From NCBI GenBank assembly GCA_017525875.1, contig JAFXSG010000051.1, forward strand, positions 1 to 63,978: DNA of 63,978 bases, given 5' to 3'. The DNA comes from Clostridia bacterium (GTDB lineage: Bacteria > Bacillota > Clostridia > Christensenellales > CAG-138). A model generated the notes under the pieces. The model worked only from the letters and a program-made list of their open reading frames with translations, searched no databases and was not told the DNA's origin. The position numbers and the translations under genes were made by a program. Position 1 is the stretch's first letter. Each line of letters starts with the position of its first letter. Below are positions 1 to 63,978 of the stretch, piece by piece.

Positions 1-346
1 GATGCCCGATGTTTATAAGCCAGCCGAGCTCCACGCTGTTCTTACCCGCTTCGGTAAACGCCTGCGTCATCCACTCCATCTTTTCGGAAGGCGTTTCGGC
101 CGCTCTCCACAGCATAACGACCTTGGAGAGAAGCTCCTTTATCGAGGCTATAACGTCCTCCAGCAAATCCTCCTTGGAGGAATAGTTCCGGTAGAACGCG
201 GGCCTTGAGACCCCAGCCGCCGTCACGATCTCCGTGACGGATATTTGCGGGAGATCCTTTTCGTTCAAAAGCTTAACAAGGGCGGCCTTCATGCAGTCCT
301 GCGTTATCTTGTTTGCCTCTGCATTGGAGAGACGCAAAATATTCAT
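1..346 (-). CDS. TetR/AcrR-family transcriptional regulator (partial, C-terminus beyond left edge)
   Basis: Reading the minus strand from the ATG at 344-346 gives an open frame to the window edge. It begins MNILRLSNAEANKITQDC and continues with a typical TetR N-terminal DNA-binding domain: a predicted helix, then ISVTEIVTAAGVSRPAFYRN, which is the helix-turn-helix with the family's 'AGVSRxAFYRxYxSKEDLL' pattern. About 115 residues are visible; the ligand-binding C-terminal half is missing, so the inducer cannot be guessed. TetR proteins usually repress a neighbouring efflux or metabolic gene, and the target would lie outside this window. Family call is confident, function is not. Confidence 0.85.
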   Translation of the reverse strand, partial: MNILRLSNAEANKITQDCMKAALVKLLNEKDLPQISVTEIVTAAGVSRPAFYRNYSSKEDLLEDVIASIKELLSKVVMLWRAAETPSEKMEWMTQAFTEAGKNSVELGWLINIGH

Positions 347-449
347 TCGTTCAAGCCTCAATAATCTCCTTGACTATTATCTGGCTCTAGAAACAAAGAA
401 CATTGCATATTATACGGATGTCCTAAGGTTCATGAATGCCGCGGGACGA

Positions 450-1139
450 TTAGAGGAATTCGAAAAAGTACTGACACCAAGCTTTGTTATTAATGCTTAT
501 ATCAACGGATTGGGATTGGATGAACTGCTTGAATCCTGTGTTGAAATCCTCAACGAAGTTAAAGCGCACATAACGGTATATTTCCGCTTTATTGTTATCG
601 AGATTCTTTTTGTTGCCCAAAAACTCTTGAAAGAACTCTTCAAGCGACTTCCTAAAATTGTCAGCAACATCTCTGACATAGGCTCCGTCAGAATACTGCT
701 TTAAAGCTCTTGCGAAAGTAACACGTGCTTTGGGATAGTCAGACAGCCATTCCAACGGCTCGGAAACCAGTGCGCCGTCAAGCTCTTTTGCGCCATTTGG
801 AAAATAGAAAACCTCATCATCATCGTGAAACAGCTCATATGGAATACGGCTGTCATCAAGAGCCCTCTTGATCGCGTTCAGAATCGTTTCCTTGTGCACT
901 TTTTTACCAGGGTAATTGTTTACCATGGTTACAAGCGTAGCTAAGAAATCCGGGAACAGTTTTTGCTTTTTCTGCAGATATAGCCAAACTCGCTGTATAC
1001 CACTGAGCGAATCTAACCGGAGAATAGTCTCGGATGCCCGTATCTTCGGTATCGTATATTGATCCACTTCTCTATTACCTTTCGGAACTGACTTTTCCAT
1101 TATTGATAACTGGTACCATTTTTCTGCTTGGTCGGTCAT
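450..1139 (-). CDS. orphan protein, possible abortive-infection/HEPN-like relative
   Basis: An open frame of 229 residues in A+T-rich DNA unlike the G+C-rich neighbours, which suggests recent transfer. The C-terminal third contains the charged helical stretch NFRKSLEEFFQEFLGNKKNL, a pattern I associate with helical (HEPN-like) proteins of phage-defence and mobile regions; this resemblance is from memory and is weak evidence. The protein stops soon after GFKQFIQSQS, earlier than I would expect for such a domain, so it may be 3'-truncated. No signal peptide or membrane segment is visible. Next to it are a broken resolvase gene and other island debris. Function unknown. Confidence 0.5.
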   Translation of the reverse strand: MTDQAEKWYQLSIMEKSVPKGNREVDQYTIPKIRASETILRLDSLSGIQRVWLYLQKKQKLFPDFLATLVTMVNNYPGKKVHKETILNAIKRALDDSRIPYELFHDDDEVFYFPNGAKELDGALVSEPLEWLSDYPKARVTFARALKQYSDGAYVRDVADNFRKSLEEFFQEFLGNKKNLDNNKAEIYRYVRFNFVEDFNTGFKQFIQSQSVDISINNKAWCQYFFEFL

Positions 1140-1272
1140 CGGTACCGACCAACTTGCTTTTTACGTTAAAATAACTAGTACTATTTTTCGGTAATAAACC
1201 ATATAAACCCTTGTTGTTTAATGGAAGGAAGCTATGGTAGCGGCCAAGCCGCTCTCTTTAATATAACAATGA

Positions 1273-1485
1273 TTAGAACGAACTCATTCCTTTTCCAGTA
1301 AGGACTCTTTTTCTCATCTTGTACCTCCTAGATGCCTTCTTTAGCTTTCTATACTTCGGTCGGTCAAAAACTTTGCCGGATTGCTTTTCAACGATTATAC
1401 GATTAACGCCGTATTCGTTCAGGGCTACTACCTGCCGTGCTTCGTTCTGATCCTTTGTCGATACACGAACATAGCCATATATCAT
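1273..1485 (-). pseudogene. serine recombinase (resolvase/invertase) N-terminal remnant
   Basis: From the ATG at 1483-1485, preceded by a good AGGAGG ribosome-binding site at 1491-1496, the frame encodes MIYGYVRVSTKDQNEARQV and so on, the hallmark N-terminus of serine resolvases. It contains the catalytic serine of the YxRVSTxDQ motif and continues to the FDRPKYRKLKK region. The sequence then departs into KASRRYKMRKRVLTGKG and stops after 70 residues. Intact resolvases run to about 185 residues or more, with the conserved SIDRLGRN segment and a C-terminal helix-turn-helix, both absent here. It is therefore a truncated, presumably inactive, gene left by a mobile element. Confidence 0.8.
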
Positions 1486-1602
1486 GGGAACCCTCCTAAA
1501 TTCTGATGATTCAGTTGTATATAGCCTTGCACAAATAGAAAAGTCAAGCAAAATGAGTAAAAATTCCAATGACAGTTGCCGGGAAACTATTTGAATGCAA
1601 AT

Positions 1603-1628
1603 GAACACCTCGTGATATGGGGTGTTCA
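1603..1628. repeat. inverted repeat TGAACACC...GGTGTTCA
   Basis: An 8-bp perfect inverted repeat with a 10-base loop lies between the resolvase remnant and the end of the 454-residue gene. Its right arm and flank (GGTGTTCAAAGCAAACGA) resemble the sequence at 4553-4571 (GGTGTTCAAAAATAAACGA) on the other side of the three-gene cluster. It may be a mobile-element end or simply a terminator. Confidence 0.4.
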
Positions 1629-1667
1629 AAGCAAACGACTAGTATTGCGTTTAAATTATGAGACGAT

Positions 1668-3032
1668 CTAACGAAGAGCAGAGGTTGTTATCAGCAGCCA
1701 TTCTATTTCATCCCCGAACAGCTCCATTTCCTCGTCATACACGTGCATAAAGTCGATGACTACACCGTACTTTGCCGGGAACATGCTTTCGCAGTACTTG
1801 GGAATTACTGAGTGCGGGACTATACCGACATAGTCACTGCCTTCAAACCTTGCGAGTATCTCATCGGCGTCACGCAGGATGACGGGAAGCCCCGCCCGTG
1901 AAAGAGCGACATAAAAGCTAACCGCTTCCCGCTGACGGTGTTTGCCGGCTATGGCAAAGCAGAATCCGCAGGGACGCTTTGCCGCTTCCTCGGCAGTCAG
2001 TTCTCCGATCCGGACCTTATAATCAAGACTTTGCCTGTCGTTGCAGACAACCAGATCAACATGGGTGCTGTTGCCGCCACGGATGACCTCCCATGGATGG
2101 CCGCCGCCACGTGATCTGTCAAAATACCATTGTTCCCAGGCAGCGGGATTGTCGAAGTCAATGCCGGGGCCTTCATTTAACCCGTAACCGCGGCCGGTCA
2201 GCCCTTCGTCACGCCCATCAGCATATTTATCGTACTGATCGACGAGCGGGAGGTCTCCGCAATCATAGCCGCAGGCTATGTAACCGATAGAACAGGCTCG
2301 GAAGAAATCGTTTGCGGTCATCGTTTCGAGCCGGCCTATCTTATCAGCGTCATTCGCGCCGGAAGCCATCAGTTCTTTGAAAGCGTTTATGGTTTCATCA
2401 TCGAGCCCGTCCATTGCATTTTCCTTCCACTCCGGGTCCTTTTCCCATAGGGCAGAGCGCTTGATGACGCCGGTTTTGAACCTATATGGAAGCAGCGCAT
2501 TGAGCTCATCGTAATACGTGCCATTTTCAAGCTTTCTGATCGCATCTTCCGCTGCGGTAGTCAGCAGTCCGATAAGCGTTACGGCGGCACTCTCGCTGTA
2601 ACCGCCATGCTCGGCGAGCCCCATATCAAATACGGCGTTTACTATAATTCTGTCTCCAAACGATATCGACCTATGAAACAGCTCGCCGCCCCTGTTGAAC
2701 GATTCGGAAACGATGAGCTCGTACCAAGCAAGAGGCTCGGGATAATCCTCATGCCACAAGGCTTCATATTCCTCGTAGGTTTCGACTTCTCCGTAGCTCT
2801 TCAGGTCTTCAAACGAGTCGTAGTCTTCGATAGTCCCGCGCGGAACGGCGATCCAAAGGACTTTCACCTCTTGGCTTTTTTCAAGCGGAGCAAGAGGCGC
2901 AAACGCGCGGAAAAGAGACTCCATGGCAGAAACGATCCGTTCGGACGGAGCGGATGGGTTCAGGTAGCCGCGCTCAAAATACCGAAGCAGGCGGTCTATA
3001 TCGGGTGCTATAAGCTTATAATCTTCTTCCAT
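1668..3032 (-). CDS. hypothetical protein (454 aa), island gene
   Basis: A complete frame with a good ribosome-binding site (AAAGGAGAG) upstream of the ATG. The product is a soluble, acidic 454-residue protein without signal peptide, membrane helices or a motif I recognise. It is rich in aromatic residues and has a cysteine cluster in the middle (ACSIGYIACGYDCGDLP) and CGFCFAIAGKHR near residue 360. It is the last gene of a minus-strand trio whose first two members are a DUF2800/DUF3846-type phage or plasmid protein and a metallophosphoesterase, with only 21 bases between this gene and the latter. The context points to a phage- or conjugative-element cargo gene. Function unknown. Confidence 0.7.
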   Translation of the reverse strand: MEEDYKLIAPDIDRLLRYFERGYLNPSAPSERIVSAMESLFRAFAPLAPLEKSQEVKVLWIAVPRGTIEDYDSFEDLKSYGEVETYEEYEALWHEDYPEPLAWYELIVSESFNRGGELFHRSISFGDRIIVNAVFDMGLAEHGGYSESAAVTLIGLLTTAAEDAIRKLENGTYYDELNALLPYRFKTGVIKRSALWEKDPEWKENAMDGLDDETINAFKELMASGANDADKIGRLETMTANDFFRACSIGYIACGYDCGDLPLVDQYDKYADGRDEGLTGRGYGLNEGPGIDFDNPAAWEQWYFDRSRGGGHPWEVIRGGNSTHVDLVVCNDRQSLDYKVRIGELTAEEAAKRPCGFCFAIAGKHRQREAVSFYVALSRAGLPVILRDADEILARFEGSDYVGIVPHSVIPKYCESMFPAKYGVVIDFMHVYDEEMELFGDEIEWLLITTSALR

Positions 3033-3053
3033 AGTGTCTCTCCTTTGAAACTG

Positions 3054-3737
3054 TCACAGCGTTTCGAAGGATTCAAACAGGAAGTGCATCCTGTCTATCC
3101 GTTTATCGGTGTGCCAGTGTCCGCAGTACCAGGCCGAATAATCCAGGCTTTCTTCGATCGAATCAAGCCAGCGCTCGGTACTGTCATCAATAGTGCTCTG
3201 ATCGACGCAGGAAAGGAACATCTCTCGCGGCTCGTACTTATACGGGCATGTGTGCGAAAGAATAACGTCGATCTTGTGAGTGCGGAGCTGCTCTTCGACA
3301 AAGTGCTTGATTTCATCGGACGGCTGCTCATCCTCCCACCAGCCTAAACCGCGGGCGAGCCGTATGGGCTTATCTACGCTGTACGCTCCGCCGATCACAA
3401 TGCAGCGCCGGCCTTCAAGCAGGAAGATCTCTCCGTCTTTGGCAAAGAGCAGGTTAGGGAAATCCTCCTGCACCCACACTTTGCCGCCGTTCCAATCCCT
3501 GAGCGTATATCCGGGCACGGTCCACGGGCGCATTTCGTGATTGCCGTGTATGCAGAGCACCTTCGGGCCGCATATATCGAGCATAGCCTTGACGGCATCG
3601 TCCCTCTGCCCGCCGAAAAAGTTCACACCGACGTCGCCGAGAATAACGATGACATCATCCCGGCAGGGCTTGATTCGCCTGCAGAAGTTCACTATTCGCC
3701 ACGGGTCGCCGTGTATGTCGCCTGTTAGATAAATCAT
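3054..3737 (-). CDS. calcineurin-like metallophosphoesterase
   Basis: A 227-residue protein that opens with MIYLTGDIHGD, the metal-binding GDxHG motif at residues 6-10. GDVG (around residue 33) and CIHGNHE (around residue 57) follow, and C-terminal histidine motifs (LSHTCPY and CGHWHTDK) complete the dinuclear metal site. All five metallophosphoesterase blocks are present, so it should be an active phosphodiesterase or phosphatase; the substrate is unknown. Its start overlaps the stop of the upstream DUF2800/DUF3846 chimera by four bases (ATGA), implying translational coupling. Similar enzymes are common in phage and conjugative elements of gut Clostridia. Confidence 0.88.
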   Translation of the reverse strand: MIYLTGDIHGDPWRIVNFCRRIKPCRDDVIVILGDVGVNFFGGQRDDAVKAMLDICGPKVLCIHGNHEMRPWTVPGYTLRDWNGGKVWVQEDFPNLLFAKDGEIFLLEGRRCIVIGGAYSVDKPIRLARGLGWWEDEQPSDEIKHFVEEQLRTHKIDVILSHTCPYKYEPREMFLSCVDQSTIDDSTERWLDSIEESLDYSAWYCGHWHTDKRIDRMHFLFESFETL

Positions 3738-4327
3738 GGCCTTATTATACCATAATCCTCAGGCGTCTGATAAAGCTTTTTGTAGCGTTCGAGCTGCACG
3801 TCAGTCAGGCTCGCGAACTCCTCCTGGGCAAGGCCGACAACAAGGAAGGTTCCGGCAATGATATCGTAGATGCGGCCTATGCTGTCGCGAAGCGCGCGGT
3901 TAGGTTCCAGGCCTTCGAGTTTGCCTTCTTCGTTGCATACTATGGCAACGTTATCCGAAACGATCAGGCAGTCGCCCGTGCCGAAGCCCTCGGGTACATA
4001 GCAGGAATAATCGAGCTTCTGCTCAATCAAAACCTGCGGATCCGGGCAGCTCTTTTTTGCTTCGGCGATAGCTTCAAGCACGAAGCTGACATACCCGTCA
4101 GTGCAGGTGTCCATCTCATCCGAATCGTAGCGGCTTACGGGCTTTCTTGACCGCATCTTCAGCGCTCGCTTGAGCTTGTGCTCGCAAAGCGCGTGTGCAG
4201 CTGTGCCTTCTGCTGCCGCTTCAGTCTCCCGGTCTTCGAACTCCTGCTCCAGTCTTGCAGACGGATTGCAGTGCAACCATCTGTGCGATGAAGATGCCGA
4301 CAGCAGCGCGTGTGTAGCAGGAGGCAT
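3734..4327 (-). CDS. chimeric DUF2800 / DUF3846 protein, probable deletion fusion
   Basis: Residues 1 to about 126 (MPPATHALLSASSSHRWLHC to GTGDCLIVSDN) look like the N-terminus of DUF2800 phage/plasmid proteins, a family related to Cas4/RecB-like nucleases. The expected continuation with the nuclease-like core is missing. From about residue 127 the sequence changes to VAIVCNEEGKLEGLEPNRAL ... IYDIIAGTFLVVGL, which resembles DUF3846 proteins, normally a separate gene in the same kind of element. The simplest reading is an in-frame deletion that joined two genes. The SD-like GGAG before the ATG is good and the frame is intact, so it may still be expressed. Family names come from memory of the motifs. 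Confidence 0.65.
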   Translation of the reverse strand: MPPATHALLSASSSHRWLHCNPSARLEQEFEDRETEAAAEGTAAHALCEHKLKRALKMRSRKPVSRYDSDEMDTCTDGYVSFVLEAIAEAKKSCPDPQVLIEQKLDYSCYVPEGFGTGDCLIVSDNVAIVCNEEGKLEGLEPNRALRDSIGRIYDIIAGTFLVVGLAQEEFASLTDVQLERYKKLYQTPEDYGIIRP

Positions 4328-4373
4328 ACTTGATCTCCATAGCGCGCTTCAGCAGCTCTTCATAGTCAATCAT
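4221..4373 (-). CDS. small ORF overlapping the DUF2800 start (50 aa)
   Basis: An ATG at 4371-4373 with a strong GGAGGTG site 5 bases upstream opens a 50-residue frame (MIDYEELLKRAMEIKYASCY...) that overlaps the first third of the DUF2800 chimera in another frame. It could be a remnant of the upstream phage gene or a short leader that couples translation to the downstream start. The strong ribosome-binding site is the only solid evidence. Confidence 0.3.
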   Translation of the reverse strand: MIDYEELLKRAMEIKYASCYTRAAVGIFIAQMVALQSVCKTGAGVRRPGD

Positions 4374-4441
4374 TGACCCACCTCCAATGTGTTAGTCACG
4401 CATACCTGCGTGCCACACTTATTATACAGCTGGCCTTCACG

Positions 4442-4507
4442 CTCCGTGAAGGTGGCCCTAAAACTCCGTGACGGTGGCCTTAAAACTCCGTGCAGCTGGC
4501 CTTATTG
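4442..4507. repeat. three tandem 22-bp repeats (CTCCGTG...GGCC)
   Basis: Three consecutive copies of a unit CTCCGTGAMGGTGGCCYTAAAA start at 4442, 4464 and 4486, an exact 22-bp period. The last copy has GCAGCTGG in place of the middle. No gene lies between 4374 and the tRNA at 4774. Arrays of short repeats like this occur at the ends of IS21-type elements, but no transposase is present. Confidence 0.7.
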
Positions 4508-4560
4508 TAGCGAAATTTATAACGCTAACGAGACATTTCCTTTTTTGAGGGGGGTGTTCA

Positions 4561-4624
4561 AAAATAAACGATTACCCTGATTTGACCCACAAAATAAACG
4601 ATTACCGACCACAAAATAACGATT
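4561..4624. repeat. direct repeats AAAATAAACGATTACC
   Basis: Two exact copies of AAAATAAACGATTACC (4561-4576 and 4591-4606, period 30) and a third, degenerate copy AAAATAACGATT (4613-4624). With the preceding 22-bp repeats they fill the gene-free stretch 4374-4724. They may be the opposite terminus of the same deleted insertion sequence. Nothing else recognisable is in this stretch. Confidence 0.65.
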
Positions 4625-4724
4625 GATGCGTGAAAACACGAAAAAGTCTCTCCGGAGAACCGCCCGGAGGGGCTTTATACTACACAGTGACACTGATATT
4701 TTGCTTTATCTGCTGTATTATTTA

Positions 4725-4773
4725 CACAAAAAGACCCTTCATACCGAATTGTATCAAAATTGGTATGAAGGGT
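4725..4773 (-). terminator. rho-independent terminator of tRNA-Arg
   Basis: Perfect 12-bp inverted repeat ACCCTTCATACC (4734-4745) and GGTATGAAGGGT (4762-4773), followed on the minus strand by CTTTTTGTG. It begins directly after the tRNA CCA end. Confidence 0.85.
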
Positions 4774-4850
4774 TGGCGTACCTGCCGGGATTCGAACCCG
4801 GGACCTTCAGAGTCGGAGTCTGACACTCTATCCAGCTGAGCTACAGGTAC
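4774..4850 (-). tRNA. tRNA-Arg (anticodon CCG)
   Basis: The minus strand folds as a canonical 77-nt tRNA. The acceptor stem is GTACCTG/CAGGTAC (7 perfect pairs), the D-arm has GCTC/GAGT, the anticodon stem TCAGA/TCTGA holds loop CTCCGAC (anticodon CCG, reads CGG), and the T-arm CCGGG-TTCGAAT-CCCGG is perfect. The discriminator is G and CCA is encoded. It borders the accessory island on its 3' side, as expected for a gene used as an integration target. Confidence 0.97.
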
Positions 4851-4935
4851 ATATATAGCTGTATTTGAACGCGGAGCCGTTCGCTTAGGAGGAGAACGCT
4901 TTATCCTGTGAAGCTGCGTCCGCCCGCTAAACTTT

Positions 4936-4964
4936 ATTATACCACGGCATCAGCATTAAAGCAA
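4936..4964 (-). promoter_or_regulatory. sigma-A promoter of tRNA-Arg
   Basis: On the minus strand TTGCTT (4959-4964) and TATAAT (4936-4941) are separated by exactly 17 bases, about 85 bases upstream of the tRNA 5' end. Confidence 0.7.
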
Positions 4965-4988
4965 TGACGAGTTTTGATGAAGAAAACA

Positions 4989-5018
4989 TTGCCTAAACAG
5001 GTGTTCGGGTGGTATAAT
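4989..5018 (+). promoter_or_regulatory. sigma-A promoter of deoB
   Basis: TTGCCT (4989-4994) and TATAAT (5013-5018) with an 18-base spacer, 86 bases before the deoB ATG. It is divergent from the tRNA-Arg promoter, with the two -35 boxes about 25 bases apart. Confidence 0.7.
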
Positions 5019-5104
5019 ATCCAATTGAAGAATATATGTACTGCTGCGGAGCGGATCCACAGCAAACTGCCGGCCGCGGGCAAGCGCGGCGCCAAGGAGG
5101 AAAT

Positions 5105-6271
5105 ATGAAAAAACGTGCAATAATCATCGTTCTGGACAGCGTCGGCATCGGCGAAATGCCCGACGCCGCAGAGTTTGGCGACGAAGGCTCCCACACCCTC
5201 GGCAATACCTATGCACAGCGCCCGATGGAGATCCCGAACATGCTTGCGCTTGGCCTCGGAAATATCGAGAACTCAAAACTCCCGCCCGTTGAGGACCCGC
5301 GCGGCGCATACGGCCGGTCAGCCGAACGCACCAAGGCGAAGGACACCACGAGCGGGCATTGGGAGATGGCGGGCCTGCCTATGGACGTTCCTTTCCGCAC
5401 TTATCCGGACGGTTTCCCCAGGAGCGTCATGAACGAGTTCGAAATGAAGATCCACCGCGGCACTCTCGGCAACTGCGTCGCGTCCGGCACGGTCATCATC
5501 AACGAACTGGGCGATGAGCACGTCCGCACGGGCAAGCCGATCGTCTACACCTCTGCGGACAGCGTTTTCCAGATTGCCGCTCACGAAGAGGTCATCCCGC
5601 TCGACAAGCTCTATAAAATGTGCGAGACAGCAAGGGAAATGCTCGTTGGCGACAACCTCGTCGGCAGGGTCATCGCGCGCCCGTTCATCGGTTCGGACGG
5701 TCACTATACCAGGACGGAGAACCGCCGCGACTTCGCGCTCGAGCCCATCGGCGAGACCATCCTCGACCGGCTCTCCGGCAAAGGCATGGACGTCGTCGGC
5801 ATCGGCAAGATCGAGGACATCTTCGCTCATAGGGGCGTCACGACCGTCGACCACACCAAGAACAATCCTGACGGCATCGAGGCGACGATCCGTTTCCTCA
5901 AAGAGGGCAGGGGCGACTTCATCTTCACGAACCTTGTGGATACCGACATGCTCTACGGTCACCGCAACGACGTCGAGGGCTACGCCGGTGCTCTCGAGTA
6001 CTTCGATAAAAAACTGCCGGAGATCATGGATGCGATGAGCGATGACGATCTTTTGATCGTGACTGCAGACCACGGCTGCGATCCCACGACCCCGAGCACG
6101 GATCACAGCCGCGAATACATCCCGATCCTCGTATGGGGCAGGCACGTGAAGAGCTGCGATCTCGGCACGCTTTCCACTTTCGCGGATCTCGGCGCTACAG
6201 TCGTGGACTATCTCACCGGCGAGGACTTCGGCGTCGGTACTTCGTTCCTCGGGAAGGTCATCAAGGACTGA
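5105..6271 (+). CDS. deoB: phosphopentomutase
   Basis: Interconverts ribose-5-phosphate with ribose-1-phosphate (and the deoxy forms) in nucleoside salvage, in the cytoplasm. The 388-residue product has the family signature at the N-terminus ([16 protein letters not shown], with the metal-binding aspartate at residue 11), the phosphorylated-threonine motif [10 protein letters not shown] near residue 80, and the C-terminal metal site [19 protein letters not shown]. Length matches the family. The start at 5105 was preferred over an upstream in-frame ATG because it is preceded by AAGGAGG and matches the conserved N-terminus. It has its own promoter and is followed by a stem-loop. In Clostridia deoB commonly precedes dacF, as here. 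Confidence 0.97.
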
Positions 6272-6313
6272 ACCGAGCCGAGCGCCGCATAAGTGCGCAT
6301 AAAGCAGAATAAT

Positions 6314-6363
6314 ATCACCCTTTCACGGAATATGCTGTAACAGCAAAGTGAAGGGGTGATTTT
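6314..6363 (+). terminator. stem-loop between deoB and the dacF-like gene, covering its ribosome-binding site
   Basis: ATCACCCTTTCAC (6314-6326) pairs with GTGAAGGGGTGAT (6348-6360) over 13 bp with one G-U pair and a 21-base loop, followed by TTT and then the ATG at 6364. It may terminate the deoB transcript. The right arm contains the AAGGGGTGA Shine-Dalgarno sequence of the next gene, so the fold would also hide that site. Confidence 0.7.
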
Positions 6364-7569
6364 ATGCTGAAAAACATCGGAAAGAATTTGATAAAATCAG
6401 CGGCGTGCCTGCTTGCCGCCGCGATGCTTTCGTGCTTTTCGCTTCCAAACCATGCCAAAGCCGATACGGCTCCCGTCGATACCAGCAGCGCCAAAGCTTG
6501 CCTGCTTATCGAGGCAAAGACGGGCAAACCGCTCTTCGAATACAACTCGGGCGAAGAGCTCCCGGCAGCGGGGCTCAGCCGCCTTGCCGCGCTTCTCGTG
6601 ATCTGCGAAGCGTTCGACAGGGGGGAGATGGACAAAGCAGCACTCGTGACCGTCAGCGACCGGGCTTCACGGATCGGCGGGACGACCGCGTTCCTCCGCG
6701 CAAACGAGCAGATCGACGCGGAAAGCCTGCTGCTCGCGGCTGCGATGATCAACGCGGGCGACGCGACCGCTGCCCTCGCGAGCGCCGTCTGCGGCAGTGA
6801 GACCGCCGCTGTGATGCGCATCAACGAGCGGATGGCGGAGCTCGGCATACCGGCTTCGTTTGCCGACGTCTGCGGGGAGGACCGCCTGTTCACTGCCCGG
6901 GAGCTCGCAAGGCTCGGCTCCGCGCTGATCACGAGCGGCACGTATAATACGTACGGCACGAAGTATTATGAGAAGATCCTGCATTCGGGCGCGGGCGAAA
7001 CAGAGCTTGCGAACCCGAACAAGCTGCTGCGCCAATACTCAGGCTGTCTCGGCGTCGGTACAGGTTCCTCACAGCAGGCGGGCTACTGCGGCGTGTTCGC
7101 GGCGAAACGCGGTGAGACCGTGTTCGTTGCCGTCGTGCTGGGCGCGGATACCGGCGCGGAGCGCTTCCGGATCGGCGCCGCATTGCTCGACTGCGGTTTT
7201 TCCGCGTTCAGGAGCGTGAGGGTCGGAACTGCGGGGGAGTCCTTCGGCACGCTGCCCGTGACCGGTTCACTGGTCAGCGAGATCGAAGCCGTTTCAAATG
7301 ATGACACAGTCCTTCTGCTGAAAACGAACGGGAGCGGGTACGTGACCGGGACGGAGTTCCCGCCCGTGCTCGAAGCCCCGGTAGAAAAAGGCGATACCGT
7401 GGGCAAACTGATAATACGGGATACGGATGGAGAAGTGCTTGCGGAAACAGAGCTCGTTGCCGCGGACAGTGCTCCGAAAGCCGGATTCATAGACTGCTTC
7501 GCGTTCGTTCTCCGCGCTTTTACCGGCAGTGAATACCGCCTGAACGGCGGCGTTGCGGAACAGACGTAA
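6364..7569 (+). CDS. DacF-like D-Ala-D-Ala carboxypeptidase homologue, catalytic residues lost
   Basis: A 401-residue exported protein: signal peptide at residues 1-33, then a peptidase S11 (penicillin-binding protein 5/DacF) fold that aligns along its whole length with DacF, including the C-terminal domain ending in PKAGFIDCF. All three active-site motifs are altered: the SxxK position reads GLSR (70-73), SxN reads NAG (130-132) and KTG reads GTG (232-234). The protein cannot work by the normal serine mechanism. The reading frame is uninterrupted, codon use is normal and the locus order (deoB, dacF, M50 protease, scpA, scpB) is the usual clostridial one, so it seems to be the dacF orthologue retained as a non-enzyme. 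It might bind peptidoglycan or act as a scaffold at the spore envelope (inference). Confidence 0.85.
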   Translation: MLKNIGKNLIKSAACLLAAAMLSCFSLPNHAKADTAPVDTSSAKACLLIEAKTGKPLFEYNSGEELPAAGLSRLAALLVICEAFDRGEMDKAALVTVSDRASRIGGTTAFLRANEQIDAESLLLAAAMINAGDATAALASAVCGSETAAVMRINERMAELGIPASFADVCGEDRLFTARELARLGSALITSGTYNTYGTKYYEKILHSGAGETELANPNKLLRQYSGCLGVGTGSSQQAGYCGVFAAKRGETVFVAVVLGADTGAERFRIGAALLDCGFSAFRSVRVGTAGESFGTLPVTGSLVSEIEAVSNDDTVLLLKTNGSGYVTGTEFPPVLEAPVEKGDTVGKLIIRDTDGEVLAETELVAADSAPKAGFIDCFAFVLRAFTGSEYRLNGGVAEQT

Positions 7570-7581
7570 ATATGTTATAAT
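7553..7581 (+). promoter_or_regulatory. sigma-A promoter of the M50 protease/scpAB operon
   Basis: TTGCGG (7553-7558), 17-base spacer, TATAAT (7576-7581); it overlaps the end of the dacF-like gene and lies 85 bases upstream of the TTG start at 7666. Confidence 0.65.
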
Positions 7582-7665
7582 ACGATTGGAATTATGTGTA
7601 AAGGACTGCGGAGCGGCAGCGCCTCGATAACGCCGCCCGTTTACCGATGATAAAGGAGCTTTGAT

Positions 7666-8328
7666 TTGGAAAGTTTTGTCGATTACCTGATCTCCAGGCT
7701 TTATATCCTCCCCGCCGTGATCATCGGCCTCAGCTTTCATGAGTGGGGCCACGCATTTGCGGCGTATAAAATGGGGGACCCGACCGCGCGCAATTTGGGC
7801 AGGCTGACGCTGAACCCGCTAAAGCATATCGATCCGATAGGCTTTCTTATGATGCTCGTCTTCGGGTTCGGCTGGGCAAAGCCGGTGCCTGTAAATCCCC
7901 ATAATTACCGAAACTACAGGATCGGTGAGATCGTCGTTTCCCTTGCGGGCGTAACGATGAATCTCATCCTGGCGGTCATCAGCGCGATCATCCTCGCCGC
8001 GTACTACAAGTATGCGGGCGTGGAATTCATCGCGAGCACGGCCGGCACCCGCTTGAACGTGATCATCTATTATTTCATCATGCTCAACCTTTGCCTGCTG
8101 GTCTTTAACCTCATACCGATCTATCCGCTCGACGGCTTCCACGTCGCGGAGGTATTGCTCGCAAAGCCCCTCGGGCCGAAGGTCTTCCTTTTCCTGCGCA
8201 ATTACGGCCAGTACATCCTGATCGGCATACTGCTCCTCGGCAGGAGCGGCTTTTCACCGGTCGGATACATCGCCGGGAAGCTGTATTCCGTCGTGACCTC
8301 ATTCGCGTTCTGGGTCTTCGGGGTGTAA
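7666..8328 (+). CDS. site-2-protease-type intramembrane metalloprotease (M50)
   Basis: A 220-residue polytopic membrane protein that belongs to the compact YwhC/Rip-like branch of peptidase family M50. The zinc-binding motif HEWGH sits in the first membrane helix (residues 25-29), and the third zinc ligand lies in NLIPIYPLDGFH. Several hydrophobic segments flank these motifs. The start is TTG, preceded by AAAGGAG. In Clostridia this gene is commonly placed just upstream of scpA-scpB, as here, but the substrate of this branch is not known. Alternative calls are unlikely given the intact motif pair. Confidence 0.92.
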   Translation: MESFVDYLISRLYILPAVIIGLSFHEWGHAFAAYKMGDPTARNLGRLTLNPLKHIDPIGFLMMLVFGFGWAKPVPVNPHNYRNYRIGEIVVSLAGVTMNLILAVISAIILAAYYKYAGVEFIASTAGTRLNVIIYYFIMLNLCLLVFNLIPIYPLDGFHVAEVLLAKPLGPKVFLFLRNYGQYILIGILLLGRSGFSPVGYIAGKLYSVVTSFAFWVFGV

Positions 8329-8362
8329 GCAAAAACGATAAATCTTTGAAAGGAGCGGCTCG

Positions 8363-9127
8363 ATGGATTACCGCGTTCATATAAAGCAGTTCGACGGGCC
8401 GCTTGACCTGCTGCTTCACCTTGTTGAAAAATCGGAGCTTGATATCCGGGATATCTTCGTTTCCGAGATAACCTCGGAGTTCCTTGAATACATGAAACAG
8501 CTCGACCAGCTCGATGCGGACGCCGCAAGCGAGTTCCTGACCGTCGCCGCAACGCTCGTCTACGCCAAATCCCGTTCGCTCTTCCCGCCGGAACCAAAGG
8601 AGGATGGCGAGGAAGAGGAGGATCCGGCGGAAATGCTCGTCCGCAGGCTGCGCGAATACAAGGCCTTCAAGGAAGCGTCCGAAGCGATGCGTCAGCTCGC
8701 CAGGACCGCCTCCGAAATGCGCACCAAGCAACCGGAGGAGTTCCCGCTCCCGCCGAAGGAGATCATCCTTCGCGATACGACCGTCGAACGCCTCTTCGAG
8801 GCCATGCTTGCCGCACTGAACCGCGTTCCGGAAGCGGAAACGGTCAAGACCGTCCACTCGGTCAAAAAGGATACTTACACGATCCGTTCCTGTTCGCGCA
8901 AGATAAGGGACCGCCTGCGGCAGGACCGCGGCAAAACGACCTTCACAAACCTTGTGAACGGTGCGGGCAGGATGGAGATCATCGTCACCTTCATGTCCAT
9001 TCTGGAGATGATCACCGGCGGAGAGATACGCGTGGAACAGAAGAAATACTGCGGCGAGATCTTCATAATCGAGCAGAAGCTTTTAAAGAACGACGAAAAC
9101 ATTAACTATACGGATGAGCAGGACTAA
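8363..9127 (+). CDS. scpA: segregation and condensation protein A (kleisin)
   Basis: Kleisin subunit that bridges SMC heads in the bacterial condensin complex and acts in chromosome segregation. The 254-residue protein opens with the highly conserved YRVHIKQFDGPLDLLLHLVE block, followed by the helical N-domain (ELDIRDIFVSEITSEFLEYM), an acidic linker (EDGEEEEDPAE) and the winged-helix C-terminal domain. AAAGGAG precedes the ATG. Its 3' end overlaps the start of scpB by 14 bases, consistent with stoichiometric coupling. Length matches the family. Confidence 0.97.
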   Translation: MDYRVHIKQFDGPLDLLLHLVEKSELDIRDIFVSEITSEFLEYMKQLDQLDADAASEFLTVAATLVYAKSRSLFPPEPKEDGEEEEDPAEMLVRRLREYKAFKEASEAMRQLARTASEMRTKQPEEFPLPPKEIILRDTTVERLFEAMLAALNRVPEAETVKTVHSVKKDTYTIRSCSRKIRDRLRQDRGKTTFTNLVNGAGRMEIIVTFMSILEMITGGEIRVEQKKYCGEIFIIEQKLLKNDENINYTDEQD

Positions 9128-9746
9128 TATGGAAAATCAGGACGACATCACGAACAGCGGCCCCGCGGAGAAAGGGGCATCCAAAGAGGAATCCTTTTCA
9201 AACGAGGAATTTTTCGGCGCGGTAGAAAGCCTGCTCTTCGTCTCCGGAGAGCCGATCGGCTTTGCCGAGCTCGTACGCGTGTTCGATATCCCGGAGCAGA
9301 AGGTCATCGCCCTGCTCTCTGAGATGGAGTGGCAGATGCGCGGAGCGGGCAGGGGAGTGCTTCCGTTCATCACGGGCTCCACGGTCCAGCTCGTAACGAA
9401 CCCGCGTTATAACAGCACGGTCGTATCGCTGCTTTCGCCGCCCGAGGAGCGCACCATGAGCGATTCCATGATGGAGACCCTCTCCGTTATCGCATACCGT
9501 CAGCCCGTCACAAGGGCGGATATCGAAGCCGTGCGCGGCGTCCGGTGCGAGTACTCCGTAACGCAGCTGCTCAAACAGGGCCTTATCTGCGAACTCGGCA
9601 GAAAGGACTGCATCGGAAGGCCGATGCTGTTCGGAACGACGGATAAATTCCTCAGAAAGTTCGGCCTGCATTCCCTTGAGGACCTTCCGCCGATGCCCGA
9701 TCCGGACGACGGCGAAGGCTCGGACGGCCAGATCGGCGTCGTTTGA
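9114..9746 (+). CDS. scpB: segregation and condensation protein B
   Basis: Partner of ScpA in the SMC condensin. The 210-residue protein has an acidic N-terminal extension, then two winged-helix domains: FFGAVESLLFVSGEPIGFAELV and the conserved block DSMMETLSVIAYRQPVTRADIEAVRGV, ending with the typical FGTTDKFLRKFGLHSLEDLPP. The ATG at 9114 overlaps scpA; a second in-frame ATG at 9129 is an equally possible start. Both lie within the scpA 3' end or just beyond it, so translation is likely coupled. Confidence 0.97.
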   Translation: MSRTNMENQDDITNSGPAEKGASKEESFSNEEFFGAVESLLFVSGEPIGFAELVRVFDIPEQKVIALLSEMEWQMRGAGRGVLPFITGSTVQLVTNPRYNSTVVSLLSPPEERTMSDSMMETLSVIAYRQPVTRADIEAVRGVRCEYSVTQLLKQGLICELGRKDCIGRPMLFGTTDKFLRKFGLHSLEDLPPMPDPDDGEGSDGQIGVV

Positions 9747-9829
9747 GCAGGAAAAAGGTCTGTTTTGCCCGAAAACCCGATATTATTCTGTATTTAATGC
9801 AGCAAATGGTGTATAATCCCAATAAACTA

Positions 9830-9858
9830 TTGCGAAAATCCGCCGAATGCTATAAAAT
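9830..9858 (+). promoter_or_regulatory. promoter of the Asp23-fakA-recG operon
   Basis: TTGCGA (9830-9835), 17 bases, TAAAAT (9853-9858). Another TATAAT at 9812-9817 has no clear -35 box. The stretch 9747-9899 is A+T-rich and gene-free. Confidence 0.55.
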
Positions 9859-9899
9859 AGTCTAAACTATGCATTTGCATAAAAACAGGAGGTGCAATC

Positions 9900-10253
9900 A
9901 TGGAAGCAACGATCAAGAACGAATACGGCACCATTACACTAAACGAAGATCTGATCGCAAGCATCGCGGGTTATGCGGCTTGCGAGAATTACGGTATAGT
10001 TGCTATGAACAGCAAGACCGCAGGCGACACGCTCCGCCAGATGATCGGCAGTGAAAACGTCCGCCGCGGCGTTAAGGTCACGACCCTTGAGGACAACAGG
10101 GTGGATATCGATCTTTTCGTCACGCTGCTTTACGGCATTTCTTTCCCAGCAGTTGCGGAGAACGCCATGAGCAATGTCAAATACCGTGTGGAAGAGCTCT
10201 CCGGCATCAAGGTGCGCAAAGTCAATTTCTATATCGAGAGCATCCAGGTCTGA
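9900..10253 (+). CDS. Asp23/Gls24-family envelope stress protein (YloU-like)
   Basis: A 117-residue cytoplasmic protein of the Asp23 family. The characteristic features are the N-terminal strand YGTITLNEDLIASIAGYAA, the central VRRGVKVTTLEDNRVDIDLFVTLLYGISFP block and the C-terminal YRVEELSGIKVRKVNFYIESI. Family members associate with the membrane or envelope and are often encoded upstream of the DAK2-domain protein FakA, as here, but a direct functional link is not established. A strong AGGAGGTG site precedes the ATG. A second Asp23 protein is encoded at 35027. Confidence 0.93.
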   Translation: MEATIKNEYGTITLNEDLIASIAGYAACENYGIVAMNSKTAGDTLRQMIGSENVRRGVKVTTLEDNRVDIDLFVTLLYGISFPAVAENAMSNVKYRVEELSGIKVRKVNFYIESIQV

Positions 10254-10282
10254 TTCCGGTGTAACCGTTGGAGGATAGAGTT

Positions 10283-11917
10283 TTGTTAGAACGTACGATT
10301 GACGGGTCCTTGTTCCGTGAAATGCTGCTCATGGGAGCAGCCTGCCTTGAAAAGAACAAGCAGACTATCGACTCGATGAATGTTTTCCCGGTCCCGGACG
10401 GAGATACCGGAACCAATATGTCAATGACGATGCAGCGCGCGGTAACGGAGATCAATGGCGTCAAGTCAAACTCCGTTGAAGATATCGCCGCCGCACTTGC
10501 GACCGGCGCTCTCAAAGGCGCAAGGGGCAACTCCGGCGTCATCCTTTCCCAGATCTTCCGCGGCTTCTCCCGCGCGATGAAGGGCACGAAGGACGTGATC
10601 ACCCCCGAGCTGCTCTCCGAAGCGCTCACCAGCGGCACGGAAGCTGCATACAAAGCCGTCATGAAGCCCAAGGAAGGCACGATGCTGACCGTCGCCCGCA
10701 TGATGAGCGAGGCCGTTTCCAAGGCCGTCGCCGGCGGTGCGAACGCTTATTCGGTCGTCGACGTCATGCTCGAAAGCGGCGAAGAAGCGCTCCGCCTCAC
10801 TCCGGATCTGCTGCCCGTCCTCAAGGAAGCGGGTGTGCTCGATTCCGGCGGTATGGGCCTTCTGACCATCTATCGCGGTTTCAAAATGGCGATGGACGGC
10901 GAGGAGATCTCCGATTCGTTCAAGTTCAGCGTCGAAGAGGAACCGGCGCAGCAGGATATCACGCTTGAAGACGTGAGCGAGATCAAGTTCGGCTACTGCA
11001 CCGAGTTTTTCGTTACAAGGATCTCCGATACGCTTGCAGCGAACGAAGTCGAGAGGTTCCGTGAAAAACTGATGAAGATCGGCGATTCCGTCGTTGTCGT
11101 GCACGATGACGGAATGATCAAGGTCCACGTGCATTCCAACGATCCCGGCAAGGTGCTGCAGCTTGCTCTCCGCCTCGGCGAGATCGACAAGATCAAGATC
11201 GAAAACATGCGCGAGCAGAACCGCCAGATCGCGGAGCAGTTAAAGGCCAGCGAAAAAGAGCTTGCCGTCGTCGCCGTCAGCGCAGGCGAAGGCATCGACG
11301 CAGTGCTCGAGAGCCTCGGCGTGGATTCCATCATCCCCGGCGGGCAGACGATGAACCCCAGCATCGACGTTATCGCTCAGGCGATCAAAAAAGCCAATGC
11401 AAGGAACGTGTTCGTTCTCCCCAACAACCCGAACATCATCATGGCTGCCCAGCAGGCGGCCGAGATCAGCGACCGCAACGTCGTCGTGATCCCCACAAAG
11501 ACGATCGTTCAGGGCATCTCCGCGATGATCGGCTTCAATCCCGATGTTGACATTGAGACCAATACCGAAAGCATGAAGGAAGCTGTCGAAAACGTGCTTT
11601 CCGGCTCCGTCACCTACGCCGTACGCGATACGCAGTTCGAGGGCAAGGTCATCAATCAGAACGACATTATCGGCATCATCGAAGGCAAAATCGAGGTCGT
11701 TTCCGGCAACGTCGCCGAAGCGGCCGGCAGGCTGATCGACGAGATGCTCGAAAAACGCGGTCAGGACGGTATCGTCTCGCTCTACTACGGCAGCGATACT
11801 CCCAAGGAGGATGCGGAGGCTCTCTGCGAACAGTGCCAGCAGAAGTATCCCGAAGCGGAGTTTGCCGTCCAGTACGGCGGTCAGCCCCTGTATTACTACT
11901 ATATAGCGGTGGAATAA
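10283..11917 (+). CDS. fakA: DAK2-domain fatty acid kinase subunit FakA (YloV-like)
   Basis: ATP-binding subunit that, with DegV-type FakB partners, phosphorylates exogenous fatty acids. The 544-residue protein starts with a DAK2 domain containing the Mg-ATP motif NVFPVPDGDTGTNMSMTM (around residue 32) and GARGNSGVILSQIFRG, followed by the DAK1-like C-terminal domain (VVAVSAGEGIDAVLESLGVD and IIPGGQTMNPSIDVIAQAI). I chose the TTG at 10283 because GGAGG lies 8 bases upstream of it and the protein then begins at the conserved LERTIDG; the frame extends to another TTG at 10268. It follows the Asp23 gene and precedes recG by one base. Confidence 0.93.
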   Translation: MLERTIDGSLFREMLLMGAACLEKNKQTIDSMNVFPVPDGDTGTNMSMTMQRAVTEINGVKSNSVEDIAAALATGALKGARGNSGVILSQIFRGFSRAMKGTKDVITPELLSEALTSGTEAAYKAVMKPKEGTMLTVARMMSEAVSKAVAGGANAYSVVDVMLESGEEALRLTPDLLPVLKEAGVLDSGGMGLLTIYRGFKMAMDGEEISDSFKFSVEEEPAQQDITLEDVSEIKFGYCTEFFVTRISDTLAANEVERFREKLMKIGDSVVVVHDDGMIKVHVHSNDPGKVLQLALRLGEIDKIKIENMREQNRQIAEQLKASEKELAVVAVSAGEGIDAVLESLGVDSIIPGGQTMNPSIDVIAQAIKKANARNVFVLPNNPNIIMAAQQAAEISDRNVVVIPTKTIVQGISAMIGFNPDVDIETNTESMKEAVENVLSGSVTYAVRDTQFEGKVINQNDIIGIIEGKIEVVSGNVAEAAGRLIDEMLEKRGQDGIVSLYYGSDTPKEDAEALCEQCQQKYPEAEFAVQYGGQPLYYYYIAVE

Positions 11918-11918
11918 A

Positions 11919-13940
11919 TTGGCATCGGATCCTACCCAGCCGTTAACAACTATCAAAGGAATAGGCCCCGGGCGAGCAGAGCTCTTCGCCCGTCTGGGGC
12001 TTTTTTCGTTGAACGATCTTTTGGAATTCCTGCCGCGCAGCTATCTCGATTATTCGCGGCCGAAAAAGATCGCGGATATCGAGGACGGTGAGGCCGCCGC
12101 AGTGCGGATCGGCTTTATCGGCCCGGCAAAGCTCTTCCGCTCAAAAACAAAAGTGACCGTGACGACCGTCTCGATAGGGGACGAAACGGGGAATATGACC
12201 GCCTCCTGGTTCAATCAGCCCTATATCATGAAGGCTGTTCCGAAGGAACCGGGCGGATACATCGTCGGCACGATGGACAGGCGCAGCGGCGCCCGCTTCC
12301 TTCGCGCTTCGTTTATGAAGGAGCTCCCGGGCGTCGTTCCCGTCTATCCGCTCGTGAAGGGCCTCAATCAGGCTTCCGTCCGAAAGGCGGTCAAAGCGGC
12401 GCTCGACGCTTGCCTTGACGGCGTCGAAGAGACCCTGCCGAAGCGTATCATCACCGAGTACGGTCTGATCCCGCTCCGCGAAGCGATCTCGGAAGTGCAT
12501 TTCCCGAAAGATCCGGAAACGCTTAAAAAAGCGCGCCGCCGTCTCGCGTTCGAGGACGCCGCGGTACTCACGATCGTGCTTGAAAAACTGCGCAGCGTAA
12601 AGAAAAGCACAAGCGGCATCAGCTTCAATACCGTCGGTATCCTCGGCGAATTCCTCCCGCTGCTGCCGTTTGAACCGACCGATGCGCAGTACGGCGTAAT
12701 GAACGAGATCGCGCTTGATATGGCGTCGGATCAGCCTATGAGCCGCCTCATCCAGGGCGACGTCGGCTCCGGCAAGACCGTCCTCGCGCTCTACGCAATG
12801 TACGTAGCCGCGAAAAACGGTTATCAGTCCGTTCTCATGGCTCCCACGGAGATCCTCGCGGAACAGCATTTCAAGCAGCTCAGGCATTTCTTCGGCGAGC
12901 GCGCCGCGATACTGACCGGGCATATGACGGCAAAGGAACGCCGTGAAGCGCTTGCCGGCATCGCGGACGGAAGCACGATCGCCGTCTGCGGAACGCACGC
13001 ACTGATCGAGAACGGCGTTGAGTTTTCAAACCTCGGCGTCGTCATAACCGACGAACAGCACCGCTTCGGAGTACGTCAGCGGGCTGCCATTGGGAAAAAG
13101 GGCGAAGCGCCCGACACGCTGATAATGAGCGCCACGCCGATACCGAGAACGCTTTCACTGATCCTGTACGGCGATCTCGATATCTCCACGGTCCGCGGCA
13201 TGCCGCCGGGCAGAAAACCCGCCGTGACCAAGCTCGTTCCGGAGCGCAAACGCGCCGATATGTACCGCTACATCGAAGAACTGATCGCCGACGAGCGTAT
13301 CCAGGCATACGTCGTCTGCCCGATGATCGAGGAAAACGAGGAGCTTGAAGGCGTACGCTCGGCGGAATCGCTTTATGAAGAGCTCAGGGGAAATCTTTCC
13401 CTGCGCATCGGGCTTCTCCACGGCAGGATGAAGAACGGCGAAAAAGACGAGCTGATGGAGCGCTTCCGCAAAGGCGAGCTCGATATGCTCGTTTCCACGA
13501 CCGTCATCGAGGTCGGAGTGGACGTTCCCAACGCCTGCATCATGGTCATCGAATCGGCGGAGCGCTTCGGCCTTGCGCAGCTGCATCAGCTTCGCGGCCG
13601 TGTAGGGCGGGGCGATAAGCAGAGCTATTGCTTCCTGCTGACCGGCTCCGGCTCGAAGACGGCCCTCGAGCGGCTGCGTTTCCTCACGGAGACGAGCGAC
13701 GGATTCAGGATCGCGGAAAAGGATCTCGAACTGCGCGGCCCGGGCGAACTCATAGGCATGCGCCAGCACGGCATCAGTGAATTCGGCGCGGCCGCGCTCG
13801 CGATGGATATCGAAACGCTGCGTCTCGCCAAGGAGTGCGCTGCCTCGCTGCTTTCCGGGCCCGAAGATGAAAGCGCAAAGATCATCGAAAAAGCGATGCG
13901 CAAATACGCACGCTCTCTCGAGAACGTTGCGATAAATTAA
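11919..13940 (+). CDS. recG: ATP-dependent DNA helicase RecG
   Basis: Remodels stalled replication forks and Holliday junctions. The 673-residue protein has the N-terminal wedge/OB domain (TTIKGIGPGRAELFARLG, DLLEFLPRSYLDYS), then superfamily 2 helicase motifs: Walker A GDVGSGKTVLAL, motif Ia LMAPTEILAEQHF, DEQHRFGVRQR, SATPIPRTLSL, and the C-terminal STTVIEVGVDVPNA and QLHQLRGRVGRG with the TRG region. The start is TTG, one base after the fakA stop codon, so translation is probably coupled. Length is typical. Confidence 0.97.
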   Translation: MASDPTQPLTTIKGIGPGRAELFARLGLFSLNDLLEFLPRSYLDYSRPKKIADIEDGEAAAVRIGFIGPAKLFRSKTKVTVTTVSIGDETGNMTASWFNQPYIMKAVPKEPGGYIVGTMDRRSGARFLRASFMKELPGVVPVYPLVKGLNQASVRKAVKAALDACLDGVEETLPKRIITEYGLIPLREAISEVHFPKDPETLKKARRRLAFEDAAVLTIVLEKLRSVKKSTSGISFNTVGILGEFLPLLPFEPTDAQYGVMNEIALDMASDQPMSRLIQGDVGSGKTVLALYAMYVAAKNGYQSVLMAPTEILAEQHFKQLRHFFGERAAILTGHMTAKERREALAGIADGSTIAVCGTHALIENGVEFSNLGVVITDEQHRFGVRQRAAIGKKGEAPDTLIMSATPIPRTLSLILYGDLDISTVRGMPPGRKPAVTKLVPERKRADMYRYIEELIADERIQAYVVCPMIEENEELEGVRSAESLYEELRGNLSLRIGLLHGRMKNGEKDELMERFRKGELDMLVSTTVIEVGVDVPNACIMVIESAERFGLAQLHQLRGRVGRGDKQSYCFLLTGSGSKTALERLRFLTETSDGFRIAEKDLELRGPGELIGMRQHGISEFGAAALAMDIETLRLAKECAASLLSGPEDESAKIIEKAMRKYARSLENVAIN

Positions 13941-13984
13941 ATACAGATTTTTCCTATCATATTTTCGTCAAAAAAGAACAAATT

Positions 13985-14040
13985 AAGAGCGCACGGTGAG
14001 TGAACGGGGAACAGCGTCACAGAGTCGTGAGCTCTTTTTT
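13985..14040 (+). terminator. probable terminator after recG
   Basis: AAGAGCGCAC (13985-13994) pairs with GTGAGCTCTT (14027-14036) with one mismatch across a long loop, followed by a run of T. It separates recG from the SASP genes. The region 13941-14121 holds no gene. Confidence 0.5.
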
Positions 14041-14121
14041 GTCCCCGCCGCTCCGTGAAAGATAGTCCGCGCCGCCCGCAAAAAGGCGGTGCGGGCAGCA
14101 ACAGAAACGGAGGTGAAACAA

Positions 14122-14316
14122 ATGGCGTCAAAAAGCAGCAGGCTCGCAGTTCCCGAAGCACGCACCGCTCTTGAGCAGTTCAAGAACGAGGTCGCTTCCT
14201 CTATGAACATCGAACTGAACAACGGCTATAACGGCGATATCAGCGCTCGCGATGCAGGTCGTATCGGCGGCCAGATGGTCCGCAGGATGATCAGCTACGC
14301 AGAGCAGAACATGTGA
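14122..14316 (+). CDS. alpha/beta-type small acid-soluble spore protein
   Basis: A 64-residue DNA-binding spore protein that saturates and protects the dormant spore chromosome. It has both SASP signatures: the GPR-protease site region FKNEVASSMNIEL and the C-terminal block GYNGDISARDAGRIGGQMV. Strong CGGAGGTG ribosome-binding site. A second, paralogous SASP gene follows 74 bases downstream, so this is a tandem duplication. Forespore (sigma-G) expression is expected for the family, but I could not find a convincing sigma-G promoter just upstream. Confidence 0.95.
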   Translation: MASKSSRLAVPEARTALEQFKNEVASSMNIELNNGYNGDISARDAGRIGGQMVRRMISYAEQNM

Positions 14317-14390
14317 TCGTTTTGCACGACCGCACCCGTGATGAGAAAAACAGGCCTTAAGGCCGACTGAATATGATAAGGAGAATCATT

Positions 14391-14648
14391 ATGTACAACA
14401 ACAGCAACAAAAGCAACAGCAGCAACAGGGAAATGAAGAGCAGGCTCGGCAATTTCAAGAACGAGGTCGCTTCTTCCATGAACATCAACCTTCAGAACGG
14501 TTACAACGGCGATATCGCCGCTCGCGACGCAGGCCGTATCGGCGGTCAGATGGTCAAGCGCATGATCGAGTATGCCGAGAACAACATGAACGGCAGCATG
14601 AACTCCATGAACAATTCGAACTCCGGTTCGAACAACATGATGAGGTAA
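14391..14648 (+). CDS. alpha/beta-type small acid-soluble spore protein, second copy
   Basis: An 85-residue paralogue of the preceding gene; the core from FKNEVASSMNINLQNGYNGD to RIGGQMVKRMIEYAENN is nearly identical. It differs in having Asn/Ser-rich ends (YNNSNKSNSSN at the start, and a tail of Asn, Ser, Gly and Met after residue 67). The ATG at 14391 has AAGGAG upstream and was preferred over an in-frame ATG at 14373. The gene is followed by a strong stem-loop. It should be made in the forespore with its neighbour. Confidence 0.95.
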   Translation: MYNNSNKSNSSNREMKSRLGNFKNEVASSMNINLQNGYNGDIAARDAGRIGGQMVKRMIEYAENNMNGSMNSMNNSNSGSNNMMR

Positions 14649-14716
14649 CCATTTCCGAGGCAGATCTTTGATCCCGGCACAGGGCTTGAGCTGCGCGCGG
14701 GAACCGAAATCCCCAA

Positions 14717-14766
14717 CAAAAAAAGCACCGCTCCCTTCATCGCGAGGGGAGCGGCGCCGCTTTTTT
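14717..14766. terminator. bidirectional terminator between SASP genes and thioesterase
   Basis: CCGCTCCC pairs with GGGAGCGG inside a longer stem flanked by AAAAAAA on the left and TTTTTT on the right, so it can end both the plus-strand SASP transcript and the minus-strand thioesterase transcript. Confidence 0.85.
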
Positions 14767-14772
14767 ACAGCA

Positions 14773-15219
14773 TTACCACGGGTGACTTTCGGATCCGGGC
14801 TTTCCGGCTCCGTCGGCATTCAGTTTTTCAAGCGCCGCCTGCTTTTCCGCGACCTTGTTCATAAACTTGTGATTATCGATGATGAACCTTTCGTGCGTGC
14901 CTTCGCCGATGAGGCCGAACTCATCCTCGGCGCGCACGCGGAACACGAGCCTGCGCCTGTCAACCTCGATGAGCTCGCTCTCACAGGTCACCGTCCCGCC
15001 GACGGGGGTGGGGGAGATATGGCTGCACATGATGGAGCTTCCGACCGTCCCGAGCCCTTCGTCCAGCAGCGGATGCACGCTTGAAAAGCAGGTGTACTCC
15101 ATCAGCGCTATGAGCGACGGCGTTGCGTAAACGGGCAGCATACCGCTCAAAAGATGCTCCGCTGTGTTTTCGTCGGTAACTTTGAATATCTTTTTGCCTT
15201 TGATCCCAACTTCAAGCAT
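14773..15219 (-). CDS. FlK-type hot-dog thioesterase
   Basis: A 148-residue hot-dog fold protein of the fluoroacetyl-CoA thioesterase-like family. Recognisable elements are ATPSLIALMEYTC, containing the catalytic Thr and Glu of the FlK family, and GSSIMCSHISPTPVGGTV, containing the catalytic His, followed by strands VDRRRLVFRVRAEDEFGLIGEGTHERFII. The C-terminus has a short charged tail. Most family members outside fluoroacetate producers have unknown acyl-CoA substrates, and nothing nearby suggests one. It is a single-gene unit, divergent from nadE. Confidence 0.88.
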   Translation of the reverse strand: MLEVGIKGKKIFKVTDENTAEHLLSGMLPVYATPSLIALMEYTCFSSVHPLLDEGLGTVGSSIMCSHISPTPVGGTVTCESELIEVDRRRLVFRVRAEDEFGLIGEGTHERFIIDNHKFMNKVAEKQAALEKLNADGAGKPGSESHPW

Positions 15220-15327
15220 TTGTTTATCCTCTTTGTTGATTTGTGCGTCAGACTACCGTCCGCTCCAAGTATTATACAGCCTTTTCGCCGGATTTCAACC
15301 CCAAGCATGAATTTTGCAAATTTTAGG

Positions 15328-15355
15328 TTACAATCAGTCGAAGCTGTGGTATAAT
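15328..15355 (+). promoter_or_regulatory. sigma-A promoter of nadE
   Basis: TTACAA (15328-15333), 16-base spacer, TATAAT (15350-15355), with the nadE ATG 64 bases further on. Confidence 0.65.
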
Positions 15356-15418
15356 TACAATGGTGCCGTATAGTTGCCGAAAGACGACGCCAAATTCACC
15401 CGAAGGGCGGATACAAGC

Positions 15419-17416
15419 ATGAAGCACGGTTTTATCAAAGTCGCGGCCTGCTCCCCGAAGATCAGGCTCGGCGATCCCAGGTATAACGCTGATCTCATCA
15501 TCGAAGCCATCAAAAAAGCCGCAAAGCTCGACGTAACGCTGATCGCGTTCCCGGAGCTGGTCCTGACAGGCTACACCATGGGCGACCTTTTCGAGCACGA
15601 GATCCTGCTCGACACAGCCGAAAAGCAGATCAAGCGTATCCAGCGCGAAACGGAGGATCTTCAGATCATCTCCGTCATCGGCATGCCCCTTCGCGTAAGC
15701 GGAAAGCTGCTTAACTGCGCGGCCGTGCTCGCTCCCTCGATGAACGACGGGATCTATTTCATCGCAAAACAGCATCTGCCCAACTACGGCGAGTTTTACG
15801 AAGCCAGGCAGTTCACCCCCTTCGATCTTACCGGCGAGGGCAAGACCTTCTATCTCGACGATCTCGGCTGGGTGCCCTCCTGCGGCGCGTTGTTCAACGT
15901 CAAGGAGATCCCGGGGTTCCGCTTCGGCGTGGAGATCTGCGAAGACCTGTGGGTCATGGATCCGCCGTCCAACGAGCTTGCCAGGAACGGCGCTCTCATC
16001 ATAGTCAACTGCTCCGCCGGCAACGAGATCATCGGCAAAGCGGAATACCGAAAGGACCTCGCCGCAGTTCAGTCCGGCAAAACCGTTTCTGGCTACGTCT
16101 ACTGCAGCGCAGGCGAAGGCGAATCCACGTCCGACCTCGTCTTCTCCGGCCACAATTTCGTCTATGAAAACGGCACTCTGCTCGCCGAGCAAAAGCCCTT
16201 TGAAGGGCACGGCGAGCTGCTCGTCACGGAGATCGACATCGGTCGTCTCCAGTATGAGCGCCGCAGGACGAACAGCTTCAAAACCGATTTCATCGACAAT
16301 ATGTATAATATCAGCCTCCTGCCGAGGGATGAGGACGGCAATCTGAACGAGCTTCCCATCGAGCTCCCGGAGGTCAGATTCACCCGCAGCTTCGACCGCA
16401 ACCCCTTCGTCCCGAAGGACAGCGGCGAGATGACCGCGAGGGCGAGGGACATCCTCGCCATCCAGGCAATGGGCCTCAAGCGCCGCATCGAGCAGGTGCA
16501 TGCTTCCACCTGCCAGATCGGCATTTCCGGCGGTCTCGATTCAAGCCTTGCGCTGCTCGTCTGCGCCGAGGCCTGCGACCGCCTCGGTCTCGACCGTTCC
16601 TTCATCCACGCCGTAACGATGCCCTGCTTCGGCACCACGGCAAGAACGAAGAACAACGCGATCAAGCTCTGCGAAGCGCTCGGCGTGCGCTGCGACACGG
16701 TCGATATCACGAACACCGTCCGCGCGAATTTCAACGATATCGGGCATGACGAGAACGACCACAGCGTGACCTACGAAAACGTGCAGGCGCGCGTCCGCAC
16801 GCTCGTGCTTATGAACCTTGCCAATAAAGAAAACGGCATGGTCATAGGCACCGGAGACCTTTCCGAGCTTGCGCTCGGCTGGGCTACCTATAACGGAGAC
16901 CACATGAGTATGTACGGCGTGAACTGCGGCGTACCGAAGACCCTGCTCAAATACGTCGTCCGCTATTACGCCAACTTCATCGGCAGCGAGGAGGTCAAAA
17001 AGGTGCTTTATGACATCCTCGACACGCCCATTTCGCCCGAGCTGCTCCCGCCCGACGAGCAGGGCAATATCGCCCAGATCACCGAGGATCTGGTCGGCCC
17101 GTACGAGCTTCACGATTTCTTCCTCTACTACGTGCTCCGCTGGGGCTATCCGCCCGCAAAGCTCTACCGCGTCGCAAAGGAAGCGTTCCGCGGAAGCGAG
17201 TTCACGGATGAGATAATCCTCAAGTGGATCAAGAATTTTTACCGCCGCTTCTTCACCCAGCAGTTCAAGCGCAACTGCCTGCCCGACGGCCCGAAGGTGG
17301 GCTCCGTCTGCCTCTCCCCGAGGGGCGATTGGCGCATGCCGAGCGACGCGACAAGCCGTATCTGGCTCGATGAGCTCGAAACGCTCCCGACGATACACGC
17401 TCTGCCGAAGAGATGA
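15419..17416 (+). CDS. nadE: glutamine-dependent NAD+ synthetase
   Basis: Converts nicotinate adenine dinucleotide to NAD+ using glutamine nitrogen. The 665-residue protein is the two-domain type. The N-terminal nitrilase-like glutaminase domain shows FPELVLTGY (catalytic Glu), the Lys region KQHLPNYGEFYEARQF and the nucleophile in GVEICEDLW. The C-terminal synthetase domain begins near residue 345 with the PP-loop QIGISGGLDSSLALLV. Ammonia is channelled between the domains. I used the ATG at 15419, where the conserved IKVAACSPKI begins, rather than the TTG at 15374, which has no ribosome-binding site. Confidence 0.95.
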   Translation: MKHGFIKVAACSPKIRLGDPRYNADLIIEAIKKAAKLDVTLIAFPELVLTGYTMGDLFEHEILLDTAEKQIKRIQRETEDLQIISVIGMPLRVSGKLLNCAAVLAPSMNDGIYFIAKQHLPNYGEFYEARQFTPFDLTGEGKTFYLDDLGWVPSCGALFNVKEIPGFRFGVEICEDLWVMDPPSNELARNGALIIVNCSAGNEIIGKAEYRKDLAAVQSGKTVSGYVYCSAGEGESTSDLVFSGHNFVYENGTLLAEQKPFEGHGELLVTEIDIGRLQYERRRTNSFKTDFIDNMYNISLLPRDEDGNLNELPIELPEVRFTRSFDRNPFVPKDSGEMTARARDILAIQAMGLKRRIEQVHASTCQIGISGGLDSSLALLVCAEACDRLGLDRSFIHAVTMPCFGTTARTKNNAIKLCEALGVRCDTVDITNTVRANFNDIGHDENDHSVTYENVQARVRTLVLMNLANKENGMVIGTGDLSELALGWATYNGDHMSMYGVNCGVPKTLLKYVVRYYANFIGSEEVKKVLYDILDTPISPELLPPDEQGNIAQITEDLVGPYELHDFFLYYVLRWGYPPAKLYRVAKEAFRGSEFTDEIILKWIKNFYRRFFTQQFKRNCLPDGPKVGSVCLSPRGDWRMPSDATSRIWLDELETLPTIHALPKR

Positions 17417-17450
17417 ACTGATCAGCCGTTATTGACCGCAAGGAGGCCGC

Positions 17451-19055
17451 ATGGCATATAACGCGTTATACAGGAAATACCGTCCTTCCCGTTTTTCGGA
17501 GGTCATCGGCCAGGAGCACATCACCGACGTGCTTCTGAACCAGGTCCGCACGGGCAGGATCGCGCACGCCTATCTTTTCAGCGGCACACGCGGCACGGGC
17601 AAGACCAGCACCGCACGTATCTTCGCAAGGGCGATAAACTGCCTGAACCCGCAGGACGGCGAGCCCTGCGGCGAATGCGAGGCCTGCCGCATAAATCTCG
17701 CGGAGAGCATCGATATCGTGGAGATGGACGCCGCGTCCAACTCCCGCGTGGATGAAATGCGCGCTCTGCTTGACAAAGCCGAGTTCGCCCCGATCCACCT
17801 CAAAACCAAGATCTATATCATCGACGAGGCGCACATGCTCTCAAACAGCGCCGAGAATGCGCTTCTGAAAACGCTTGAAGAACCGCCGGCGCACCTCGTC
17901 TTCATCCTCGCCACGACGGAGCCGCAGCAGCTCCCCGCAACGATAATCTCCCGCTGCCAGCGCTTCGATTTCCGCCGGCTCTCGATCGAAAACCTCATGA
18001 CCACCACGCGCCGTATCCTTGCTGACGCCGGCGCCGAGATAGACGACGACGGGCTGATGAGCATTGCCCGCGCTGCGGACGGCGGCATGAGGGACTGCCT
18101 CAGCATCGCCGACCAGTGCCTCTCGTTCGGCGGCAGCAGGATCACCAAGGACGACGTGCTGACCGTTCTCGGCAGCGTCAATCCCGATCTGATGTTCGAC
18201 TTCGCTCAGAGCGTGCTCGATTCGGACGCGGCCGCCGTTATGCGCGGCGTCGAGGGCGTCGTTTCCGGCGGGCGGGACCTCGGCGTTTTCGTGCAGGATC
18301 TTGCCGATCATTTCCGCGCACTGCTCTTTGCGAAGGTCATGGGCAGCTGCACCGATATCCTCGACTGCACCGCCGATACCATGCAGCGCTATATCGACCA
18401 GGCAAAGAACGCCGGCAGATCGCGCCTTGAACGCACTCTCAGGGAACTCGTCGCGATGCAGCCCGGCCTCAAATGGGTCGCACACCCGAGGGTGCTGCTT
18501 GAAAGCACCTTGATGAAGCTGCTGCACCCCGAGGAGCAGGCCGAACTCACCGCGCTGATGGACCGCATCGAAGAACTCGAGCGCAAACTGCGCGAAGGCA
18601 GCTTTGTCCGGGAAGCGCCGCAGGCCAAAGGGGAAGAAGGCGGGAGGACGGATAAGCCGGGCGAAGAGGCAAAGCCCGAAGAGACCGGCCCTAAGGAACC
18701 CGTACCGTCGGTCGTGCCCGATTCATACGAGGTCCCGGCGGCGTCCGACAAGGCGGAGGAGCTTTACAAAGCCTATATGGCAAGGCTCTGCCAGTCCGAT
18801 ATCATGCTGGCCATGCACCTGCAGCTTGCCGCCGCCCATTGGTGCGACAGCGAATGTCTGTATTTTTGCTTTGACAAATCAAAGCGAAGAAACTATAATG
18901 AAGCATCACAGCCGGAATCGAGATCCAGGCTCAACCGCGTCGCCGCCGAGTGCATCGCTCCGTATGAGATCGAGCTCGTGCTCAAGGACGGCAGCGTGAC
19001 CGTAAACAGAGAACTACCAACCGAGATTTTCGGAGTCAAGATAACGGAGGAATAA
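17451..19055 (+). CDS. dnaX: DNA polymerase III subunits gamma/tau
   Basis: Clamp-loader ATPase. The 534-residue protein shows FSGTRGTGKTSTARIFARAI (Walker A), the four-cysteine zinc module CLNPQDGEPCGECEACR, IYIIDEAHMLS (Walker B), the sensor region HLVFILATTEPQQLPATI, and ISRCQRFDFRR with the arginine finger. The third domain follows, then a Lys/Glu/Pro-rich linker (about residues 385-440) and a short tau-like C-terminus. AAGGAGG precedes the ATG. The usual Firmicutes partners ybaB and recR are not next; hisS follows one base after the stop. Confidence 0.97.
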   Translation: MAYNALYRKYRPSRFSEVIGQEHITDVLLNQVRTGRIAHAYLFSGTRGTGKTSTARIFARAINCLNPQDGEPCGECEACRINLAESIDIVEMDAASNSRVDEMRALLDKAEFAPIHLKTKIYIIDEAHMLSNSAENALLKTLEEPPAHLVFILATTEPQQLPATIISRCQRFDFRRLSIENLMTTTRRILADAGAEIDDDGLMSIARAADGGMRDCLSIADQCLSFGGSRITKDDVLTVLGSVNPDLMFDFAQSVLDSDAAAVMRGVEGVVSGGRDLGVFVQDLADHFRALLFAKVMGSCTDILDCTADTMQRYIDQAKNAGRSRLERTLRELVAMQPGLKWVAHPRVLLESTLMKLLHPEEQAELTALMDRIEELERKLREGSFVREAPQAKGEEGGRTDKPGEEAKPEETGPKEPVPSVVPDSYEVPAASDKAEELYKAYMARLCQSDIMLAMHLQLAAAHWCDSECLYFCFDKSKRRNYNEASQPESRSRLNRVAAECIAPYEIELVLKDGSVTVNRELPTEIFGVKITEE

Positions 19056-19056
19056 T

Positions 19057-20313
19057 ATGCAGATCCAGGCCCCCAAAGGAACAAAGGACGTCCTTCCTCA
19101 GGAAAGCTACAAATGGCAGTACGTAGAAGGCAAGATCCGTGAGCTCTGCCGTCTTTACGGCATTTACGAAGTACGCACTCCCGTAATAGAGCATACCGAG
19201 CTCTTTTTGCGCGGCGTAGGCGACACGACGGATATCGTCCAGAAGGAGATGTACACCTTCAAGGATAAGGGCGACCGCTCCATCACGCTGAAGCCCGAGG
19301 GCACCGCGGGCGTCGTCCGCGCATTCCTTGAAAACAGGCTGTTCAACGAGACCATGCCCCAGAAGATGTACTATCTCAACGCACCGGTTTTCCGCTATGA
19401 AAAGCCCCAGGCGGGCAGGCTGCGCGAGCACCACCAGTTCGGCGTTGAGGTCTTCGGTTCCTATTCCTACGAAACGGATGCGGAGCTCATCATGCTTGCG
19501 CTGAATCTGCTGCGTTCGCTCGGCCTCGAAGAGCTTGCGCTCAAGATAAACAGCATCGGCTGCGGCAAATGCCGCGCGGAATACAATAAAGCGCTGTACG
19601 ACTACCTCAAGGGCCATATCGACACGATGTGCCGCACCTGTCAGGGCAGGCTCGAGCGCAACCCGATGCGCATAATCGACTGCAAGGAAGAGCACTGCAA
19701 GGAGATCTGCAAAGGCGCGCCGAGAACGATCGACTATCTCTGCGACGATTGTAAAAAGCATTTCGAGGGCCTCAAGCGCAGCCTCGACGCCTGCGGCGTG
19801 AAGTACGAAGTCGATACCGATATCGTTCGCGGCCTCGATTATTACACCGGCACCGTTTTCGAGATCGTTTCAAACAACGTCGGCGCTCAGGGCACCGTCT
19901 GCGGCGGAGGCAGGTACAACAACCTCGTCGAAGAGCTCGGCGGCCAGCCCCTGCCCGCTGTCGGCTTCGGTCTCGGCCTTGAAAGGCTGCTGCTCGTGAT
20001 GGAAAACACCAAGGCGATCTTCCCGGATATGCCGCGCATAAAGGTCTGCTTTGCCGCAGTTGGCGACGAGCCCAAGCTTCGCGCATTCAGCCTCGTGGAG
20101 CAGCTCCGCGAGAACGGCGTCAGCGCAGAGTTCGACCATATGGACAGGAGCATGAAAGCCCAGTTCAAGTATGCAAACAAGCTGAATTCGGAATACACTG
20201 TCGTCATCGGCGAGGACGAGCTGCGTGACGGCTGTGCGAAGGTCAAGAACATGGCGGACGGCATCGAAACGATGGTCATGCTCGACGAGATCGTTTCGTT
20301 CTTCACCGCATAA
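19057..20313 (+). CDS. hisS: histidyl-tRNA synthetase
   Basis: Charges tRNA-His. The 418-residue class II synthetase has motif 1 in the first 60 residues (APKGTKDVLPQESYKW, VRTPVIEHTELF), motif 2 FRYEKPQAGRLREHHQFGVE, the histidine-specific loops VRGLDYYTGTVFE and GGGRYNNLVEELGG, motif 3 GFGLGLERLLLVME, and a C-terminal anticodon-binding domain. It has a cysteine-rich insert (CGKCRAEYNKA and CRTCQGRLERNPMRIIDCKE), as in many Firmicutes enzymes. GGAGG within the dnaX 3' end is its ribosome-binding site. No T-box leader is present, since dnaX ends immediately upstream. Confidence 0.97.
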   Translation: MQIQAPKGTKDVLPQESYKWQYVEGKIRELCRLYGIYEVRTPVIEHTELFLRGVGDTTDIVQKEMYTFKDKGDRSITLKPEGTAGVVRAFLENRLFNETMPQKMYYLNAPVFRYEKPQAGRLREHHQFGVEVFGSYSYETDAELIMLALNLLRSLGLEELALKINSIGCGKCRAEYNKALYDYLKGHIDTMCRTCQGRLERNPMRIIDCKEEHCKEICKGAPRTIDYLCDDCKKHFEGLKRSLDACGVKYEVDTDIVRGLDYYTGTVFEIVSNNVGAQGTVCGGGRYNNLVEELGGQPLPAVGFGLGLERLLLVMENTKAIFPDMPRIKVCFAAVGDEPKLRAFSLVEQLRENGVSAEFDHMDRSMKAQFKYANKLNSEYTVVIGEDELRDGCAKVKNMADGIETMVMLDEIVSFFTA

Positions 20314-20324
20314 CGGAGAAAGCT

Positions 20325-20735
20325 ATGGAAGGCGAGCTCAGAACAGTCGGCACCGTAACGGAGCTGAACGGCAATAAGGCAAAGGTGGTCTTCACCCGCT
20401 CAAAGGCCTGCGGGGACTGCCATGCCTGCGTTTCCTTTGGCTCCGATCAGGCCGAAACGGAGCTTGCGAACACGCTCGGCGCAAAAGTGGGGGACAGGGT
20501 CTCGATCGAACTGCATTCGGGCAGCGTGTTCACGGCCAGCCTCATCATGTATGGCATCCCGCTCGTCGCTCTGCTCGCGGGCGTGCTCATCGGCAGCTTC
20601 ATCAGCGACCTGTTCACCGCCGTTTTCGGCATCGGCGCGGCAGTCATAGCCTTTTTGATCATCCGCCTGTTTGAACCGAAGTTCAAAAAGATGGGCAAAT
20701 TCGATCCGCGCATGATCGAGATCGTGTCGGAATAA
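20325..20735 (+). CDS. RseC/MucC-like (SoxR-reducing system) membrane protein
   Basis: A 136-residue protein with an N-terminal cysteine motif CGDCHAC (residues 29-35) inside a small beta domain, then two membrane helices (roughly residues 68-88 and 94-112) and a short cytoplasmic tail. This is the architecture of the RseC/MucC family, found in Clostridia near Rnf or as isolated genes; RseC takes part in reducing the SoxR iron-sulfur cluster in E. coli. Here it follows hisS by 11 bases and has no redox partner genes beside it. Family call is good, role is inferred. Confidence 0.85.
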   Translation: MEGELRTVGTVTELNGNKAKVVFTRSKACGDCHACVSFGSDQAETELANTLGAKVGDRVSIELHSGSVFTASLIMYGIPLVALLAGVLIGSFISDLFTAVFGIGAAVIAFLIIRLFEPKFKKMGKFDPRMIEIVSE

Positions 20736-20766
20736 CTCCGCAGCCCGATCCGATGATAAATACAAT

Positions 20767-21048
20767 GGCAGCCCTCTTCGGCGCATCCGCATAAGGATAA
20801 ACAGCCTCAAAAGGCATCTTTTTGCGTCCGGCTTCGCTCGCCATGCTCGGAAGACGCTCCGAGTATTCCTGCGCTTTTTGCCTTGCCGGCCTCAAAAATC
20901 TGCTCTTTTGAGACGCCGCGCGGTTTTCATCCGCCAAGAAAACGACAGATCCCGGGAATACGAAATATTCCCGGGATCTGTCGTTTTTGTATTCGGACAG
21001 CGGCTGAAAACCTGTATCTCCTTATGCGGATACGCCGTTCGGGCTGCT
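20767..21048. repeat. imperfect inverted-repeat element bracketing a perfect hairpin
   Basis: GGCAGCCC...ATCCGCATAAGG (20767-20796) recurs inverted as CCTTATGCGGAT...GGGCTGC (21020-21047), sharing about 27 of 33 positions. Between them sits the perfect 22-bp hairpin listed separately. The left half, read on the minus strand (20937-20683), is an open frame with a peptide-like appearance but no ribosome-binding site. It is probably an interspersed palindromic or MITE-like element. The rest of 20736-21170 has no gene I can support. Confidence 0.5.
20939..20987. terminator. 22-bp perfect hairpin, bidirectional terminator-like
   Basis: 20939-20960 is perfectly complementary to 20966-20987, with a 5-base loop CGAAA. 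The core is ACAGATCCCGGGAATA and its complement; the stem starts with AAAA and ends with TTTT followed by TGT. It could terminate the hisS/rseC-like transcript. Confidence 0.8.
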
Positions 21049-21170
21049 TTTTCGTTTTCCGCGAACGGCTGCTGCGGGGGACCGCGTTACTGCTGCAGGC
21101 GCCGGTCAACAGGCCGGATAATCTATGCAGCGCATGATAAACTTGAAAAATGTATATTGTTGTCAATCTA

Positions 21171-21199
21171 TTGACAAAGATACGGAACGGTGATTTAAT
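21171..21199 (+). promoter_or_regulatory. sigma-A promoter of the XRE-pot operon
   Basis: TTGACA (21171-21176), 17 bases, TTTAAT (21194-21199). The -35 box is half of the palindrome TTGTCAA-TCTA-TTGACAA (21160-21177). Confidence 0.65.
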
Positions 21200-21221
21200 A
21201 CAGATTAAAGTTTAGTAAAGT

Positions 21222-21236
21222 TAAACTGCGGGTTTA
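21222..21236. promoter_or_regulatory. operator-like palindrome 1 (TAAAC-TGCGG-GTTTA)
   Basis: First of three inverted repeats TAAAC-N5-GTTTA upstream of the XRE-cupin gene, centred on 21229, about 23 bases after the predicted transcription start. Confidence 0.7.
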
Positions 21237-21264
21237 GTGCTTGTGACTCGGCCCGTAAGCGTCG

Positions 21265-21281
21265 CTAAACTGCGTGTTTAG
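21265..21281. promoter_or_regulatory. operator-like palindrome 2 (CTAAAC-TGCGT-GTTTAG)
   Basis: Second copy, centred on 21273, exactly 44 bp after the first. Arms extend to 6 bp on each side. Confidence 0.75.
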
Positions 21282-21308
21282 CGTTTGAAAACATCGTGAT
21301 AAGCTTTT

Positions 21309-21325
21309 CTAAACGCGCTGTTTAG
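21309..21325. promoter_or_regulatory. operator-like palindrome 3 (CTAAAC-GCGCT-GTTTAG)
   Basis: Third copy, centred on 21317, exactly 44 bp after the second and 62 bp before the ATG of the regulator gene. Probable binding site of the regulator encoded next, or of another repressor. Confidence 0.75.
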
Positions 21326-21378
21326 CGGAGCAAAACCAACGGGAATGCAGCCGCAAACGGCAAAAAGGAGAGGATCAA

Positions 21379-21924
21379 ATGATCGATATCGGAGCAAAAA
21401 TCAAGACCACGCGCCTGAAACTGGGGCTCACGCAGGAGGAGCTCGCCGCAAGGACAGAGCTTTCAAAGGGCTTCATCTCCCAGCTTGAAAGGAACCTCAC
21501 CTCGCCTTCGATCGCGACCCTTGCGGACATTCTCGAGGCGCTCGGTACGGATCTCGCAGCTTTTTTCACCTCAACCGAAACGAACGAGAAAGTCGTCTTC
21601 ACACCGGACGATATGTTCGAAAAATCTGATGATGAACTCGGCTCGAGCATCTGCTGGCTCGTTCCCAACGCTCAGAAGAACGAACTCGAACCCATTCTCG
21701 TTTCGATCGGGCCTGGCGGCAGTACTGCCGAAGACGATCCGCACGAGGGAGAGGAATTCGGCTACGTGCTCTCGGGCAGCGTAACGCTGATCATTGGTTC
21801 AAGGAAACTCAAGCTCCGCAAGGGCGACAGCTTCTGCTTCAAACCGATCGAAACTCATTACATAATCAACCCCGCCAAGCGCGAGGCAAAGGTGATCTGG
21901 GTCTCGACCCCGCCGTCATTCTGA
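21379..21924 (+). CDS. XRE-family regulator with cupin sensor domain (PuuR-like)
   Basis: A 181-residue protein: helix-turn-helix at residues 5-60 ([36 protein letters not shown]) and a C-terminal cupin 2 barrel at about 105-178 ([37 protein letters not shown]). This architecture matches PuuR-type regulators, which often sit beside polyamine transport genes, and potABCD follows 20 bases later. It is expected to bind the three TAAAC-N5-GTTTA palindromes upstream and respond to a small ligand, perhaps a polyamine (inference). AAAGGAG precedes the ATG. Confidence 0.92.
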
Positions 21925-21944
21925 TAATTTTAAGGAGAACCGAT

Positions 21945-23321
21945 ATGGAAAACACCCGCTTGATCGAACTGAAAGGCGTCTCGAAGGACTACAACGGCGA
22001 CGTCGCACTTGACAACGTCGACCTGTATATCAACGACGGCGAATTCCTGACCCTGCTCGGGCCTTCCGGCTGCGGCAAGACCACACTGCTTCGTCTGATC
22101 GCGGGCTTCATCACTCCCAGCTCCGGCCAGATCCTGATGGACGGCAAGGATCTCATCTCCGTCCCCGTCCATAAAAGGCGCGTAAACACGGTCTTCCAGA
22201 AATACGCTCTTTTCCCGCACCTCAACGTGTACGACAATATTGCCTTCGGCCTCAAGCTCAAGAAGCTCCCGAAGGATCAGATCCGTGAAAAGGTCGAAGC
22301 GATGCTCAAGCTCGTCAACCTCGAAGGCTACGGCAAGCGCTGGATCGACCAGCTCTCGGGCGGCCAGCAGCAGCGCATCGCGATCGCACGCGCGCTCGTC
22401 AACGAGCCGAAGGTCCTTCTGCTCGACGAGCCCCTCGGCGCGCTCGACCTCAAGCTCCGCAAGGAGATGCAGGTGGAGCTCAAGCGCATGCAGCGCCAGC
22501 TCGGCATCACCTTCGTCTTCGTAACGCACGATCAGGAGGAAGCGCTGACCATGAGCGACACGATCGTCGTCATGAAGGATGGCGTCATCCAGCAGATCGG
22601 CAAGCCCACCGATATCTACAACGAGCCGAAAAACCCGTTCGTGGCGGATTTCATCGGCGAAAGCAATATCGTGCCAGGCGTCATGCTGGAGGACTACAAG
22701 GTCCGCATCAAGGGCATGACCTTCCCGTGCGTGGACGCGGGCTTCGGCAAGAACGTCGAGGTTGACGTCGTCATCAGGCCGGAGGATATCGACATCGTCG
22801 CGCCCGAGGCGGCGCGCATCTCCGGCAAGGTTGTCTCGGTCATATTCATGGGCGTCCATTATGAGATCGACGTGGACTGCGGCGGCTATGAGTGGGTCGT
22901 GCAGTCGACCGATTATGCGGAGGTCGGCCAGCAGGTCGGCATCTCCATCCCGCCGGACGCGATCCACATCATGAAGAAGACCCGCGCGAACAACCTCTTC
23001 GACGCGGAGGTGTGGCCTTCCGAGGGTATGATCTATATAGACGACGTCGGCTTTGAGGCGAACGGTCTCGACGGCTACGAAAACAAGGAGATCGCGCTCG
23101 TCAGCATAGCCCCCGAAAAGGTCAAGATCGTCGCCCCGCAGGACGCCAAGCTGACCGGCACCATCCGCGGCTGCATGTTCCTCGGCACCCACTATCAGAT
23201 CACGGTCTCTTGTGAGGAGAACGACTGGATCGCCCATTCCGATGATTTCATGGAGGACGGCGAAGAGGTCGGCATCCTTGTAGACGCAGCGGATCTCGAG
23301 CTTTCCGACAAGAAGGAGTGA
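21945..23321 (+). CDS. potA: spermidine/putrescine ABC transporter ATP-binding protein with duplicated C-terminal module
   Basis: Energises polyamine uptake. Walker [19 protein letters not shown]-loop region [20 protein letters not shown], signature [20 protein letters not shown], Walker [16 protein letters not shown] and the switch His in FVTHDQEEA are all intact. At 458 residues it is about 90 longer than usual PotA. The extra length comes from a second TOBE-like unit: [20 protein letters not shown] near residue 285 and [20 protein letters not shown] near residue 405 are clear repeats, separated by a linker. Second gene of the regulator-potABCD operon, with AAGGAGAA ribosome-binding site. 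Confidence 0.95.
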
Positions 23322-23325
23322 GCCG

Positions 23326-24120
23326 ATGAAAAGACGCGCTTTTGCCTATCCGTACATAGTATGGATGATACTGTTCATCGCGGTGCCGATGCTGTTCATC
23401 TTCTACTATGCGGTGACCATCAGCGGGAAGCTCGACCTCAGCGTGTTCTGGGATACGCTGAAGAATCCCGTCAACTGGAAGCTGCTGCTCGACAGCATAG
23501 TAATGTCGCTCAAGACCACGGGGATCTGCCTGCTGCTCGGCTATCCGATAGCCTACATCCTCTCAAACATGAAGAAGTCGGTCGCCGGCTTCATCTCCGT
23601 CCTGTTCTTCGTCCCGATGTGGATGAACTTCGTGCTCCGCACCTATGCCTGGCAGGCGATCCTCAACTATGTGCTCCCGAGCATTTTCGGCTCCAAGGGG
23701 ACGTTTACTGGCACCGAGTGGGCGGTCCTGCTGGTGCTGGTGTACGACTACCTGCCGTTTATGGTGCTGCCCCTTTACAACACGCTTTCCAAGCTCGACA
23801 AGTCCCTGCTGGAAGCATCCCGCGACCTTGGCGCAAACGGGGTCCAGACCTTCGGCCGGGTCATCCTCCCGCTCTCGGTCCCGGGCATCGTTTCGGGCAT
23901 CACGATGGTATTCATCCCCGCGATAACGGCGTTCACCGTTCCCGTCATGATCGGCAACGGCAACCCCGATTTCTTCCTGTACGGCAATATTATCGAGATC
24001 GCGTTCAAGCAGCCGACGCCGAACTACGCCGGAGGCAGTACGCTGTCCATAATTCTTCTCATAAGCGTGTTCGTATCCTCGCTGATCATGAACCGCTTCG
24101 ACAAGGAACAGATCCAGTGA
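23326..24120 (+). CDS. potB: spermidine/putrescine ABC transporter permease PotB
   Basis: A 264-residue inner-membrane permease with six predicted helices, beginning with the hydrophobic YPYIVWMILFIAVPMLFIFY. The cytoplasmic EAA loop reads LLEASRDLGANGVQTFGRVILPLSVPGI, which contacts PotA. Length and topology are typical. It starts 4 bases after the potA stop and ends 10 bases before potC, in the usual A-B-C-D order. Confidence 0.95.
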   Translation: MKRRAFAYPYIVWMILFIAVPMLFIFYYAVTISGKLDLSVFWDTLKNPVNWKLLLDSIVMSLKTTGICLLLGYPIAYILSNMKKSVAGFISVLFFVPMWMNFVLRTYAWQAILNYVLPSIFGSKGTFTGTEWAVLLVLVYDYLPFMVLPLYNTLSKLDKSLLEASRDLGANGVQTFGRVILPLSVPGIVSGITMVFIPAITAFTVPVMIGNGNPDFFLYGNIIEIAFKQPTPNYAGGSTLSIILLISVFVSSLIMNRFDKEQIQ

Positions 24121-24130
24121 GGAGGACGGC

Positions 24131-24997
24131 ATGAAAAAAGCGACAAAATCTTTGAAATACGTCTATCTCGCGCTGATGCTGTTTTTCCTGTATCTGCCGA
24201 TCCTCTACCTGATCGTGTTCTCGTTCAACGATTTCTACAATCCGAGCAAGCACAAGGACGTATTCATCAATCTTTCGAAATGGAACGGGTTCACGCTCAA
24301 TAACTACGGCACGCTGTTCAAGGGCGCGGCAGGAGAAGCGCTGCTGCTGACCCTCGAGATCGCCGGCATCTCGAGCGTAGTTGCGACCGTTCTCGGAACA
24401 GCGGCCGCGATCGGCATCAATTCGATGCGTAAGCGCACCCGCACGGCGATCCTCAACGTTTCCCAGCTCCCGATGGTCAATCCGGACCTTGTGACCGGCA
24501 TCACGTTCATGATGCTGTTCGCGTTCATCAACTCGATACTGATCAAAATGGGCCTCGACCAGATCGGCGACTTTATCAAGCTGCTGATAGCCCATATCTC
24601 ATTCAGCGTTCCGTACGTCATCTTCTCGGTGCTGCCGAGGCTCAAGCAAAGCTCTGACATGCTCTACGAGGCGGCGATGGACCTCGGCTGCTCTCCTATG
24701 CAGGCGCTGCTCAAGGTCGTAATACCCGATATCATGCCCGGCATCGCCTCCGGCTTCGTCATGGCGCTCACCATGAGTCTGGACGATTTCGTCGTCAGCT
24801 GGTTCGTTGCGAACAGCCCGGTGCTGTCGGTGCATATTTACTCCTCGGCGAGGATGGGCGTTAACCCGGCTCTTGCCACCGTAATATTCATACCTCTCGT
24901 GACGCTGCTGCTGATCGTGAACCTCAGAAGGATCGCAAGGGAGCGTGAATACGAGATCCAGAACAAAAAAGTCAAGCTAAAGGACAAAGCTCAATAA
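24131..24997 (+). CDS. potC: spermidine/putrescine ABC transporter permease PotC
   Basis: A 288-residue permease, partner of PotB. It has the N-terminal helix VYLALMLFFLYLPILYLIVF and the EAA loop MLYEAAMDLGCSPMQALLKVVIPDIMPGI, followed by MALTMSLDDFVVSWF, a strongly conserved PotC segment. The C-terminus is a charged tail. It overlaps no neighbour and is followed by potD after 22 bases. Confidence 0.95.
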   Translation: MKKATKSLKYVYLALMLFFLYLPILYLIVFSFNDFYNPSKHKDVFINLSKWNGFTLNNYGTLFKGAAGEALLLTLEIAGISSVVATVLGTAAAIGINSMRKRTRTAILNVSQLPMVNPDLVTGITFMMLFAFINSILIKMGLDQIGDFIKLLIAHISFSVPYVIFSVLPRLKQSSDMLYEAAMDLGCSPMQALLKVVIPDIMPGIASGFVMALTMSLDDFVVSWFVANSPVLSVHIYSSARMGVNPALATVIFIPLVTLLLIVNLRRIAREREYEIQNKKVKLKDKAQ

Positions 24998-25019
24998 ATC
25001 AACCGGAGGTTAACAAAAA

Positions 25020-26114
25020 ATGAAAAAGATTATTGCCCTCGTTCTCGCATCCGTGATGCTTCTTGCCTTTGCCGCCTGCTCCAGCCGCGAAAAGGGCGAT
25101 TACAGTTTCGCTGACGGCGATCAGTACGAAGAGATCGGCGGCGAGCTCAACATCCTCAACTGGGGCGAATACATCGACCCCGAGCTCATCACCCTGTTTG
25201 AAAACGAGACCGGCGTAAAGGTCAACTATTCCGAGCTTACCTCGAATGAAGAGATGCTGATCAAGCTTCGCTCCGCGGACTGCATTTATGATCTTTGCTT
25301 CCCGTCCGACTACATCATCGAGCAGCTGATCGCCGAGGATATGGTGCTCCCGCTCGATTACTCCAAGATCCCGAACGCAAAGAACATTTCCGAGCGCATG
25401 AAGGAGTTTACAAACGTCTTTGATCCCGGCGCGAAGTATTCGCTTCCCTATATGTGGGGCACCGTAGGCATCCTCTACAACACCACCATGGTCGATGAAG
25501 AGGTCGACAGCTGGGATATCCTCTGGGATGAGAAATACACCGGTCAGATCTGGCAGTACGATTCCGTTCGCGACGCGATCGCGGTCTCGCTGCTGAGGCT
25601 CGGCTACGACATCAACACGAGGAACGAAGCGGAGGTCGAAGAGGCCAAGGACGAACTGATCAAGCAGATCCCGCTGCTCCAGGGCAAGGGGACCGACAAT
25701 ATCCGCGACTTCATGATCAACGACAAGGCCGCGCTCGCAGTCCTCTACTCCGGCGATGCACTTTATTGCTGCGACGAGAACGAGAACCTCGCCTATGCAG
25801 TCCCGAAGGAGGGCTCCAACGTCTGGTTCGATAACGTCGTCATCCCCAAGACCGCAAAGAACGTCGAGGCGGCGCACGCCTTCATCAACTTCATCAACGA
25901 CGCGAACCTTGCGGCAAGGAACACCGAGTTCATCTACTATTCCACCCCGAATCAGGGCGCTATCGACAGGCTTGACGCCGAGCTCGTTGAGGACGAGATC
26001 TTCAACCCCTCCGACGAAGTGCTCTCCCGCTGCTCTGTATTTCACGATCTCGGCAGCTTTGCGGAGGTCTTTAACAAGGCCTGGATCGAATACAATACCA
26101 GAAGCGGCAAATAA
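25020..26114 (+). CDS. potD: spermidine/putrescine-binding lipoprotein PotD
   Basis: A 364-residue extracellular solute-binding protein tethered as a lipoprotein: signal peptide with lipobox LAFAAC (cleavage before Cys19 or so), then the class I polyamine-binding fold. LNILNWGEYIDPELITLFENE is the strongly conserved PotD N-terminus; YDLCFPSDYIIEQLI and SLPYMWGTVGILYN line the ligand site. GGAGG precedes the ATG. Last gene of the operon, ended by the terminator at 26145. Confidence 0.96.
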   Translation: MKKIIALVLASVMLLAFAACSSREKGDYSFADGDQYEEIGGELNILNWGEYIDPELITLFENETGVKVNYSELTSNEEMLIKLRSADCIYDLCFPSDYIIEQLIAEDMVLPLDYSKIPNAKNISERMKEFTNVFDPGAKYSLPYMWGTVGILYNTTMVDEEVDSWDILWDEKYTGQIWQYDSVRDAIAVSLLRLGYDINTRNEAEVEEAKDELIKQIPLLQGKGTDNIRDFMINDKAALAVLYSGDALYCCDENENLAYAVPKEGSNVWFDNVVIPKTAKNVEAAHAFINFINDANLAARNTEFIYYSTPNQGAIDRLDAELVEDEIFNPSDEVLSRCSVFHDLGSFAEVFNKAWIEYNTRSGK

Positions 26115-26144
26115 GCCTGCATGGTGAAATAACACCGGCCTGCG

Positions 26145-26177
26145 CGGGCGGGAGCGATCCCGCCCGCTTTCCTTTTC
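26145..26177 (+). terminator. rho-independent terminator of the pot operon
   Basis: GCGGGCGGGA (26145-26154), GCGA tetraloop, TCCCGCCCGC (26159-26168), then TTTCCTTTT. Confidence 0.85.
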
Positions 26178-26236
26178 CGCGTTCGCAGGGGATAATCGGA
26201 ACAAAACAGACTAAAATAAATATATTGGCAATACCC

Positions 26237-26265
26237 TTGCATAACAGGGTGAATTGTGCTAAAAT
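26237..26265 (+). promoter_or_regulatory. sigma-A promoter of asnS
   Basis: TTGCAT (26237-26242), 17 bases, TAAAAT (26260-26265), 29 bases before the ATG. There is no room for a T-box leader. Confidence 0.65.
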
Positions 26266-26294
26266 TCAAAGAAATTTAATGCGAGAGGTGCATT

Positions 26295-27677
26295 ATGATC
26301 AGATTGTTCGAACTGCATAAGGATCCGGCGGCGTACGTCGGCAGCATCGAGGTCTCCGGCTGGATAAAGACCGCAAGGCAGTCCAAGACCGTCGGCTTCA
26401 TAGAGCTTGGAGACGGCTCCGCCTTCAGGAGCGTTCAGGTCGTCTATGAAAACGACGCCATTCCGGATGAGATCCTCCGCCGGCTCGATACCGGTGCCGC
26501 GATCACCGTCAAGGGCGAGCTCGAGCTCACCCCGGAGGCGCAGCAGCCGTTCGAGATCAAAGCGAAGGAGATCGTCATCGACGGCGAATGCCCGAACGAC
26601 TATCCCCTCCAGAAAAAGCGCCATTCGCTCGAATATCTGCGCACGATCCAGCATCTCCGCCCCCGCACCAACACCTTCCAGGCGGTCTTTCGCGTCCGCA
26701 GCGTCGTTGCGCAGGCGATCCACCGCTTCTTCGATGAGCGCGGCTTCGTATACGTCCACACCCCGATCTTCACCGGCAGCGACTGCGAAGGCGCGGGCGA
26801 GATGTTCCGCGTGACCACGCTCGACATGGATAACCCGCCCAGGACCGAGGACGGCAAGGTCGATTTCTCCAAGGATTTCTTCGGCAAGAACTGCAATCTG
26901 ACCGTCAGCGGCCAGCTCCACGGCGAAGCGTTCGCGCTTGCGTTCCGCGATATCTACACCTTCGGTCCCACTTTCCGCGCGGAGAACAGCAACACCGCAA
27001 GGCACGCCGCCGAGTTCTGGCAGATCGAGCCCGAGATGGCGTTCTGCGATCTTGCCGGCTATATGGACACCGCCGAAGCGATGATCAAATACATCATCAA
27101 GACTGTGCTCGAGCGCTGTCCCGATGAGATGGCGTTCTTCAACCAGTTCATGGATAAGGGCCTTATCGAGCGTCTGAACCACGTTCTGAATTCCGAATTC
27201 GTCCGCTGCAGCTATACCAAGGCGGTGGAGCTCCTGCTCGCCTCCGGCCAGCAGTTCCAGTACCCAGTCTATTGGGGCTGCGACCTGCAGACAGAGCACG
27301 AACGCTATATCTGCGAGAAGATCTACAACTCTCCCGTATTCCTCACCGACTATCCCGCGGAGATCAAGTCCTTCTATATGCGCCTCAATGACGACGGCAA
27401 GACCGTCGCCGCGGCAGACCTGCTCGTTCCCGGCGTGGGCGAGATCATCGGCGGCAGCCAGCGTGAGGAGCGCTACGACGTCCTCCGCAAGAAGATCGAG
27501 GATCTTCACATGGATATGAGCTACTATGAGTGGTACCTCGATCTCCGCAAGTACGGCGGCGTGAAGCACGCGGGCTTCGGCCTCGGCTTCGAGAGGATCC
27601 TCATGTACCTCACCGGCGTCGCCAACATCCGCGACGTCGTCCCGTTCCCGAGGACCACGGGCAGCATGGAGTTCTGA
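26295..27677 (+). CDS. asnS: asparaginyl-tRNA synthetase
   Basis: Class II synthetase of 460 residues. It has an N-terminal OB-fold anticodon-binding domain ([20 protein letters not shown]), the class II core with motif 2 [21 protein letters not shown] and motif 3 [15 protein letters not shown], and the AsnRS-specific [12 protein letters not shown]-like region ([16 protein letters not shown]). Length and motifs distinguish it from AspRS. Single-gene transcription unit between its own promoter and a terminator. A tRNA-Asn gene lies 34 kb downstream in this window. Confidence 0.96.
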
Positions 27678-27697
27678 TCACACCAAAGCGGCTTTTG

Positions 27698-27724
27698 CCG
27701 GGCGGTCTTCCGCCCGGTTTTTCT
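27698..27724 (+). terminator. rho-independent terminator of asnS
   Basis: CCGGGCGG (27698-27705), loop TCTT, CCGCCCGG (27710-27717), then TTTTTCTTT. Confidence 0.85.
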
Positions 27725-27782
27725 TTATGCATTTTTCGGCAAGAAGGCGCGTATGCTGTTAAAAAACGGCAGGAGGCGGCAA

Positions 27783-28040
27783 ATGCCAAACCAAACCTTT
27801 TCGGAACTTCGGCATAAGGAGATAATCAACATTTGCGACGGCGCGTGCTTCGGCAGGATATCGGATCTTGAGATAGATACCTGCACGGGCATGATCTGCT
27901 CGATCATCGTACCCGGTCCCGCGAGGCTGCTCGGGCTGCTGAGAGGCTCGGAGGAGCTCGTTATCCCGTTCTGCAAGATCCATAAGATCGGGGACGACGT
28001 CATCCTCGTCGATATAAACAACGCTGCAAGGTCGGACTGA
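27783..28040 (+). CDS. YlmC/YmxH-family PRC-barrel sporulation protein
   Basis: An 85-residue single-domain protein of the YlmC/YmxH family. Diagnostic segments are FSELRHKEIINICDGACFGRISDLEID and the C-terminal IPFCKIHKIGDDVILVDIN. YlmC and YmxH are small Bacillus/Clostridium proteins; YmxH is linked to sporulation, but their exact role is unknown. Start chosen at 27783, with AGGAGG 6 bases upstream, rather than the ATG at 27753. It is followed by nrdR with its own promoter-like TATAAT. Confidence 0.85.
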   Translation: MPNQTFSELRHKEIINICDGACFGRISDLEIDTCTGMICSIIVPGPARLLGLLRGSEELVIPFCKIHKIGDDVILVDINNAARSD

Positions 28041-28137
28041 CGCATAAATAGTTCTGGCGTTTCGCCGCAAGATGTGGTATAATACTACAAATGCATCGGC
28101 AAGATTTAGTTTGCCCGCAAGCAGGAGGTACTTCCAG

Positions 28138-28626
28138 ATGAAATGCAGATATTGTTCGTGCCTTGAGAGCCGCGTTGTGGATTCCCGTCCCACAGAGGAC
28201 GGCACAGCGATCCGCCGCCGCCGCGAGTGCGCGAACTGCGGCAGGCGCTTCACGACCTATGAAAAGATCGAGGAGATCCCCATCCTCGTCGTCAAGCGCG
28301 ACGGCTCAAGGGAGCCGTTCAACAGCGAGAAGATCCTGGCCGGCGTTCGCAAGGCCTGCGAAAAGCGCCCCGTATCCTCGCTCGCGCAGGATCAGCTCGT
28401 GGACGACGTGACGAGGGAGATCTTCAATTCCCTGGAGCAGGAAGTCACCACGATCAAGATCGGTGAAATGGTCATGCAGCATCTGCGCGATCTCGACGAG
28501 GTCGCATACGTCCGCTTTGCCTCCGTCTATCGCCAGTTCAAGGATATAAATACCTTCATGCAGGAGCTCAAAGCTCTTCTCGGCGAAAACGAAGCGAAAG
28601 CCGACAGACCCGCGCCTAAGGACTGA
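28138..28626 (+). CDS. nrdR: transcriptional repressor NrdR
   Basis: Zinc-ribbon/ATP-cone repressor of ribonucleotide reductase genes. The 162-residue protein opens with [20 protein letters not shown] and [16 protein letters not shown] (four-cysteine zinc ribbon with the basic DNA-binding patch RRRREC), followed by the ATP-cone domain ([20 protein letters not shown]). Length is typical. AGGAGG is 9 bases before the ATG, and TATAAT at 28078-28083 may be its -10 element. Its targets would be NrdR boxes near nrd genes, which are not in this window. Confidence 0.97.
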
Positions 28627-28630
28627 ACCA

Positions 28631-29476
28631 ATGCAGAACTTCAGCGAGATAAGCCGGTCCGTCAACAGGAGCTGCCGAATCATCGAAAGCGCCGGCGTGC
28701 GGATCGCGGCAGCGGATGATCTCAGCGCCATGCCAGGCATCGAGCACGGTTTTTCCACGCGCATCGGCGGGATCAGTCCCGCACCGTTCGATTCACTGAA
28801 CATGAGCCTCACCAGGGCGGACGCCAAGGAAAACGTAAAACGCAATTACCGCATCTTCGCGGATGCGTTCGGGATCGACTTCGGTTCGCTCGTGCTCGTG
28901 AACCATGAACACGCATCAAACGTCGTCCGTGTGGACCGGCGCGACTTCGGCAGGGGACTCACGCGTGAAGCGCTGCCCTTTTGCGACGGCATCATAACGA
29001 ACGATCCCACCGTGACGCTCGTCACGCTCCATGCCGATTGCTCCTGCGTCTATCTTTACGATGCGGAGCACTCCGCGATCGGCCTTGCGCACGCGGGCTG
29101 GAAAGGCACTTTCAAACGCGTCGGCCAGCGCATGACGGAAAAGATGGCGGAGGAGTTCGGCACGGATCCCGCAAAGCTCGCAGCCGCGATCGGCCCCTGC
29201 ATCTGTAAAAACTGCTTTGAGGTCGACGAAAGCATCGGCCGTGATTTCGCGGCTGAATTCGATTATGAGGGCATTTCAAAACCCGGCAGACCGGGCAAAG
29301 CCTACGTCGATATCGAAGCAGCGCTGATCATCCAGCTTCTCGATGCAGGCATACCGCCCCAAAGCATCTGCTCGATGGGGCTCTGCACCTTTGAGCGCAG
29401 GGACCTGTTCTTCTCCTACCGCAGGGACGGGGCGGGGACCGGCGCAATGATAGGCTTCCTTCGCATGAAAAACTGA
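28631..29476 (+). CDS. pgeF: purine nucleoside phosphorylase / peptidoglycan editing factor (YfiH/PgeF)
   Basis: A 281-residue laccase-domain protein. The family is a multi-copper-oxidase-unrelated fold with a Zn site; homologues act as adenosine/inosine phosphorylases and limit misincorporation into peptidoglycan. The signature blocks are present: CDGIITNDPTVTLVTLHADC, IGLAHAGWKGTFKR and IGPCICKNCFEVDE, giving the His/Cys/His zinc ligands. The N-terminus has an extra 30 residues before GIEHGFSTRIGG. It starts 4 bases after nrdR and is probably co-transcribed. Confidence 0.93.
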   Translation: MQNFSEISRSVNRSCRIIESAGVRIAAADDLSAMPGIEHGFSTRIGGISPAPFDSLNMSLTRADAKENVKRNYRIFADAFGIDFGSLVLVNHEHASNVVRVDRRDFGRGLTREALPFCDGIITNDPTVTLVTLHADCSCVYLYDAEHSAIGLAHAGWKGTFKRVGQRMTEKMAEEFGTDPAKLAAAIGPCICKNCFEVDESIGRDFAAEFDYEGISKPGRPGKAYVDIEAALIIQLLDAGIPPQSICSMGLCTFERRDLFFSYRRDGAGTGAMIGFLRMKN

Positions 29477-29558
29477 TTTCTTTCTGATATAACCGTTTGT
29501 TTTTCTCCGTTTTGTTCAGAATAGTCTATGGGACTTTTCTGATGAAACGGAGTTTTTT

Positions 29559-30134
29559 ATGCCTTTATCCACAATGGCGGCGATCATGCTGCTGATCGCG
29601 CTCGCAAGCGGGCTGCTCGATCGTTCGCTCCAAAACCCGCATATTGGCCGCTTTCAAGTGTTTGCTTTCATCGTTCTTGCCGCGCTGCTTCGCATCGCGA
29701 CCGTATCGTTTTCCCCGGAATACGAGGTCAACGCAGGCTGTGTTTTCACCGCCTGCGTGCTTTTCGCGGCAGCAGCAGCTGCAAACGGCAAAAACTGCCT
29801 CAAGGCCGTCGCCGCAGCCGCCGTTTGCGCTTTGCCTGCGGCAGCGCTCGAACTGATTTTGGATCAGGACGCCGCAGCGGTGCTTGCCGCGCTCGTCCCG
29901 CTTGCGGCTGCGCCGATACTCAGCTCCCGGCCAACGCTCCTGCTCGCCTCCGCGCTGACGCCGGTTTTCGCCGCAGCCTTCATGATGCTGTTCGGCCTTG
30001 CTTCTGATGGGTACGGCACCTTCGAACTCACCGGCAGGATGCTGGATCTGCAATGGCTCGGCATACTGTTCGTATCCCTGCTTCCAGAGCTGTTAAGCAC
30101 GATCAAATCTCGTCGGGTCAAGTCCGAACTCTGA
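29559..30134 (+). CDS. hypothetical membrane protein upstream of spoIIIAA
   Basis: A 191-residue, very Ala/Leu-rich protein with about six predicted membrane helices (for example MAAIMLLIALASGLL and FQVFAFIVLAALLRIATV) and a short basic C-terminus (IKSRRVKSEL). I do not recognise a family. It has ACGGAG before the ATG and stops 90 bases upstream of the spoIIIAA start, in the same orientation, so it may be the first gene of the spoIIIA operon or a separate sporulation gene. Function unknown. Confidence 0.65.
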   Translation: MPLSTMAAIMLLIALASGLLDRSLQNPHIGRFQVFAFIVLAALLRIATVSFSPEYEVNAGCVFTACVLFAAAAAANGKNCLKAVAAAAVCALPAAALELILDQDAAAVLAALVPLAAAPILSSRPTLLLASALTPVFAAAFMMLFGLASDGYGTFELTGRMLDLQWLGILFVSLLPELLSTIKSRRVKSEL

Positions 30135-30223
30135 TCCTTCAACCGTCAAATCTTGCGCTCCTCCCGCGTGATATCGCGCGGGAAAAGTTCATATTTTCAT
30201 ACAGAAAAGCGGAGGATGCGCAA

Positions 30224-31210
30224 ATGGAGTTTATCTCAACGCTGAAACAAAATACGGAAAAGAGTCGTTTCCGGGCGGAACGCGGCTGCGGTGAAACCGC
30301 AAAAGCGGCGATCCTCCGCGCTGCCCCAAAGCGTTTCGCGGAGCAGATCGGCCGGCTGCTGAACGTATCGGACAGCAGTATCACGGAACGGGTGGAAGAA
30401 TTGCGCTTTCGCGTAGGCCGACACGTCCAGATCGTTCGCGCCTGCGGGGAACTGCTGCTCGAAACTGAGCCGGTCTTCACCTCCGATGAAGCTGCCGCCA
30501 TGCTCGCGGAGCTCTGCGATCATTCGGTCTACGCCCATGAGCGGGAGCTGGCAAACGGCTTTATAACGCTCCGGGGAGGCGTGCGCGTCGGGCTTTCGGG
30601 CAAGCCCGTCGTTGAAAACGGCAGACCGATCCGCTTTACGTCGGTCTCGGGCTTCAATTTCCGCATCCCACGGCAGATGATCGGCTGCGCGGAACCGTTC
30701 ATGCACCTTTTTACGGACGGCAAAGCTCCCGTTTCCGCTGTGATCGCCGCGCCGCCGGGGGAAGGGAAGACCACCTTCCTTCGCGACTGCGCGCGCTGCT
30801 TTTCAAACGGCATTGGCGTTTCACGCCCTTTCCTCACCGCCGTTTCGGACGAGCGAAACGAGCTGTCCGCTTCGCGGGACGGCGTGCCGACCCTCGATCT
30901 CGGTATGAGGACGGACGTAATCGCCTGCGTCCCGAAGGCCGCCGCTGTCCCGATGCTCGTGCGCAACATGGCGCCGGAGGTGCTGATCACGGACGAACTG
31001 CTCGGAGACGAGGATATGTCCGCTTTCTTGCGGGCGAGCGCTTGCGGCGTCGCCGTGTTTGCGAGCATCCATGCGGGCAGCGAAGCAGACCTTCTCGGGA
31101 AGCATTGGCTGTATAACGGATCCGGCTCGTTCAAAGTATTTATGCTTAAGCGCAGTCTCGACCGCTTTATACTGAGCGAAACCGAGCTCGCCCGCAAAAA
31201 GCCGTGCTGA
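30224..31210 (+). CDS. spoIIIAA: stage III sporulation protein AA (ATPase)
   Basis: Secretion-type ATPase of the SpoIIIA-SpoIIQ channel between mother cell and forespore, acting in the mother cell. The 328-residue product shows ERVEELRFRVGRHVQIV and FITLRGGVRVGLSGK, both conserved in SpoIIIAA, the P-loop PPGEGKTTFLRDCAR, and the Walker B-like VLITDELLGDEDM. I used the ATG at 30224, with GGAGG 8 bases upstream; the frame is open further upstream but without similarity. Its stop overlaps the GTG start of spoIIIAB. Confidence 0.93.
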   Translation: MEFISTLKQNTEKSRFRAERGCGETAKAAILRAAPKRFAEQIGRLLNVSDSSITERVEELRFRVGRHVQIVRACGELLLETEPVFTSDEAAAMLAELCDHSVYAHERELANGFITLRGGVRVGLSGKPVVENGRPIRFTSVSGFNFRIPRQMIGCAEPFMHLFTDGKAPVSAVIAAPPGEGKTTFLRDCARCFSNGIGVSRPFLTAVSDERNELSASRDGVPTLDLGMRTDVIACVPKAAAVPMLVRNMAPEVLITDELLGDEDMSAFLRASACGVAVFASIHAGSEADLLGKHWLYNGSGSFKVFMLKRSLDRFILSETELARKKPC

Positions 31211-31698
31211 GGCTGCTTGCCGCCGCTGCGGTGTTCGCGCTCTGCGCGCTTTTCGGGGCTGTCCGCGCAGAAAGCATTCGTCTCAGACTGCGCCTTTTTG
31301 ACGAACTCGAACGGGACCTTGCCTCCATTGAGACGAGCCTTAAACTCGAGCATGCAGATGCTTCCGCCGTGATGGGGAGCCTTGCCGGTCACGGCTGCAG
31401 AAAAGAACTGTGGAGCGCAATGGCGGAAGAAATGTCCGCCGGCAGTTCCTTTTCGCTTGCGTGGGAACATAATCGAACCATGCTCACGCTCGATCAGGCG
31501 TCGCTCGCGCCGCTGGACGCCTTCGCGGAAAGCTTCGGAAACGGCGATATCGAGACCGAGCTCACCCGAACTGCGCTCGCCCGCGCCCGGTTCCATGAGA
31601 TCGCAGCGCGGGGAAGGGAACTTCTCGAGGGAAAATATCGCGCGTATCGTGCCGTCGGCGCTCTTATCGGCGCGGCGGCCGCGCTGCTCGTGCTTTGA
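31204..31698 (+). CDS. spoIIIAB: stage III sporulation protein AB
   Basis: Membrane component of the SpoIIIA channel, related to type II secretion GspF. The 164-residue protein has an N-terminal helix (LRLLAAAAVFALCALFGA), a helical cytoplasmic domain (LRLFDELERDLASIETSL) with the typical GNGDIETELTRTALARARFHE, and a C-terminal membrane helix. The start is GTG and overlaps spoIIIAA by 7 bases. Length matches the family. Confidence 0.9.
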   Translation: MLRLLAAAAVFALCALFGAVRAESIRLRLRLFDELERDLASIETSLKLEHADASAVMGSLAGHGCRKELWSAMAEEMSAGSSFSLAWEHNRTMLTLDQASLAPLDAFAESFGNGDIETELTRTALARARFHEIAARGRELLEGKYRAYRAVGALIGAAAALLVL

Positions 31699-31705
31699 AT
31701 TATTC

Positions 31706-31915
31706 ATGGAGAAAACAGATGGGGTAGATATCGTTTTCAAAATCGCCGGGATCGGGATACTCGTAGCAGTCGCGTGTCAGCTGCTGAAGCAGACGGGCCG
31801 GGACGATATCGCGATGCTGACTGCCGTTGCAGGGCTCGTGATAGTGCTGTCAATGGTGATAGGGCTGATCGCCTCGCTGTTCAGCAGCGTCAAAAGCGTT
31901 TTTGAGTTGTATTAG
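31706..31915 (+). CDS. spoIIIAC: stage III sporulation protein AC
   Basis: A 69-residue membrane protein with two helices (IVFKIAGIGILVAVACQLL and AMLTAVAGLVIVLSMVIG), joined by the conserved KQTGRDDIA loop. Members are usually 65-70 residues. The ATG at 31706 is 8 bases after the spoIIIAB stop; the same frame is open further upstream but only as a shadow of spoIIIAB. Confidence 0.9.
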   Translation: MEKTDGVDIVFKIAGIGILVAVACQLLKQTGRDDIAMLTAVAGLVIVLSMVIGLIASLFSSVKSVFELY

Positions 31916-31917
31916 CG

Positions 31918-32313
31918 ATGGAGCTTTACAGGCTGATCGGCTTCGCGCTGGCTTCCGCGGTGCTGAGCTTTACCGTTCGCCGTTTCAACGAGCAGGCGGG
32001 GCTGAGCCTCGCGACAGCGGCAGCTGTTTTTATAATGCTCTCACTGCTCGCGGCTGTCACCGGCTTTCTGGATGACGTCAAAGCGATCGTCAGCCTCGGC
32101 GGGATACGGACGGATATGCTGGCTGCCGCGATAAAAGCCGTCGGCATTGCCTACACTGCACAGCTTGCTTCATCGATCTGCCGCGACCTCGGCGAATCGT
32201 CGCTCGCCATAAGCTCCGAGCTTGTCGGCCGCATACTGCTCGCATTGCTTGCGCTTCCGCTGATACGCTCTTTGGCGGAACTGCTGATTAAACTCATAGA
32301 TCAAGTGCTGTGA
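31918..32313 (+). CDS. spoIIIAD: stage III sporulation protein AD
   Basis: A 131-residue polytopic protein of the SpoIIIA complex. It has the characteristic sequence IKAVGIAYTAQLASSICRDLGESSLA between hydrophobic segments, and ends with LIRSLAELLIKLIDQVL. The start lies 2 bases after the spoIIIAC stop and its end overlaps the GTG of spoIIIAE by 4 bases, so the cluster is tightly coupled. Confidence 0.9.
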   Translation: MELYRLIGFALASAVLSFTVRRFNEQAGLSLATAAAVFIMLSLLAAVTGFLDDVKAIVSLGGIRTDMLAAAIKAVGIAYTAQLASSICRDLGESSLAISSELVGRILLALLALPLIRSLAELLIKLIDQVL

Positions 32314-33518
32314 AACTATCGTACTGCCTGAAAACATTATTGCTGACAGCTTTTTTTGCTTTGGCCATGCTCGTCCCGATCCTTTCCCGCGGCGAAACCG
32401 GAACCGTTCCCGAAACCGCCGGACCGCTGACGGCGGAGGATATAGAGCAGCGGATCGGCGAACTTTCCCGCGAGACCGATCTTTCGGATTGGGAGATATG
32501 GTTCGATCGGCTGAAGGAGATTTCGCATGAAGCAGCCGGCTTTCGATCGGTGAACGGTTTTATAGAAGCGCTTGCCGAAAACCCGGATGCGGCAGTACAA
32601 AACTCATTTTCAAACGTACTCGCGGAGCTGTTCCTCCCGGGCCTTCGCAGTGCGCTGTCGGTTATGATCCCGGTTGCCGCGATCGCCGTTCTGACGGGGC
32701 TCTGCTCCATCGTTTTCGACGAAGGCGGGACCAAAAAGCTGGTGCTCCTCTTCCTCTGCGCATCCGCGATACTGGGCGTCACGGCTGTGTTCTCAAGCCT
32801 TGCGGGGGAGGTGGATGCGGCTGTGAACGATGCAGCCTCTTTTTGCGGCATTGCCGCGCCTGCTCTCGGAACGCTTCTTGCCGGCATGGGCGCCGCTGCG
32901 TCAGCCGGCCTGCTCGCGCCGCGCCTTGCTTTCGCTGCAGACGGCATAGCGGCGTTCATCCGCTCGGTCGTTATCCCGATGCTGCTCGCGTCCGGCGTCC
33001 TTACAGTGCTGAACGGATTGACGGATGCTCTCAGGCTCGGCCGCTCGGTGAAACTGCTTCACAAGACCGCAAAGTGGCTGCTCGCGCTTGCGGGTGCGTG
33101 CTATACGGCGTTTGCCGTCGCCGGCGGCCTGGGCGCGGCAGCGGCGGACGGTATTTCATTCAGAACTGCGCGATTTGCCGTCGACAGGCTCATCCCGGCG
33201 GCGGGAGGGCTGGTCGGCGGAGCGGCGGACGCGCTGAGGGCAGGGACCCTGCTGTTCAAAAACGCTGCCGGAAGCGCCTCGATCCTGATCCTCGCCGCCG
33301 TTATACTGCGGCCTCTTATGACCGCCGCCTGCGGCATGCTCGCATTTCGCGCCGCCGCTGCCGTGACCGAACCGTTTTCGGATGAACGCATACCCGGCAT
33401 GCTCGACGGTCTTGCTGATACCGTCTCCCTGCTCTTTGCCGCAGCGTGCTCGGTTTTCGCAATGTTCACGGTCACCGTGATGATGATCATCGCAGCCGGC
33501 AGTACTATGTTCGGATGA
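32310..33518 (+). CDS. spoIIIAE: stage III sporulation protein AE
   Basis: The largest SpoIIIA channel subunit, 402 residues: N-terminal signal-anchor (CLKTLLLTAFFALAMLVPI), an extracytoplasmic domain, then eight or so membrane helices rich in Ala and Gly. The blocks TGLCSIVFDEGGTKKLVLLFLCA and FRTARFAVDRLIPAAGGLVGG are typical of the family. GTG start, overlapping spoIIIAD; its stop overlaps the start of the short spoIIIAF. Confidence 0.92.
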   Translation: MKLSYCLKTLLLTAFFALAMLVPILSRGETGTVPETAGPLTAEDIEQRIGELSRETDLSDWEIWFDRLKEISHEAAGFRSVNGFIEALAENPDAAVQNSFSNVLAELFLPGLRSALSVMIPVAAIAVLTGLCSIVFDEGGTKKLVLLFLCASAILGVTAVFSSLAGEVDAAVNDAASFCGIAAPALGTLLAGMGAAASAGLLAPRLAFAADGIAAFIRSVVIPMLLASGVLTVLNGLTDALRLGRSVKLLHKTAKWLLALAGACYTAFAVAGGLGAAAADGISFRTARFAVDRLIPAAGGLVGGAADALRAGTLLFKNAAGSASILILAAVILRPLMTAACGMLAFRAAAAVTEPFSDERIPGMLDGLADTVSLLFAAACSVFAMFTVTVMMIIAAGSTMFG

Positions 33519-33679
33519 TGGAACTGATACAGCTATATAAACACGTACTTACCCGTCTCGTCTGCTCGGCGCTTGCAGCCGCTCTTCTTGACGCGCTCCT
33601 GCCGGAAACGGAGCGCGGTGCAAGAAAGGTCATAATGCTTGCGGCCGTGATGGCAGTGCTCTCGGGATTTGTAAAATGA
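33515..33679 (+). CDS. spoIIIAF: stage III sporulation protein AF, membrane part only
   Basis: Position in the operon and sequence identify this 54-residue protein as SpoIIIAF: HVLTRLVCSALAAALLDALL and RKVIMLAAVMAVLSGFVK match the two N-terminal membrane helices and the short LLPxxxxxxxx turn of the family. The usual protein is about 200 residues and carries a soluble ring-forming domain after the second helix. Here the frame stops directly after helix 2, and spoIIIAG begins in the same ATGA overlap, leaving no room for the missing domain. There is no frameshift remnant downstream. The gene seems to be a genuinely reduced version. Confidence 0.8.
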   Translation: MMELIQLYKHVLTRLVCSALAAALLDALLPETERGARKVIMLAAVMAVLSGFVK

Positions 33680-34254
33680 TGCAGGAAGGTCACTTGAAAA
33701 CGGAAGGAAACTCAAAATCGATACTCACTGCCGCCGCGGAACTGCTGGGGAGGAACAAGCGCCTGCGAATTGCCGTCTGCGCCGCTTTGGCCCTTTTCGC
33801 GGCTCTGCTGTTCTTAACATCCGGCGTGTTCAGGCCGCAAAAGACGGGATCGGCTCCCGCGGTGCAGGAAAGCCCTGCTCCGAATGCCGACGCCGCAGGA
33901 TCCATTGAAAGACGGCTCGAAACCGTGCTTTCCCGCATGGCGGGAGTGGGTAAGGTCACGGTCATGCTTACCCTCGATCAGACGGAGGAACAGGTGCTTG
34001 CTGTGGACGGAAGAAGCTCGAGCAGCGAAACGGGATCGAGCACGGAGTCGCGCCCGGCAACGGTTTCCGAGGGCGGCAAGGAGAGCCCCATCGTGCTCAC
34101 AGAGCGGCTTCCGCGCGTTCGCGGCGTGATCGTCGTCGCGGAAGGCGCGGCGAATATCAGCGTACGCGTGAACATCTCCGCAGCCGTCAGCACAGTGCTC
34201 GGGATCGACGAGAAATGCGTGGAGGTGTTTGTCATGGAGAGCGGACGGCCGTAA
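33676..34254 (+). CDS. spoIIIAG: stage III sporulation protein AG
   Basis: Channel-ring protein of the SpoIIIA complex (a secretin/EscJ-like ring-building fold), anchored in the mother-cell membrane and projecting into the intermembrane space. The 192-residue protein has one helix (LRIAVCAALALFAALLFLTS), then RRLETVLSRMAGVGKVTVML, the conserved SpoIIIAG block, a Ser-rich insert, and the C-terminal ring motif PRVRGVIVVAEGAANISVRV. The start overlaps the spoIIIAF stop. Confidence 0.93.
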   Translation: MMQEGHLKTEGNSKSILTAAAELLGRNKRLRIAVCAALALFAALLFLTSGVFRPQKTGSAPAVQESPAPNADAAGSIERRLETVLSRMAGVGKVTVMLTLDQTEEQVLAVDGRSSSSETGSSTESRPATVSEGGKESPIVLTERLPRVRGVIVVAEGAANISVRVNISAAVSTVLGIDEKCVEVFVMESGRP

Positions 34255-34317
34255 TAGAATAGTGAATGAAGCAGGGCTTCCACATTGATTTTTCACAGCA
34301 TGAAGGAGGAAAACAAA

Positions 34318-34878
34318 ATGAAGAACGGATTCAGGCTCACAAAAAGGGGCGCCATCGCGCTCGTGCTGCTGGCCGTACTGCTCGCAGGCGCGGTCTGGCT
34401 CAATATCAAGCTCGGCGCGGACGGACCGGGCGTAAACGCTCCGGGAGAGGACGCAGCAAACACAGCAGCTCCGAAGAACGACGGCGACGGCAGCTCCCAA
34501 ACCGTGAACGCGAACGTTTACTCAGGGTATTTCGTAAACTTCAGGGATGAGCGCAGCAGCGTGCGCGCACAGGAGATCGAGTATCTCAGGATGATCCTGC
34601 AGGACGAAACCTCGGACGCGGAGACGGTCGCCGGGGCGCAGGAGAGGCTGATGCAGCTCGTTTCAAACATGGAAAAAGAGTTTTCCATCGAAAGCCAGAT
34701 CCGTGCAAAGGGCTTCCTCGACGCGGCGGTCACTTTCAGAAACGACTCCGTAACGGTCGTGATAGACGGTGAAACGCTGACCGAAGAGGAGGTCGCAAGG
34801 ATACTGGATATCATTCGCAACGAGACCGGGGTATCCGCCTCTGCCGTCAGGATCTCGCTCAGCAAGGGCAGCGTATGA
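34318..34878 (+). CDS. spoIIIAH: stage III sporulation protein AH
   Basis: Partner of forespore SpoIIQ; together they form the core of the intercellular channel. The 186-residue protein has a membrane helix (GAIALVLLAVLLAGAVWLN), a linker, and the YscJ/FliF-like domain containing YFVNFRDERSSVRAQEIEYL and KGFLDAAVTFRNDSVTVVI. I chose the ATG at 34318, which has AAGGAGG at the right distance, over one at 34285. Its spacing from spoIIIAG is 63 bases. SpoIIQ is not encoded in this window. Confidence 0.92.
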   Translation: MKNGFRLTKRGAIALVLLAVLLAGAVWLNIKLGADGPGVNAPGEDAANTAAPKNDGDGSSQTVNANVYSGYFVNFRDERSSVRAQEIEYLRMILQDETSDAETVAGAQERLMQLVSNMEKEFSIESQIRAKGFLDAAVTFRNDSVTVVIDGETLTEEEVARILDIIRNETGVSASAVRISLSKGSV

Positions 34879-34965
34879 TCCGGCCGGATATGGCGACAGA
34901 TCCGCCAAAACAGGCACGAAATCGGCAATCTGTATGTAAATCTTGTGAATAATCCTCCTGATATA

Positions 34966-34994
34966 TTTACATCTTGGCTTAAGTTTGGTATAAT
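34966..34994 (+). promoter_or_regulatory. sigma-A promoter of the second Asp23 operon
   Basis: TTTACA (34966-34971), 17 bases, TATAAT (34989-34994), then an AAGGAGGTG ribosome-binding site before the ATG at 35027. Confidence 0.7.
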
Positions 34995-35026
34995 TACCAT
35001 GACTTAATATAAGGAGGTGTCCAACT

Positions 35027-35458
35027 ATGGATAACGAGAATCAGGTCATGACCGACGTTCAGGTAAACGAAACCGGCAAGGTAGTTTTTGCTCCCGATGT
35101 CGTTGCAACGATTGCCAACCTCGCAGCAACCGAAGTTGAGGGCGTAAGCGGCCTCGGCGGCGGCTTTGCTGACAGCATCAGCGGTATTTTCGGCGGTAAA
35201 AAGAGCTACACCAAGGGCGTCCGCGTAGAAGTAGGCACCGAAGAAGCGGCTGTCGATCTCAGCATCGACGTCAAGTACGGCTGCAAGATCCAGGAAGTAT
35301 GCGCCGAAGTGCAGAAGTCGGTCAAGAATGAGATCGAGCTTATGACCGGCCTTCGCGTAGTCGAAGTCAACGTGTTCGTTCAGGGCGTCACCTTTGAGAC
35401 CGAGAAGCCCGAAAAGCCCGAAAAGAAAAAGCCCGAAGAAACTCCGAGAGTCAAATGA
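35027..35458 (+). CDS. Asp23/Gls24-family envelope protein
   Basis: A 143-residue Asp23 paralogue. Diagnostic segments are GKVVFAPDVVATIANLAATEVEGVSGL, a Gly-rich loop, VRVEVGTEEAAVDLSIDVKYG, and MTGLRVVEVNVFVQGVTFE, followed by a Lys/Pro/Glu-rich tail. It is followed by AmaP and DUF2273 genes; in staphylococci and other Firmicutes AmaP anchors Asp23 at the membrane, and this trio is the same arrangement. It is more typical of the alkaline-shock cluster than the paralogue at 9900. Confidence 0.93.
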   Translation: MDNENQVMTDVQVNETGKVVFAPDVVATIANLAATEVEGVSGLGGGFADSISGIFGGKKSYTKGVRVEVGTEEAAVDLSIDVKYGCKIQEVCAEVQKSVKNEIELMTGLRVVEVNVFVQGVTFETEKPEKPEKKKPEETPRVK

Positions 35459-35559
35459 TCGGGATACTGTGAGCCGGAGCGGCGCGTTTCGCTCCGGCCC
35501 AATGCCTTGATCAAACACCAATGCATCGCGCTGATCAAAGCGCTCGAGAGGTACGAATC

Positions 35560-36132
35560 ATGAAATCCGATAAATTCTCAAAATTCCTGATCTCACTGAC
35601 CCTCGGCATTTTCGGAGCCGTGCTGCTTCTTCTGGCTGCCGAGTCGTGGGGAATAGTACCCCTTTCAAAGTTCACAAACTTCCTTGAAGACGGGCCTGCT
35701 ATCCTGCGCGTATTGCTCGGCATCCTGTTCGTCGCTCTGTGTGCAGGCGTCATTTACGTGATAATCAGGGCTCTCAAGCTCGGCAAGGAGCTTGACGCAG
35801 GCGAGATGAATCTGCTCACACGGAGCAGCGCAGGCGAATCCTTCATCAGCAACGAAGCGGTTTCCGAGCTCGTGCAGCGCATCCTCAAGAAGAACAAGCA
35901 GATCAAGAGCGCAAGCTGCAAGGTCATCCCCGTTGAGGACGGCGTTAACGTCCAGGTCAGGCAAACTGTCTATTCCGGGACCGATCTGAACCAGCTTTGC
36001 ACTGCCGTTCAAAGCAGCATCAAGCAGGAGATCGAGAGCGTCACGGGCATCCCCGTGCGCAACGTTGCCGTCAACATCATCAAGACCGTTCAGGGAACAG
36101 AACCCGTGACCGAGACCAAGAGGGTGAACTGA
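35560..36132 (+). CDS. amaP: alkaline shock response membrane-anchor protein AmaP
   Basis: A 190-residue protein with two N-terminal membrane helices (FLISLTLGIFGAVLLLLAAE and ILRVLLGILFVALCAGVIYVII), and a cytoplasmic domain resembling Asp23 (INQ-type core SGTDLNQLCTAVQSSIKQEIESVTGI). In Firmicutes AmaP holds Asp23 at the membrane, and the neighbouring Asp23 gene supports the call. The ATG at 35560 was chosen because the in-frame upstream ATG at 35521 lacks a ribosome-binding site. Its stop overlaps the DUF2273 start. Confidence 0.88.
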   Translation: MKSDKFSKFLISLTLGIFGAVLLLLAAESWGIVPLSKFTNFLEDGPAILRVLLGILFVALCAGVIYVIIRALKLGKELDAGEMNLLTRSSAGESFISNEAVSELVQRILKKNKQIKSASCKVIPVEDGVNVQVRQTVYSGTDLNQLCTAVQSSIKQEIESVTGIPVRNVAVNIIKTVQGTEPVTETKRVN

Positions 36133-36368
36133 TGAAGCTGAAAAATATTCAGGAATTCTGGTCCAAACATAAATATAAGCTCGCACTTGCTTTGCTGGGG
36201 CTTCTTGTCGCGGTCCTGTTTCTGACAATAGGCTTCTTCAGAACACTTCTGATAATCGTGCTGACAGGGCTTTGCTTCGGCTACGGGTGCCTGATCGACA
36301 AGTTCGGTTTTATTGATGCAAACAGTGAAATAGGAGCGTTCTTCAAGAAGCTCTTCGGCAGACGCTGA
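36132..36368 (+). CDS. DUF2273-family small membrane protein
   Basis: A 78-residue protein with two adjacent membrane helices (LALALLGLLVAVLFLTIGFF and LLIIVLTGLCFGYGCLID) and a short basic end. DUF2273 proteins regularly accompany Asp23 and AmaP. The TGATG overlap with amaP implies coupled translation. Its role is unknown, but membrane co-localisation with AmaP is plausible. Confidence 0.85.
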   Translation: MKLKNIQEFWSKHKYKLALALLGLLVAVLFLTIGFFRTLLIIVLTGLCFGYGCLIDKFGFIDANSEIGAFFKKLFGRR

Positions 36369-36388
36369 TCGGGTTTACGACTGTTTCG

Positions 36389-36431
36389 GTTTTCGTGCCG
36401 GTCCTTACGGCACGAAAACGTATTACTTTTA
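36389..36431 (+). terminator. terminator after the Asp23-AmaP-DUF2273 cluster
   Basis: GTTTTCGTGCCG (36389-36400) and CGGCACGAAAAC (36408-36419) form a perfect 12-bp stem with a 7-base loop, followed by GTATTACTTTT. Confidence 0.75.
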
Positions 36432-36453
36432 AGAAAGAACTTTAACAAAAGAT

Positions 36454-36852
36454 ATGAGCAGAAAAATCGCCCGCGAGGTCGCAATGAAGCTGACCTACGA
36501 AAAAATGTTCGGCTGTGACGAGACCTATCACGAGGTGCTCGAGCAGTCCGGCATCGAAGACGAGCCTTCGGAAGCGGACATCGCTTTCGCAAACGATATC
36601 GTGTCGGGAGTCCAGCAGAACCTTGCCGAGATCGATGAGATCATCCAGAGCGCCGCTGTAGGCTGGACGGTGAACAGAATGCCGAAGGTCGATCTTTCCA
36701 TCCTGCGCAACGCGGTCTATGAGATCCGCTTCGGCAATTCCGTGCCCGCTGCGGTCGCGGTAAACGAAGCCGTGGAGCTCGCAAAGACCTACTGCGACGA
36801 GCATTCTCCCAAATTCATAAACGGACTCCTCGGGAAAGTCGTCCGCGGATAA
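36454..36852 (+). CDS. nusB: transcription antitermination factor NusB
   Basis: A 132-residue all-helical RNA-binding protein of the rRNA antitermination complex. It shows SRKIAREVAMKLTYEKMFG at the N-terminus, IQSAAVGWTVNRMPKVDLSIL and VNEAVELAKTYCDEHSPKFINGLLGKV at the C-terminus, all typical of NusB. A+T-rich leader with AAGAAAG rather than a strong SD. It starts the gene string running to recN; the TsaD-like gene begins 2 bases after its stop. Confidence 0.93.
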   Translation: MSRKIAREVAMKLTYEKMFGCDETYHEVLEQSGIEDEPSEADIAFANDIVSGVQQNLAEIDEIIQSAAVGWTVNRMPKVDLSILRNAVYEIRFGNSVPAAVAVNEAVELAKTYCDEHSPKFINGLLGKVVRG

Positions 36853-36854
36853 TA

Positions 36855-37829
36855 ATGGAAGCGGAGCGTCTGTTTCTCGGCTTCGATACAAGCTGCTACA
36901 CTTCGTCCGCAGCTTGTGTTTGCGTTAACGGAATCGTTTCGGAGCACCGCAGGCTCCTCGCCGTTTCGGGCGGGGAGCGCGGGCTTCGCCAAAGCGATGC
37001 CGTGTTTTTGCATACGAGAAACATGACGGATATCGTGAAGAGCGTGCTTTCAGAGGTCGATACAGCCCGTGTCGCCGGCGTCGGCGTAAGCGTCTGTCCC
37101 TCGAGCCGGGAAAACAGCTATATGCCGGTTTTCCTCGTAGGCAGGCTGATCGCGGAATCGGTCGCCGCCGCGCTCCGCGTGCCCGTATTCGGCTTCACGC
37201 ATCAGCAGGGGCATATTCGCGCGGCGCTCTTCAGCAATGAAGAGCTGATCTCGAAGCCCTTTTATGCGTTCCACATGAGCGGCGGAACGAGCGAACTGCT
37301 GCATGTGGACGAGAAAATGAACATCACCGTCTGCGGCGGCTCGACCGATATCAATGCCGGTCAGCTTGTGGACAGGCTCGGCGTGCGTATGGGCCTCAGC
37401 TTTCCTGCCGGCAAAGAGCTTGAAAAGCTTGCCTCATCGGCTTCCGGCCGCGGCCTGCTCCTGCCTGCAAGCGTGAAGGGTACGCATTTCTCCTTCTCCG
37501 GAGCGGAAACGAAGGCAGCCCGGGCGCTTGATAACGGCGCGGACCCTGCTGATACCGCGTACTCCGTTTACGACCTTATCGCAAGAACGCTTGCGAAAAC
37601 GATCAACAACGCAATGAGCGAAGAAGAGGGCTCACCCGCCTGCACGAGATTTCTGCTCGCGGGCGGCGTCGCATCGAGCGCGCTTCTTCGTTCAATGCTT
37701 GAAAAACGTCTTGCGTCAAGCGGAGCGGAGCTGCATTTTGCCAAGCCCCGGCTTTCAAGCGACAACGCTGTCGGCGCGGCGTTTCTCTGTATGGACAGCT
37801 TAATGAATGATCAAGCCGTGAAAGGCTGA
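36855..37829 (+). CDS. TsaD/Kae1-like M22 paralogue
   Basis: A 324-residue ASKHA-fold protein similar to TsaD (tRNA threonylcarbamoyladenosine transferase). It has GFDTSCYTSSAACV (TsaD usually has ESSCDET), the metal-binding pair in FGFTHQQGHIRAALF, HMSGGTSELLHVD, and the C-terminal LLAGGVASSALLRSML and LSSDNAVGAAFL. The divergent N-terminal motif suggests it is the paralogue found in many Clostridia in addition to genuine TsaD, and its activity is not established. It sits between nusB and folD. Confidence 0.8.
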   Translation: MEAERLFLGFDTSCYTSSAACVCVNGIVSEHRRLLAVSGGERGLRQSDAVFLHTRNMTDIVKSVLSEVDTARVAGVGVSVCPSSRENSYMPVFLVGRLIAESVAAALRVPVFGFTHQQGHIRAALFSNEELISKPFYAFHMSGGTSELLHVDEKMNITVCGGSTDINAGQLVDRLGVRMGLSFPAGKELEKLASSASGRGLLLPASVKGTHFSFSGAETKAARALDNGADPADTAYSVYDLIARTLAKTINNAMSEEEGSPACTRFLLAGGVASSALLRSMLEKRLASSGAELHFAKPRLSSDNAVGAAFLCMDSLMNDQAVKG

Positions 37830-37840
37830 AAGGATAAACT

Positions 37841-38692
37841 ATGGCAAATATGATCGACGGGAAACTGATCGCCGCAAGCCTCAGGGACGAATGTGCGCAG
37901 CGCGTGCTCACGCTTAAAGAAAAGGGCGTTTCGCCCCGCCTTGACGTTATCATCGTAGGGGACGATCCCGCCTCCCATCAATACGTGAACAGCAGGCTCA
38001 AGGATTGCGCCGATATCGGCCTTGAAAGCATCACCCATACCCTCCCCGCGGTAGCGGAGCAGGCGGAGCTTGTCGACCTTATCGAGCAGCTTAATGCCGA
38101 CGCCGCGGTGCACGGCATCCTGCTGCAGATGCCGCTGCCGAAGAGCATGAACAGCGATGAGGTCATCGCCCATATCTCCCCTAAAAAGGACGTTGACGGG
38201 CTTACAGTCGCAAACGCCGGCGCGCTCTATACCGGCCGGGAAGGCTTTGCACCCTGCACTCCGAGCAGCGTCATGACCCTCATCAAGAGCACGGGCGTAC
38301 CGATCAAAGGCAAAAACGCCGTAGTCGTCGGCAGGAGCATCGTTGTAGGCAAACCCGCCGCTATGCTGCTCCTCAAGGAGCATGCGACCGTCACCATCTG
38401 CCATTCGAGGACGGCCGATCTCGCGGCACACACACGGGATGCCGATATTCTCGTCGCGGCCGTCGGCGTGCCCGGTCTTATTAAGGGCGATATGATAAAG
38501 CCCGGCGCCGTGGTAGTGGACGCCGGCATCAACAGAGTGGACGGCAAGACCGTAGGCGACGTGGAGTTTGAGTCCGCAGAAAAGGTCGCGGGCTATATCT
38601 CGCCCGTGCCCGGCGGTGTAGGCCCCGTAACGCGGAAGATACTCCTTGCAAACACACTGACAGCTGCGGAGAGAATGAATGAAGCTGAATGA
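37841..38692 (+). CDS. folD: bifunctional methylene-THF dehydrogenase / methenyl-THF cyclohydrolase
   Basis: Supplies one-carbon units by interconverting methylene-, methenyl- and formyl-tetrahydrofolate with NADP. The 283-residue protein has the substrate lysine region YVNSRLKDCADIG, the signature LLQMPLPKSM and SPKKDVDGLTVANAG, the Rossmann motif VVVGRSIVVGKPAAMLLL, and the C-terminal PVPGGVGPVTRKILLANTL. It overlaps xseA by 14 bases. Confidence 0.97.
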   Translation: MANMIDGKLIAASLRDECAQRVLTLKEKGVSPRLDVIIVGDDPASHQYVNSRLKDCADIGLESITHTLPAVAEQAELVDLIEQLNADAAVHGILLQMPLPKSMNSDEVIAHISPKKDVDGLTVANAGALYTGREGFAPCTPSSVMTLIKSTGVPIKGKNAVVVGRSIVVGKPAAMLLLKEHATVTICHSRTADLAAHTRDADILVAAVGVPGLIKGDMIKPGAVVVDAGINRVDGKTVGDVEFESAEKVAGYISPVPGGVGPVTRKILLANTLTAAERMNEAE

Positions 38693-39893
38693 AACGGCGT
38701 TGACCGTTGAACAGCTTAATAACTATGCAAAAGCGCTGCTCGAAAACGACGAGCGGCTTCATTCCGTGCGCGTACAGGGCGAGCTTTCGGGTTTCAAACG
38801 TCACAGCTCGGGCCACCTGTACTTTACACTTAAGGACGAGGCGGCGGCCATCAGCTGCGTCATGTTCCGTTCGAGCGCCGCGTCGCTGCGCTTCAGCCCG
38901 TCGGACGGCTTGCGCGTCGTCGTTACAGGCAGCGTTTCGATCTTCGTAAAGGACGGCAAGTACCAGCTCTACGTCAACACGATGCGCGAAGCGGGCGAGG
39001 GCGAGCTCTACCGCCGCTTCCTCGAGCTTAAGGACAAGCTCGAGCGCGAAGGCCTTTTCGAAAGAAAACGGCCGATCCCGTTCCTGCCCAAATGCGTCGG
39101 CATAGTTACCAGCGAGACCGGCGCGGCGCTGCACGATATCCTTACCGTAACGAAAAGGCGTTTTCCGAAGATGAACGTTCTTTTCGCGCCCGCTCAGGTG
39201 CAGGGCCCGACCGCGCCGCAGTCCATGATCGACGCGATACGTTTGCAGGAAAAATGCGGCAAAGCGGACGTGCTGATCGTCGGCCGCGGGGGCGGCAGCT
39301 ATGAGGACCTGTCCTGCTTCAACGACGAAGCGCTCGCGAGAGCCATCTTCGCAAGCCCGATCCCCGTCATCAGCGCCGTCGGGCACGAGGTCGATTTCAC
39401 GATCGCGGATTTTGCCGCGGACATGCGCGCTCCCACGCCCTCAGCGGCGGCGGAGCTTGCCGTTCCGGAATATGAAGCGCTCCGCTCCGGCATTGCCGAC
39501 ATGCGGTTCAAAATGGATCAGATCGCGCGTCAGGGCCTTTCAAACGCGGAAAAACAGCTCGCGCTGCTCCGCTCGAGCGCCGCGCTGTCCAAGCCCGCCA
39601 CACTGATCGACAAAAAGCGTTCCGATCTTCGCCAGCTGATCGTTTCGATGGAGAACTCGATACAGGCGGCGATGGCGGCGGCCTATGCGAAAACCGATAC
39701 TTTAACCGAAAAAATGAAAGCGCTAAACCCGTTTGCGGTGCTTGCGCGCGGCTATGCGATAGTCAGGAACGAGCACGGTGAGCCCGTTGTGAACGCGGCG
39801 GCCGTTGCCGCAGGGGACAGGCTTGAACTCACTCTATCCGGCGGCAGGGTAGCCGCAAAAGCGGAAAGCGTTGAACTTACCGAAAAGGAATAA
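38679..39893 (+). CDS. xseA: exodeoxyribonuclease VII large subunit
   Basis: Catalytic subunit of the single-strand exonuclease VII. The 404-residue protein opens with an OB-fold (VRVQGELSGFKRHSSGHLYF, KDEAAAISCVMFR) and continues with the conserved catalytic region IGIVTSETGAALHDI-like (VGIVTSETGAALHDILTVT), DVLIVGRGGGSYEDLSCF and SAVGHEVDFTIADFAAD, then a coiled-coil C-terminal arm. It overlaps folD and is followed by xseB. Confidence 0.96.
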   Translation: MKLNETALTVEQLNNYAKALLENDERLHSVRVQGELSGFKRHSSGHLYFTLKDEAAAISCVMFRSSAASLRFSPSDGLRVVVTGSVSIFVKDGKYQLYVNTMREAGEGELYRRFLELKDKLEREGLFERKRPIPFLPKCVGIVTSETGAALHDILTVTKRRFPKMNVLFAPAQVQGPTAPQSMIDAIRLQEKCGKADVLIVGRGGGSYEDLSCFNDEALARAIFASPIPVISAVGHEVDFTIADFAADMRAPTPSAAAELAVPEYEALRSGIADMRFKMDQIARQGLSNAEKQLALLRSSAALSKPATLIDKKRSDLRQLIVSMENSIQAAMAAAYAKTDTLTEKMKALNPFAVLARGYAIVRNEHGEPVVNAAAVAAGDRLELTLSGGRVAAKAESVELTEKE

Positions 39894-39908
39894 CAACCGG
39901 AGGACGAT

Positions 39909-40154
39909 ATGGAAGAAAACGTAAAGACAGATCCCGTTATCCTCGATGAAAACGGCAAAAAGAAGAGCTTTGAACGATCCGTTTCGGAGATCGAAGCCAT
40001 CGTTGCGAAGCTTAACTCCGGCAGTGTACAGCTCGACGAGATGATCGCGCTGTATGAAAAAGGCATCGCCCTTTCCGACCACTGCATGGCTCTGCTTGCG
40101 GAGTACGACGGAAGGATCGAAAAAGCTTCAGCCGGCGGCGGTCCCGAGGAATGA
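39909..40154 (+). CDS. xseB: exodeoxyribonuclease VII small subunit
   Basis: An 81-residue helical hairpin protein that binds the coiled-coil arm of XseA. The signature is SFERSVSEIEAIVAKLNSG followed by VQLDEMIALYEKGIALSDHC. GGAGGACG precedes the ATG. It sits between xseA and ispA, the usual Firmicutes order. Confidence 0.95.
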   Translation: MEENVKTDPVILDENGKKKSFERSVSEIEAIVAKLNSGSVQLDEMIALYEKGIALSDHCMALLAEYDGRIEKASAGGGPEE

Positions 40155-40169
40155 CGAAAGGGCAAAGCG

Positions 40170-41054
40170 ATGGATATCAAAGCTCAGCTCGCAGCTTACG
40201 GCGAGGCAATAAACGATAAACTCGATGAAGCGATGCTCTTGCCGAACGTTCCGCAGCTGCTGAAAAGAGCAATGCGGTACAGCCTCGAAGCGGGCGGGAA
40301 GCGCATTCGCCCTTGCCTCGTGCTCGGCACCTCCGAAATGCTCGAAGGCGACAGGGAAGCCGCGCTCGTACTCGGCTGCGGCCTTGAAATGATCCATACC
40401 TACTCCCTCATCCACGACGACCTGCCCTGCATCGATAACGACGATATGCGCAGGGGCAGACCGTCGAACCATAAGGTGTTCGGCGAAGGCCAGGCGGTCT
40501 TCGCGGGCGACGCGCTTCTGACCTATGCTTTCGAATGGATGCTCGGTCAGGGCATCGAAAAGAACGACCGGAACTATTACCGCGCAGTGCTCGAGATCGC
40601 GCGCCGCGCCGGCGCCGGCGGTATGGTCGCAGGGCAGTCGCTCGATCTCGAAGCCGAGCAGAACGGCATTGCGGATGAACGCGCTCTATACGCGATCCAC
40701 GACCGAAAGACTGCCGATATGCTCATCGCGGCCGTTCTCGCCGGTGCGTATACCGCAAACCCGACCGGCGAACAGCTCCGCTCGCTCGAAAGCTATGCTT
40801 CGGGCATAGGCTTGCTTTTTCAGATCACGGATGATATTCTTGATCATGAGGGCGACGAAGCGCTGATGGGCAAGACCCTCGGCAAGGACGAGAAAAGCAA
40901 CAAACTCACTTTCGTGAGCCTATACGGGCTTGAAAAAGCCAAAACGCTTGCCGAAGAGACAGCGCGGCAGGCGGCACAGCAGCTCCTCCCCTTCGGAGAA
41001 AGGGCCGGATTCCTGCACGATATGATAGATCTTATTAAGGACAGAAAGAATTGA
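40170..41054 (+). CDS. ispA: farnesyl (polyprenyl) diphosphate synthase
   Basis: Condenses isopentenyl diphosphate with allylic diphosphates, giving FPP for undecaprenyl and quinone-type lipids. The 294-residue protein has both aspartate-rich motifs: SLIHDDLPCIDNDDMRRGRP, with the longer DDx4D spacing of bacterial FPP synthases, and LLFQITDDILD. LEAGGKRIRPCLVLG is the substrate-binding block. It lies in the xseB-ispA-dxs-tlyA string, and dxs supplies its precursors. Confidence 0.95.
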   Translation: MDIKAQLAAYGEAINDKLDEAMLLPNVPQLLKRAMRYSLEAGGKRIRPCLVLGTSEMLEGDREAALVLGCGLEMIHTYSLIHDDLPCIDNDDMRRGRPSNHKVFGEGQAVFAGDALLTYAFEWMLGQGIEKNDRNYYRAVLEIARRAGAGGMVAGQSLDLEAEQNGIADERALYAIHDRKTADMLIAAVLAGAYTANPTGEQLRSLESYASGIGLLFQITDDILDHEGDEALMGKTLGKDEKSNKLTFVSLYGLEKAKTLAEETARQAAQQLLPFGERAGFLHDMIDLIKDRKN

Positions 41055-41055
41055 T

Positions 41056-42915
41056 ATGACAAGTTTCGATGAGCTCACGCTCCTGAAACGAATACACGAT
41101 CCGTCGGATCTGAAAGCGCTTTCGCGTGAAGAGCTTTCGCTCCTTGCGGATGAAATGCGCAGGTACATGGTATCCACCGTCGCAAAAAACGGCGGGCATC
41201 TCTCCTCGAACCTCGGCATCGTGGAACTGACGATCGCGCTGCACCTCTGCTTCGATTTCAAGAAGGACAGGCTCGTCTTCGACGTTGGCCATCAATGCTA
41301 TCCGCACAAGCTCCTAACAGGCCGCGCGGAGGAGTTTTGCACGCTCCGCAAGAAGGACGGCATCTCCGGCTTCCCCAAAACGAGCGAAAGCGAATACGAT
41401 GCGTTCAACGTAGGCCATTCCAGCACTGCGGCGTCCGCGGCGCTCGGCATCCTGCGCGCGCTCAGGCTTGAAGGCGACACCGAAAGCCGTGTCGTGGCGG
41501 TCGTGGGCGACGGTGCGCTGACGGGCGGCCTCGCTTACGAAGCGCTCGACGACGCGGGCGAAAAGGAATTGCCGTTCATCGTGATACTGAACGACAACAA
41601 GATGAGCATCGCCGGCAACGTCGGCGGGATGAGCTCCCATCTATCAAAGCTCCGCACGAGCCGCGGCTACAAACGCTTCAAAAAGAAGTTCGCGGGAAGG
41701 CTCAATAGGATCCCGATCATCGGTAAGGGCCTCAGCAGGCGGATCGAGCGCCTGAAGAACAGGATCAAGTACTTCATGCTGCCGAACGTGCTTTTTGAAG
41801 AACTTGGCTATACCTACGCAGGTCCTTTCGACGGGCACGATATCGACGAGCTTGTTAAGATCCTCGAGCACGCAAAGAAAAACGTCACCGATAAGCCCAT
41901 GCTCATCCACGTTGTGACGCAAAAGGGCAGGGGTTATGCGCCCGCGGAGCAGGATCCGGAGCGCTTCCACGGCATCGGCTCGTTTGACGAGGCCTCGGGC
42001 AAGAGCCGCTCGGCGCTCAACAATTCCAAGCTCTTCGCAGCGGAGCTCTGCAGTTTGGCCGAGAATGACGAGCGCATCGTTGCGATAACCGCCGCAATGC
42101 CCTCCGGCACCGGGCTTTCGGAGTTCAAAAAGCAGTTCCCGGAAAGGTTTTTCGACGTCGGCATTGCAGAACAGCATGCCGTCACGATGGCGGCCGGCAT
42201 GGCCTCCGCAGGCCTCAAACCCGTGTTCGCCGTTTATTCGACCTTCCTGCAGCGCGGCTACGATCAGCTCCTTCACGACGTATGCCTGCAAAACCTGCCG
42301 GTGGTGCTCGGCATTGACCGCGCAGGGCTCGTCGGCGCGGACGGCGAGACCCACCAGGGCGTTTACGATATCGCCTATCTTTCCACGCTCCCAAACGGCT
42401 TCAAGCTGCTCTCGCCATCCTCTCAGGAGGAGCTGGCCGAGATGATCGGCTTTGCCGTCGGTCAGCAGGACGGTCCCTGCGGCGTGCGCTATGGAAGGGG
42501 GCTCCTGCCTTCACGCAAGCTGAACACAGTCGTCCCCATGGATGAGTGGGAGATGGTCCGAAATATCAAGCCCTGCACCGTCGTCGCGTCGGGCAGGCTG
42601 CTTGAAGTCGCCGAAAAAGCCTGCGAGGGGCTTTCGGTCGGCCTTATAAACGCAAGAAAGCTCTGCCCGCTCGGTCAGCGCGAGCTTCGGATGCTCGACG
42701 GAGCAAAAACGATAATCACCGTTGAGGACGGCAGCCGCGACGCCGGCTTCGGCGCACAGCTTGCAAGGCTCGCGTGTGCGGAGGGCAGGCTCAAAGTGCT
42801 CACCCTCGGCGTTCCGAGCATCCCGATAACTGCGGCGACGCCTCACGAGCAGGATGAGCTCTGCGGCCTGACTGCGGAACAGATCCGACAGATCATTTTA
42901 AAGAATTTGTATTAA
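41056..42915 (+). CDS. dxs: 1-deoxy-D-xylulose-5-phosphate synthase
   Basis: First enzyme of the MEP isoprenoid pathway, thiamine-diphosphate dependent. The 619-residue protein shows HLSSNLGIVELTIALH, the TPP motif VVGDGALTGGLAYEALDDAG with NDNKMSIAGNVGGM, the transketolase active-site segment FDVGIAEQHAVTMAAGMA, and the C-terminal domain with ITVEDGSRDAGFG. Length is typical. It starts one base after ispA, and both act in one pathway. Confidence 0.97.
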   Translation: MTSFDELTLLKRIHDPSDLKALSREELSLLADEMRRYMVSTVAKNGGHLSSNLGIVELTIALHLCFDFKKDRLVFDVGHQCYPHKLLTGRAEEFCTLRKKDGISGFPKTSESEYDAFNVGHSSTAASAALGILRALRLEGDTESRVVAVVGDGALTGGLAYEALDDAGEKELPFIVILNDNKMSIAGNVGGMSSHLSKLRTSRGYKRFKKKFAGRLNRIPIIGKGLSRRIERLKNRIKYFMLPNVLFEELGYTYAGPFDGHDIDELVKILEHAKKNVTDKPMLIHVVTQKGRGYAPAEQDPERFHGIGSFDEASGKSRSALNNSKLFAAELCSLAENDERIVAITAAMPSGTGLSEFKKQFPERFFDVGIAEQHAVTMAAGMASAGLKPVFAVYSTFLQRGYDQLLHDVCLQNLPVVLGIDRAGLVGADGETHQGVYDIAYLSTLPNGFKLLSPSSQEELAEMIGFAVGQQDGPCGVRYGRGLLPSRKLNTVVPMDEWEMVRNIKPCTVVASGRLLEVAEKACEGLSVGLINARKLCPLGQRELRMLDGAKTIITVEDGSRDAGFGAQLARLACAEGRLKVLTLGVPSIPITAATPHEQDELCGLTAEQIRQIILKNLY

Positions 42916-42927
42916 CGGAGCATAGAT

Positions 42928-43749
42928 TTGGCTGAAAGAGTCGACAACAAGCTTGTAGAACTCGGGCTCGCGCAATCCCGTGAGCGCGCAAAAGCGCTCA
43001 TCATGGAGGGCGTGGTGCTGCTTGACGGCGTGCGCGTCATGAAAGCGAGCGACCCCATGCGCGAAGGCCAGGTGCTCAGCCTGAAAGAGGATCCGATACC
43101 GTTCGTGAGCAGGGGAGGGCTGAAGCTCAAGAAGGCGGTCGAACGTTATTCGATCGATCTTGCGGATCGCGTCTGCGTTGACGTAGGCGCGTCGACAGGC
43201 GGGTTCACGGACTGCATGCTCCAGAACGGGGCAAGAAAGGTCTACGCTGTGGACGTCGGTTACGGCCAGCTCGACTGGAAGCTGCGCAACGATGATCGGG
43301 TCGTCTGCATGGAGCGCCGGAACGCAAGGGAGATGGAGAGCTCGTGGTTCGATGAAGCGCCGGGCTTTGCTTCGTGCGACGTCTCGTTCATATCCATCCG
43401 CCTCATACTCCCGCGCATCGCGGAAGTGCTCCTCCCGGGCAGCGAAGCGGTCGTGCTCGTCAAACCCCAGTTCGAGGCGGGCCGGAACAAGATCGGCAAA
43501 AACGGAGTGGTGCGCGATAAAAACACCCATCGCGAAGTGCTTTCCGGCGCATGCGACTTTGCCGTTAACTCCGGTTTTACGATAAAGGCCGTGGATTTTT
43601 CGCCGATAACCGGGCCGAAGGGCAATATTGAGTTCCTGATGTACCTTGCGCTCCCCTGCGGAGAAGCGCAGACGGAGGCGCTCGCAGGCGAAACGCTCGA
43701 AAAAGCGATCGCGGATACCGTGCTCGCGGCGCATGAAACGCTTGATTGA
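42928..43749 (+). CDS. tlyA: TlyA-family rRNA (cytidine-2'-O)-methyltransferase
   Basis: A 273-residue protein: S4 RNA-binding domain (residues 1-60, RVDNKLVELGLAQSRERAKA) followed by an FtsJ-like Rossmann methyltransferase (CVDVGASTGGFTDCMLQNGA, VYAVDVGYGQLDWKLRND, FASCDVSFISIRLILPRI). In mycobacteria TlyA methylates 16S and 23S rRNA; the substrate here is presumed the same. The start is TTG. It lies between dxs and nadK, the usual Firmicutes neighbourhood. Confidence 0.93.
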   Translation: MAERVDNKLVELGLAQSRERAKALIMEGVVLLDGVRVMKASDPMREGQVLSLKEDPIPFVSRGGLKLKKAVERYSIDLADRVCVDVGASTGGFTDCMLQNGARKVYAVDVGYGQLDWKLRNDDRVVCMERRNAREMESSWFDEAPGFASCDVSFISIRLILPRIAEVLLPGSEAVVLVKPQFEAGRNKIGKNGVVRDKNTHREVLSGACDFAVNSGFTIKAVDFSPITGPKGNIEFLMYLALPCGEAQTEALAGETLEKAIADTVLAAHETLD

Positions 43750-43769
43750 CGGCGGAAAACGGAGAGAAT

Positions 43770-44585
43770 ATGAGCAAAAAGATCTACATCATCTCGAATA
43801 TGACCAAGAGCGGCTCGGAGGAGGTCCTTGAGCGAGTGGAAAGCATCGCCGAAAGAGAAGGCTACGAAACGAAGGCTTTTTCCGATCCCATCGAGGTCTT
43901 CGCGCTTTGCGCCGAAACAGCCCCGGAGTGCATCGTTTCGATCGGCGGAGACGGCACGATCCTCAGCGCCATCTCTTCCGCCGTGAACAGCGGTCTGCCG
44001 GTAGACACACCGATCCTCGGCGTCAACCTCGGGCATATCGGGTTCTTCAGCGAAACGAGTATAGACGGCTTTGCGGAGGCCCTCCGCAGCGTTAAAAACG
44101 GGTCGTACCGCATCGAATCGGCTTCAATGCTGAAAGCCGTGCTCGACGACGGGATGGAGTTCGTCTGCCTGAACGATTTTATGATCGCAAAGAAGGGCTT
44201 TTCCTCTGTTTCCCATGTCGAAGTCAGCATCGACGGCTGCAGCATGGGCATGATAAACGGCGACGGCATTATCATTTCATCGTCGACCGGGTCGACCGGG
44301 TACTCCATTTCCGCAGGCGGCCCAGTCGTCGCGCCGAAGCTCGACGTGATGCTGATCACGCCTGTCTGCCCTCATTCGCTGACGGCACGCCCGGTCGTCG
44401 CGTCATTTGATTCCACGGTAAGAGTCGTGACCCGAAGCGACTGCGTGCTTCATTCGGACGGAACTCAGCTGATGAGCCTGCCCGAAAACACGTCGCTCAC
44501 CGTCACAAAAGCGGAGCAAAAGGTCAGCTTTATCCGCATCGGCGAACGAAACGTATTCAAACTCATCCGCGAAAAGCTCGCGTAA
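43770..44585 (+). CDS. nadK: NAD kinase
   Basis: Phosphorylates NAD to NADP. The 271-residue protein contains the GGDGTIL motif (IVSIGGDGTILSAIS), LGVNLGHIGFFSE, the second conserved motif LNDFMIAKK, and ISSSTGSTGYSISAGGPVVAP. The ATG at 43770 with GGAGAG upstream is preferred over the ATG at 43746. The arginine repressor gene argR, often found between nadK and recN in Firmicutes, is absent here. Confidence 0.95.
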   Translation: MSKKIYIISNMTKSGSEEVLERVESIAEREGYETKAFSDPIEVFALCAETAPECIVSIGGDGTILSAISSAVNSGLPVDTPILGVNLGHIGFFSETSIDGFAEALRSVKNGSYRIESASMLKAVLDDGMEFVCLNDFMIAKKGFSSVSHVEVSIDGCSMGMINGDGIIISSSTGSTGYSISAGGPVVAPKLDVMLITPVCPHSLTARPVVASFDSTVRVVTRSDCVLHSDGTQLMSLPENTSLTVTKAEQKVSFIRIGERNVFKLIREKLA

Positions 44586-44609
44586 CCGTAAAACCGGCCG
44601 GGAGGCAAT

Positions 44610-46316
44610 ATGCTTTCAAGACTGATCATCAACAATATCGCGCTGATCGAGCACCTCGACATCGAGCTTTCCGAGGGGCTGAACGTGCTCACCGGCGAGA
44701 CCGGCGCGGGCAAATCCATTATTATCGACAGCGTCAATCTTGTCCTCGGCGACCGCGGCAGCAAGGATCTGATCTCATACGGTAAGCAGAAGGCGAGGGT
44801 CGAGGCGTTTTTCGATATCGCGCCGGGCGAAGCCGCAAGCGAGCTTTTTGCGCAGCTTGAGCAGCTCGGCATCGAGGCGGATAACAGCGAGCTGATGATC
44901 GTACGCGAGTTGACCGCGTCCGGCAAAAGCCTCTGCCGCGTCAACGGCGAGCTCGTGACGCTTGCAGCGCTCCGCGCGATCACGGACAGCCTTGTGGACG
45001 TACACGGTCAGCACGAGCACCAGTCCCTGCTTGAGCCCAAAAAGCATATCGGCATCCTCGATGCGTTCCGCGCAAAGGAGATCGAGCCGGCCCGCAAGGA
45101 GGTCGCCGCCCTTTGCGACAGCTTCCGCGAGGTGGAATCAAAGCTGAATTCCGGCTTCGTTTCCGCCGAGGAGCGCGAGCGCAGGCTCGATATCCTGAGC
45201 TACCAGATCCGGGAGATAGACAAAGCCGCAGTTGTTGACGGCGAGGAGGAGGCTATCGAGGAGGAACTGCGCCTCCTTTCAAACGCAGAAAAGATCAACT
45301 CCGCCCTTGAAAACGGCGGGAGCCTGCTTTCGGGAGACAACGGCGTTCTCGACAAGCTGCGCAGCGCCGTGTCGGAACTCTCCGATATCTCCGATATTTC
45401 GGAGCAGTACGGCGAGCTCCATTCCAGGCTCGACAACGCTTATTACGAGCTGGAGGACGCCGCCTACCAGCTTCGGGAACTGCGCTACGGCTTCGAGTAC
45501 TCGCCGGAACGCCTGAACGAGCTTGAACACAGGCTCGACCAACTGACCTCACTAAAGCGCAAATACGGCGGCTCGCTCAAAGCCGTACTTGAGTTCCGCG
45601 ATAAAGCGGCGCAGGAGCTTGAAGAGCTCACCGGCGCGGACGAGCTTCGCGCAAAGCTTGCCAAAGAACGCAGCGACATAATCAAAAAATACCGTACAGC
45701 CGCCGGGAAACTGACCGAGCTTCGCAAAGCCGCGGCGGATGAGCTCCGGATCGGTGTAAACCGCGAACTGCATGAGCTCGGCATGGAAAAGGCCGTGTTC
45801 GACGTTGCTTTCCGGGAAACGGAGGACGGCGTGCACAAGAACGGCGCTGACGACGTTGAATTCATGCTCTCCGCAAATGCAGGCGAACCGCTCAAACCGC
45901 TTTCGAAGGTCGCCTCGGGAGGCGAGCTTTCAAGGATCATGCTTGCGATCAAAACGGTCTGCGCCGGCTCGGACGGCACGCCGACGCTGATCTTCGACGA
46001 AGTCGATACCGGCATCAGCGGCCGCACCGCGGTTAAAGTGGGCGAGCGGATGAGCATCGTTTCAAGAGCAAAACAGGTGCTTTCCGTGACCCATCTTCCG
46101 CAGATCGCCGCCTTTGCGGACAATCATTTGCTCGTCGAAAAGCGTGTCGACGGCGACAGGACCGTCACCGAGCTGCGCCTGCTTTCCGAGGACGAACGCA
46201 AATACGAGCTTGCCCGGATAATGGGCGCCGCGGGTCCGGCCGAATCGGCCGCCGCTTATGCGGCGGAGCTGATCGCCGAAGCAGACAAATTCAAAAACAC
46301 GATACATGCCGAATAA
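44610..46316 (+). CDS. recN: DNA repair protein RecN
   Basis: SMC-like ATPase of double-strand-break repair, 568 residues. Walker A is GETGAGKSIIIDSVNLVLG; the signature DVHGQHEHQSLLEP and a long coiled coil follow (roughly residues 155-380); the C-terminal SGGELSRIMLAIK and TLIFDEVDTGISGRTAVKV complete the ATPase, with VLSVTHLPQIAAFADNHL after it. The terminator at 46322 follows directly, and spoIVB converges from the other strand. Confidence 0.97.
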   Translation: MLSRLIINNIALIEHLDIELSEGLNVLTGETGAGKSIIIDSVNLVLGDRGSKDLISYGKQKARVEAFFDIAPGEAASELFAQLEQLGIEADNSELMIVRELTASGKSLCRVNGELVTLAALRAITDSLVDVHGQHEHQSLLEPKKHIGILDAFRAKEIEPARKEVAALCDSFREVESKLNSGFVSAEERERRLDILSYQIREIDKAAVVDGEEEAIEEELRLLSNAEKINSALENGGSLLSGDNGVLDKLRSAVSELSDISDISEQYGELHSRLDNAYYELEDAAYQLRELRYGFEYSPERLNELEHRLDQLTSLKRKYGGSLKAVLEFRDKAAQELEELTGADELRAKLAKERSDIIKKYRTAAGKLTELRKAAADELRIGVNRELHELGMEKAVFDVAFRETEDGVHKNGADDVEFMLSANAGEPLKPLSKVASGGELSRIMLAIKTVCAGSDGTPTLIFDEVDTGISGRTAVKVGERMSIVSRAKQVLSVTHLPQIAAFADNHLLVEKRVDGDRTVTELRLLSEDERKYELARIMGAAGPAESAAAYAAELIAEADKFKNTIHAE

Positions 46317-46321
46317 AAACC

Positions 46322-46352
46322 GATCCCTCCCAAATCCCGGGAGGGATCTTTT
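46322..46352. terminator. bidirectional terminator between recN and spoIVB
   Basis: GATCCCTCCC (46322-46331) pairs with GGGAGGGATC (46339-46348), followed by TTTTG on the plus strand; AAAA lies just upstream, giving a T-run for the minus strand too. Confidence 0.85.
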
Positions 46353-46353
46353 G

Positions 46354-47580
46354 TCATCTTCCTCCGCATTTGTCAAGCATCCAGTAGGCATAGATTCCGT
46401 AACCCCTCAGCGGATCGTTGACAAAAACGTGCGTCACCACTCCGGCAAGCCTTCCGTCCTGTATTATCGGGCTGCCGCTCATTCCCTGCACGATGCCGCC
46501 GGTTTTTTCGATCAGGCGTTCATCCGTGACCTCGATCACAAGCCCCTTCTGATCCGGCCGGCTTTGCCTTGCCGCTCTGACGATCCGGCAGGAGTACTGC
46601 TGCGGACCTTCGCCGTCCGTCTGCGCGATAATAAACGCATCCCCGGTATGCACTTCGCTTGGAAATGCGCAGCTCAAAGGTTTTGCTTCGCCGGTCAAGT
46701 CTGCGTTATCGCATGTCCCGAAAACACCGAGCTCACAGTTTTCAAGCACCTTTCCGATCCTCTCGCTGTTCTCCGAAAAAGTTCCTTTGAGTTCCCCGGG
46801 CAGTCCCGTTTCTCCTTTTGAAACACCGACGATCGAAGCAATGCAGGTCTCGCCCGAATGAACGGGCAGCAGCCGCCCCGTGTCCGCGTCGACGATCGCA
46901 TGCCCGAGCAAGGCAGCGGAGTGTCCGCTTGCCGTGATGAACGACAGCGTGCCGATCCCGACCGTGCTGTCCCGCACCCAGGCGCCGATCCGGCCGGAAT
47001 CCGGTGCGATGGAGGCTGTTTTCAGCTTGCCCCCGCGTTCATATCCGATGATCGCAAGCTCCTTGGCGGCGCTGACCGCAAGCTGCAATTCCTCAGCGGT
47101 ATAGACCTTTTCGCCGTTAACGGAGATGATCAGATCCCCTGCGCGCAGACCGGCCTTTGCCGCAGGGCACGAGCCGGCTTTAACGTCGCCAAACCCAACT
47201 ATAAGCACCCCTGCAGTGCGGATCGAGATCCCGGCGGCCGTACCGCCGGGGATGAGCTCCGCCCTTTCGGCAGTGAACACAGGCACGTTAGCAAGCTCGA
47301 CAGATCCGAACAACCGCACGCTCACCCGTTCGGAACCGAGCGTTTCGTCGCCGGAATAAGCGGCGCTCACGGTACCGCCCTGCAGGGGAAAGCGCACCTC
47401 GTCTCCGTTTTCAACAAAAAACGCTTCCGGCAGCTTCCTCACAGCGATCATCGCAGGAGAAAAGTTGAAAACAAAAACGAGCGCCATCAAAACCATGCCG
47501 ATGTTTCGCGGGCAAAATCTGCCTGCGAGGATGGTCCGTATCCTGGTTTTCAACCTCGTGATCATCATTCTCATTATCAT
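46354..47580 (-). CDS. spoIVB: SpoIVB serine peptidase
   Basis: Forespore-secreted signalling protease that triggers processing of pro-sigma-K. The product has an N-terminal membrane anchor (NIGMVLMALVFVFNFSPAM), a PDZ domain (AAKAGLRAGDLIISVNGEKVYTAEE), and a peptidase S55 domain: the catalytic-His region ALLGHAIVDADTG and the nucleophile serine in GIVQGMSGSPIIQDGRLAGVVTHV. I chose the ATG at 47578-47580 (408 residues); a GTG at 47637 extends the frame by 19 residues but has no ribosome-binding site. In B. subtilis spoIVB follows recN on the same strand; here the gene converges with recN. Confidence 0.93.
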   Translation of the reverse strand: MIMRMMITRLKTRIRTILAGRFCPRNIGMVLMALVFVFNFSPAMIAVRKLPEAFFVENGDEVRFPLQGGTVSAAYSGDETLGSERVSVRLFGSVELANVPVFTAERAELIPGGTAAGISIRTAGVLIVGFGDVKAGSCPAAKAGLRAGDLIISVNGEKVYTAEELQLAVSAAKELAIIGYERGGKLKTASIAPDSGRIGAWVRDSTVGIGTLSFITASGHSAALLGHAIVDADTGRLLPVHSGETCIASIVGVSKGETGLPGELKGTFSENSERIGKVLENCELGVFGTCDNADLTGEAKPLSCAFPSEVHTGDAFIIAQTDGEGPQQYSCRIVRAARQSRPDQKGLVIEVTDERLIEKTGGIVQGMSGSPIIQDGRLAGVVTHVFVNDPLRGYGIYAYWMLDKCGGR

Positions 47581-47686
47581 AGTTTCCCCGAACGCCCGGA
47601 TTCTAACACAGAAAACAGCTTGCGCAAATCTTAGCACACCGATTTCTAAAAACGCTTTATTTATACAAAAAACGTAAATTGGGTGG

Positions 47687-47714
47687 TGACTTATTTGTAT
47701 AGATATGCTATAAT
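47687..47714 (+). promoter_or_regulatory. promoter abutting the ATG of the 47721 gene
   Basis: GTGACT (47687-47692), 16 bases, TATAAT (47709-47714). The ATG at 47721 lies where the transcript should start. Confidence 0.6.
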
Positions 47715-47720
47715 GGCGGT

Positions 47721-48962
47721 ATGAAAAAGCACTATCAAAAAAGACAGGCCGCGAGGCGCCGCATGCGCTTCGGCCGCAAGAAAAACAAAGCCGGTTCGGT
47801 AATCAAACTGATCGCGGCAGTGCTCGGCAGCCTGATCGCCGTCGCGTTCGTCACGTTCGCCGTCATGTTCGTGCTCGAGGCGTTTTTCAATATAGACACG
47901 CCCCTCCCGCCGGACGGCGTTGTTGGCGACCTTGCAAACCGCTTCAACGTTCAGCTCGTCGTTTCGCCCACGCCGTACATCACGCCGGAGCCGACGCCCA
48001 CGCCTTACCCGATGGACGATTTCATCGCGGAGAGCGAGGAAAAAGAGGTCGTTTTCCCGTCGGACTTCACTTATTCGTGGCTTGGCGATCCGTACTGCTA
48101 CGACAAAAAGATCGTATGCTCTGCAGGCAGGCTGATAGACGGTTCGGTCCGCATGTTCCGACTTGTGGAGTTCAATACCGAGACCGGCGTCATGCGAGAG
48201 CTTTCGGTCGACGCAAAGAACGACCATCTGCTTTTCCCGGCGTTCAACGACCGCTGGCTCGTCTATTTCGATGCGAACTACAATATCGGCGGCGGCAATA
48301 TCTGCGCACTCGATCTTACGGACAGGACTGCACGCCCCGTCGTCATCAAGCAGGTATACATCGGCCAGCCCGAGATAAAGCTATACGATAACTACATCAG
48401 CTGGATCGAGCGCACCGGCTCCGACCGAGACAAGATCTTCGTTTGCGATCTTTCCACGCAGGAGACCACGGTCATCCATTATTTCGACAAATCCGATTAC
48501 GGAACGAGCATCCCCTCTTTCGGCGGCGGCTGCCTGTGCTGGGCAGCGGAGGACAGCTCCATGCCTTCGCTCTCATCGATCCGCTACATATCGCTTGACA
48601 GTTCCACCGTCTATGAGTATCGCCCCGGGACCTACGTTCACGATCCCGAATACAACGGCAAGTATTTCGCCTGGCTCGATTCCAACCATGCAGAAGGCAC
48701 AAACCTGTACGTATCAGACACGGCGAGTGAGCCAGAGCTCATTGCCTCGGGCGTGACGGAGTTCGGTCTTTCCGACAGCTTTATTGCCTACGGGGTCGAT
48801 AACGCCGTCTATATGTACGTCTTCGATAACGGTCTGACGTATCGCGTATCTCCGGAGCGCGAGACCACCCAGTTCCTCGGCGTTTCCGGTGGCGCAGTTA
48901 TGTGGATGGACGTCACCTCCCGCGAGAGGGACATCATAAAATTTGCCTTCCCGCCAGTGTAA
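47721..48962 (+). CDS. hypothetical membrane-anchored protein, beta-propeller-like
   Basis: A 413-residue protein with a basic N-terminus (KKHYQKRQAARRRMRFGRKK), one membrane helix (VIKLIAAVLGSLIAVAFVTF), a Pro/Thr-rich linker (SPTPYITPEPTPTPYPM) and an extracytoplasmic domain with repeated strands such as WLVYFDANYN, NYISWIERTG and KYFAWLDSNH, suggesting a TolB-like beta propeller. I recognise no named family. There is no ribosome-binding site: a TATAAT box ends 6 bases before the ATG, so the mRNA may be leaderless. Internal start Met15 is an alternative. radA follows 12 bases later. Confidence 0.8.
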   Translation: MKKHYQKRQAARRRMRFGRKKNKAGSVIKLIAAVLGSLIAVAFVTFAVMFVLEAFFNIDTPLPPDGVVGDLANRFNVQLVVSPTPYITPEPTPTPYPMDDFIAESEEKEVVFPSDFTYSWLGDPYCYDKKIVCSAGRLIDGSVRMFRLVEFNTETGVMRELSVDAKNDHLLFPAFNDRWLVYFDANYNIGGGNICALDLTDRTARPVVIKQVYIGQPEIKLYDNYISWIERTGSDRDKIFVCDLSTQETTVIHYFDKSDYGTSIPSFGGGCLCWAAEDSSMPSLSSIRYISLDSSTVYEYRPGTYVHDPEYNGKYFAWLDSNHAEGTNLYVSDTASEPELIASGVTEFGLSDSFIAYGVDNAVYMYVFDNGLTYRVSPERETTQFLGVSGGAVMWMDVTSRERDIIKFAFPPV

Positions 48963-48974
48963 ACAGAACGCATT

Positions 48975-50315
<1,341 letters not shown>

Positions 50316-50393
50316 TAGCCCGGCAGAGCCGCCGGCATTGAACGATAAACATACGGAAAGGCGACTTTGCAGCGCAAAGCCGGGGAAACGTAA

Positions 50394-51368
50394 GTGAACG
50401 AGGAAAAACTTACCGACAAGGCCAATACTTTATGCCTTTACAAGATCTTGGAGCAGTATTCCGATGAAGAGCACGTGCTCACCATGAAGGATATCATTTC
50501 AAAGTTCTATGACGATTTCGGCCTTAAGATAGACAGGCGAACTGTTTACAGCTCGATCAAAACACTGCAGAATCTCAAATACGACGTGTCGGATTTCGAG
50601 GAGAACCGCCGCGGGTATTTCCTGCGCACGCGTCTTTTCGAGCCGTCGGAGCTGCGCCTCATGATGGACGCAGTCTATTCTATGAATTCGATCCCGCAGA
50701 AGCAGACGAACGACCTGATCGATAAGCTCCAGTCCACCTGCAGCGTTCACCAGAAAAAGCTATATCGCCATCTTTTCGCTTCCGAGCCGGATAAGAAAAC
50801 GCAGAACAGGAGCGTGTTCTTCAACATCGATTCGCTTGAGACCGCGATCGCGGATCGCGTCAAGGTCGAGTTCACCTATATGGAATACGGCCTTGACAGG
50901 CGTCTGCATCCGCGCCGCAAGGATCGCTACGTCGTCAGCCCGTACAGTATGGTCTGCGACAACAAAAAGTACTACATGCTCTGCATCAAGGACGGCAAGC
51001 AGGATCTCAGCTTTTACCGCATCGACCTTATGAAGGACATAAAGATCCTCGACGAGCCCGTTGCCATGCCCTCTTCCAGGGTGGACCTCAACACCGCGAG
51101 GAAGACCGTCTACGCCTATGCCGGCCAGCCTGAGGAGATCCGTCTGCGCTGCAAAAACTCCGCTATCGGCGGCATCGTCGATCAGTTCGGTTCCGGCGTT
51201 CGCATCGAGCCGCAGAACGACGGCTATTTTATCGCAAGGATCAAAGCGGTGCCAAAGGGCGTTATGTACTGGACCATGCAGTACCTTACCGAGGTGGAGA
51301 TCCTTTCGCCGGCATCCATGCGGCAGGCGGCAATCGAAATGATAAAAAACAATCCGTACGGTGTTTGA
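50394..51368 (+). CDS. WYL-domain transcriptional regulator
   Basis: A 324-residue protein with an N-terminal winged helix (YSDEEHVLTMKDIISKFYDD, DRRTVYSSIKTLQN) and a central WYL domain (about residues 145-225: VKVEFTYMEYGLDRRLHPRR, YVVSPYSMVCDNKKYYMLCI), followed by the WCX C-terminal extension. WYL regulators sense ligands or nucleic acid and often repress nearby genes. The start is GTG with GGGG upstream. The threonine aldolase 12 bases downstream could be co-transcribed. Confidence 0.88.
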   Translation: MNEEKLTDKANTLCLYKILEQYSDEEHVLTMKDIISKFYDDFGLKIDRRTVYSSIKTLQNLKYDVSDFEENRRGYFLRTRLFEPSELRLMMDAVYSMNSIPQKQTNDLIDKLQSTCSVHQKKLYRHLFASEPDKKTQNRSVFFNIDSLETAIADRVKVEFTYMEYGLDRRLHPRRKDRYVVSPYSMVCDNKKYYMLCIKDGKQDLSFYRIDLMKDIKILDEPVAMPSSRVDLNTARKTVYAYAGQPEEIRLRCKNSAIGGIVDQFGSGVRIEPQNDGYFIARIKAVPKGVMYWTMQYLTEVEILSPASMRQAAIEMIKNNPYGV

Positions 51369-51380
51369 ACTGGAGGGGAT

Positions 51381-52406
51381 ATGCTCTCATTTGAAAGCGA
51401 CTATATCGAAGGCGCACATCCGCTGATCCTCGAATGCCTTGCGAGGACGAATATGCAGCAGCTCACCGGCTACGGCATGGATGAGCTTTGCAAAGGGGCG
51501 AAGGAAAAGATCAAAGCCGCCTGCGGGCTAAAGAATGCGGACGTATTCCTGCTTTCCGGCGGAACGCAGACCAACCAGCTCGTTATATCGTCTCTTCTCA
51601 AAAGCTATGAGGGCGTGATCGCGGCGGAGACAGGGCACGTAAACGTCCACGAAGCCGGCGCGATAGAGTACTCCGGTCATAAGGTGCTTGCGCTGCCCTC
51701 CCATAACGGAAAGCTCTGCCCGAAGGAAGTCAAAAGCTATCTCGCCCTTTTCCATGCCGATCAAAACAACGAGCACATGGTGTTCCCGGGCATGGTCTAC
51801 ATCTCGTTCCCGACGGAGCTCGGAACGCTTTATTCAAAGGCGGAACTTTCCGAACTGCACTCCGTCTGCAGGGAATACGGCATCCCTCTGTATATCGACG
51901 GAGCAAGGCTCGGTTACGGGCTTGCGAGCAGGGAACAGGAGCTGAGCTTACCGGAGTTCGCCTGGCTTTGCGACGTGTTTTATATCGGCGGCACCAAGGT
52001 CGGCGCGCTGATCGGCGAAGCGCTGGTCTTTCCTAAGGGCGACGCGCCCGAACGCTTCAACACCCTGATCAAGCAGCACGGCGCGATGCTCGCAAAGGGC
52101 AGGATCATCGGCGCGCAGTTCGACACGCTGTTTACGGACGATCTTTATTTTAAGATCAGCCGCCATGCGATCGACATGGCCGAAAAACTCAAAGCGCTGT
52201 TCAAAGAAAAAGGCTATCGCTTCTTCGTTGATTCGCCCACAAATCAGCAGTTCTTCGTAATGGACGATGAAAGGATCGCCGAGCTGTCAAAGAAAGTCGC
52301 GTTCAGCTTCTGGGAGAGGGTGGATGAAGGGCATTCCGCCGTGCGTTTCGTAACGAGCTGGGCCACAAAAGAAGAAAGCATAGACGAGCTTTCAAAATAT
52401 CTGTAA
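51381..52406 (+). CDS. low-specificity threonine aldolase-like PLP enzyme
   Basis: A 341-residue fold-type I PLP enzyme that likely cleaves L-threonine or L-allo-threonine to glycine and acetaldehyde. It has FLLSGGTQTNQLVISSLL for cofactor stacking, the conserved acid in PLYIDGARLGYGL, and the Schiff-base lysine in YIGGTKVGALIGEALVF. The family is also called beta-eliminating lyase (PF01212). TGGAGGGG precedes the ATG, which lies 12 bases after the WYL regulator. Followed by a bidirectional terminator. Confidence 0.9.
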   Translation: MLSFESDYIEGAHPLILECLARTNMQQLTGYGMDELCKGAKEKIKAACGLKNADVFLLSGGTQTNQLVISSLLKSYEGVIAAETGHVNVHEAGAIEYSGHKVLALPSHNGKLCPKEVKSYLALFHADQNNEHMVFPGMVYISFPTELGTLYSKAELSELHSVCREYGIPLYIDGARLGYGLASREQELSLPEFAWLCDVFYIGGTKVGALIGEALVFPKGDAPERFNTLIKQHGAMLAKGRIIGAQFDTLFTDDLYFKISRHAIDMAEKLKALFKEKGYRFFVDSPTNQQFFVMDDERIAELSKKVAFSFWERVDEGHSAVRFVTSWATKEESIDELSKYL

Positions 52407-52412
52407 ACAAAT

Positions 52413-52437
52413 AAGGGAGTGTATTCACTCCCTTGAT
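52413..52437. terminator. bidirectional terminator
   Basis: AAGGGAGTG (52413-52421), loop TATT, CACTCCCTT (52426-52434), then GATTT on the plus strand and ATTTGTTT on the minus strand. It separates the aldolase from the convergent zinc-ribbon gene. Confidence 0.8.
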
Positions 52438-52449
52438 TTATGCGGCGGG

Positions 52450-52668
52450 TCATTCGTCCCCGTCGTTTTCTTCTTCCAGGATCCGTGCGGTCAACATTTC
52501 GGCAAGCATCGGATCATTTTTCAGCGCTTCGACCGCTTCCCGGCTCATCACGCTGTTTGTGCCGAGGCACGCCGTGCAGCGGCTGCCGCATTCGGGGCAT
52601 ACGCAGCCGAGATGCGCATCATCGGATTGGATCATATAAACACCGCAGTTCCTGCAGCTGCATCTCAT
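52450..52668 (-). CDS. small zinc-ribbon protein
   Basis: A 72-residue protein with eight cysteines in CSCRNCGVYM ... CVCPECGSRCTACLG, likely one or two structural zinc sites, and an acidic helical C-terminus (EEENDGDE). The ATG has AGAAATG-type spacing from a weak GAAG ribosome-binding site. I do not recognise a family; proteins of this type often bind partner proteins or nucleic acids. It is the only gene on the minus strand between 48 and 53.5 kb. Confidence 0.65.
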   Translation of the reverse strand: MRCSCRNCGVYMIQSDDAHLGCVCPECGSRCTACLGTNSVMSREAVEALKNDPMLAEMLTARILEEENDGDE

Positions 52669-52743
52669 TTCTTCTCATCCTCCGTCATATTTCTTCTCTG
52701 CATATTATAAAGTAAATCATAGAAATTGCAAGCGGAGTTTTTG

Positions 52744-53508
52744 ATGAGGATCTTTTATATAAAGGCTTCGGCAGTTAAACGCAGCTCGTTCACCGCATCC
52801 AGGCTGCGAAGCGCCGCGGCGACTGCCTTTGCGGTGCTGCTCGTGCTCTCCTTCGCGGTGGCGCTGCGCGACAGAGAGGGGGACTCCGTGCCCGCCTCGG
52901 CTGTCACCGCGGAACGGACCGTGTATGCGATATCCTACTGCGGGGCGGATAAAGAAACGCTTGAAATGATGAGGCACGACATGGAATACATGCGCGGGCT
53001 TGGCCTTGACTTCACGCTGCCGGATAGGCTCCGTGAACTGAAAAACAACGGCGTTATCCTGATACTTGAGAGCACGGCAGACCCCGAACCGGTTCTTTCC
53101 ATGCTCGCCGAATTCTCCGCGCCTGCGGTCGTGATCCCCCAAAAAGGATTGGACCCGGCAGCCGGTGCGCGCTTATTAGATCTCGAAGATGAAGGCAGGA
53201 TCAGCTTAGCGGCCTACGTTGACAGCGCGGAGGGCCCATGGGAGCTCGCGGCGTCGATAGGCGAAGCAAGCATAGATTTTTCCGCGCGCTTTGGCAGGCC
53301 GTGCACAGTTTTCGTACACGAGTGCAGGGGCGTAGTCTGCTCCGGCTGCTTCAGCGGAGCGTGGGAGCCCGCACGAGACCTGACCGTGTTCGTTTTCGGA
53401 AACGGTATGAACGTTATCCCGCGCGGTGCAAAACCGTTCGTTTTAAATCGGATCATGCGCCTTGCGGACTGGACGATCGAAAGCTACTTTTCGGAAATAG
53501 CAAAATGA
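52744..53508 (+). CDS. polysaccharide deacetylase-like protein, catalytic motif absent
   Basis: A 254-residue protein with an N-terminal membrane anchor (LRSAAATAFAVLLVLSFAVAL) and an extracytoplasmic domain. Its pattern YAISYCGADKETLEMMRHDM ... ELKNNGVILILESTADPEP resembles the start of NodB-type polysaccharide deacetylases, but where these have the catalytic TFDDG the sequence reads LESTAD, and the downstream HxxxH is also not evident (ARFGRPCTVFVHECRG is the nearest). I infer a degenerate member, possibly a structural sporulation protein. The ATG at 52744 has GCGGAG upstream and is preferred over 52726. Confidence 0.5.
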   Translation: MRIFYIKASAVKRSSFTASRLRSAAATAFAVLLVLSFAVALRDREGDSVPASAVTAERTVYAISYCGADKETLEMMRHDMEYMRGLGLDFTLPDRLRELKNNGVILILESTADPEPVLSMLAEFSAPAVVIPQKGLDPAAGARLLDLEDEGRISLAAYVDSAEGPWELAASIGEASIDFSARFGRPCTVFVHECRGVVCSGCFSGAWEPARDLTVFVFGNGMNVIPRGAKPFVLNRIMRLADWTIESYFSEIAK

Positions 53509-53534
53509 GGCCGCGCAGTTCCGCAGCCTCATTG
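53506..53534. terminator. weak bidirectional stem-loop
   Basis: ATGAGGCCGCG and CGCAGCCTCAT pair imperfectly between the convergent deacetylase-like and spoVT genes; no long T-run follows. Confidence 0.45.
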
Positions 53535-53543
53535 TGTTCCGGA

Positions 53544-54122
53544 TCAGTTTGCCATCTGCCGCCCGAGGAACGAAGCGGCAGTCTCGGTGACCTTGATATC
53601 CGCCTGGCTGAAGCAGACGCTCTTTTCCTTCGCCAGCAGGATCACCGCGCCGATCGGGTCTCCCGCTGCGATTATCGGCGCTATCAGCTGTGCCGTGTAC
53701 TGGCTCTGCCCGTCGTCCGCCTTCGCTACCGAAAACATCTCGTCGCCTTTACTGGCTTCACGGATCACGGTCTTTCGTGCGGCGATCACGCCGTCAAGCT
53801 CGTCGCTTATCGGTTTCCCGGGTGCAAGCGGCTGGCCGGCCGCATAGTCGCGGCGGGATGAACTCGAACAGGCGACGATCGCATCCTTGTCGCAGATGAC
53901 GGCGATATGACCGACCGCCTGGTGCAGGGACTCGGCATATTCCTTCGAAAAATCCCCAAGCTCGCCCACGAGCGAGTACTTGCGGAGGATAACACCGCCC
54001 TCGCGGTCCGTATAGATCTCAAGCGCGTCGCCTTCACGGATGCGCAGCGTCCGCCGGATCTCCTTTGGAATCACAATGCGCCCAAGCTCATCTATGCGGC
54101 GAACGATTCCGGTTGCTTTCAT
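53544..54122 (-). CDS. spoVT: stage V sporulation protein T (transcriptional regulator)
   Basis: Forespore regulator of sigma-G genes. The 192-residue protein has the AbrB-type swapped-hairpin DNA-binding domain (MKATGIVRRIDELGRIVIPK, EIRRTLRIREGDALEIY) and a C-terminal GAF-like domain (VGHIAVICDKDAIVACSSSS, QLIAPIIAAGDPIGAVILLA). The N-terminus is almost invariant in the family. GGAGGCAATT precedes the ATG. A sigma-G-like promoter lies 32-60 bases upstream, in agreement with the family's known forespore expression. Confidence 0.97.
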   Translation of the reverse strand: MKATGIVRRIDELGRIVIPKEIRRTLRIREGDALEIYTDREGGVILRKYSLVGELGDFSKEYAESLHQAVGHIAVICDKDAIVACSSSSRRDYAAGQPLAPGKPISDELDGVIAARKTVIREASKGDEMFSVAKADDGQSQYTAQLIAPIIAAGDPIGAVILLAKEKSVCFSQADIKVTETAASFLGRQMAN

Positions 54123-54153
54123 AATTGCCTCCTCGCAGCTCGTTTTCGTGCAA

Positions 54154-54182
54154 TAGTATCTGCAAAATCATGGATACTATTC
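54154..54182 (-). promoter_or_regulatory. sigma-G-like promoter of spoVT
   Basis: On the minus strand GAATA (54178-54182) and GATACTA (54154-54160) are separated by exactly 17 bases. This fits the forespore sigma consensus (GHATR and CATNHTA) with one mismatch in the -10 element. Confidence 0.65.
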
Positions 54183-54356
54183 ACAAGCCGAACAAAACCG
54201 GGGAAAAGAGGCGTAATGCACGTTCGGTTAATTATGTCAAGCTTTTTGAAATAATATATTTGAGTGAAAGCTTGCAGGAATTAAATGAAAAACCTATCCT
54301 CAGCACATGGGATCGTCATTATCCGACGGTATCCGACGTCTCAACGGGAGGTAAAT

Positions 54357-54713
54357 ATGAACACCTTTGTTTCAGCGGCTTTCCTTGCCGAGCTTGGCTT
54401 CTATCCGCAGCACAGCGGCTTCGGTTATCTCGCCTGCGCGATAGCGATCGTTGCCGGGGAACCAATGGCTTATTATACGGGGCAGGTGAGGGTGCTTGCA
54501 AAGCTCGCCGCCAAGTACGGCCTTTCGATCGTGAACCTGCGCAAATGCATGAACTATTCGATCCGCACGGCATGGGATGCGCCCGGCAGCGCAAGGCTTC
54601 GCAGCATTTTCCCGGGGTGCAGCGAAAGCTGCCCGCCGTCGCTGTTCGAGTTCATCTGCCGCGCCGCGATAGAGCTGAATATAAGGTGCGGCGCAGCAAA
54701 CGAAAGGGCGTAA
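54357..54713 (+). CDS. stand-alone Spo0A C-terminal DNA-binding domain protein
   Basis: A 118-residue protein that aligns over its full length with the effector domain of Spo0A (about 105 residues): [20 protein letters not shown] corresponds to [40 protein letters not shown] to the recognition-helix region, and [18 protein letters not shown] to the last helix. No receiver domain precedes it; the ATG at 54357 has a strong GGGAGG site, and the frame upstream lacks one. Several residues of the recognition helix differ from Spo0A, so the DNA target is probably different. It sits divergent from spoVT. Role inferred: a sporulation regulator not controlled by phosphorylation. Confidence 0.75.
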   Translation: [118 protein letters not shown]

Positions 54714-54730
54714 AAAGCAGCCCCAAAGGG

Positions 54731-55690
54731 TCATTGCATCAGCGTTCTAAGTCCGTCGAGCAGTATCGTATAGCTCTCTATGACCCCTATTTGAAGTGAT
54801 TTCATCCGTCCGCTGATCTCCACACGGTTATCGGACGGGCTTGAAACGAGCGCAGAGCAGGCCTCCGCCGCTTTCTCAAAGAACCGATCCATTAGCTTGA
54901 CCGCACCGTCGGCGTCGTCGATCCCCGAGATCGCTGTACGGATCGAGCGGATATTTTCCAGCATTTCGCCGACTATCGCCTTGCCGTACTGTGCGCTGCG
55001 CTGCTCCGTGTCAAAGTCCAGCACCTCTTCGTTGAGATCGTCCACCAGCCCATGTGCAAGCTCCACCGCGGAATGAACGGCCTCAAGCCCTGCCTCGTCC
55101 GCAGTGACGGTGATATTGATACCCTCTGAACTGATGCCGTAAACCAGGCAGGCATAGCCCTGCTGCGTCAGCCTCGCGCAAACGCTCTGCGCTGCTTCCT
55201 CCGTCGTGTAGCAGGCCGCAAGCACGCGATAACCCGCATCGCTTTTAAAACCGTAACCTCCGGCGCCGAGCGAGTGCAGCGTTGCGATCAGCCCCTTTGC
55301 GTTGTCAACAGAATCATAGACTCCTATCTGCAGCGCGTACATATCCACACCGGGAAAATGCAGCTCCTCGCTCATCGCATTTCCGTCAGTCGGTTCCGGC
55401 GAGGCGGGAACTCCCGTCACCGCCGGAGCAAGCGTCGGCAGGGGAGTGCCCTCGCCGCCGCGTCCAAACACCTTTCCTACTATCCAGCTGCCGACGGGCG
55501 TAGCCGCAAAAACGTAGACTATACCGCCGACCAGCAGCAAAAGCAGCACCGTACCGAGCACGCCTCCGCTCTCCGCAGTTCGTGCGTATGCATCGCCGTC
55601 AGTATACCGGCCGACGCTGCTGCTCATCCCATACCCGAATGCACGGCCTCTTCTCGTTCTTCTGTTTCTCTTTCTGCGCCTGTATTCCAT
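54731..55690 (-). CDS. SPOR-domain membrane protein
   Basis: A 319-residue protein: strongly basic N-terminus (EYRRRKRNRRTRRGRAFGYG), a single membrane helix (GTVLLLLLVGGIVYVFAATP), a Thr/Pro-rich linker, a SPOR-like domain (VDMYALQIGVYDSVDNAKGL, YRVLAACYTTEEAAQSVCAR), then a helical C-terminal domain. SPOR domains bind denuded glycan strands at division septa or at engulfing membranes. The C-terminal part (from about residue 185) is unfamiliar. It lies upstream of nothing obvious and downstream of the RNase P RNA gene. Confidence 0.75.
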   Translation of the reverse strand: MEYRRRKRNRRTRRGRAFGYGMSSSVGRYTDGDAYARTAESGGVLGTVLLLLLVGGIVYVFAATPVGSWIVGKVFGRGGEGTPLPTLAPAVTGVPASPEPTDGNAMSEELHFPGVDMYALQIGVYDSVDNAKGLIATLHSLGAGGYGFKSDAGYRVLAACYTTEEAAQSVCARLTQQGYACLVYGISSEGINITVTADEAGLEAVHSAVELAHGLVDDLNEEVLDFDTEQRSAQYGKAIVGEMLENIRSIRTAISGIDDADGAVKLMDRFFEKAAEACSALVSSPSDNRVEISGRMKSLQIGVIESYTILLDGLRTLMQ

Positions 55691-55775
55691 TTCAACCCTC
55701 CGAAACCGTTCTGATTATTCTATATGACGTCTTCGCGGCCCATATTCCGAAAGAACGATTATCGGCAAAAGCACA

Positions 55776-55810
55776 CAAAAAAGCATACGGCGGAAAACCG
55801 TATGCTTTGA
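55776..55810 (-). terminator. terminator of rnpB
   Basis: AAGCATACGG (55781-55790) and CCGTATGCTT (55798-55807); on the minus strand the stem is followed by TTTTTTGTG. It lies just after the RNase P RNA 3' end. Confidence 0.85.
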
Positions 55811-55815
55811 TATCT

Positions 55816-56147
55816 TTGCCGAGCAAGCCGTAAGCCGAGTTCTGTTTATGTGACCATCTATCTCGACGTGCAGTTGCCTGCACGTTCCAGCGATTACGGG
55901 GAGCGTGACGGACAGCCATTAAATGCTCCCATTTCAATCTTGCTCCGAGTGGGGTTTACAGGGCATGCTTCGTCGCCGAAGCATCGGTGGGCTCTTACCC
56001 CGCCTTTCCATCCTTACCGCAAAGCGGCGGTCTATTTCTGTTGCACTTTCCTTGAAGTCGCCTTCACCGGGTGTTACCCGGCACTCTGTCCTGCGGAGCT
56101 CGGACTTTCCTCGCACGTGGCGCGGTCACTTGGCTTACTCGGTCGAT
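55816..56147 (-). ncRNA. rnpB: RNase P RNA
   Basis: About 332 nt on the minus strand with the universal core. The P1 helix pairs CCGAG-AAGCC near 56140 with GGCTT-CTCGG near 55820. The 5' core GAGGAAAGTCCGAGCTCC and the central ACAGAAAUAGACCGCC are present, as are GGTAAGGATGGAAAGGCG, GTAAGAGCCCACCG and the conserved 3' AGATAGATGGTCACATAAAC with ACAGAACTCGGCTTA. The exact ends are estimated from the P1 pairing. It processes the 5' ends of tRNAs with the RnpA protein, which is encoded elsewhere. Confidence 0.95.
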
Positions 56148-56171
56148 ATTCTGTTTTCAAGGCCTTGCGAG

Positions 56172-56885
56172 TTACATGAACAGCAGTCTGCCGCAGTTCT
56201 CGCACTGGATCACCGCGTTGCCCGCAGCGACGCGCTTTTCCTGAACGGAGGAAAGCATCATATAGCAGCCGCCGCACTGGCCGTTCACGACCTTTGCGAT
56301 GGGCGTTGCATAGTTCTTTTTCAGCGTTTCATAGCGCTTCATCAGCTCAGGCGGGATCTTCGCCTTCTGCTCCTCAAGCTTCTTCTGAAGGACCTCGAGC
56401 TTGGGTGCAAAGCTGTCCTTCTCCGCGTCGCACACCGTGCGGACGGCGTCGTAGTCCTTCTTCGCGCGGCCGGCTTTGGAGTAGGTGTTCGTGATCTGTT
56501 CGGAGATCCCTTCGCACCATTCGATGACCTTTGCAAGCTCCTTATTCAGGCCGTTGATCCTTCCGACAAGCTTTTCGATCGATTTGCGGGCTTCGGTGAG
56601 CTCGGGAGCGGTGACTTCCTCATCGGATTCCATTGCGGAAAGCTCGGAGTTTTCAAGCTCGTAATCGTGGAGCAGTTCCTCGATCTGGCTTTCCATAACG
56701 GCGATGCTCTTGCTGTGCTCGTCGATGTCAGCCTCGTATTTCTTGATGATCTCCTGCTGCTCAACAAGCAGCTTGTAGAGCTTGCTCCTCTTCTGATAGG
56801 CGGGAGAGGACTTCATCTCTTTGTTGAGCTTTGCAAGCTCCAGTTCGGTATTCTGGTATTCCCACAGGGTGTCAAGCTGGCTCAT
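56172..56885 (-). CDS. coiled-coil C4-type zinc-ribbon protein
   Basis: A 237-residue protein with a long N-terminal coiled coil (about residues 5-175, for example LYKLLVEQQEIIKKYEADID) and a C-terminal four-cysteine ribbon QCGGCYMMLSSVQ ... IQCENCGRLL. This is the zf-RING_7/CdsZ family, present in many bacteria and possibly linked to ribosome or nucleic acid metabolism; its function is not established. It overlaps the downstream end of the Nif3-like gene by 4 bases, a widely conserved pairing. The ATG has GGAGG upstream. Confidence 0.88.
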   Translation of the reverse strand: MSQLDTLWEYQNTELELAKLNKEMKSSPAYQKRSKLYKLLVEQQEIIKKYEADIDEHSKSIAVMESQIEELLHDYELENSELSAMESDEEVTAPELTEARKSIEKLVGRINGLNKELAKVIEWCEGISEQITNTYSKAGRAKKDYDAVRTVCDAEKDSFAPKLEVLQKKLEEQKAKIPPELMKRYETLKKNYATPIAKVVNGQCGGCYMMLSSVQEKRVAAGNAVIQCENCGRLLFM

Positions 56886-57700
56886 ACCTGATCCTCCTTT
56901 ACTAGGTTAAAATAAACGAAATCATTATCATTGCTGCCGCGGCATGTCCTGAAAACAGCCTTATTGCTGCCGCTCAGAATGTATTCCACGTTACGGGTAT
57001 TTGCTTTCAGATAGCGGATGAGGGGCTCGAGCACGGGGTTCTCCGTCTCATAATGTCCCGCCGCGATAACGGCAAGCCCAAGCACGCCCGCTGCGATCGC
57101 CTGATTATGCTTGCATTCACCGGTCAGATAAACGTCCGCACCGTATTCCTTCGCAAACGCACAGTCTCCGCCTCCGGCGCCGCCCATAACGGCGACCTTC
57201 CGCACGAGGCGGTCTTCGCCGCTGATGAGCGCAGTGGTATGCAGCTTTTCCTCAACGGTCTTTGCAAACTGATCGAGCTGCATCGGCGTTTCAAGCTCGC
57301 CCACGCGCATGATGTTCTCCGGCGGAACGACGACCGTGTTTTTAAGGCCGAAAATACGGCAGAGCTCGGTGTTCACTCCGCCCTCCGCGGCGTCAAGATT
57401 GGTGTGCGCCGCCATGCAGCCTATGCCGCTGCGGATCAGCTTATACACCGCGGCGGTCTCGGGATCGTCCGGGAGGATGCGCTTCACGGCGTTGAACAGC
57501 ACGGGATGATGGGTCAGCACGAGGTCGGCATTCACGCGAGCGGACTCATCTGCGACCGCGGTCGTGCAGTCCAACGCAACGAGAACACGCCGGATATCGG
57601 TCTTTTCCGTGCCGACGATCAGTCCGCAGTTATCAAAAGAAAGCGCGGTCTCGGGCGGTGCGAGCCTGTTCATAACGTCAATAAATGCTTTAAGCTCCAT
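56882..57700 (-). CDS. Nif3-like dinuclear metal centre protein (YqfO)
   Basis: A 272-residue protein of the Nif3/YqfO family, which binds two metal ions and has been proposed to act as a GTP cyclohydrolase-like or regulatory protein. Key segments are LSFDNCGLIVGTEKTDIRRV, the His pair in DLVLTHHPVLFN, AAHTNLDAAEGGVN, and DVYLTGECKHNQAIAA with the last metal ligands in IAAGHYETENPVLEPL. I set the start at 57700, with CGGAGG 7 bases upstream; an in-frame ATG at 57721 overlaps trmK. The order trmK-nif3-zinc ribbon is common in Firmicutes. Confidence 0.92.
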   Translation of the reverse strand: MELKAFIDVMNRLAPPETALSFDNCGLIVGTEKTDIRRVLVALDCTTAVADESARVNADLVLTHHPVLFNAVKRILPDDPETAAVYKLIRSGIGCMAAHTNLDAAEGGVNTELCRIFGLKNTVVVPPENIMRVGELETPMQLDQFAKTVEEKLHTTALISGEDRLVRKVAVMGGAGGGDCAFAKEYGADVYLTGECKHNQAIAAGVLGLAVIAAGHYETENPVLEPLIRYLKANTRNVEYILSGSNKAVFRTCRGSNDNDFVYFNLVKEDQV

Positions 57701-57701
57701 T

Positions 57702-58439
57702 TCATTCCTCCGTTTGCTCAAACAAGTCCATCAGCTTGCGCGTGCATTCCGCTTCCCGAACGAGAGACGGCGGCACGCTGCCGCTTTTGCCCGCTCTCTC
57801 GAGCTTGTTTTCCATGATCGCAAGATAGCGCCGCATCATCGGAAGCATCAGTTCATCACGTTTTTCAAGGGAGCATGCGCCGAACTGATAATAGCCGTCC
57901 GGCCAACCCTCCGGGAACGCGTTCGCCTCTTCCGGCGCGTAGCGCGCGGCGATCAGCTGATAGTAGCGCCCGGCGTCGAAAACAACGGCCTCGTCTTCGA
58001 TATGGTATCCGCTTTTGATAAGGTACCCGCGAAGCTCCGCCTCTCCGCGCATCGGCTGCATCACGATGCGCTCAAAACCCTGCGCAGTTCCTTTGGCCGC
58101 GTCGAGTATGGAAACGATCAGCTCGCCGCCCATACCGAGCAGTACGGCGGCAGTTGCTTCACCGGGGGATAGGACGGAAAGCCCGTCCCCGCAGCGGAAA
58201 CTGATCCTGCTGCCGAGCCCGCTTTCGACTGCGTGCCTTTCGGCCTTTGCAAGCGACGGTGCGCTGATATCGGCGGCGATGATCCTTTCGCAACAGCCTT
58301 TACGCAGTGCGGCAAGCGAAAAATAGCCGTGGTCGCAGCCGATATCAGCAAGCACATCAGTGCTGCCAAGCAGCTCGAGCGCTTTCTCAAGCCTTGGGCG
58401 AAGCGCCCGCCCGCGTCTTTTATTGCCTGCTCCGTTCAT
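57702..58439 (-). CDS. trmK: tRNA (adenine-22-N1)-methyltransferase TrmK
   Basis: Rossmann-fold SAM methyltransferase that modifies A22 of tRNAs. The 245-residue protein has LADIGCDHGYFSLAALRKG (SAM motif), IIAADISAPSLAKAERHAVE, and GMGGELIVSILD, with IVMQPMRGEAELRGYLIKSG afterwards; these blocks separate TrmK from other methyltransferases. The C-terminus is a helical extension. Linked to Nif3-like and zinc-ribbon genes, as in Bacillus (yqfN-yqfO). Confidence 0.94.
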   Translation of the reverse strand: MNGAGNKRRGRALRPRLEKALELLGSTDVLADIGCDHGYFSLAALRKGCCERIIAADISAPSLAKAERHAVESGLGSRISFRCGDGLSVLSPGEATAAVLLGMGGELIVSILDAAKGTAQGFERIVMQPMRGEAELRGYLIKSGYHIEDEAVVFDAGRYYQLIAARYAPEEANAFPEGWPDGYYQFGACSLEKRDELMLPMMRRYLAIMENKLERAGKSGSVPPSLVREAECTRKLMDLFEQTEE

Positions 58440-58523
58440 CCGGCTCCGCTTAAAACAGCAGGATCCGCATATCCATGTGAACCCTGCTGCACAAGTCTTT
58501 GGTGATAGAGCTAAGTTTTGAAC

Positions 58524-58958
58524 TTAGTCTTCGTCCTCGTCCTCGCCGAAGACGGGCTTATGGCACTTGGGGCAGTTCAGCAGCTCGTCAAGCGGGATCT
58601 CCTCGCCGCAGTTGCTGCAGATGACGTTGGGCTTGCACTCCGCGCAGCAATCGCAGTCGTCGCAGTCCTGATCGCAATCGTCACAATCGCAATCGCAGTC
58701 TTCGTCATCTTCCTCGTCTTCCTCGTCGTCATCGTCATCATCGAAGAGGATATCGTCGTAAACGTCCATCGCTTCGTAGATGTCGTTCAGATCGTCGTCG
58801 ATAGAGTCGATAGCTTCGGTGTTCTCGTCGACCGCGATGCCGATCTCGGACAGGCAGTCGATGATCGCGCGGAGGAGCCTTTCGGTGTTGCCGTTCTCGG
58901 CGGAGATGTTCATGCCGTCGGCAAGGCCGCGCAGGTATTCAGCTTTTTCCCTGATCAT
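58524..58958 (-). CDS. CD1247-like acidic cysteine-rich protein with C-terminal zinc ribbon
   Basis: A 144-residue protein. The N-terminal helical part MIREKAEYLRGLADGMNISA with ETEAIDSIDDDLNDIYEAM matches the N-terminal domain seen in clostridial CD1247-type proteins. It is followed by an extremely acidic stretch (about residues 73-105) rich in Asp, Glu and Cys, including CDCDCDDCDQDCDDCDCC, and a zinc ribbon CSNCGEEIPLDELLNCPKCHK. No known function; metal binding is likely. It follows efp closely and may be in its operon. Confidence 0.75.
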   Translation of the reverse strand: MIREKAEYLRGLADGMNISAENGNTERLLRAIIDCLSEIGIAVDENTEAIDSIDDDLNDIYEAMDVYDDILFDDDDDDEEDEEDDEDCDCDCDDCDQDCDDCDCCAECKPNVICSNCGEEIPLDELLNCPKCHKPVFGEDEDED

Positions 58959-58971
58959 ATTATGCCTCCGA

Positions 58972-59529
58972 TCAGCAGCGGGCCATGTACTCGCCGGTGC
59001 GGGTGTCGATGCGGATGCGGTCGCCCTCGTTGACGAAGAGGGGAACGTTCAGAGTGTAGCCGGTCTCAACGGTCGCGGGCTTGGAAGCGCCGGTCGCGGT
59101 GTCGCCTGCAAAGCCGGGCTCGGTCTCGGTAACGGTCAGCTCAACGAAGTTGGGAGCCGCAACGGAGAAAGCATTGCCCTTGTAGAAGCGGATGGTCACG
59201 TTGGAGTTCTCAACGATGAAGTCGATAGCGTCCTCGACCTGGTCGTGGTTGAGAGCCAGCTGCTCATAGGTCTCGTTGTCCATGAAGTAATACAGATCGC
59301 CGTCGTTGTAGAGATACTGCATTTCACGGGTCTCGATGTGTGCGGTGGGGTACTTGTCGGTGGGGGAGAAGGTCCTCTCAAGGACTGCGCCGGTCATGAC
59401 GTTCTTGAGCCTGGTGCGGACGAACGCCGCGCCTTTGCCGGGCTTAACGTGCTGGAAGTCGGCAATGCTCCAAACCTGTCCGTCGATCTCGACGGTGATG
59501 CCCTTTCTGAAATCGCCTGCTAAAATCAT
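58972..59529 (-). CDS. efp: elongation factor P
   Basis: Rescues ribosomes stalled on polyproline. The 185-residue protein has the three-domain EF-P layout, with the modifiable lysine in the loop [17 protein letters not shown] (Lys32), then [20 protein letters not shown] and the C-terminal signature region [24 protein letters not shown]. Length is typical. AGGAGGT-type ribosome-binding site. It is downstream of the peptidase gene pepP, the classical Clostridia arrangement. Confidence 0.97.
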
Positions 59530-59569
59530 AATTAAACCTCCGTGGTAAATTTTTGATTATTGTTGCAGA

Positions 59570-60637
59570 TCAAAGGATGATAAGATCCTTCGTCGTATGA
59601 CACATGTTGATAAATCCGTCCTCGGTCAGAACGCAGCAGTCCTCGATGCGGACGCCGCCGAGACCTTCGACGTAGATGCCGGGCTCGACCGTGATGGTGG
59701 AGCCGGGAACGAGCAGCTCGGTGGAGCGGGAGTTGGCGTAGGGGTTTTCGTGGACCTCAAGGCCGAAACCGTGACCGAGGCCGTGACCGAAGCACTCGCC
59801 GTAGCCGTGCTCGGTGATGTAGTCGCGCGCGCAGAGATCGAGCTCGGAGGCGACCATGTTGGGCCTGAGGATGCCGAGGGTCTTGAGCTGCGCTTCATGG
59901 ACGATCTTGTAGATCTTCATCATCTCGTCGCAGGGCTGACCAAAAGCGATCGTGCGGGTCATGTCGGAGCAGTAGCCGCCGACGCGCGCGCCGAAGTCGA
60001 TAACGACCATGTCGCCATTCTGGATCCTCCTCTGGCCGGGGTATGCGTGGCAGAGCGCGCCGTTCGGCCCGGAGCCGACGATGGTATCGAAGGAGTTTTC
60101 TTCAGCGCCGAATCTGCGCATGAGGTAATCCAGCTCGTTGCGAAGCTCGATCTCGGTCATGCCGACCTTCGCGCGCTTGAGCAGCTCCGCAAAGCCGGCG
60201 TCCGCGCAGTCCTGCGCCTTCTGCATCATGGCGATCTCGTGCGCGTCCTTGGAGAGCCTGCAGCCGCAGATAACGTCGGAGGAGGGAACGAACTCGAAGG
60301 GCAGCTTGATGTAGCCGCTGTATTCGGCAACGGTCATCGCAGCGTCTTCAAAAGCAACGACCTTTGCGCCGAACTCATTAAGGACCGCTTCAACGAGCTG
60401 CGGGCTGATGCTGCGGTCGACCTGGCGAACTTCACAGATGCCTGCACACTGCATATTGGCCTGAATGGTGTAGCGGAAGTCGGTAAGGAGTACGCGGCCC
60501 GCTGCCGAAACGATCACAACGCCGTTGGATCCGGTAAAGCCGGAGAAATACCTGCGGTTGATGGGCGAAGTGATGATGGCGGCGTCGATATTCTTTTCCG
60601 CAAGCTTTTTGAGAAGCTTGTCACACCTTGACTTCAT
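59570..60637 (-). CDS. Xaa-Pro dipeptidase / aminopeptidase P family (M24)
   Basis: A 355-residue creatinase-fold metallopeptidase that removes N-terminal residues before proline. The N-terminal domain (NRRYFSGFTGSNGVVIVSAA) precedes the M24 catalytic domain. The five metal ligands lie in MVVIDFGARVGGYCSDMTRT (two Asp), GHGLGHGFGLEVHENP (His) and ITVEPGIYVEGLGGVRIEDC (two Glu). The call as YqhT-type peptidase rests on size and on its place upstream of efp. The ATG follows a weak AAAGGAC site. Confidence 0.93.
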   Translation of the reverse strand: MKSRCDKLLKKLAEKNIDAAIITSPINRRYFSGFTGSNGVVIVSAAGRVLLTDFRYTIQANMQCAGICEVRQVDRSISPQLVEAVLNEFGAKVVAFEDAAMTVAEYSGYIKLPFEFVPSSDVICGCRLSKDAHEIAMMQKAQDCADAGFAELLKRAKVGMTEIELRNELDYLMRRFGAEENSFDTIVGSGPNGALCHAYPGQRRIQNGDMVVIDFGARVGGYCSDMTRTIAFGQPCDEMMKIYKIVHEAQLKTLGILRPNMVASELDLCARDYITEHGYGECFGHGLGHGFGLEVHENPYANSRSTELLVPGSTITVEPGIYVEGLGGVRIEDCCVLTEDGFINMCHTTKDLIIL

Positions 60638-60916
60638 TATAACGTATAACGTCCTTTCCTGCGGTTCGGTTGACGCCGGTCCGCAAAATTCACCGTGAGC
60701 CCGCTTCCTGCCGGAATACGCCGGAGCATATCGGTTCGCAGACTACACTATTCTAAAGTATTTTATCATTTTACGGACCAATTAACAAGATGCAATTTCA
60801 TCAAATCGGCAGGTTTTAAGCCCTAATGCGGCTCAAACAGCGATATATTTTGATCCTCCGGCTTCCAAGGAGCCGTCCGGTCCCATTTCAAGAGCAGACC
60901 GGACTTTCGTTCCCGC

Positions 60917-60952
60917 AAAAAAACACCCGCCGGGAACCGTCCTGCAGGTGTT
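60917..60952 (-). terminator. terminator of the 61 kb P-loop gene
   Basis: AACACCCGCCGG and CCTGCAGGTGTT pair over most of 12 bp; on the minus strand the stem ends in TTTTTTTGCGG. The rest of 60638-60972 is gene-free and includes the leader of the peptidase gene, where I see no clear promoter. Confidence 0.7.
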
Positions 60953-60972
60953 CTCAAAAACCGCCGCCGCGG

Positions 60973-61389
60973 TCATATACGGTATTTTTCAAGAAAGGCG
61001 GGGAGCTCTCCGTCGCCGCTTATGCTTATCACAAGGCGGATGCCTTTGCGCTCGGAAAAATTATCAAGGAAAACGAACATCTGCTCAAGGCTCTCGATCG
61101 GGTGCTTGACGATCTTCATAAAGCTGTTGATGTAGATCGCCTGAAGGTCATAATCCTGCGCCGCGCAGCCGGAGAGGAACCCCGTGAACATCTTGGGCCC
61201 GTCGATCATGAACTCGCTCGCGTTGATAAAGCGGATATCCCGCTCGAGCATAAACATACGGTCGTCGTCATTGTCGATAAAGATGGAGTTCTCATCGCGC
61301 TCATTATGCGCTTCGTTTGCCATGGAGATGAGCCTGCGGGACTTGCCCGTGCCCTTGCTGCCGAAAAGAATATTTATCAAATCCAACAC
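60973..61389 (-). CDS. small P-loop ATP-binding protein
   Basis: A 138-residue protein opening with a P-loop, LINILFGSKGTGKSRRLISM (Walker A at residues 10-17), followed by IFIDNDDDRMFMLERDIRFI, FLSGCAAQDYDLQAIYINSF (Walker B-like) and a C-terminal strand RLVISISGDGELPAFLEKY. Similar short proteins in Clostridia are often mis-annotated as PilT-like; the function is unknown. It is monocistronic and ends at the terminator near 60917. No obvious partner. Confidence 0.75.
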   Translation of the reverse strand: MLDLINILFGSKGTGKSRRLISMANEAHNERDENSIFIDNDDDRMFMLERDIRFINASEFMIDGPKMFTGFLSGCAAQDYDLQAIYINSFMKIVKHPIESLEQMFVFLDNFSERKGIRLVISISGDGELPAFLEKYRI

Positions 61390-61638
61390 CTCCTGCTCTT
61401 TTATGCAAATATTATAGCACAGATCCGCACTCGTAACAACAGCGCATTATGTCAATCCGATGAATAATTCAAAGCCCGACTGAATACAATACTTACCATC
61501 CGCACACAAAAAACAAAGCAGCGGCGGCAAAAATGGGCGAGACTCAAAATATACTTTGAAGTTTTTTCAAAAAGGGCTTGCAATTTGAAATGTACTGCTG
61601 TATAATACTTCCTGTTCCAAACGGAACGAACTGAATAT

Positions 61639-61714
61639 TCCTCCTTAGCTCAGTCGGTAGAGCATGCGGCTGTTAACCGCAGTGTCGTTGGTTCGAGTCC
61701 AACAGGGGGAGCCA
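61639..61714 (+). tRNA. tRNA-Asn (anticodon GTT)
   Basis: A 76-nt plus-strand tRNA. The acceptor stem TCCTCCT/AGGGGGA includes one T-G pair; the D-arm has GCTC/GAGC; anticodon stem TGCGG/CCGCA holds CTGTTAA (anticodon GTT); the T-arm GTTGG-TTCGAGT-CCAAC is perfect. Discriminator G followed by an encoded CCA. A terminator-like hairpin follows directly. The 249 bases upstream (61390-61638) hold no gene. Confidence 0.97.
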
Positions 61715-61720
61715 CCTAAG

Positions 61721-61758
61721 AAACCTCTTTTGTCTACCAAGATAAAAGGGGTTTTTCC
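61721..61758 (+). terminator. terminator after tRNA-Asn
   Basis: AAACCTCTTTT and AAAAGGGGTTT form an 11-bp stem with one G-U pair, followed by TTCC; it begins 7 bases after the tRNA CCA. Confidence 0.7.
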
Positions 61759-61798
61759 TTGCTTTTTTGACGAAAATCAGGCAAAACAAGCGAAAAAA

Positions 61799-61843
61799 AG
61801 GCTCCGGAGCGGAAGATCGGCCGCACCAGAGCCCTATTTTTTG
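61799..61843. terminator. second hairpin downstream of tRNA-Asn
   Basis: GGCTC...GCGG pairs with CCGC...GAGCC, flanked by AAAAAAA on the left and TATTTTTTG on the right; it could serve either strand. Confidence 0.55.
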
Positions 61844-61927
61844 TGTTCACAGGCCGAAAAGAGCATAAAACTCTGGTGTACTTTTTGCGTTTCTTTACTC
61901 TGCAAAGAAATAAAAAAAGTGTCCGTA

Positions 61928-61943
61928 CTGTTGGACTCGAACC
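61928..61943 (-). repeat. inverted 16-base copy of the tRNA-Asn T-arm
   Basis: 61928-61943 is the exact reverse complement of GGTTCGAGTCCAACAG at 61690-61705 inside tRNA-Asn. Less exact T-loop-like fragments follow on the same strand at 62005-62024 and 62133-62148. The stretch 61715-62415 has no supported gene. Confidence 0.65.
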
Positions 61944-62362
61944 TGAAAAATTCTTGTGTTTACTGGCTTTATGGAAACTGCCTGTTTTTCCGTTCTCCAC
62001 CATCTGGCCTCGAGGATTTGAACCGATAAGCAAAAGTCAAATATAGAAAGCGTTGATTGTCATGAACACATTAGAACTGCCACAAATGGCCCTACCGCTT
62101 CATATCAATCAAAAGCAATATAAATTCATGTTTGCGGGGTTTGAACCGAACCAAAAGTCAGACAACAGGATTAATACTATCCTACATTTAAAACATTGAG
62201 AGTGGGCGAGCAGATTTTCGCTGAATCAATGAGGAGGATCGCAGATCGACTCGGAGCGTCGGTCAAGATTCGACGGAGCAGCTGCGGCGGAAAAGATGCC
62301 GTCCGAATCAGGGCTTCAGGTGCAGGATAGTATAAGGCTGTTTCTATCGTCAAATAATGAAA

Positions 62363-62407
62363 GAGGCTGCTGCAGGCAATCACCCATCCCGCAGCAGCCT
62401 TGTTTTT
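62363..62407. terminator. bidirectional hairpin after the Cna-B protein
   Basis: AGGCTGCTGC (62363-62372) pairs with GCAGCAGCCT (62391-62400), followed by TGTTTTTA on the plus strand and by a T-rich tail on the minus strand, where it would end the surface-protein gene. Confidence 0.65.
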
Positions 62408-62415
62408 ACATCCTG

Positions 62416-63978
62416 TCAGGCATTCAGCCTGTGCCGCCTTTTATCCTCGTCCGGGTCGGGCAGGATCGCAGCGGTATGCGTGAAGGAAGCTGCGACAGCG
62501 CTCCCGGAGCCATCCGAGCCGCAGCCGTCGAGCCAGTATCGGTTTACAACGGCCTCGCCGAAGCTGACCTCCGCGGTCTTACCGAGCTCGACCCTGGCGG
62601 TTTGGGCCGAGGCTGCGCCATAGCGCCAGCTCCAGTCCGAATGCTCCTCAACGGTGTAATTGCCGGCGGGCAGGGCTTTTATCACGGCGCTTGCGCTCGT
62701 TTCTCCGGCCGCAAGCACGATCATAACTTCGAGAGACAGCGCATTCTCGCCGTCCGGCCCTTCGACCGTGAAGATGAAGCTCTGCTCCCTTGCGGCGTCC
62801 TCGGCGGAGCGGGTCACGCTGATCCTCAGCACGCCGCTGTAATGGAAGTTGATCACGTTATACCCGTCGGTCCTCATCCCGTAACCGGGGACTGGGTCCT
62901 CGGTTACGGTGTAGCGGATCGTCCTGCCGTCCTTCGTCTTCGGCTGATTCGGGAAGAAATACTTCCAGTCGCCCGCCCTTGAGGTCACGGCGGAAGCGAC
63001 CTCCACGCCGTCCGCAAGCAGGCGGATCGTGACGGTCTCCGGGCGGATGCCGTCCGCGTCGCCTCCATCCTGCCATATCTTCGTGCCGGAGATGGCGAAG
63101 TTCTCCTTATGCCAGGTGTTCGTGATATCGAGCCCGTCTATCTCGTAGGTGTAATCGTCCTTGTACTCATAGCTTGCGGGGTACTCCTCCGAAACGTAGT
63201 AGTACGTGAACGGGCTTGCGTCCTCGGGTTTATCGATGGACCAGGTCCACTCGTCCTGACCCGCAAATTCGGACTTTCTCAGCGTGATGGGCGAGCCTTC
63301 GATATCGCCGTCGGCATCCTTGACGTGGATCAGGATATAGTCGGGGCGCTTATCCTCATCGTCGTCCACCCAGAACTTGGAGCCGCTGAGCGTATCGTCG
63401 TCATCGGTATCCCAATCTATCTTGATGTTTATGACGTTCGCCATGAGGTGATAGTCGTCCACCACCGTGCTCCAGCCGAAGTTGCTGATATCGTCCATCG
63501 TCAGCGACTTCGCCTTTTCAAGCGCCTTGCCTGCGAGACCGGAAAGGTCGAGAATATCCTCGGGGTTTTCGATGCCGAGTATCGTCGGGATCGCCTTTGT
63601 CGGGATGCTGATATAGCCGTCGAACGGGTTGAATGAAACGGGCAGCGAGAAGCCGATCAGGTATTTGATGATCTGCCTGATGATCTCGCTCCCAAGCTCG
63701 GCGCCCTTATAATCCATCGGAACGCCGCAGTTGTACTTGCTGAGAACGAATTCGGCCTTCCAGTCGCAGTCCTCGTCGACCTTCGCGACAGCAAGCTTCG
63801 GTATCTTGATGCCGAAGATCTTTTCCGCAAGCTTGCCGATCATGCTCACGTCAAGGCCGATCGACAGCTCGCTGAGCAGCGTCAGCGCGTCCTTGCCGCC
63901 CTCCTCCGGGTTTATCACGGGGAATTCGTAATCGAGCACGCCGCCGATATCGACGCCAAGTCCGCTCGCAAGATCGGA
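62416..63978 (-). CDS. Cna-B-domain surface protein (partial, 5' end beyond right edge)
   Basis: The frame is open to the window edge; numbering here is from the first GTG at 63939. It contains two Cna-B repeats (about 184-276, starting LSGSKFWVDDDEDKRPDYIL, and about 284-366, starting FAISGTKIWQDGGDADGIRP), each with the lysine, glutamate (YYVSEEYP and YTVTEDPV) and asparagine expected for an internal isopeptide bond. A third immunoglobulin-like module follows (about 368-470, FIFTVEGPDGENALSLEVMI). The C-terminus ends in DEDKRRHRLNA without an LPxTG motif or membrane helix, so it is either secreted or has lost its anchor. The N-terminal part is a separate domain of unknown type. Confidence 0.8.
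   Translation of the reverse strand, partial: SDLASGLGVDIGGVLDYEFPVINPEEGGKDALTLLSELSIGLDVSMIGKLAEKIFGIKIPKLAVAKVDEDCDWKAEFVLSKYNCGVPMDYKGAELGSEIIRQIIKYLIGFSLPVSFNPFDGYISIPTKAIPTILGIENPEDILDLSGLAGKALEKAKSLTMDDISNFGWSTVVDDYHLMANVINIKIDWDTDDDDTLSGSKFWVDDDEDKRPDYILIHVKDADGDIEGSPITLRKSEFAGQDEWTWSIDKPEDASPFTYYYVSEEYPASYEYKDDYTYEIDGLDITNTWHKENFAISGTKIWQDGGDADGIRPETVTIRLLADGVEVASAVTSRAGDWKYFFPNQPKTKDGRTIRYTVTEDPVPGYGMRTDGYNVINFHYSGVLRISVTRSAEDAAREQSFIFTVEGPDGENALSLEVMIVLAAGETSASAVIKALPAGNYTVEEHSDWSWRYGAASAQTARVELGKTAEVSFGEAVVNRYWLDGCGSDGSGSAVAASFTHTAAILPDPDEDKRRHRLNA

Follow-up and report, generated by a model that had tools for sequence, protein, structure and literature searches.

The gene at positions 6364 to 7569 of the window (the whole stretch of DNA analysed, 63,978 nucleotides) is the dacF orthologue of its lineage, by tree and by locus, and its product has lost the catalytic motifs of an S11 peptidase. 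We are highly confident that it encodes a conserved pseudoenzyme under selection. The explanation as a whole, ie that a dacF orthologue has become a selected pseudoenzyme with a non-catalytic job in spore formation, is likely to be right, and the best reading of the gene is an old, selected, sporulation-linked pseudo-carboxypeptidase for which a ligand or partner can be proposed. For bacteria known chiefly through metagenomes, this suggests a contribution to spore-wall assembly that involves no enzyme activity. The gene, here called pseudo-dacF, and its neighbours are laid out as follows.

5036..6271, + strand: deoB, upstream neighbour (Pfam Metalloenzyme, which fits DeoB)
6364..7569, + strand: pseudo-dacF, an intact 401-aa S11/PBP5_C protein without catalytic residues
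6364..6465, + strand: N-terminal export signal, approximate, placed by eye (helix at residues 5-24 in the model)
6571..6582, + strand: SxxK position, reading GLSR (residues 70-73), with Gly70 in the nucleophile's place
6751..6759, + strand: SxN position, reading NAG (residues 130-132)
7057..7065, + strand: KTG position, reading GTG (residues 232-234)
7207..7470, + strand: PBP5_C domain (residues 282-369, Pfam)
7486..7524, + strand: C-terminal helix (residues 375-387), from the model, where confidence falls to about 65
7666..8328, + strand: M50 peptidase, downstream neighbour (Pfam)
8363..9127, + strand: scpA (Pfam)
9114..9746, + strand: scpB (Pfam)

The open reading frame (6364-7569, + strand) begins with ATG, ends with TAA and encodes 401 amino acids. 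PF00768 (Peptidase_S11) matches the protein at residues 37-263 with 118.6 bits (cut-off 27.6) and PBP5_C at residues 282-369 with 35.2 bits (cut-off 21.2). In a phmmer alignment with P. aeruginosa PBP5 (4k91), GLSR stands opposite SxxK, NAG opposite SxN and GTG opposite KTG. Frame, Pfam matches and alignment thus confirm the initial annotation, in which all three motifs had been described as replaced within an intact frame; none of the three that mark an active S11 enzyme is present. Both PF00768 and PBP5_C match all 41 members of set A3, and S11 proteins recognised by family models (41/41 for PF00768) can be without the residues of the enzyme. A structure model of pseudo-DacF, made with 14 sequences, has a pLDDT of 83.5 and the S11 fold. 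Its closest PDB entries are DacA, PBP5 and PBP6, and comparison with PBP5 4k91 gave an E value of 7.7e-27 and TM-scores of 0.56/0.65. The hydrophobic N-terminus, judged by eye, predicts that the protein is exported. DacF and PBP5 proteins have a membrane-anchoring helix at the position of the C-terminal helix, and by analogy residues 375-387 of pseudo-DacF may form a membrane anchor.

The orthologue is present in all 11 genomes of the same genus, at 45-62% identity. The nucleophile is changed from Ser to Gly in every one of them and NAG is likewise found in 11/11, while the lysine of SxxK is Arg in ten and is kept in one (L014), and the KTG site reads GTG in seven and ATG in four. Since Gly at the nucleophile and NAG recur across the genus (11/11), a sequencing slip is ruled out. 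The relatives include Christensenellaceae bacterium Phil7, Christensenella sp. UBA1214 and metagenome-assembled genomes from goat, sheep and buffalo gut, among others, and their names put the gene in the company of Christensenella. The family scan covered 103 genomes in 26 genera, of which 81 gave a match above 170 bits; with this single query the gap was narrow, the lowest such match being 171.7 bits (a partial match) and the best paralogue 157.8. A profile search placed the 32 family rows used in the tree at 421-510 bits and the paralogues at 186 or less. Sixty-nine of the 81 loci were read, L092 being a duplicate of L046 and counted once. The nucleophile is Gly in all 69, encoded by GGG (43), GGA (16), GGC (7) or GGT (3), ie the residue has been retained while its codon varies. 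The SxxK lysine position holds R in 38, K in 29, and S and F in one each; the SxN asparagine position holds G in 68 and S in one; and the KTG lysine position holds A in 27, M in 15, G in 10, L in nine, F in four, S in three and I in one. By comparison, Glu115, Asp133, His207, Thr233, Ser235 and Tyr241 are each found in 69/69. In one further genome (G069) the gene is split by a frameshift in the assembly. Two other S11 genes of the window's own genome have intact motifs, and among the active S11 paralogues of the genus and of seven further family loci SxxK, SxN and KTG are intact in 28 of 28 rows (26 distinct genes).

Intact orthologues in close relatives had been named beforehand as the finding that would reduce the gene to a pseudogene of one strain. 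There are none among the genus genomes and family loci read, where the serine is gone from 11/11 genomes and 69/69 loci, and they appear in more distant families. The order scan took in 41 loci from 25 of the 32 other families (f5, f9, f10, f16, f18, f20 and f30 were left out; the codes f1-f33 are arbitrary), of which 29 loci in 17 families are intact and 12 in eight families are degraded. The serine is kept and the KTG lysine lost in f2 (QTG), at both f21 loci (ATG) and at one f15 locus (ATG). Both are lost in f7, at the other f15 locus, in f22, which has Thr at the nucleophile, in f25, which has Asn there and a still basic RTG at the KTG site, and at two loci each of f27 and f31. All 12 retain the SxN asparagine; f31 has lost the SxN serine. 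Four loci (L151, L158, L159 and L176) carry intermediate forms of DacF, in which the serine and SxN are unchanged and KTG has become ATG or QTG.

A maximum-likelihood tree was built with the motif columns removed. On it all 44 degraded rows, to which the window's family contributes 32, form one clade of nine families with support of 100/95, and the window's family itself has 100/100. The most parsimonious history has a single change of the KTG lysine, a single change of the asparagine (in the window's family only) and three changes of the serine, or five serine losses if regain is disallowed. A single serine loss, with all serine-less rows held together, was rejected (p-AU 0.0019, for a group chosen after the tree was seen). 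With one loss of the KTG lysine and several losses of the serine on the tree, the lysine was most likely the first to go, and the order of losses reads as KTG lysine, then serine, then SxN asparagine. In this respect the initial annotation has to be corrected: it had the three motifs lost together, and the relatives show losses in steps. Such relatives would document, within a single orthologous gene, how an enzyme became a pseudoenzyme in nature and in which order its residues went. Of the loci found in a scan of 196 genomes of the class, the best 30 were read; other orders account for 26 of these, and all 26, examined by their motifs, are intact. No degraded DacF was thus seen outside the order in this set.

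Pseudo-dacF occupies the same locus as intact DacF and falls in one tree with it. The gene order deoB-dacF-M50-scpA-scpB, as first read from the letters, was borne out by Pfam matches in the window to Metalloenzyme (fitting DeoB), M50, ScpA and ScpB. A match to M50 was found in the available flank of 28 of 41 family loci. In other families at least one of deoB, M50, scpA and scpB lies in the available flank at 25 of 41 loci (9 of the 12 degraded), the remaining 16 having a short flank or no such gene seen. A lysA-like gene stands between the S11 gene and M50 in several loci of other families, by eye, and was checked with Pfam in L174; in L141 a purine nucleoside phosphorylase gene (punA) stands between deoB and the S11 gene. 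The order in B. subtilis is drm-pupG-dacF ... lysA ... scpA-scpB ... dacB, which the deoB-S11-M50-scpA-scpB locus echoes. At seven family loci (L053, L054, L056, L060, L066, L078 and L092) the contig continues beyond scpB with an intact S11 gene. None of the reading frames listed just upstream of deoB in the window is a spore gene. A separate feature of the window is a 197-aa reading frame at 3734-4327 (- strand) that matches the first third of DUF2800 and, after it, the end portion of DUF3846, which looks like two genes joined by a deletion.

Elsewhere, spore genes lie near the locus. By phmmer, spoIVB and/or spo0A was found upstream at 18 of 29 family loci and 23 of 35 loci of other families, each having at least 3.5 kb of upstream sequence. 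Pfam identified Spo0A_C in six loci, with the SpoIVB peptidase in three of those, and SpoIIM in L152. In f31 a degraded dacF sits in the neighbourhood spoIVB-spo0A-[membrane protein]-dacF-secG-RNase R-like (L172:1333-7999, + strand), where spoIVB, spo0A and secG were checked with Pfam and RNase R was read by eye; deoB, M50 and scpA were not seen within 9.5 kb. L058 carries tandem Spo0A_C proteins (914-1768 and 1729-2589, + strand) upstream of deoB and pseudo-dacF, and the second, in which no receiver domain is recognised, may be a receiver-less Spo0A paralogue.

The presence of the gene was compared with that of sporulation markers by Fisher tests, which used presence sets compiled by hand and are uncorrected for phylogeny. 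SpoIVA was found in 77 of the 103 family genomes. SpoIIID was searched for in 20 chosen genomes, and made G020 and G051 marker-positive; its score in G020 was 103.3 bits, under the curated 111.5, as were those in G077 and G045, which have SpoIVA, and it was absent from G031, which also has SpoIVA. Fifty family genomes have a completeness of 90% or more and a contamination of 5% or less; of these, 40 have gene and marker, none the gene only, four the marker only and six neither (p 1.3e-5). The 40 comprise 37 genomes whose gene was read and three (G070, G074 and G076) assigned by score alone. With SpoIVA alone the corresponding counts are 38/2/4/6 (p 3.1e-4). For SpoIVA in all 103 genomes they are 70/11/7/15 (p 1.3e-6, or 0.0016 with genus g24 counted once), the frameshifted G069 being entered as lacking the gene in a table where G042 and G046 are undecidable from their assemblies. 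In G016 and the 72%-complete G012, neither of which has SpoIVA or SpoIIID, deoB abuts M50, and in G083, G091 and G092 no S11 gene was found within 1.5 kb beside M50. The losses in G016, G083, g24 and G012 represent four genera, and the relatives of G083 in its own genus have gene and marker. Across the order, SpoIVA is present in 39 of 41 dacF-bearing genomes of other families, the other two being 71% and 74% complete; of 38 good order genomes, hand-picked for a weak or absent DacF match, 29 are without SpoIVA and nine have it. Four good family genomes (G013, G031, G032 and G080) have SpoIVA and no pseudo-dacF beside M50, so some predicted spore-formers can do without it. At the place between deoB and M50 where pseudo-dacF is expected, G032 has a DUF5640 protein whose start resembles that of a lipoprotein (L187:582-1310, + strand). 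In G013 genes resembling dipicolinate synthase A/B, a name read by eye, lie upstream of M50 (L189:2-1368, + strand) instead of pseudo-dacF.

In the accessible text of PMC3789822 dacF of C. difficile is controlled by sigma-G, and in that of PMC3416734 dacF is listed under both sigma-F and sigma-G in a core list. A sigma-G-like promoter, sought with two pattern variants, was found in one of 69 upstream regions, that of the window itself, with shuffled means of 1.6 and 0.6. The pattern is not enriched across the 69 orthologues and the match in the window is therefore treated as chance; no conserved promoter of this kind was found, none of the other 68 regions having the pattern.

The alternative that survives best is that the protein works in the envelope without catalysis and has nothing to do with sporulation; the correlation with markers would then come from their lying in one gene cluster and from a small number of losses affecting whole clades. 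The marker-less set is indeed small, six good family genomes with four of one genus, no forespore promoter is conserved among the 69 upstream regions, and nine of the 38 good order genomes with weak or absent DacF match still have SpoIVA. On the other hand the losses fall in four genera, with gene and marker together in the genus-mates of G083, the contrast between 39/41 dacF-bearing genomes with SpoIVA and 29/38 weak- or absent-DacF genomes without it extends to other families, and dacF is a forespore gene in other bacteria as far as the accessible portions of PMC3789822 and PMC3416734 go. We regard this alternative as improbable, and a role of pseudo-DacF in sporulation as probable. The link to sporulation was a guess in the initial annotation; neighbourhood and co-loss now support it.

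Pseudo-dacF is under purifying selection that is looser than that on its neighbours. In 24 of the 25 closest family pairs dN/dS was 0.06-0.31, one pair being not computable; many of the pairs come from genus g19 with shared sequences, one had infinite dS and two had dS above 1.5. Values for deoB, M50 and scpA, where present in the same pairs, were 0.03-0.18, and that of pseudo-dacF was often about twice that of a neighbouring deoB, M50 or scpA. In the 32 family rows the columns around the former motifs are the most conserved: their mean entropy is 0.94-1.14, while the remainder of the catalytic domain has 1.84 and the C-terminal domain 2.32. The intact enzymes have the same ranking and more strongly so (0.74-0.85 against 1.41), and the conservation in the family may therefore be partly structural. 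That the cleft still has a binding function is better argued from the set of newly fixed residues: G70, L71, T108, E115, M128, G132, S235, Y241 and F245 are fixed in the family and differ from the usual residues of 29 intact orthologues.

Those same residues could be taken to mean that catalysis has changed, ie that a remodelled site with new residues carries out another peptidoglycan reaction, as Glu115, Ser235 and Tyr241 never vary in the family and are not what intact orthologues usually have there. His207, however, is invariant in the intact enzymes as well and is therefore not a new residue, and the intermediates that have the serine but not the KTG lysine suggest loss, not a switch. A changed activity seems to us unlikely. 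Far less credible is decay as a pseudogene, in which a chance loss of catalysis has yet to be followed by a break in the open frame. The looser constraint, the outright loss in some lineages and the frameshifted copy in the G069 assembly are what it could claim. Against it, dN/dS is far below 1, the nucleophile position is Gly in 69/69 open frames through four different codons, and a degraded clade spanning nine families is too old for neutral survival. Neutral decay had been named at the outset as a possible sign of a pseudogene, and apart from the G069 frameshift there is little sign of it; the fixed replacements and purifying selection instead favour the non-enzymatic role for which selection was then proposed. 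An artefact of alignment or assembly can be dismissed: nothing was found in its favour. The 14 relatives that bear names all come from metagenome assembly, but independent assemblies agree (11/11 genus genomes and 69/69 family loci), and alignment to the solved PBP5 sets the motifs plainly.

Returning to the selected pseudo-carboxypeptidase, it cannot form an acyl-enzyme, its nucleophile being glycine. The protein still has its S11 fold, PBP5_C domain and C-terminal helix, and it would act at the outer face of the forespore membrane during spore formation, with a non-catalytic part in the assembly of cortex or germ wall. The remodelled former active-site cleft may hold a partner protein or peptidoglycan stem peptides from cortex or germ wall; in this way pseudo-DacF might position or tune enzymes that are still active. 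The simplest partner would be the intact, DacB-like S11 enzyme whose gene lies downstream of scpB in several genera. We put forward binding by the cleft as a tentative mechanism. More speculative still is the broader idea that a spore-linked PBP fold became, through steps that living families still display, a receptor for peptidoglycan or a partner, its cleft refitted with the fixed new residues listed above. In this branch of the Christensenella-related order, and nowhere else, it would then control cortex synthesis without catalysis.

Compared to DacF, the sporulation DD-carboxypeptidase (an S11, low-molecular-weight PBP), pseudo-DacF shares deoB upstream (with punA between in L141), PBP5_C, the C-terminal helix, one tree with intact orthologues and sporulation genes nearby, but is without the nucleophile, the KTG lysine and the SxN asparagine and has several positions of the cleft region fixed to other residues. 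DacA/PBP5 and PBP6 are active enzymes with catalytic motifs. With 9a4z, 4k91 and 3it9 pseudo-DacF shares fold and domain order at 24-27% identity, the top structural match 9a4z being an integrative model and the other two crystal structures; it differs in lacking their motifs, seen here for 4k91. In the open-access literature, with subscription papers mostly outside its scope, no description was found of an inactive S11 protein at dacF, and nothing direct on inactive DD-carboxypeptidases or on DacF in this order. A survey of five serine protease families (PMC2605481) deals with inactive serine-protease homologues in prokaryotes, a class of inactive peptidase homologues to which pseudo-DacF would belong; in its accessible text S12 DD-peptidases are named, not S11. 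The midcell localisation of PBP7 in E. coli is independent of its activity, according to the accessible part of PMC11586513, although PBP7, unlike pseudo-DacF, is an active endopeptidase. A precedent for a non-catalytic protein controlling a cortex enzyme is GerS, the C. difficile lipoprotein that activates the amidase CwlD in the accessible text of PMC8496864; the likeness is one of role, and no homology is claimed.
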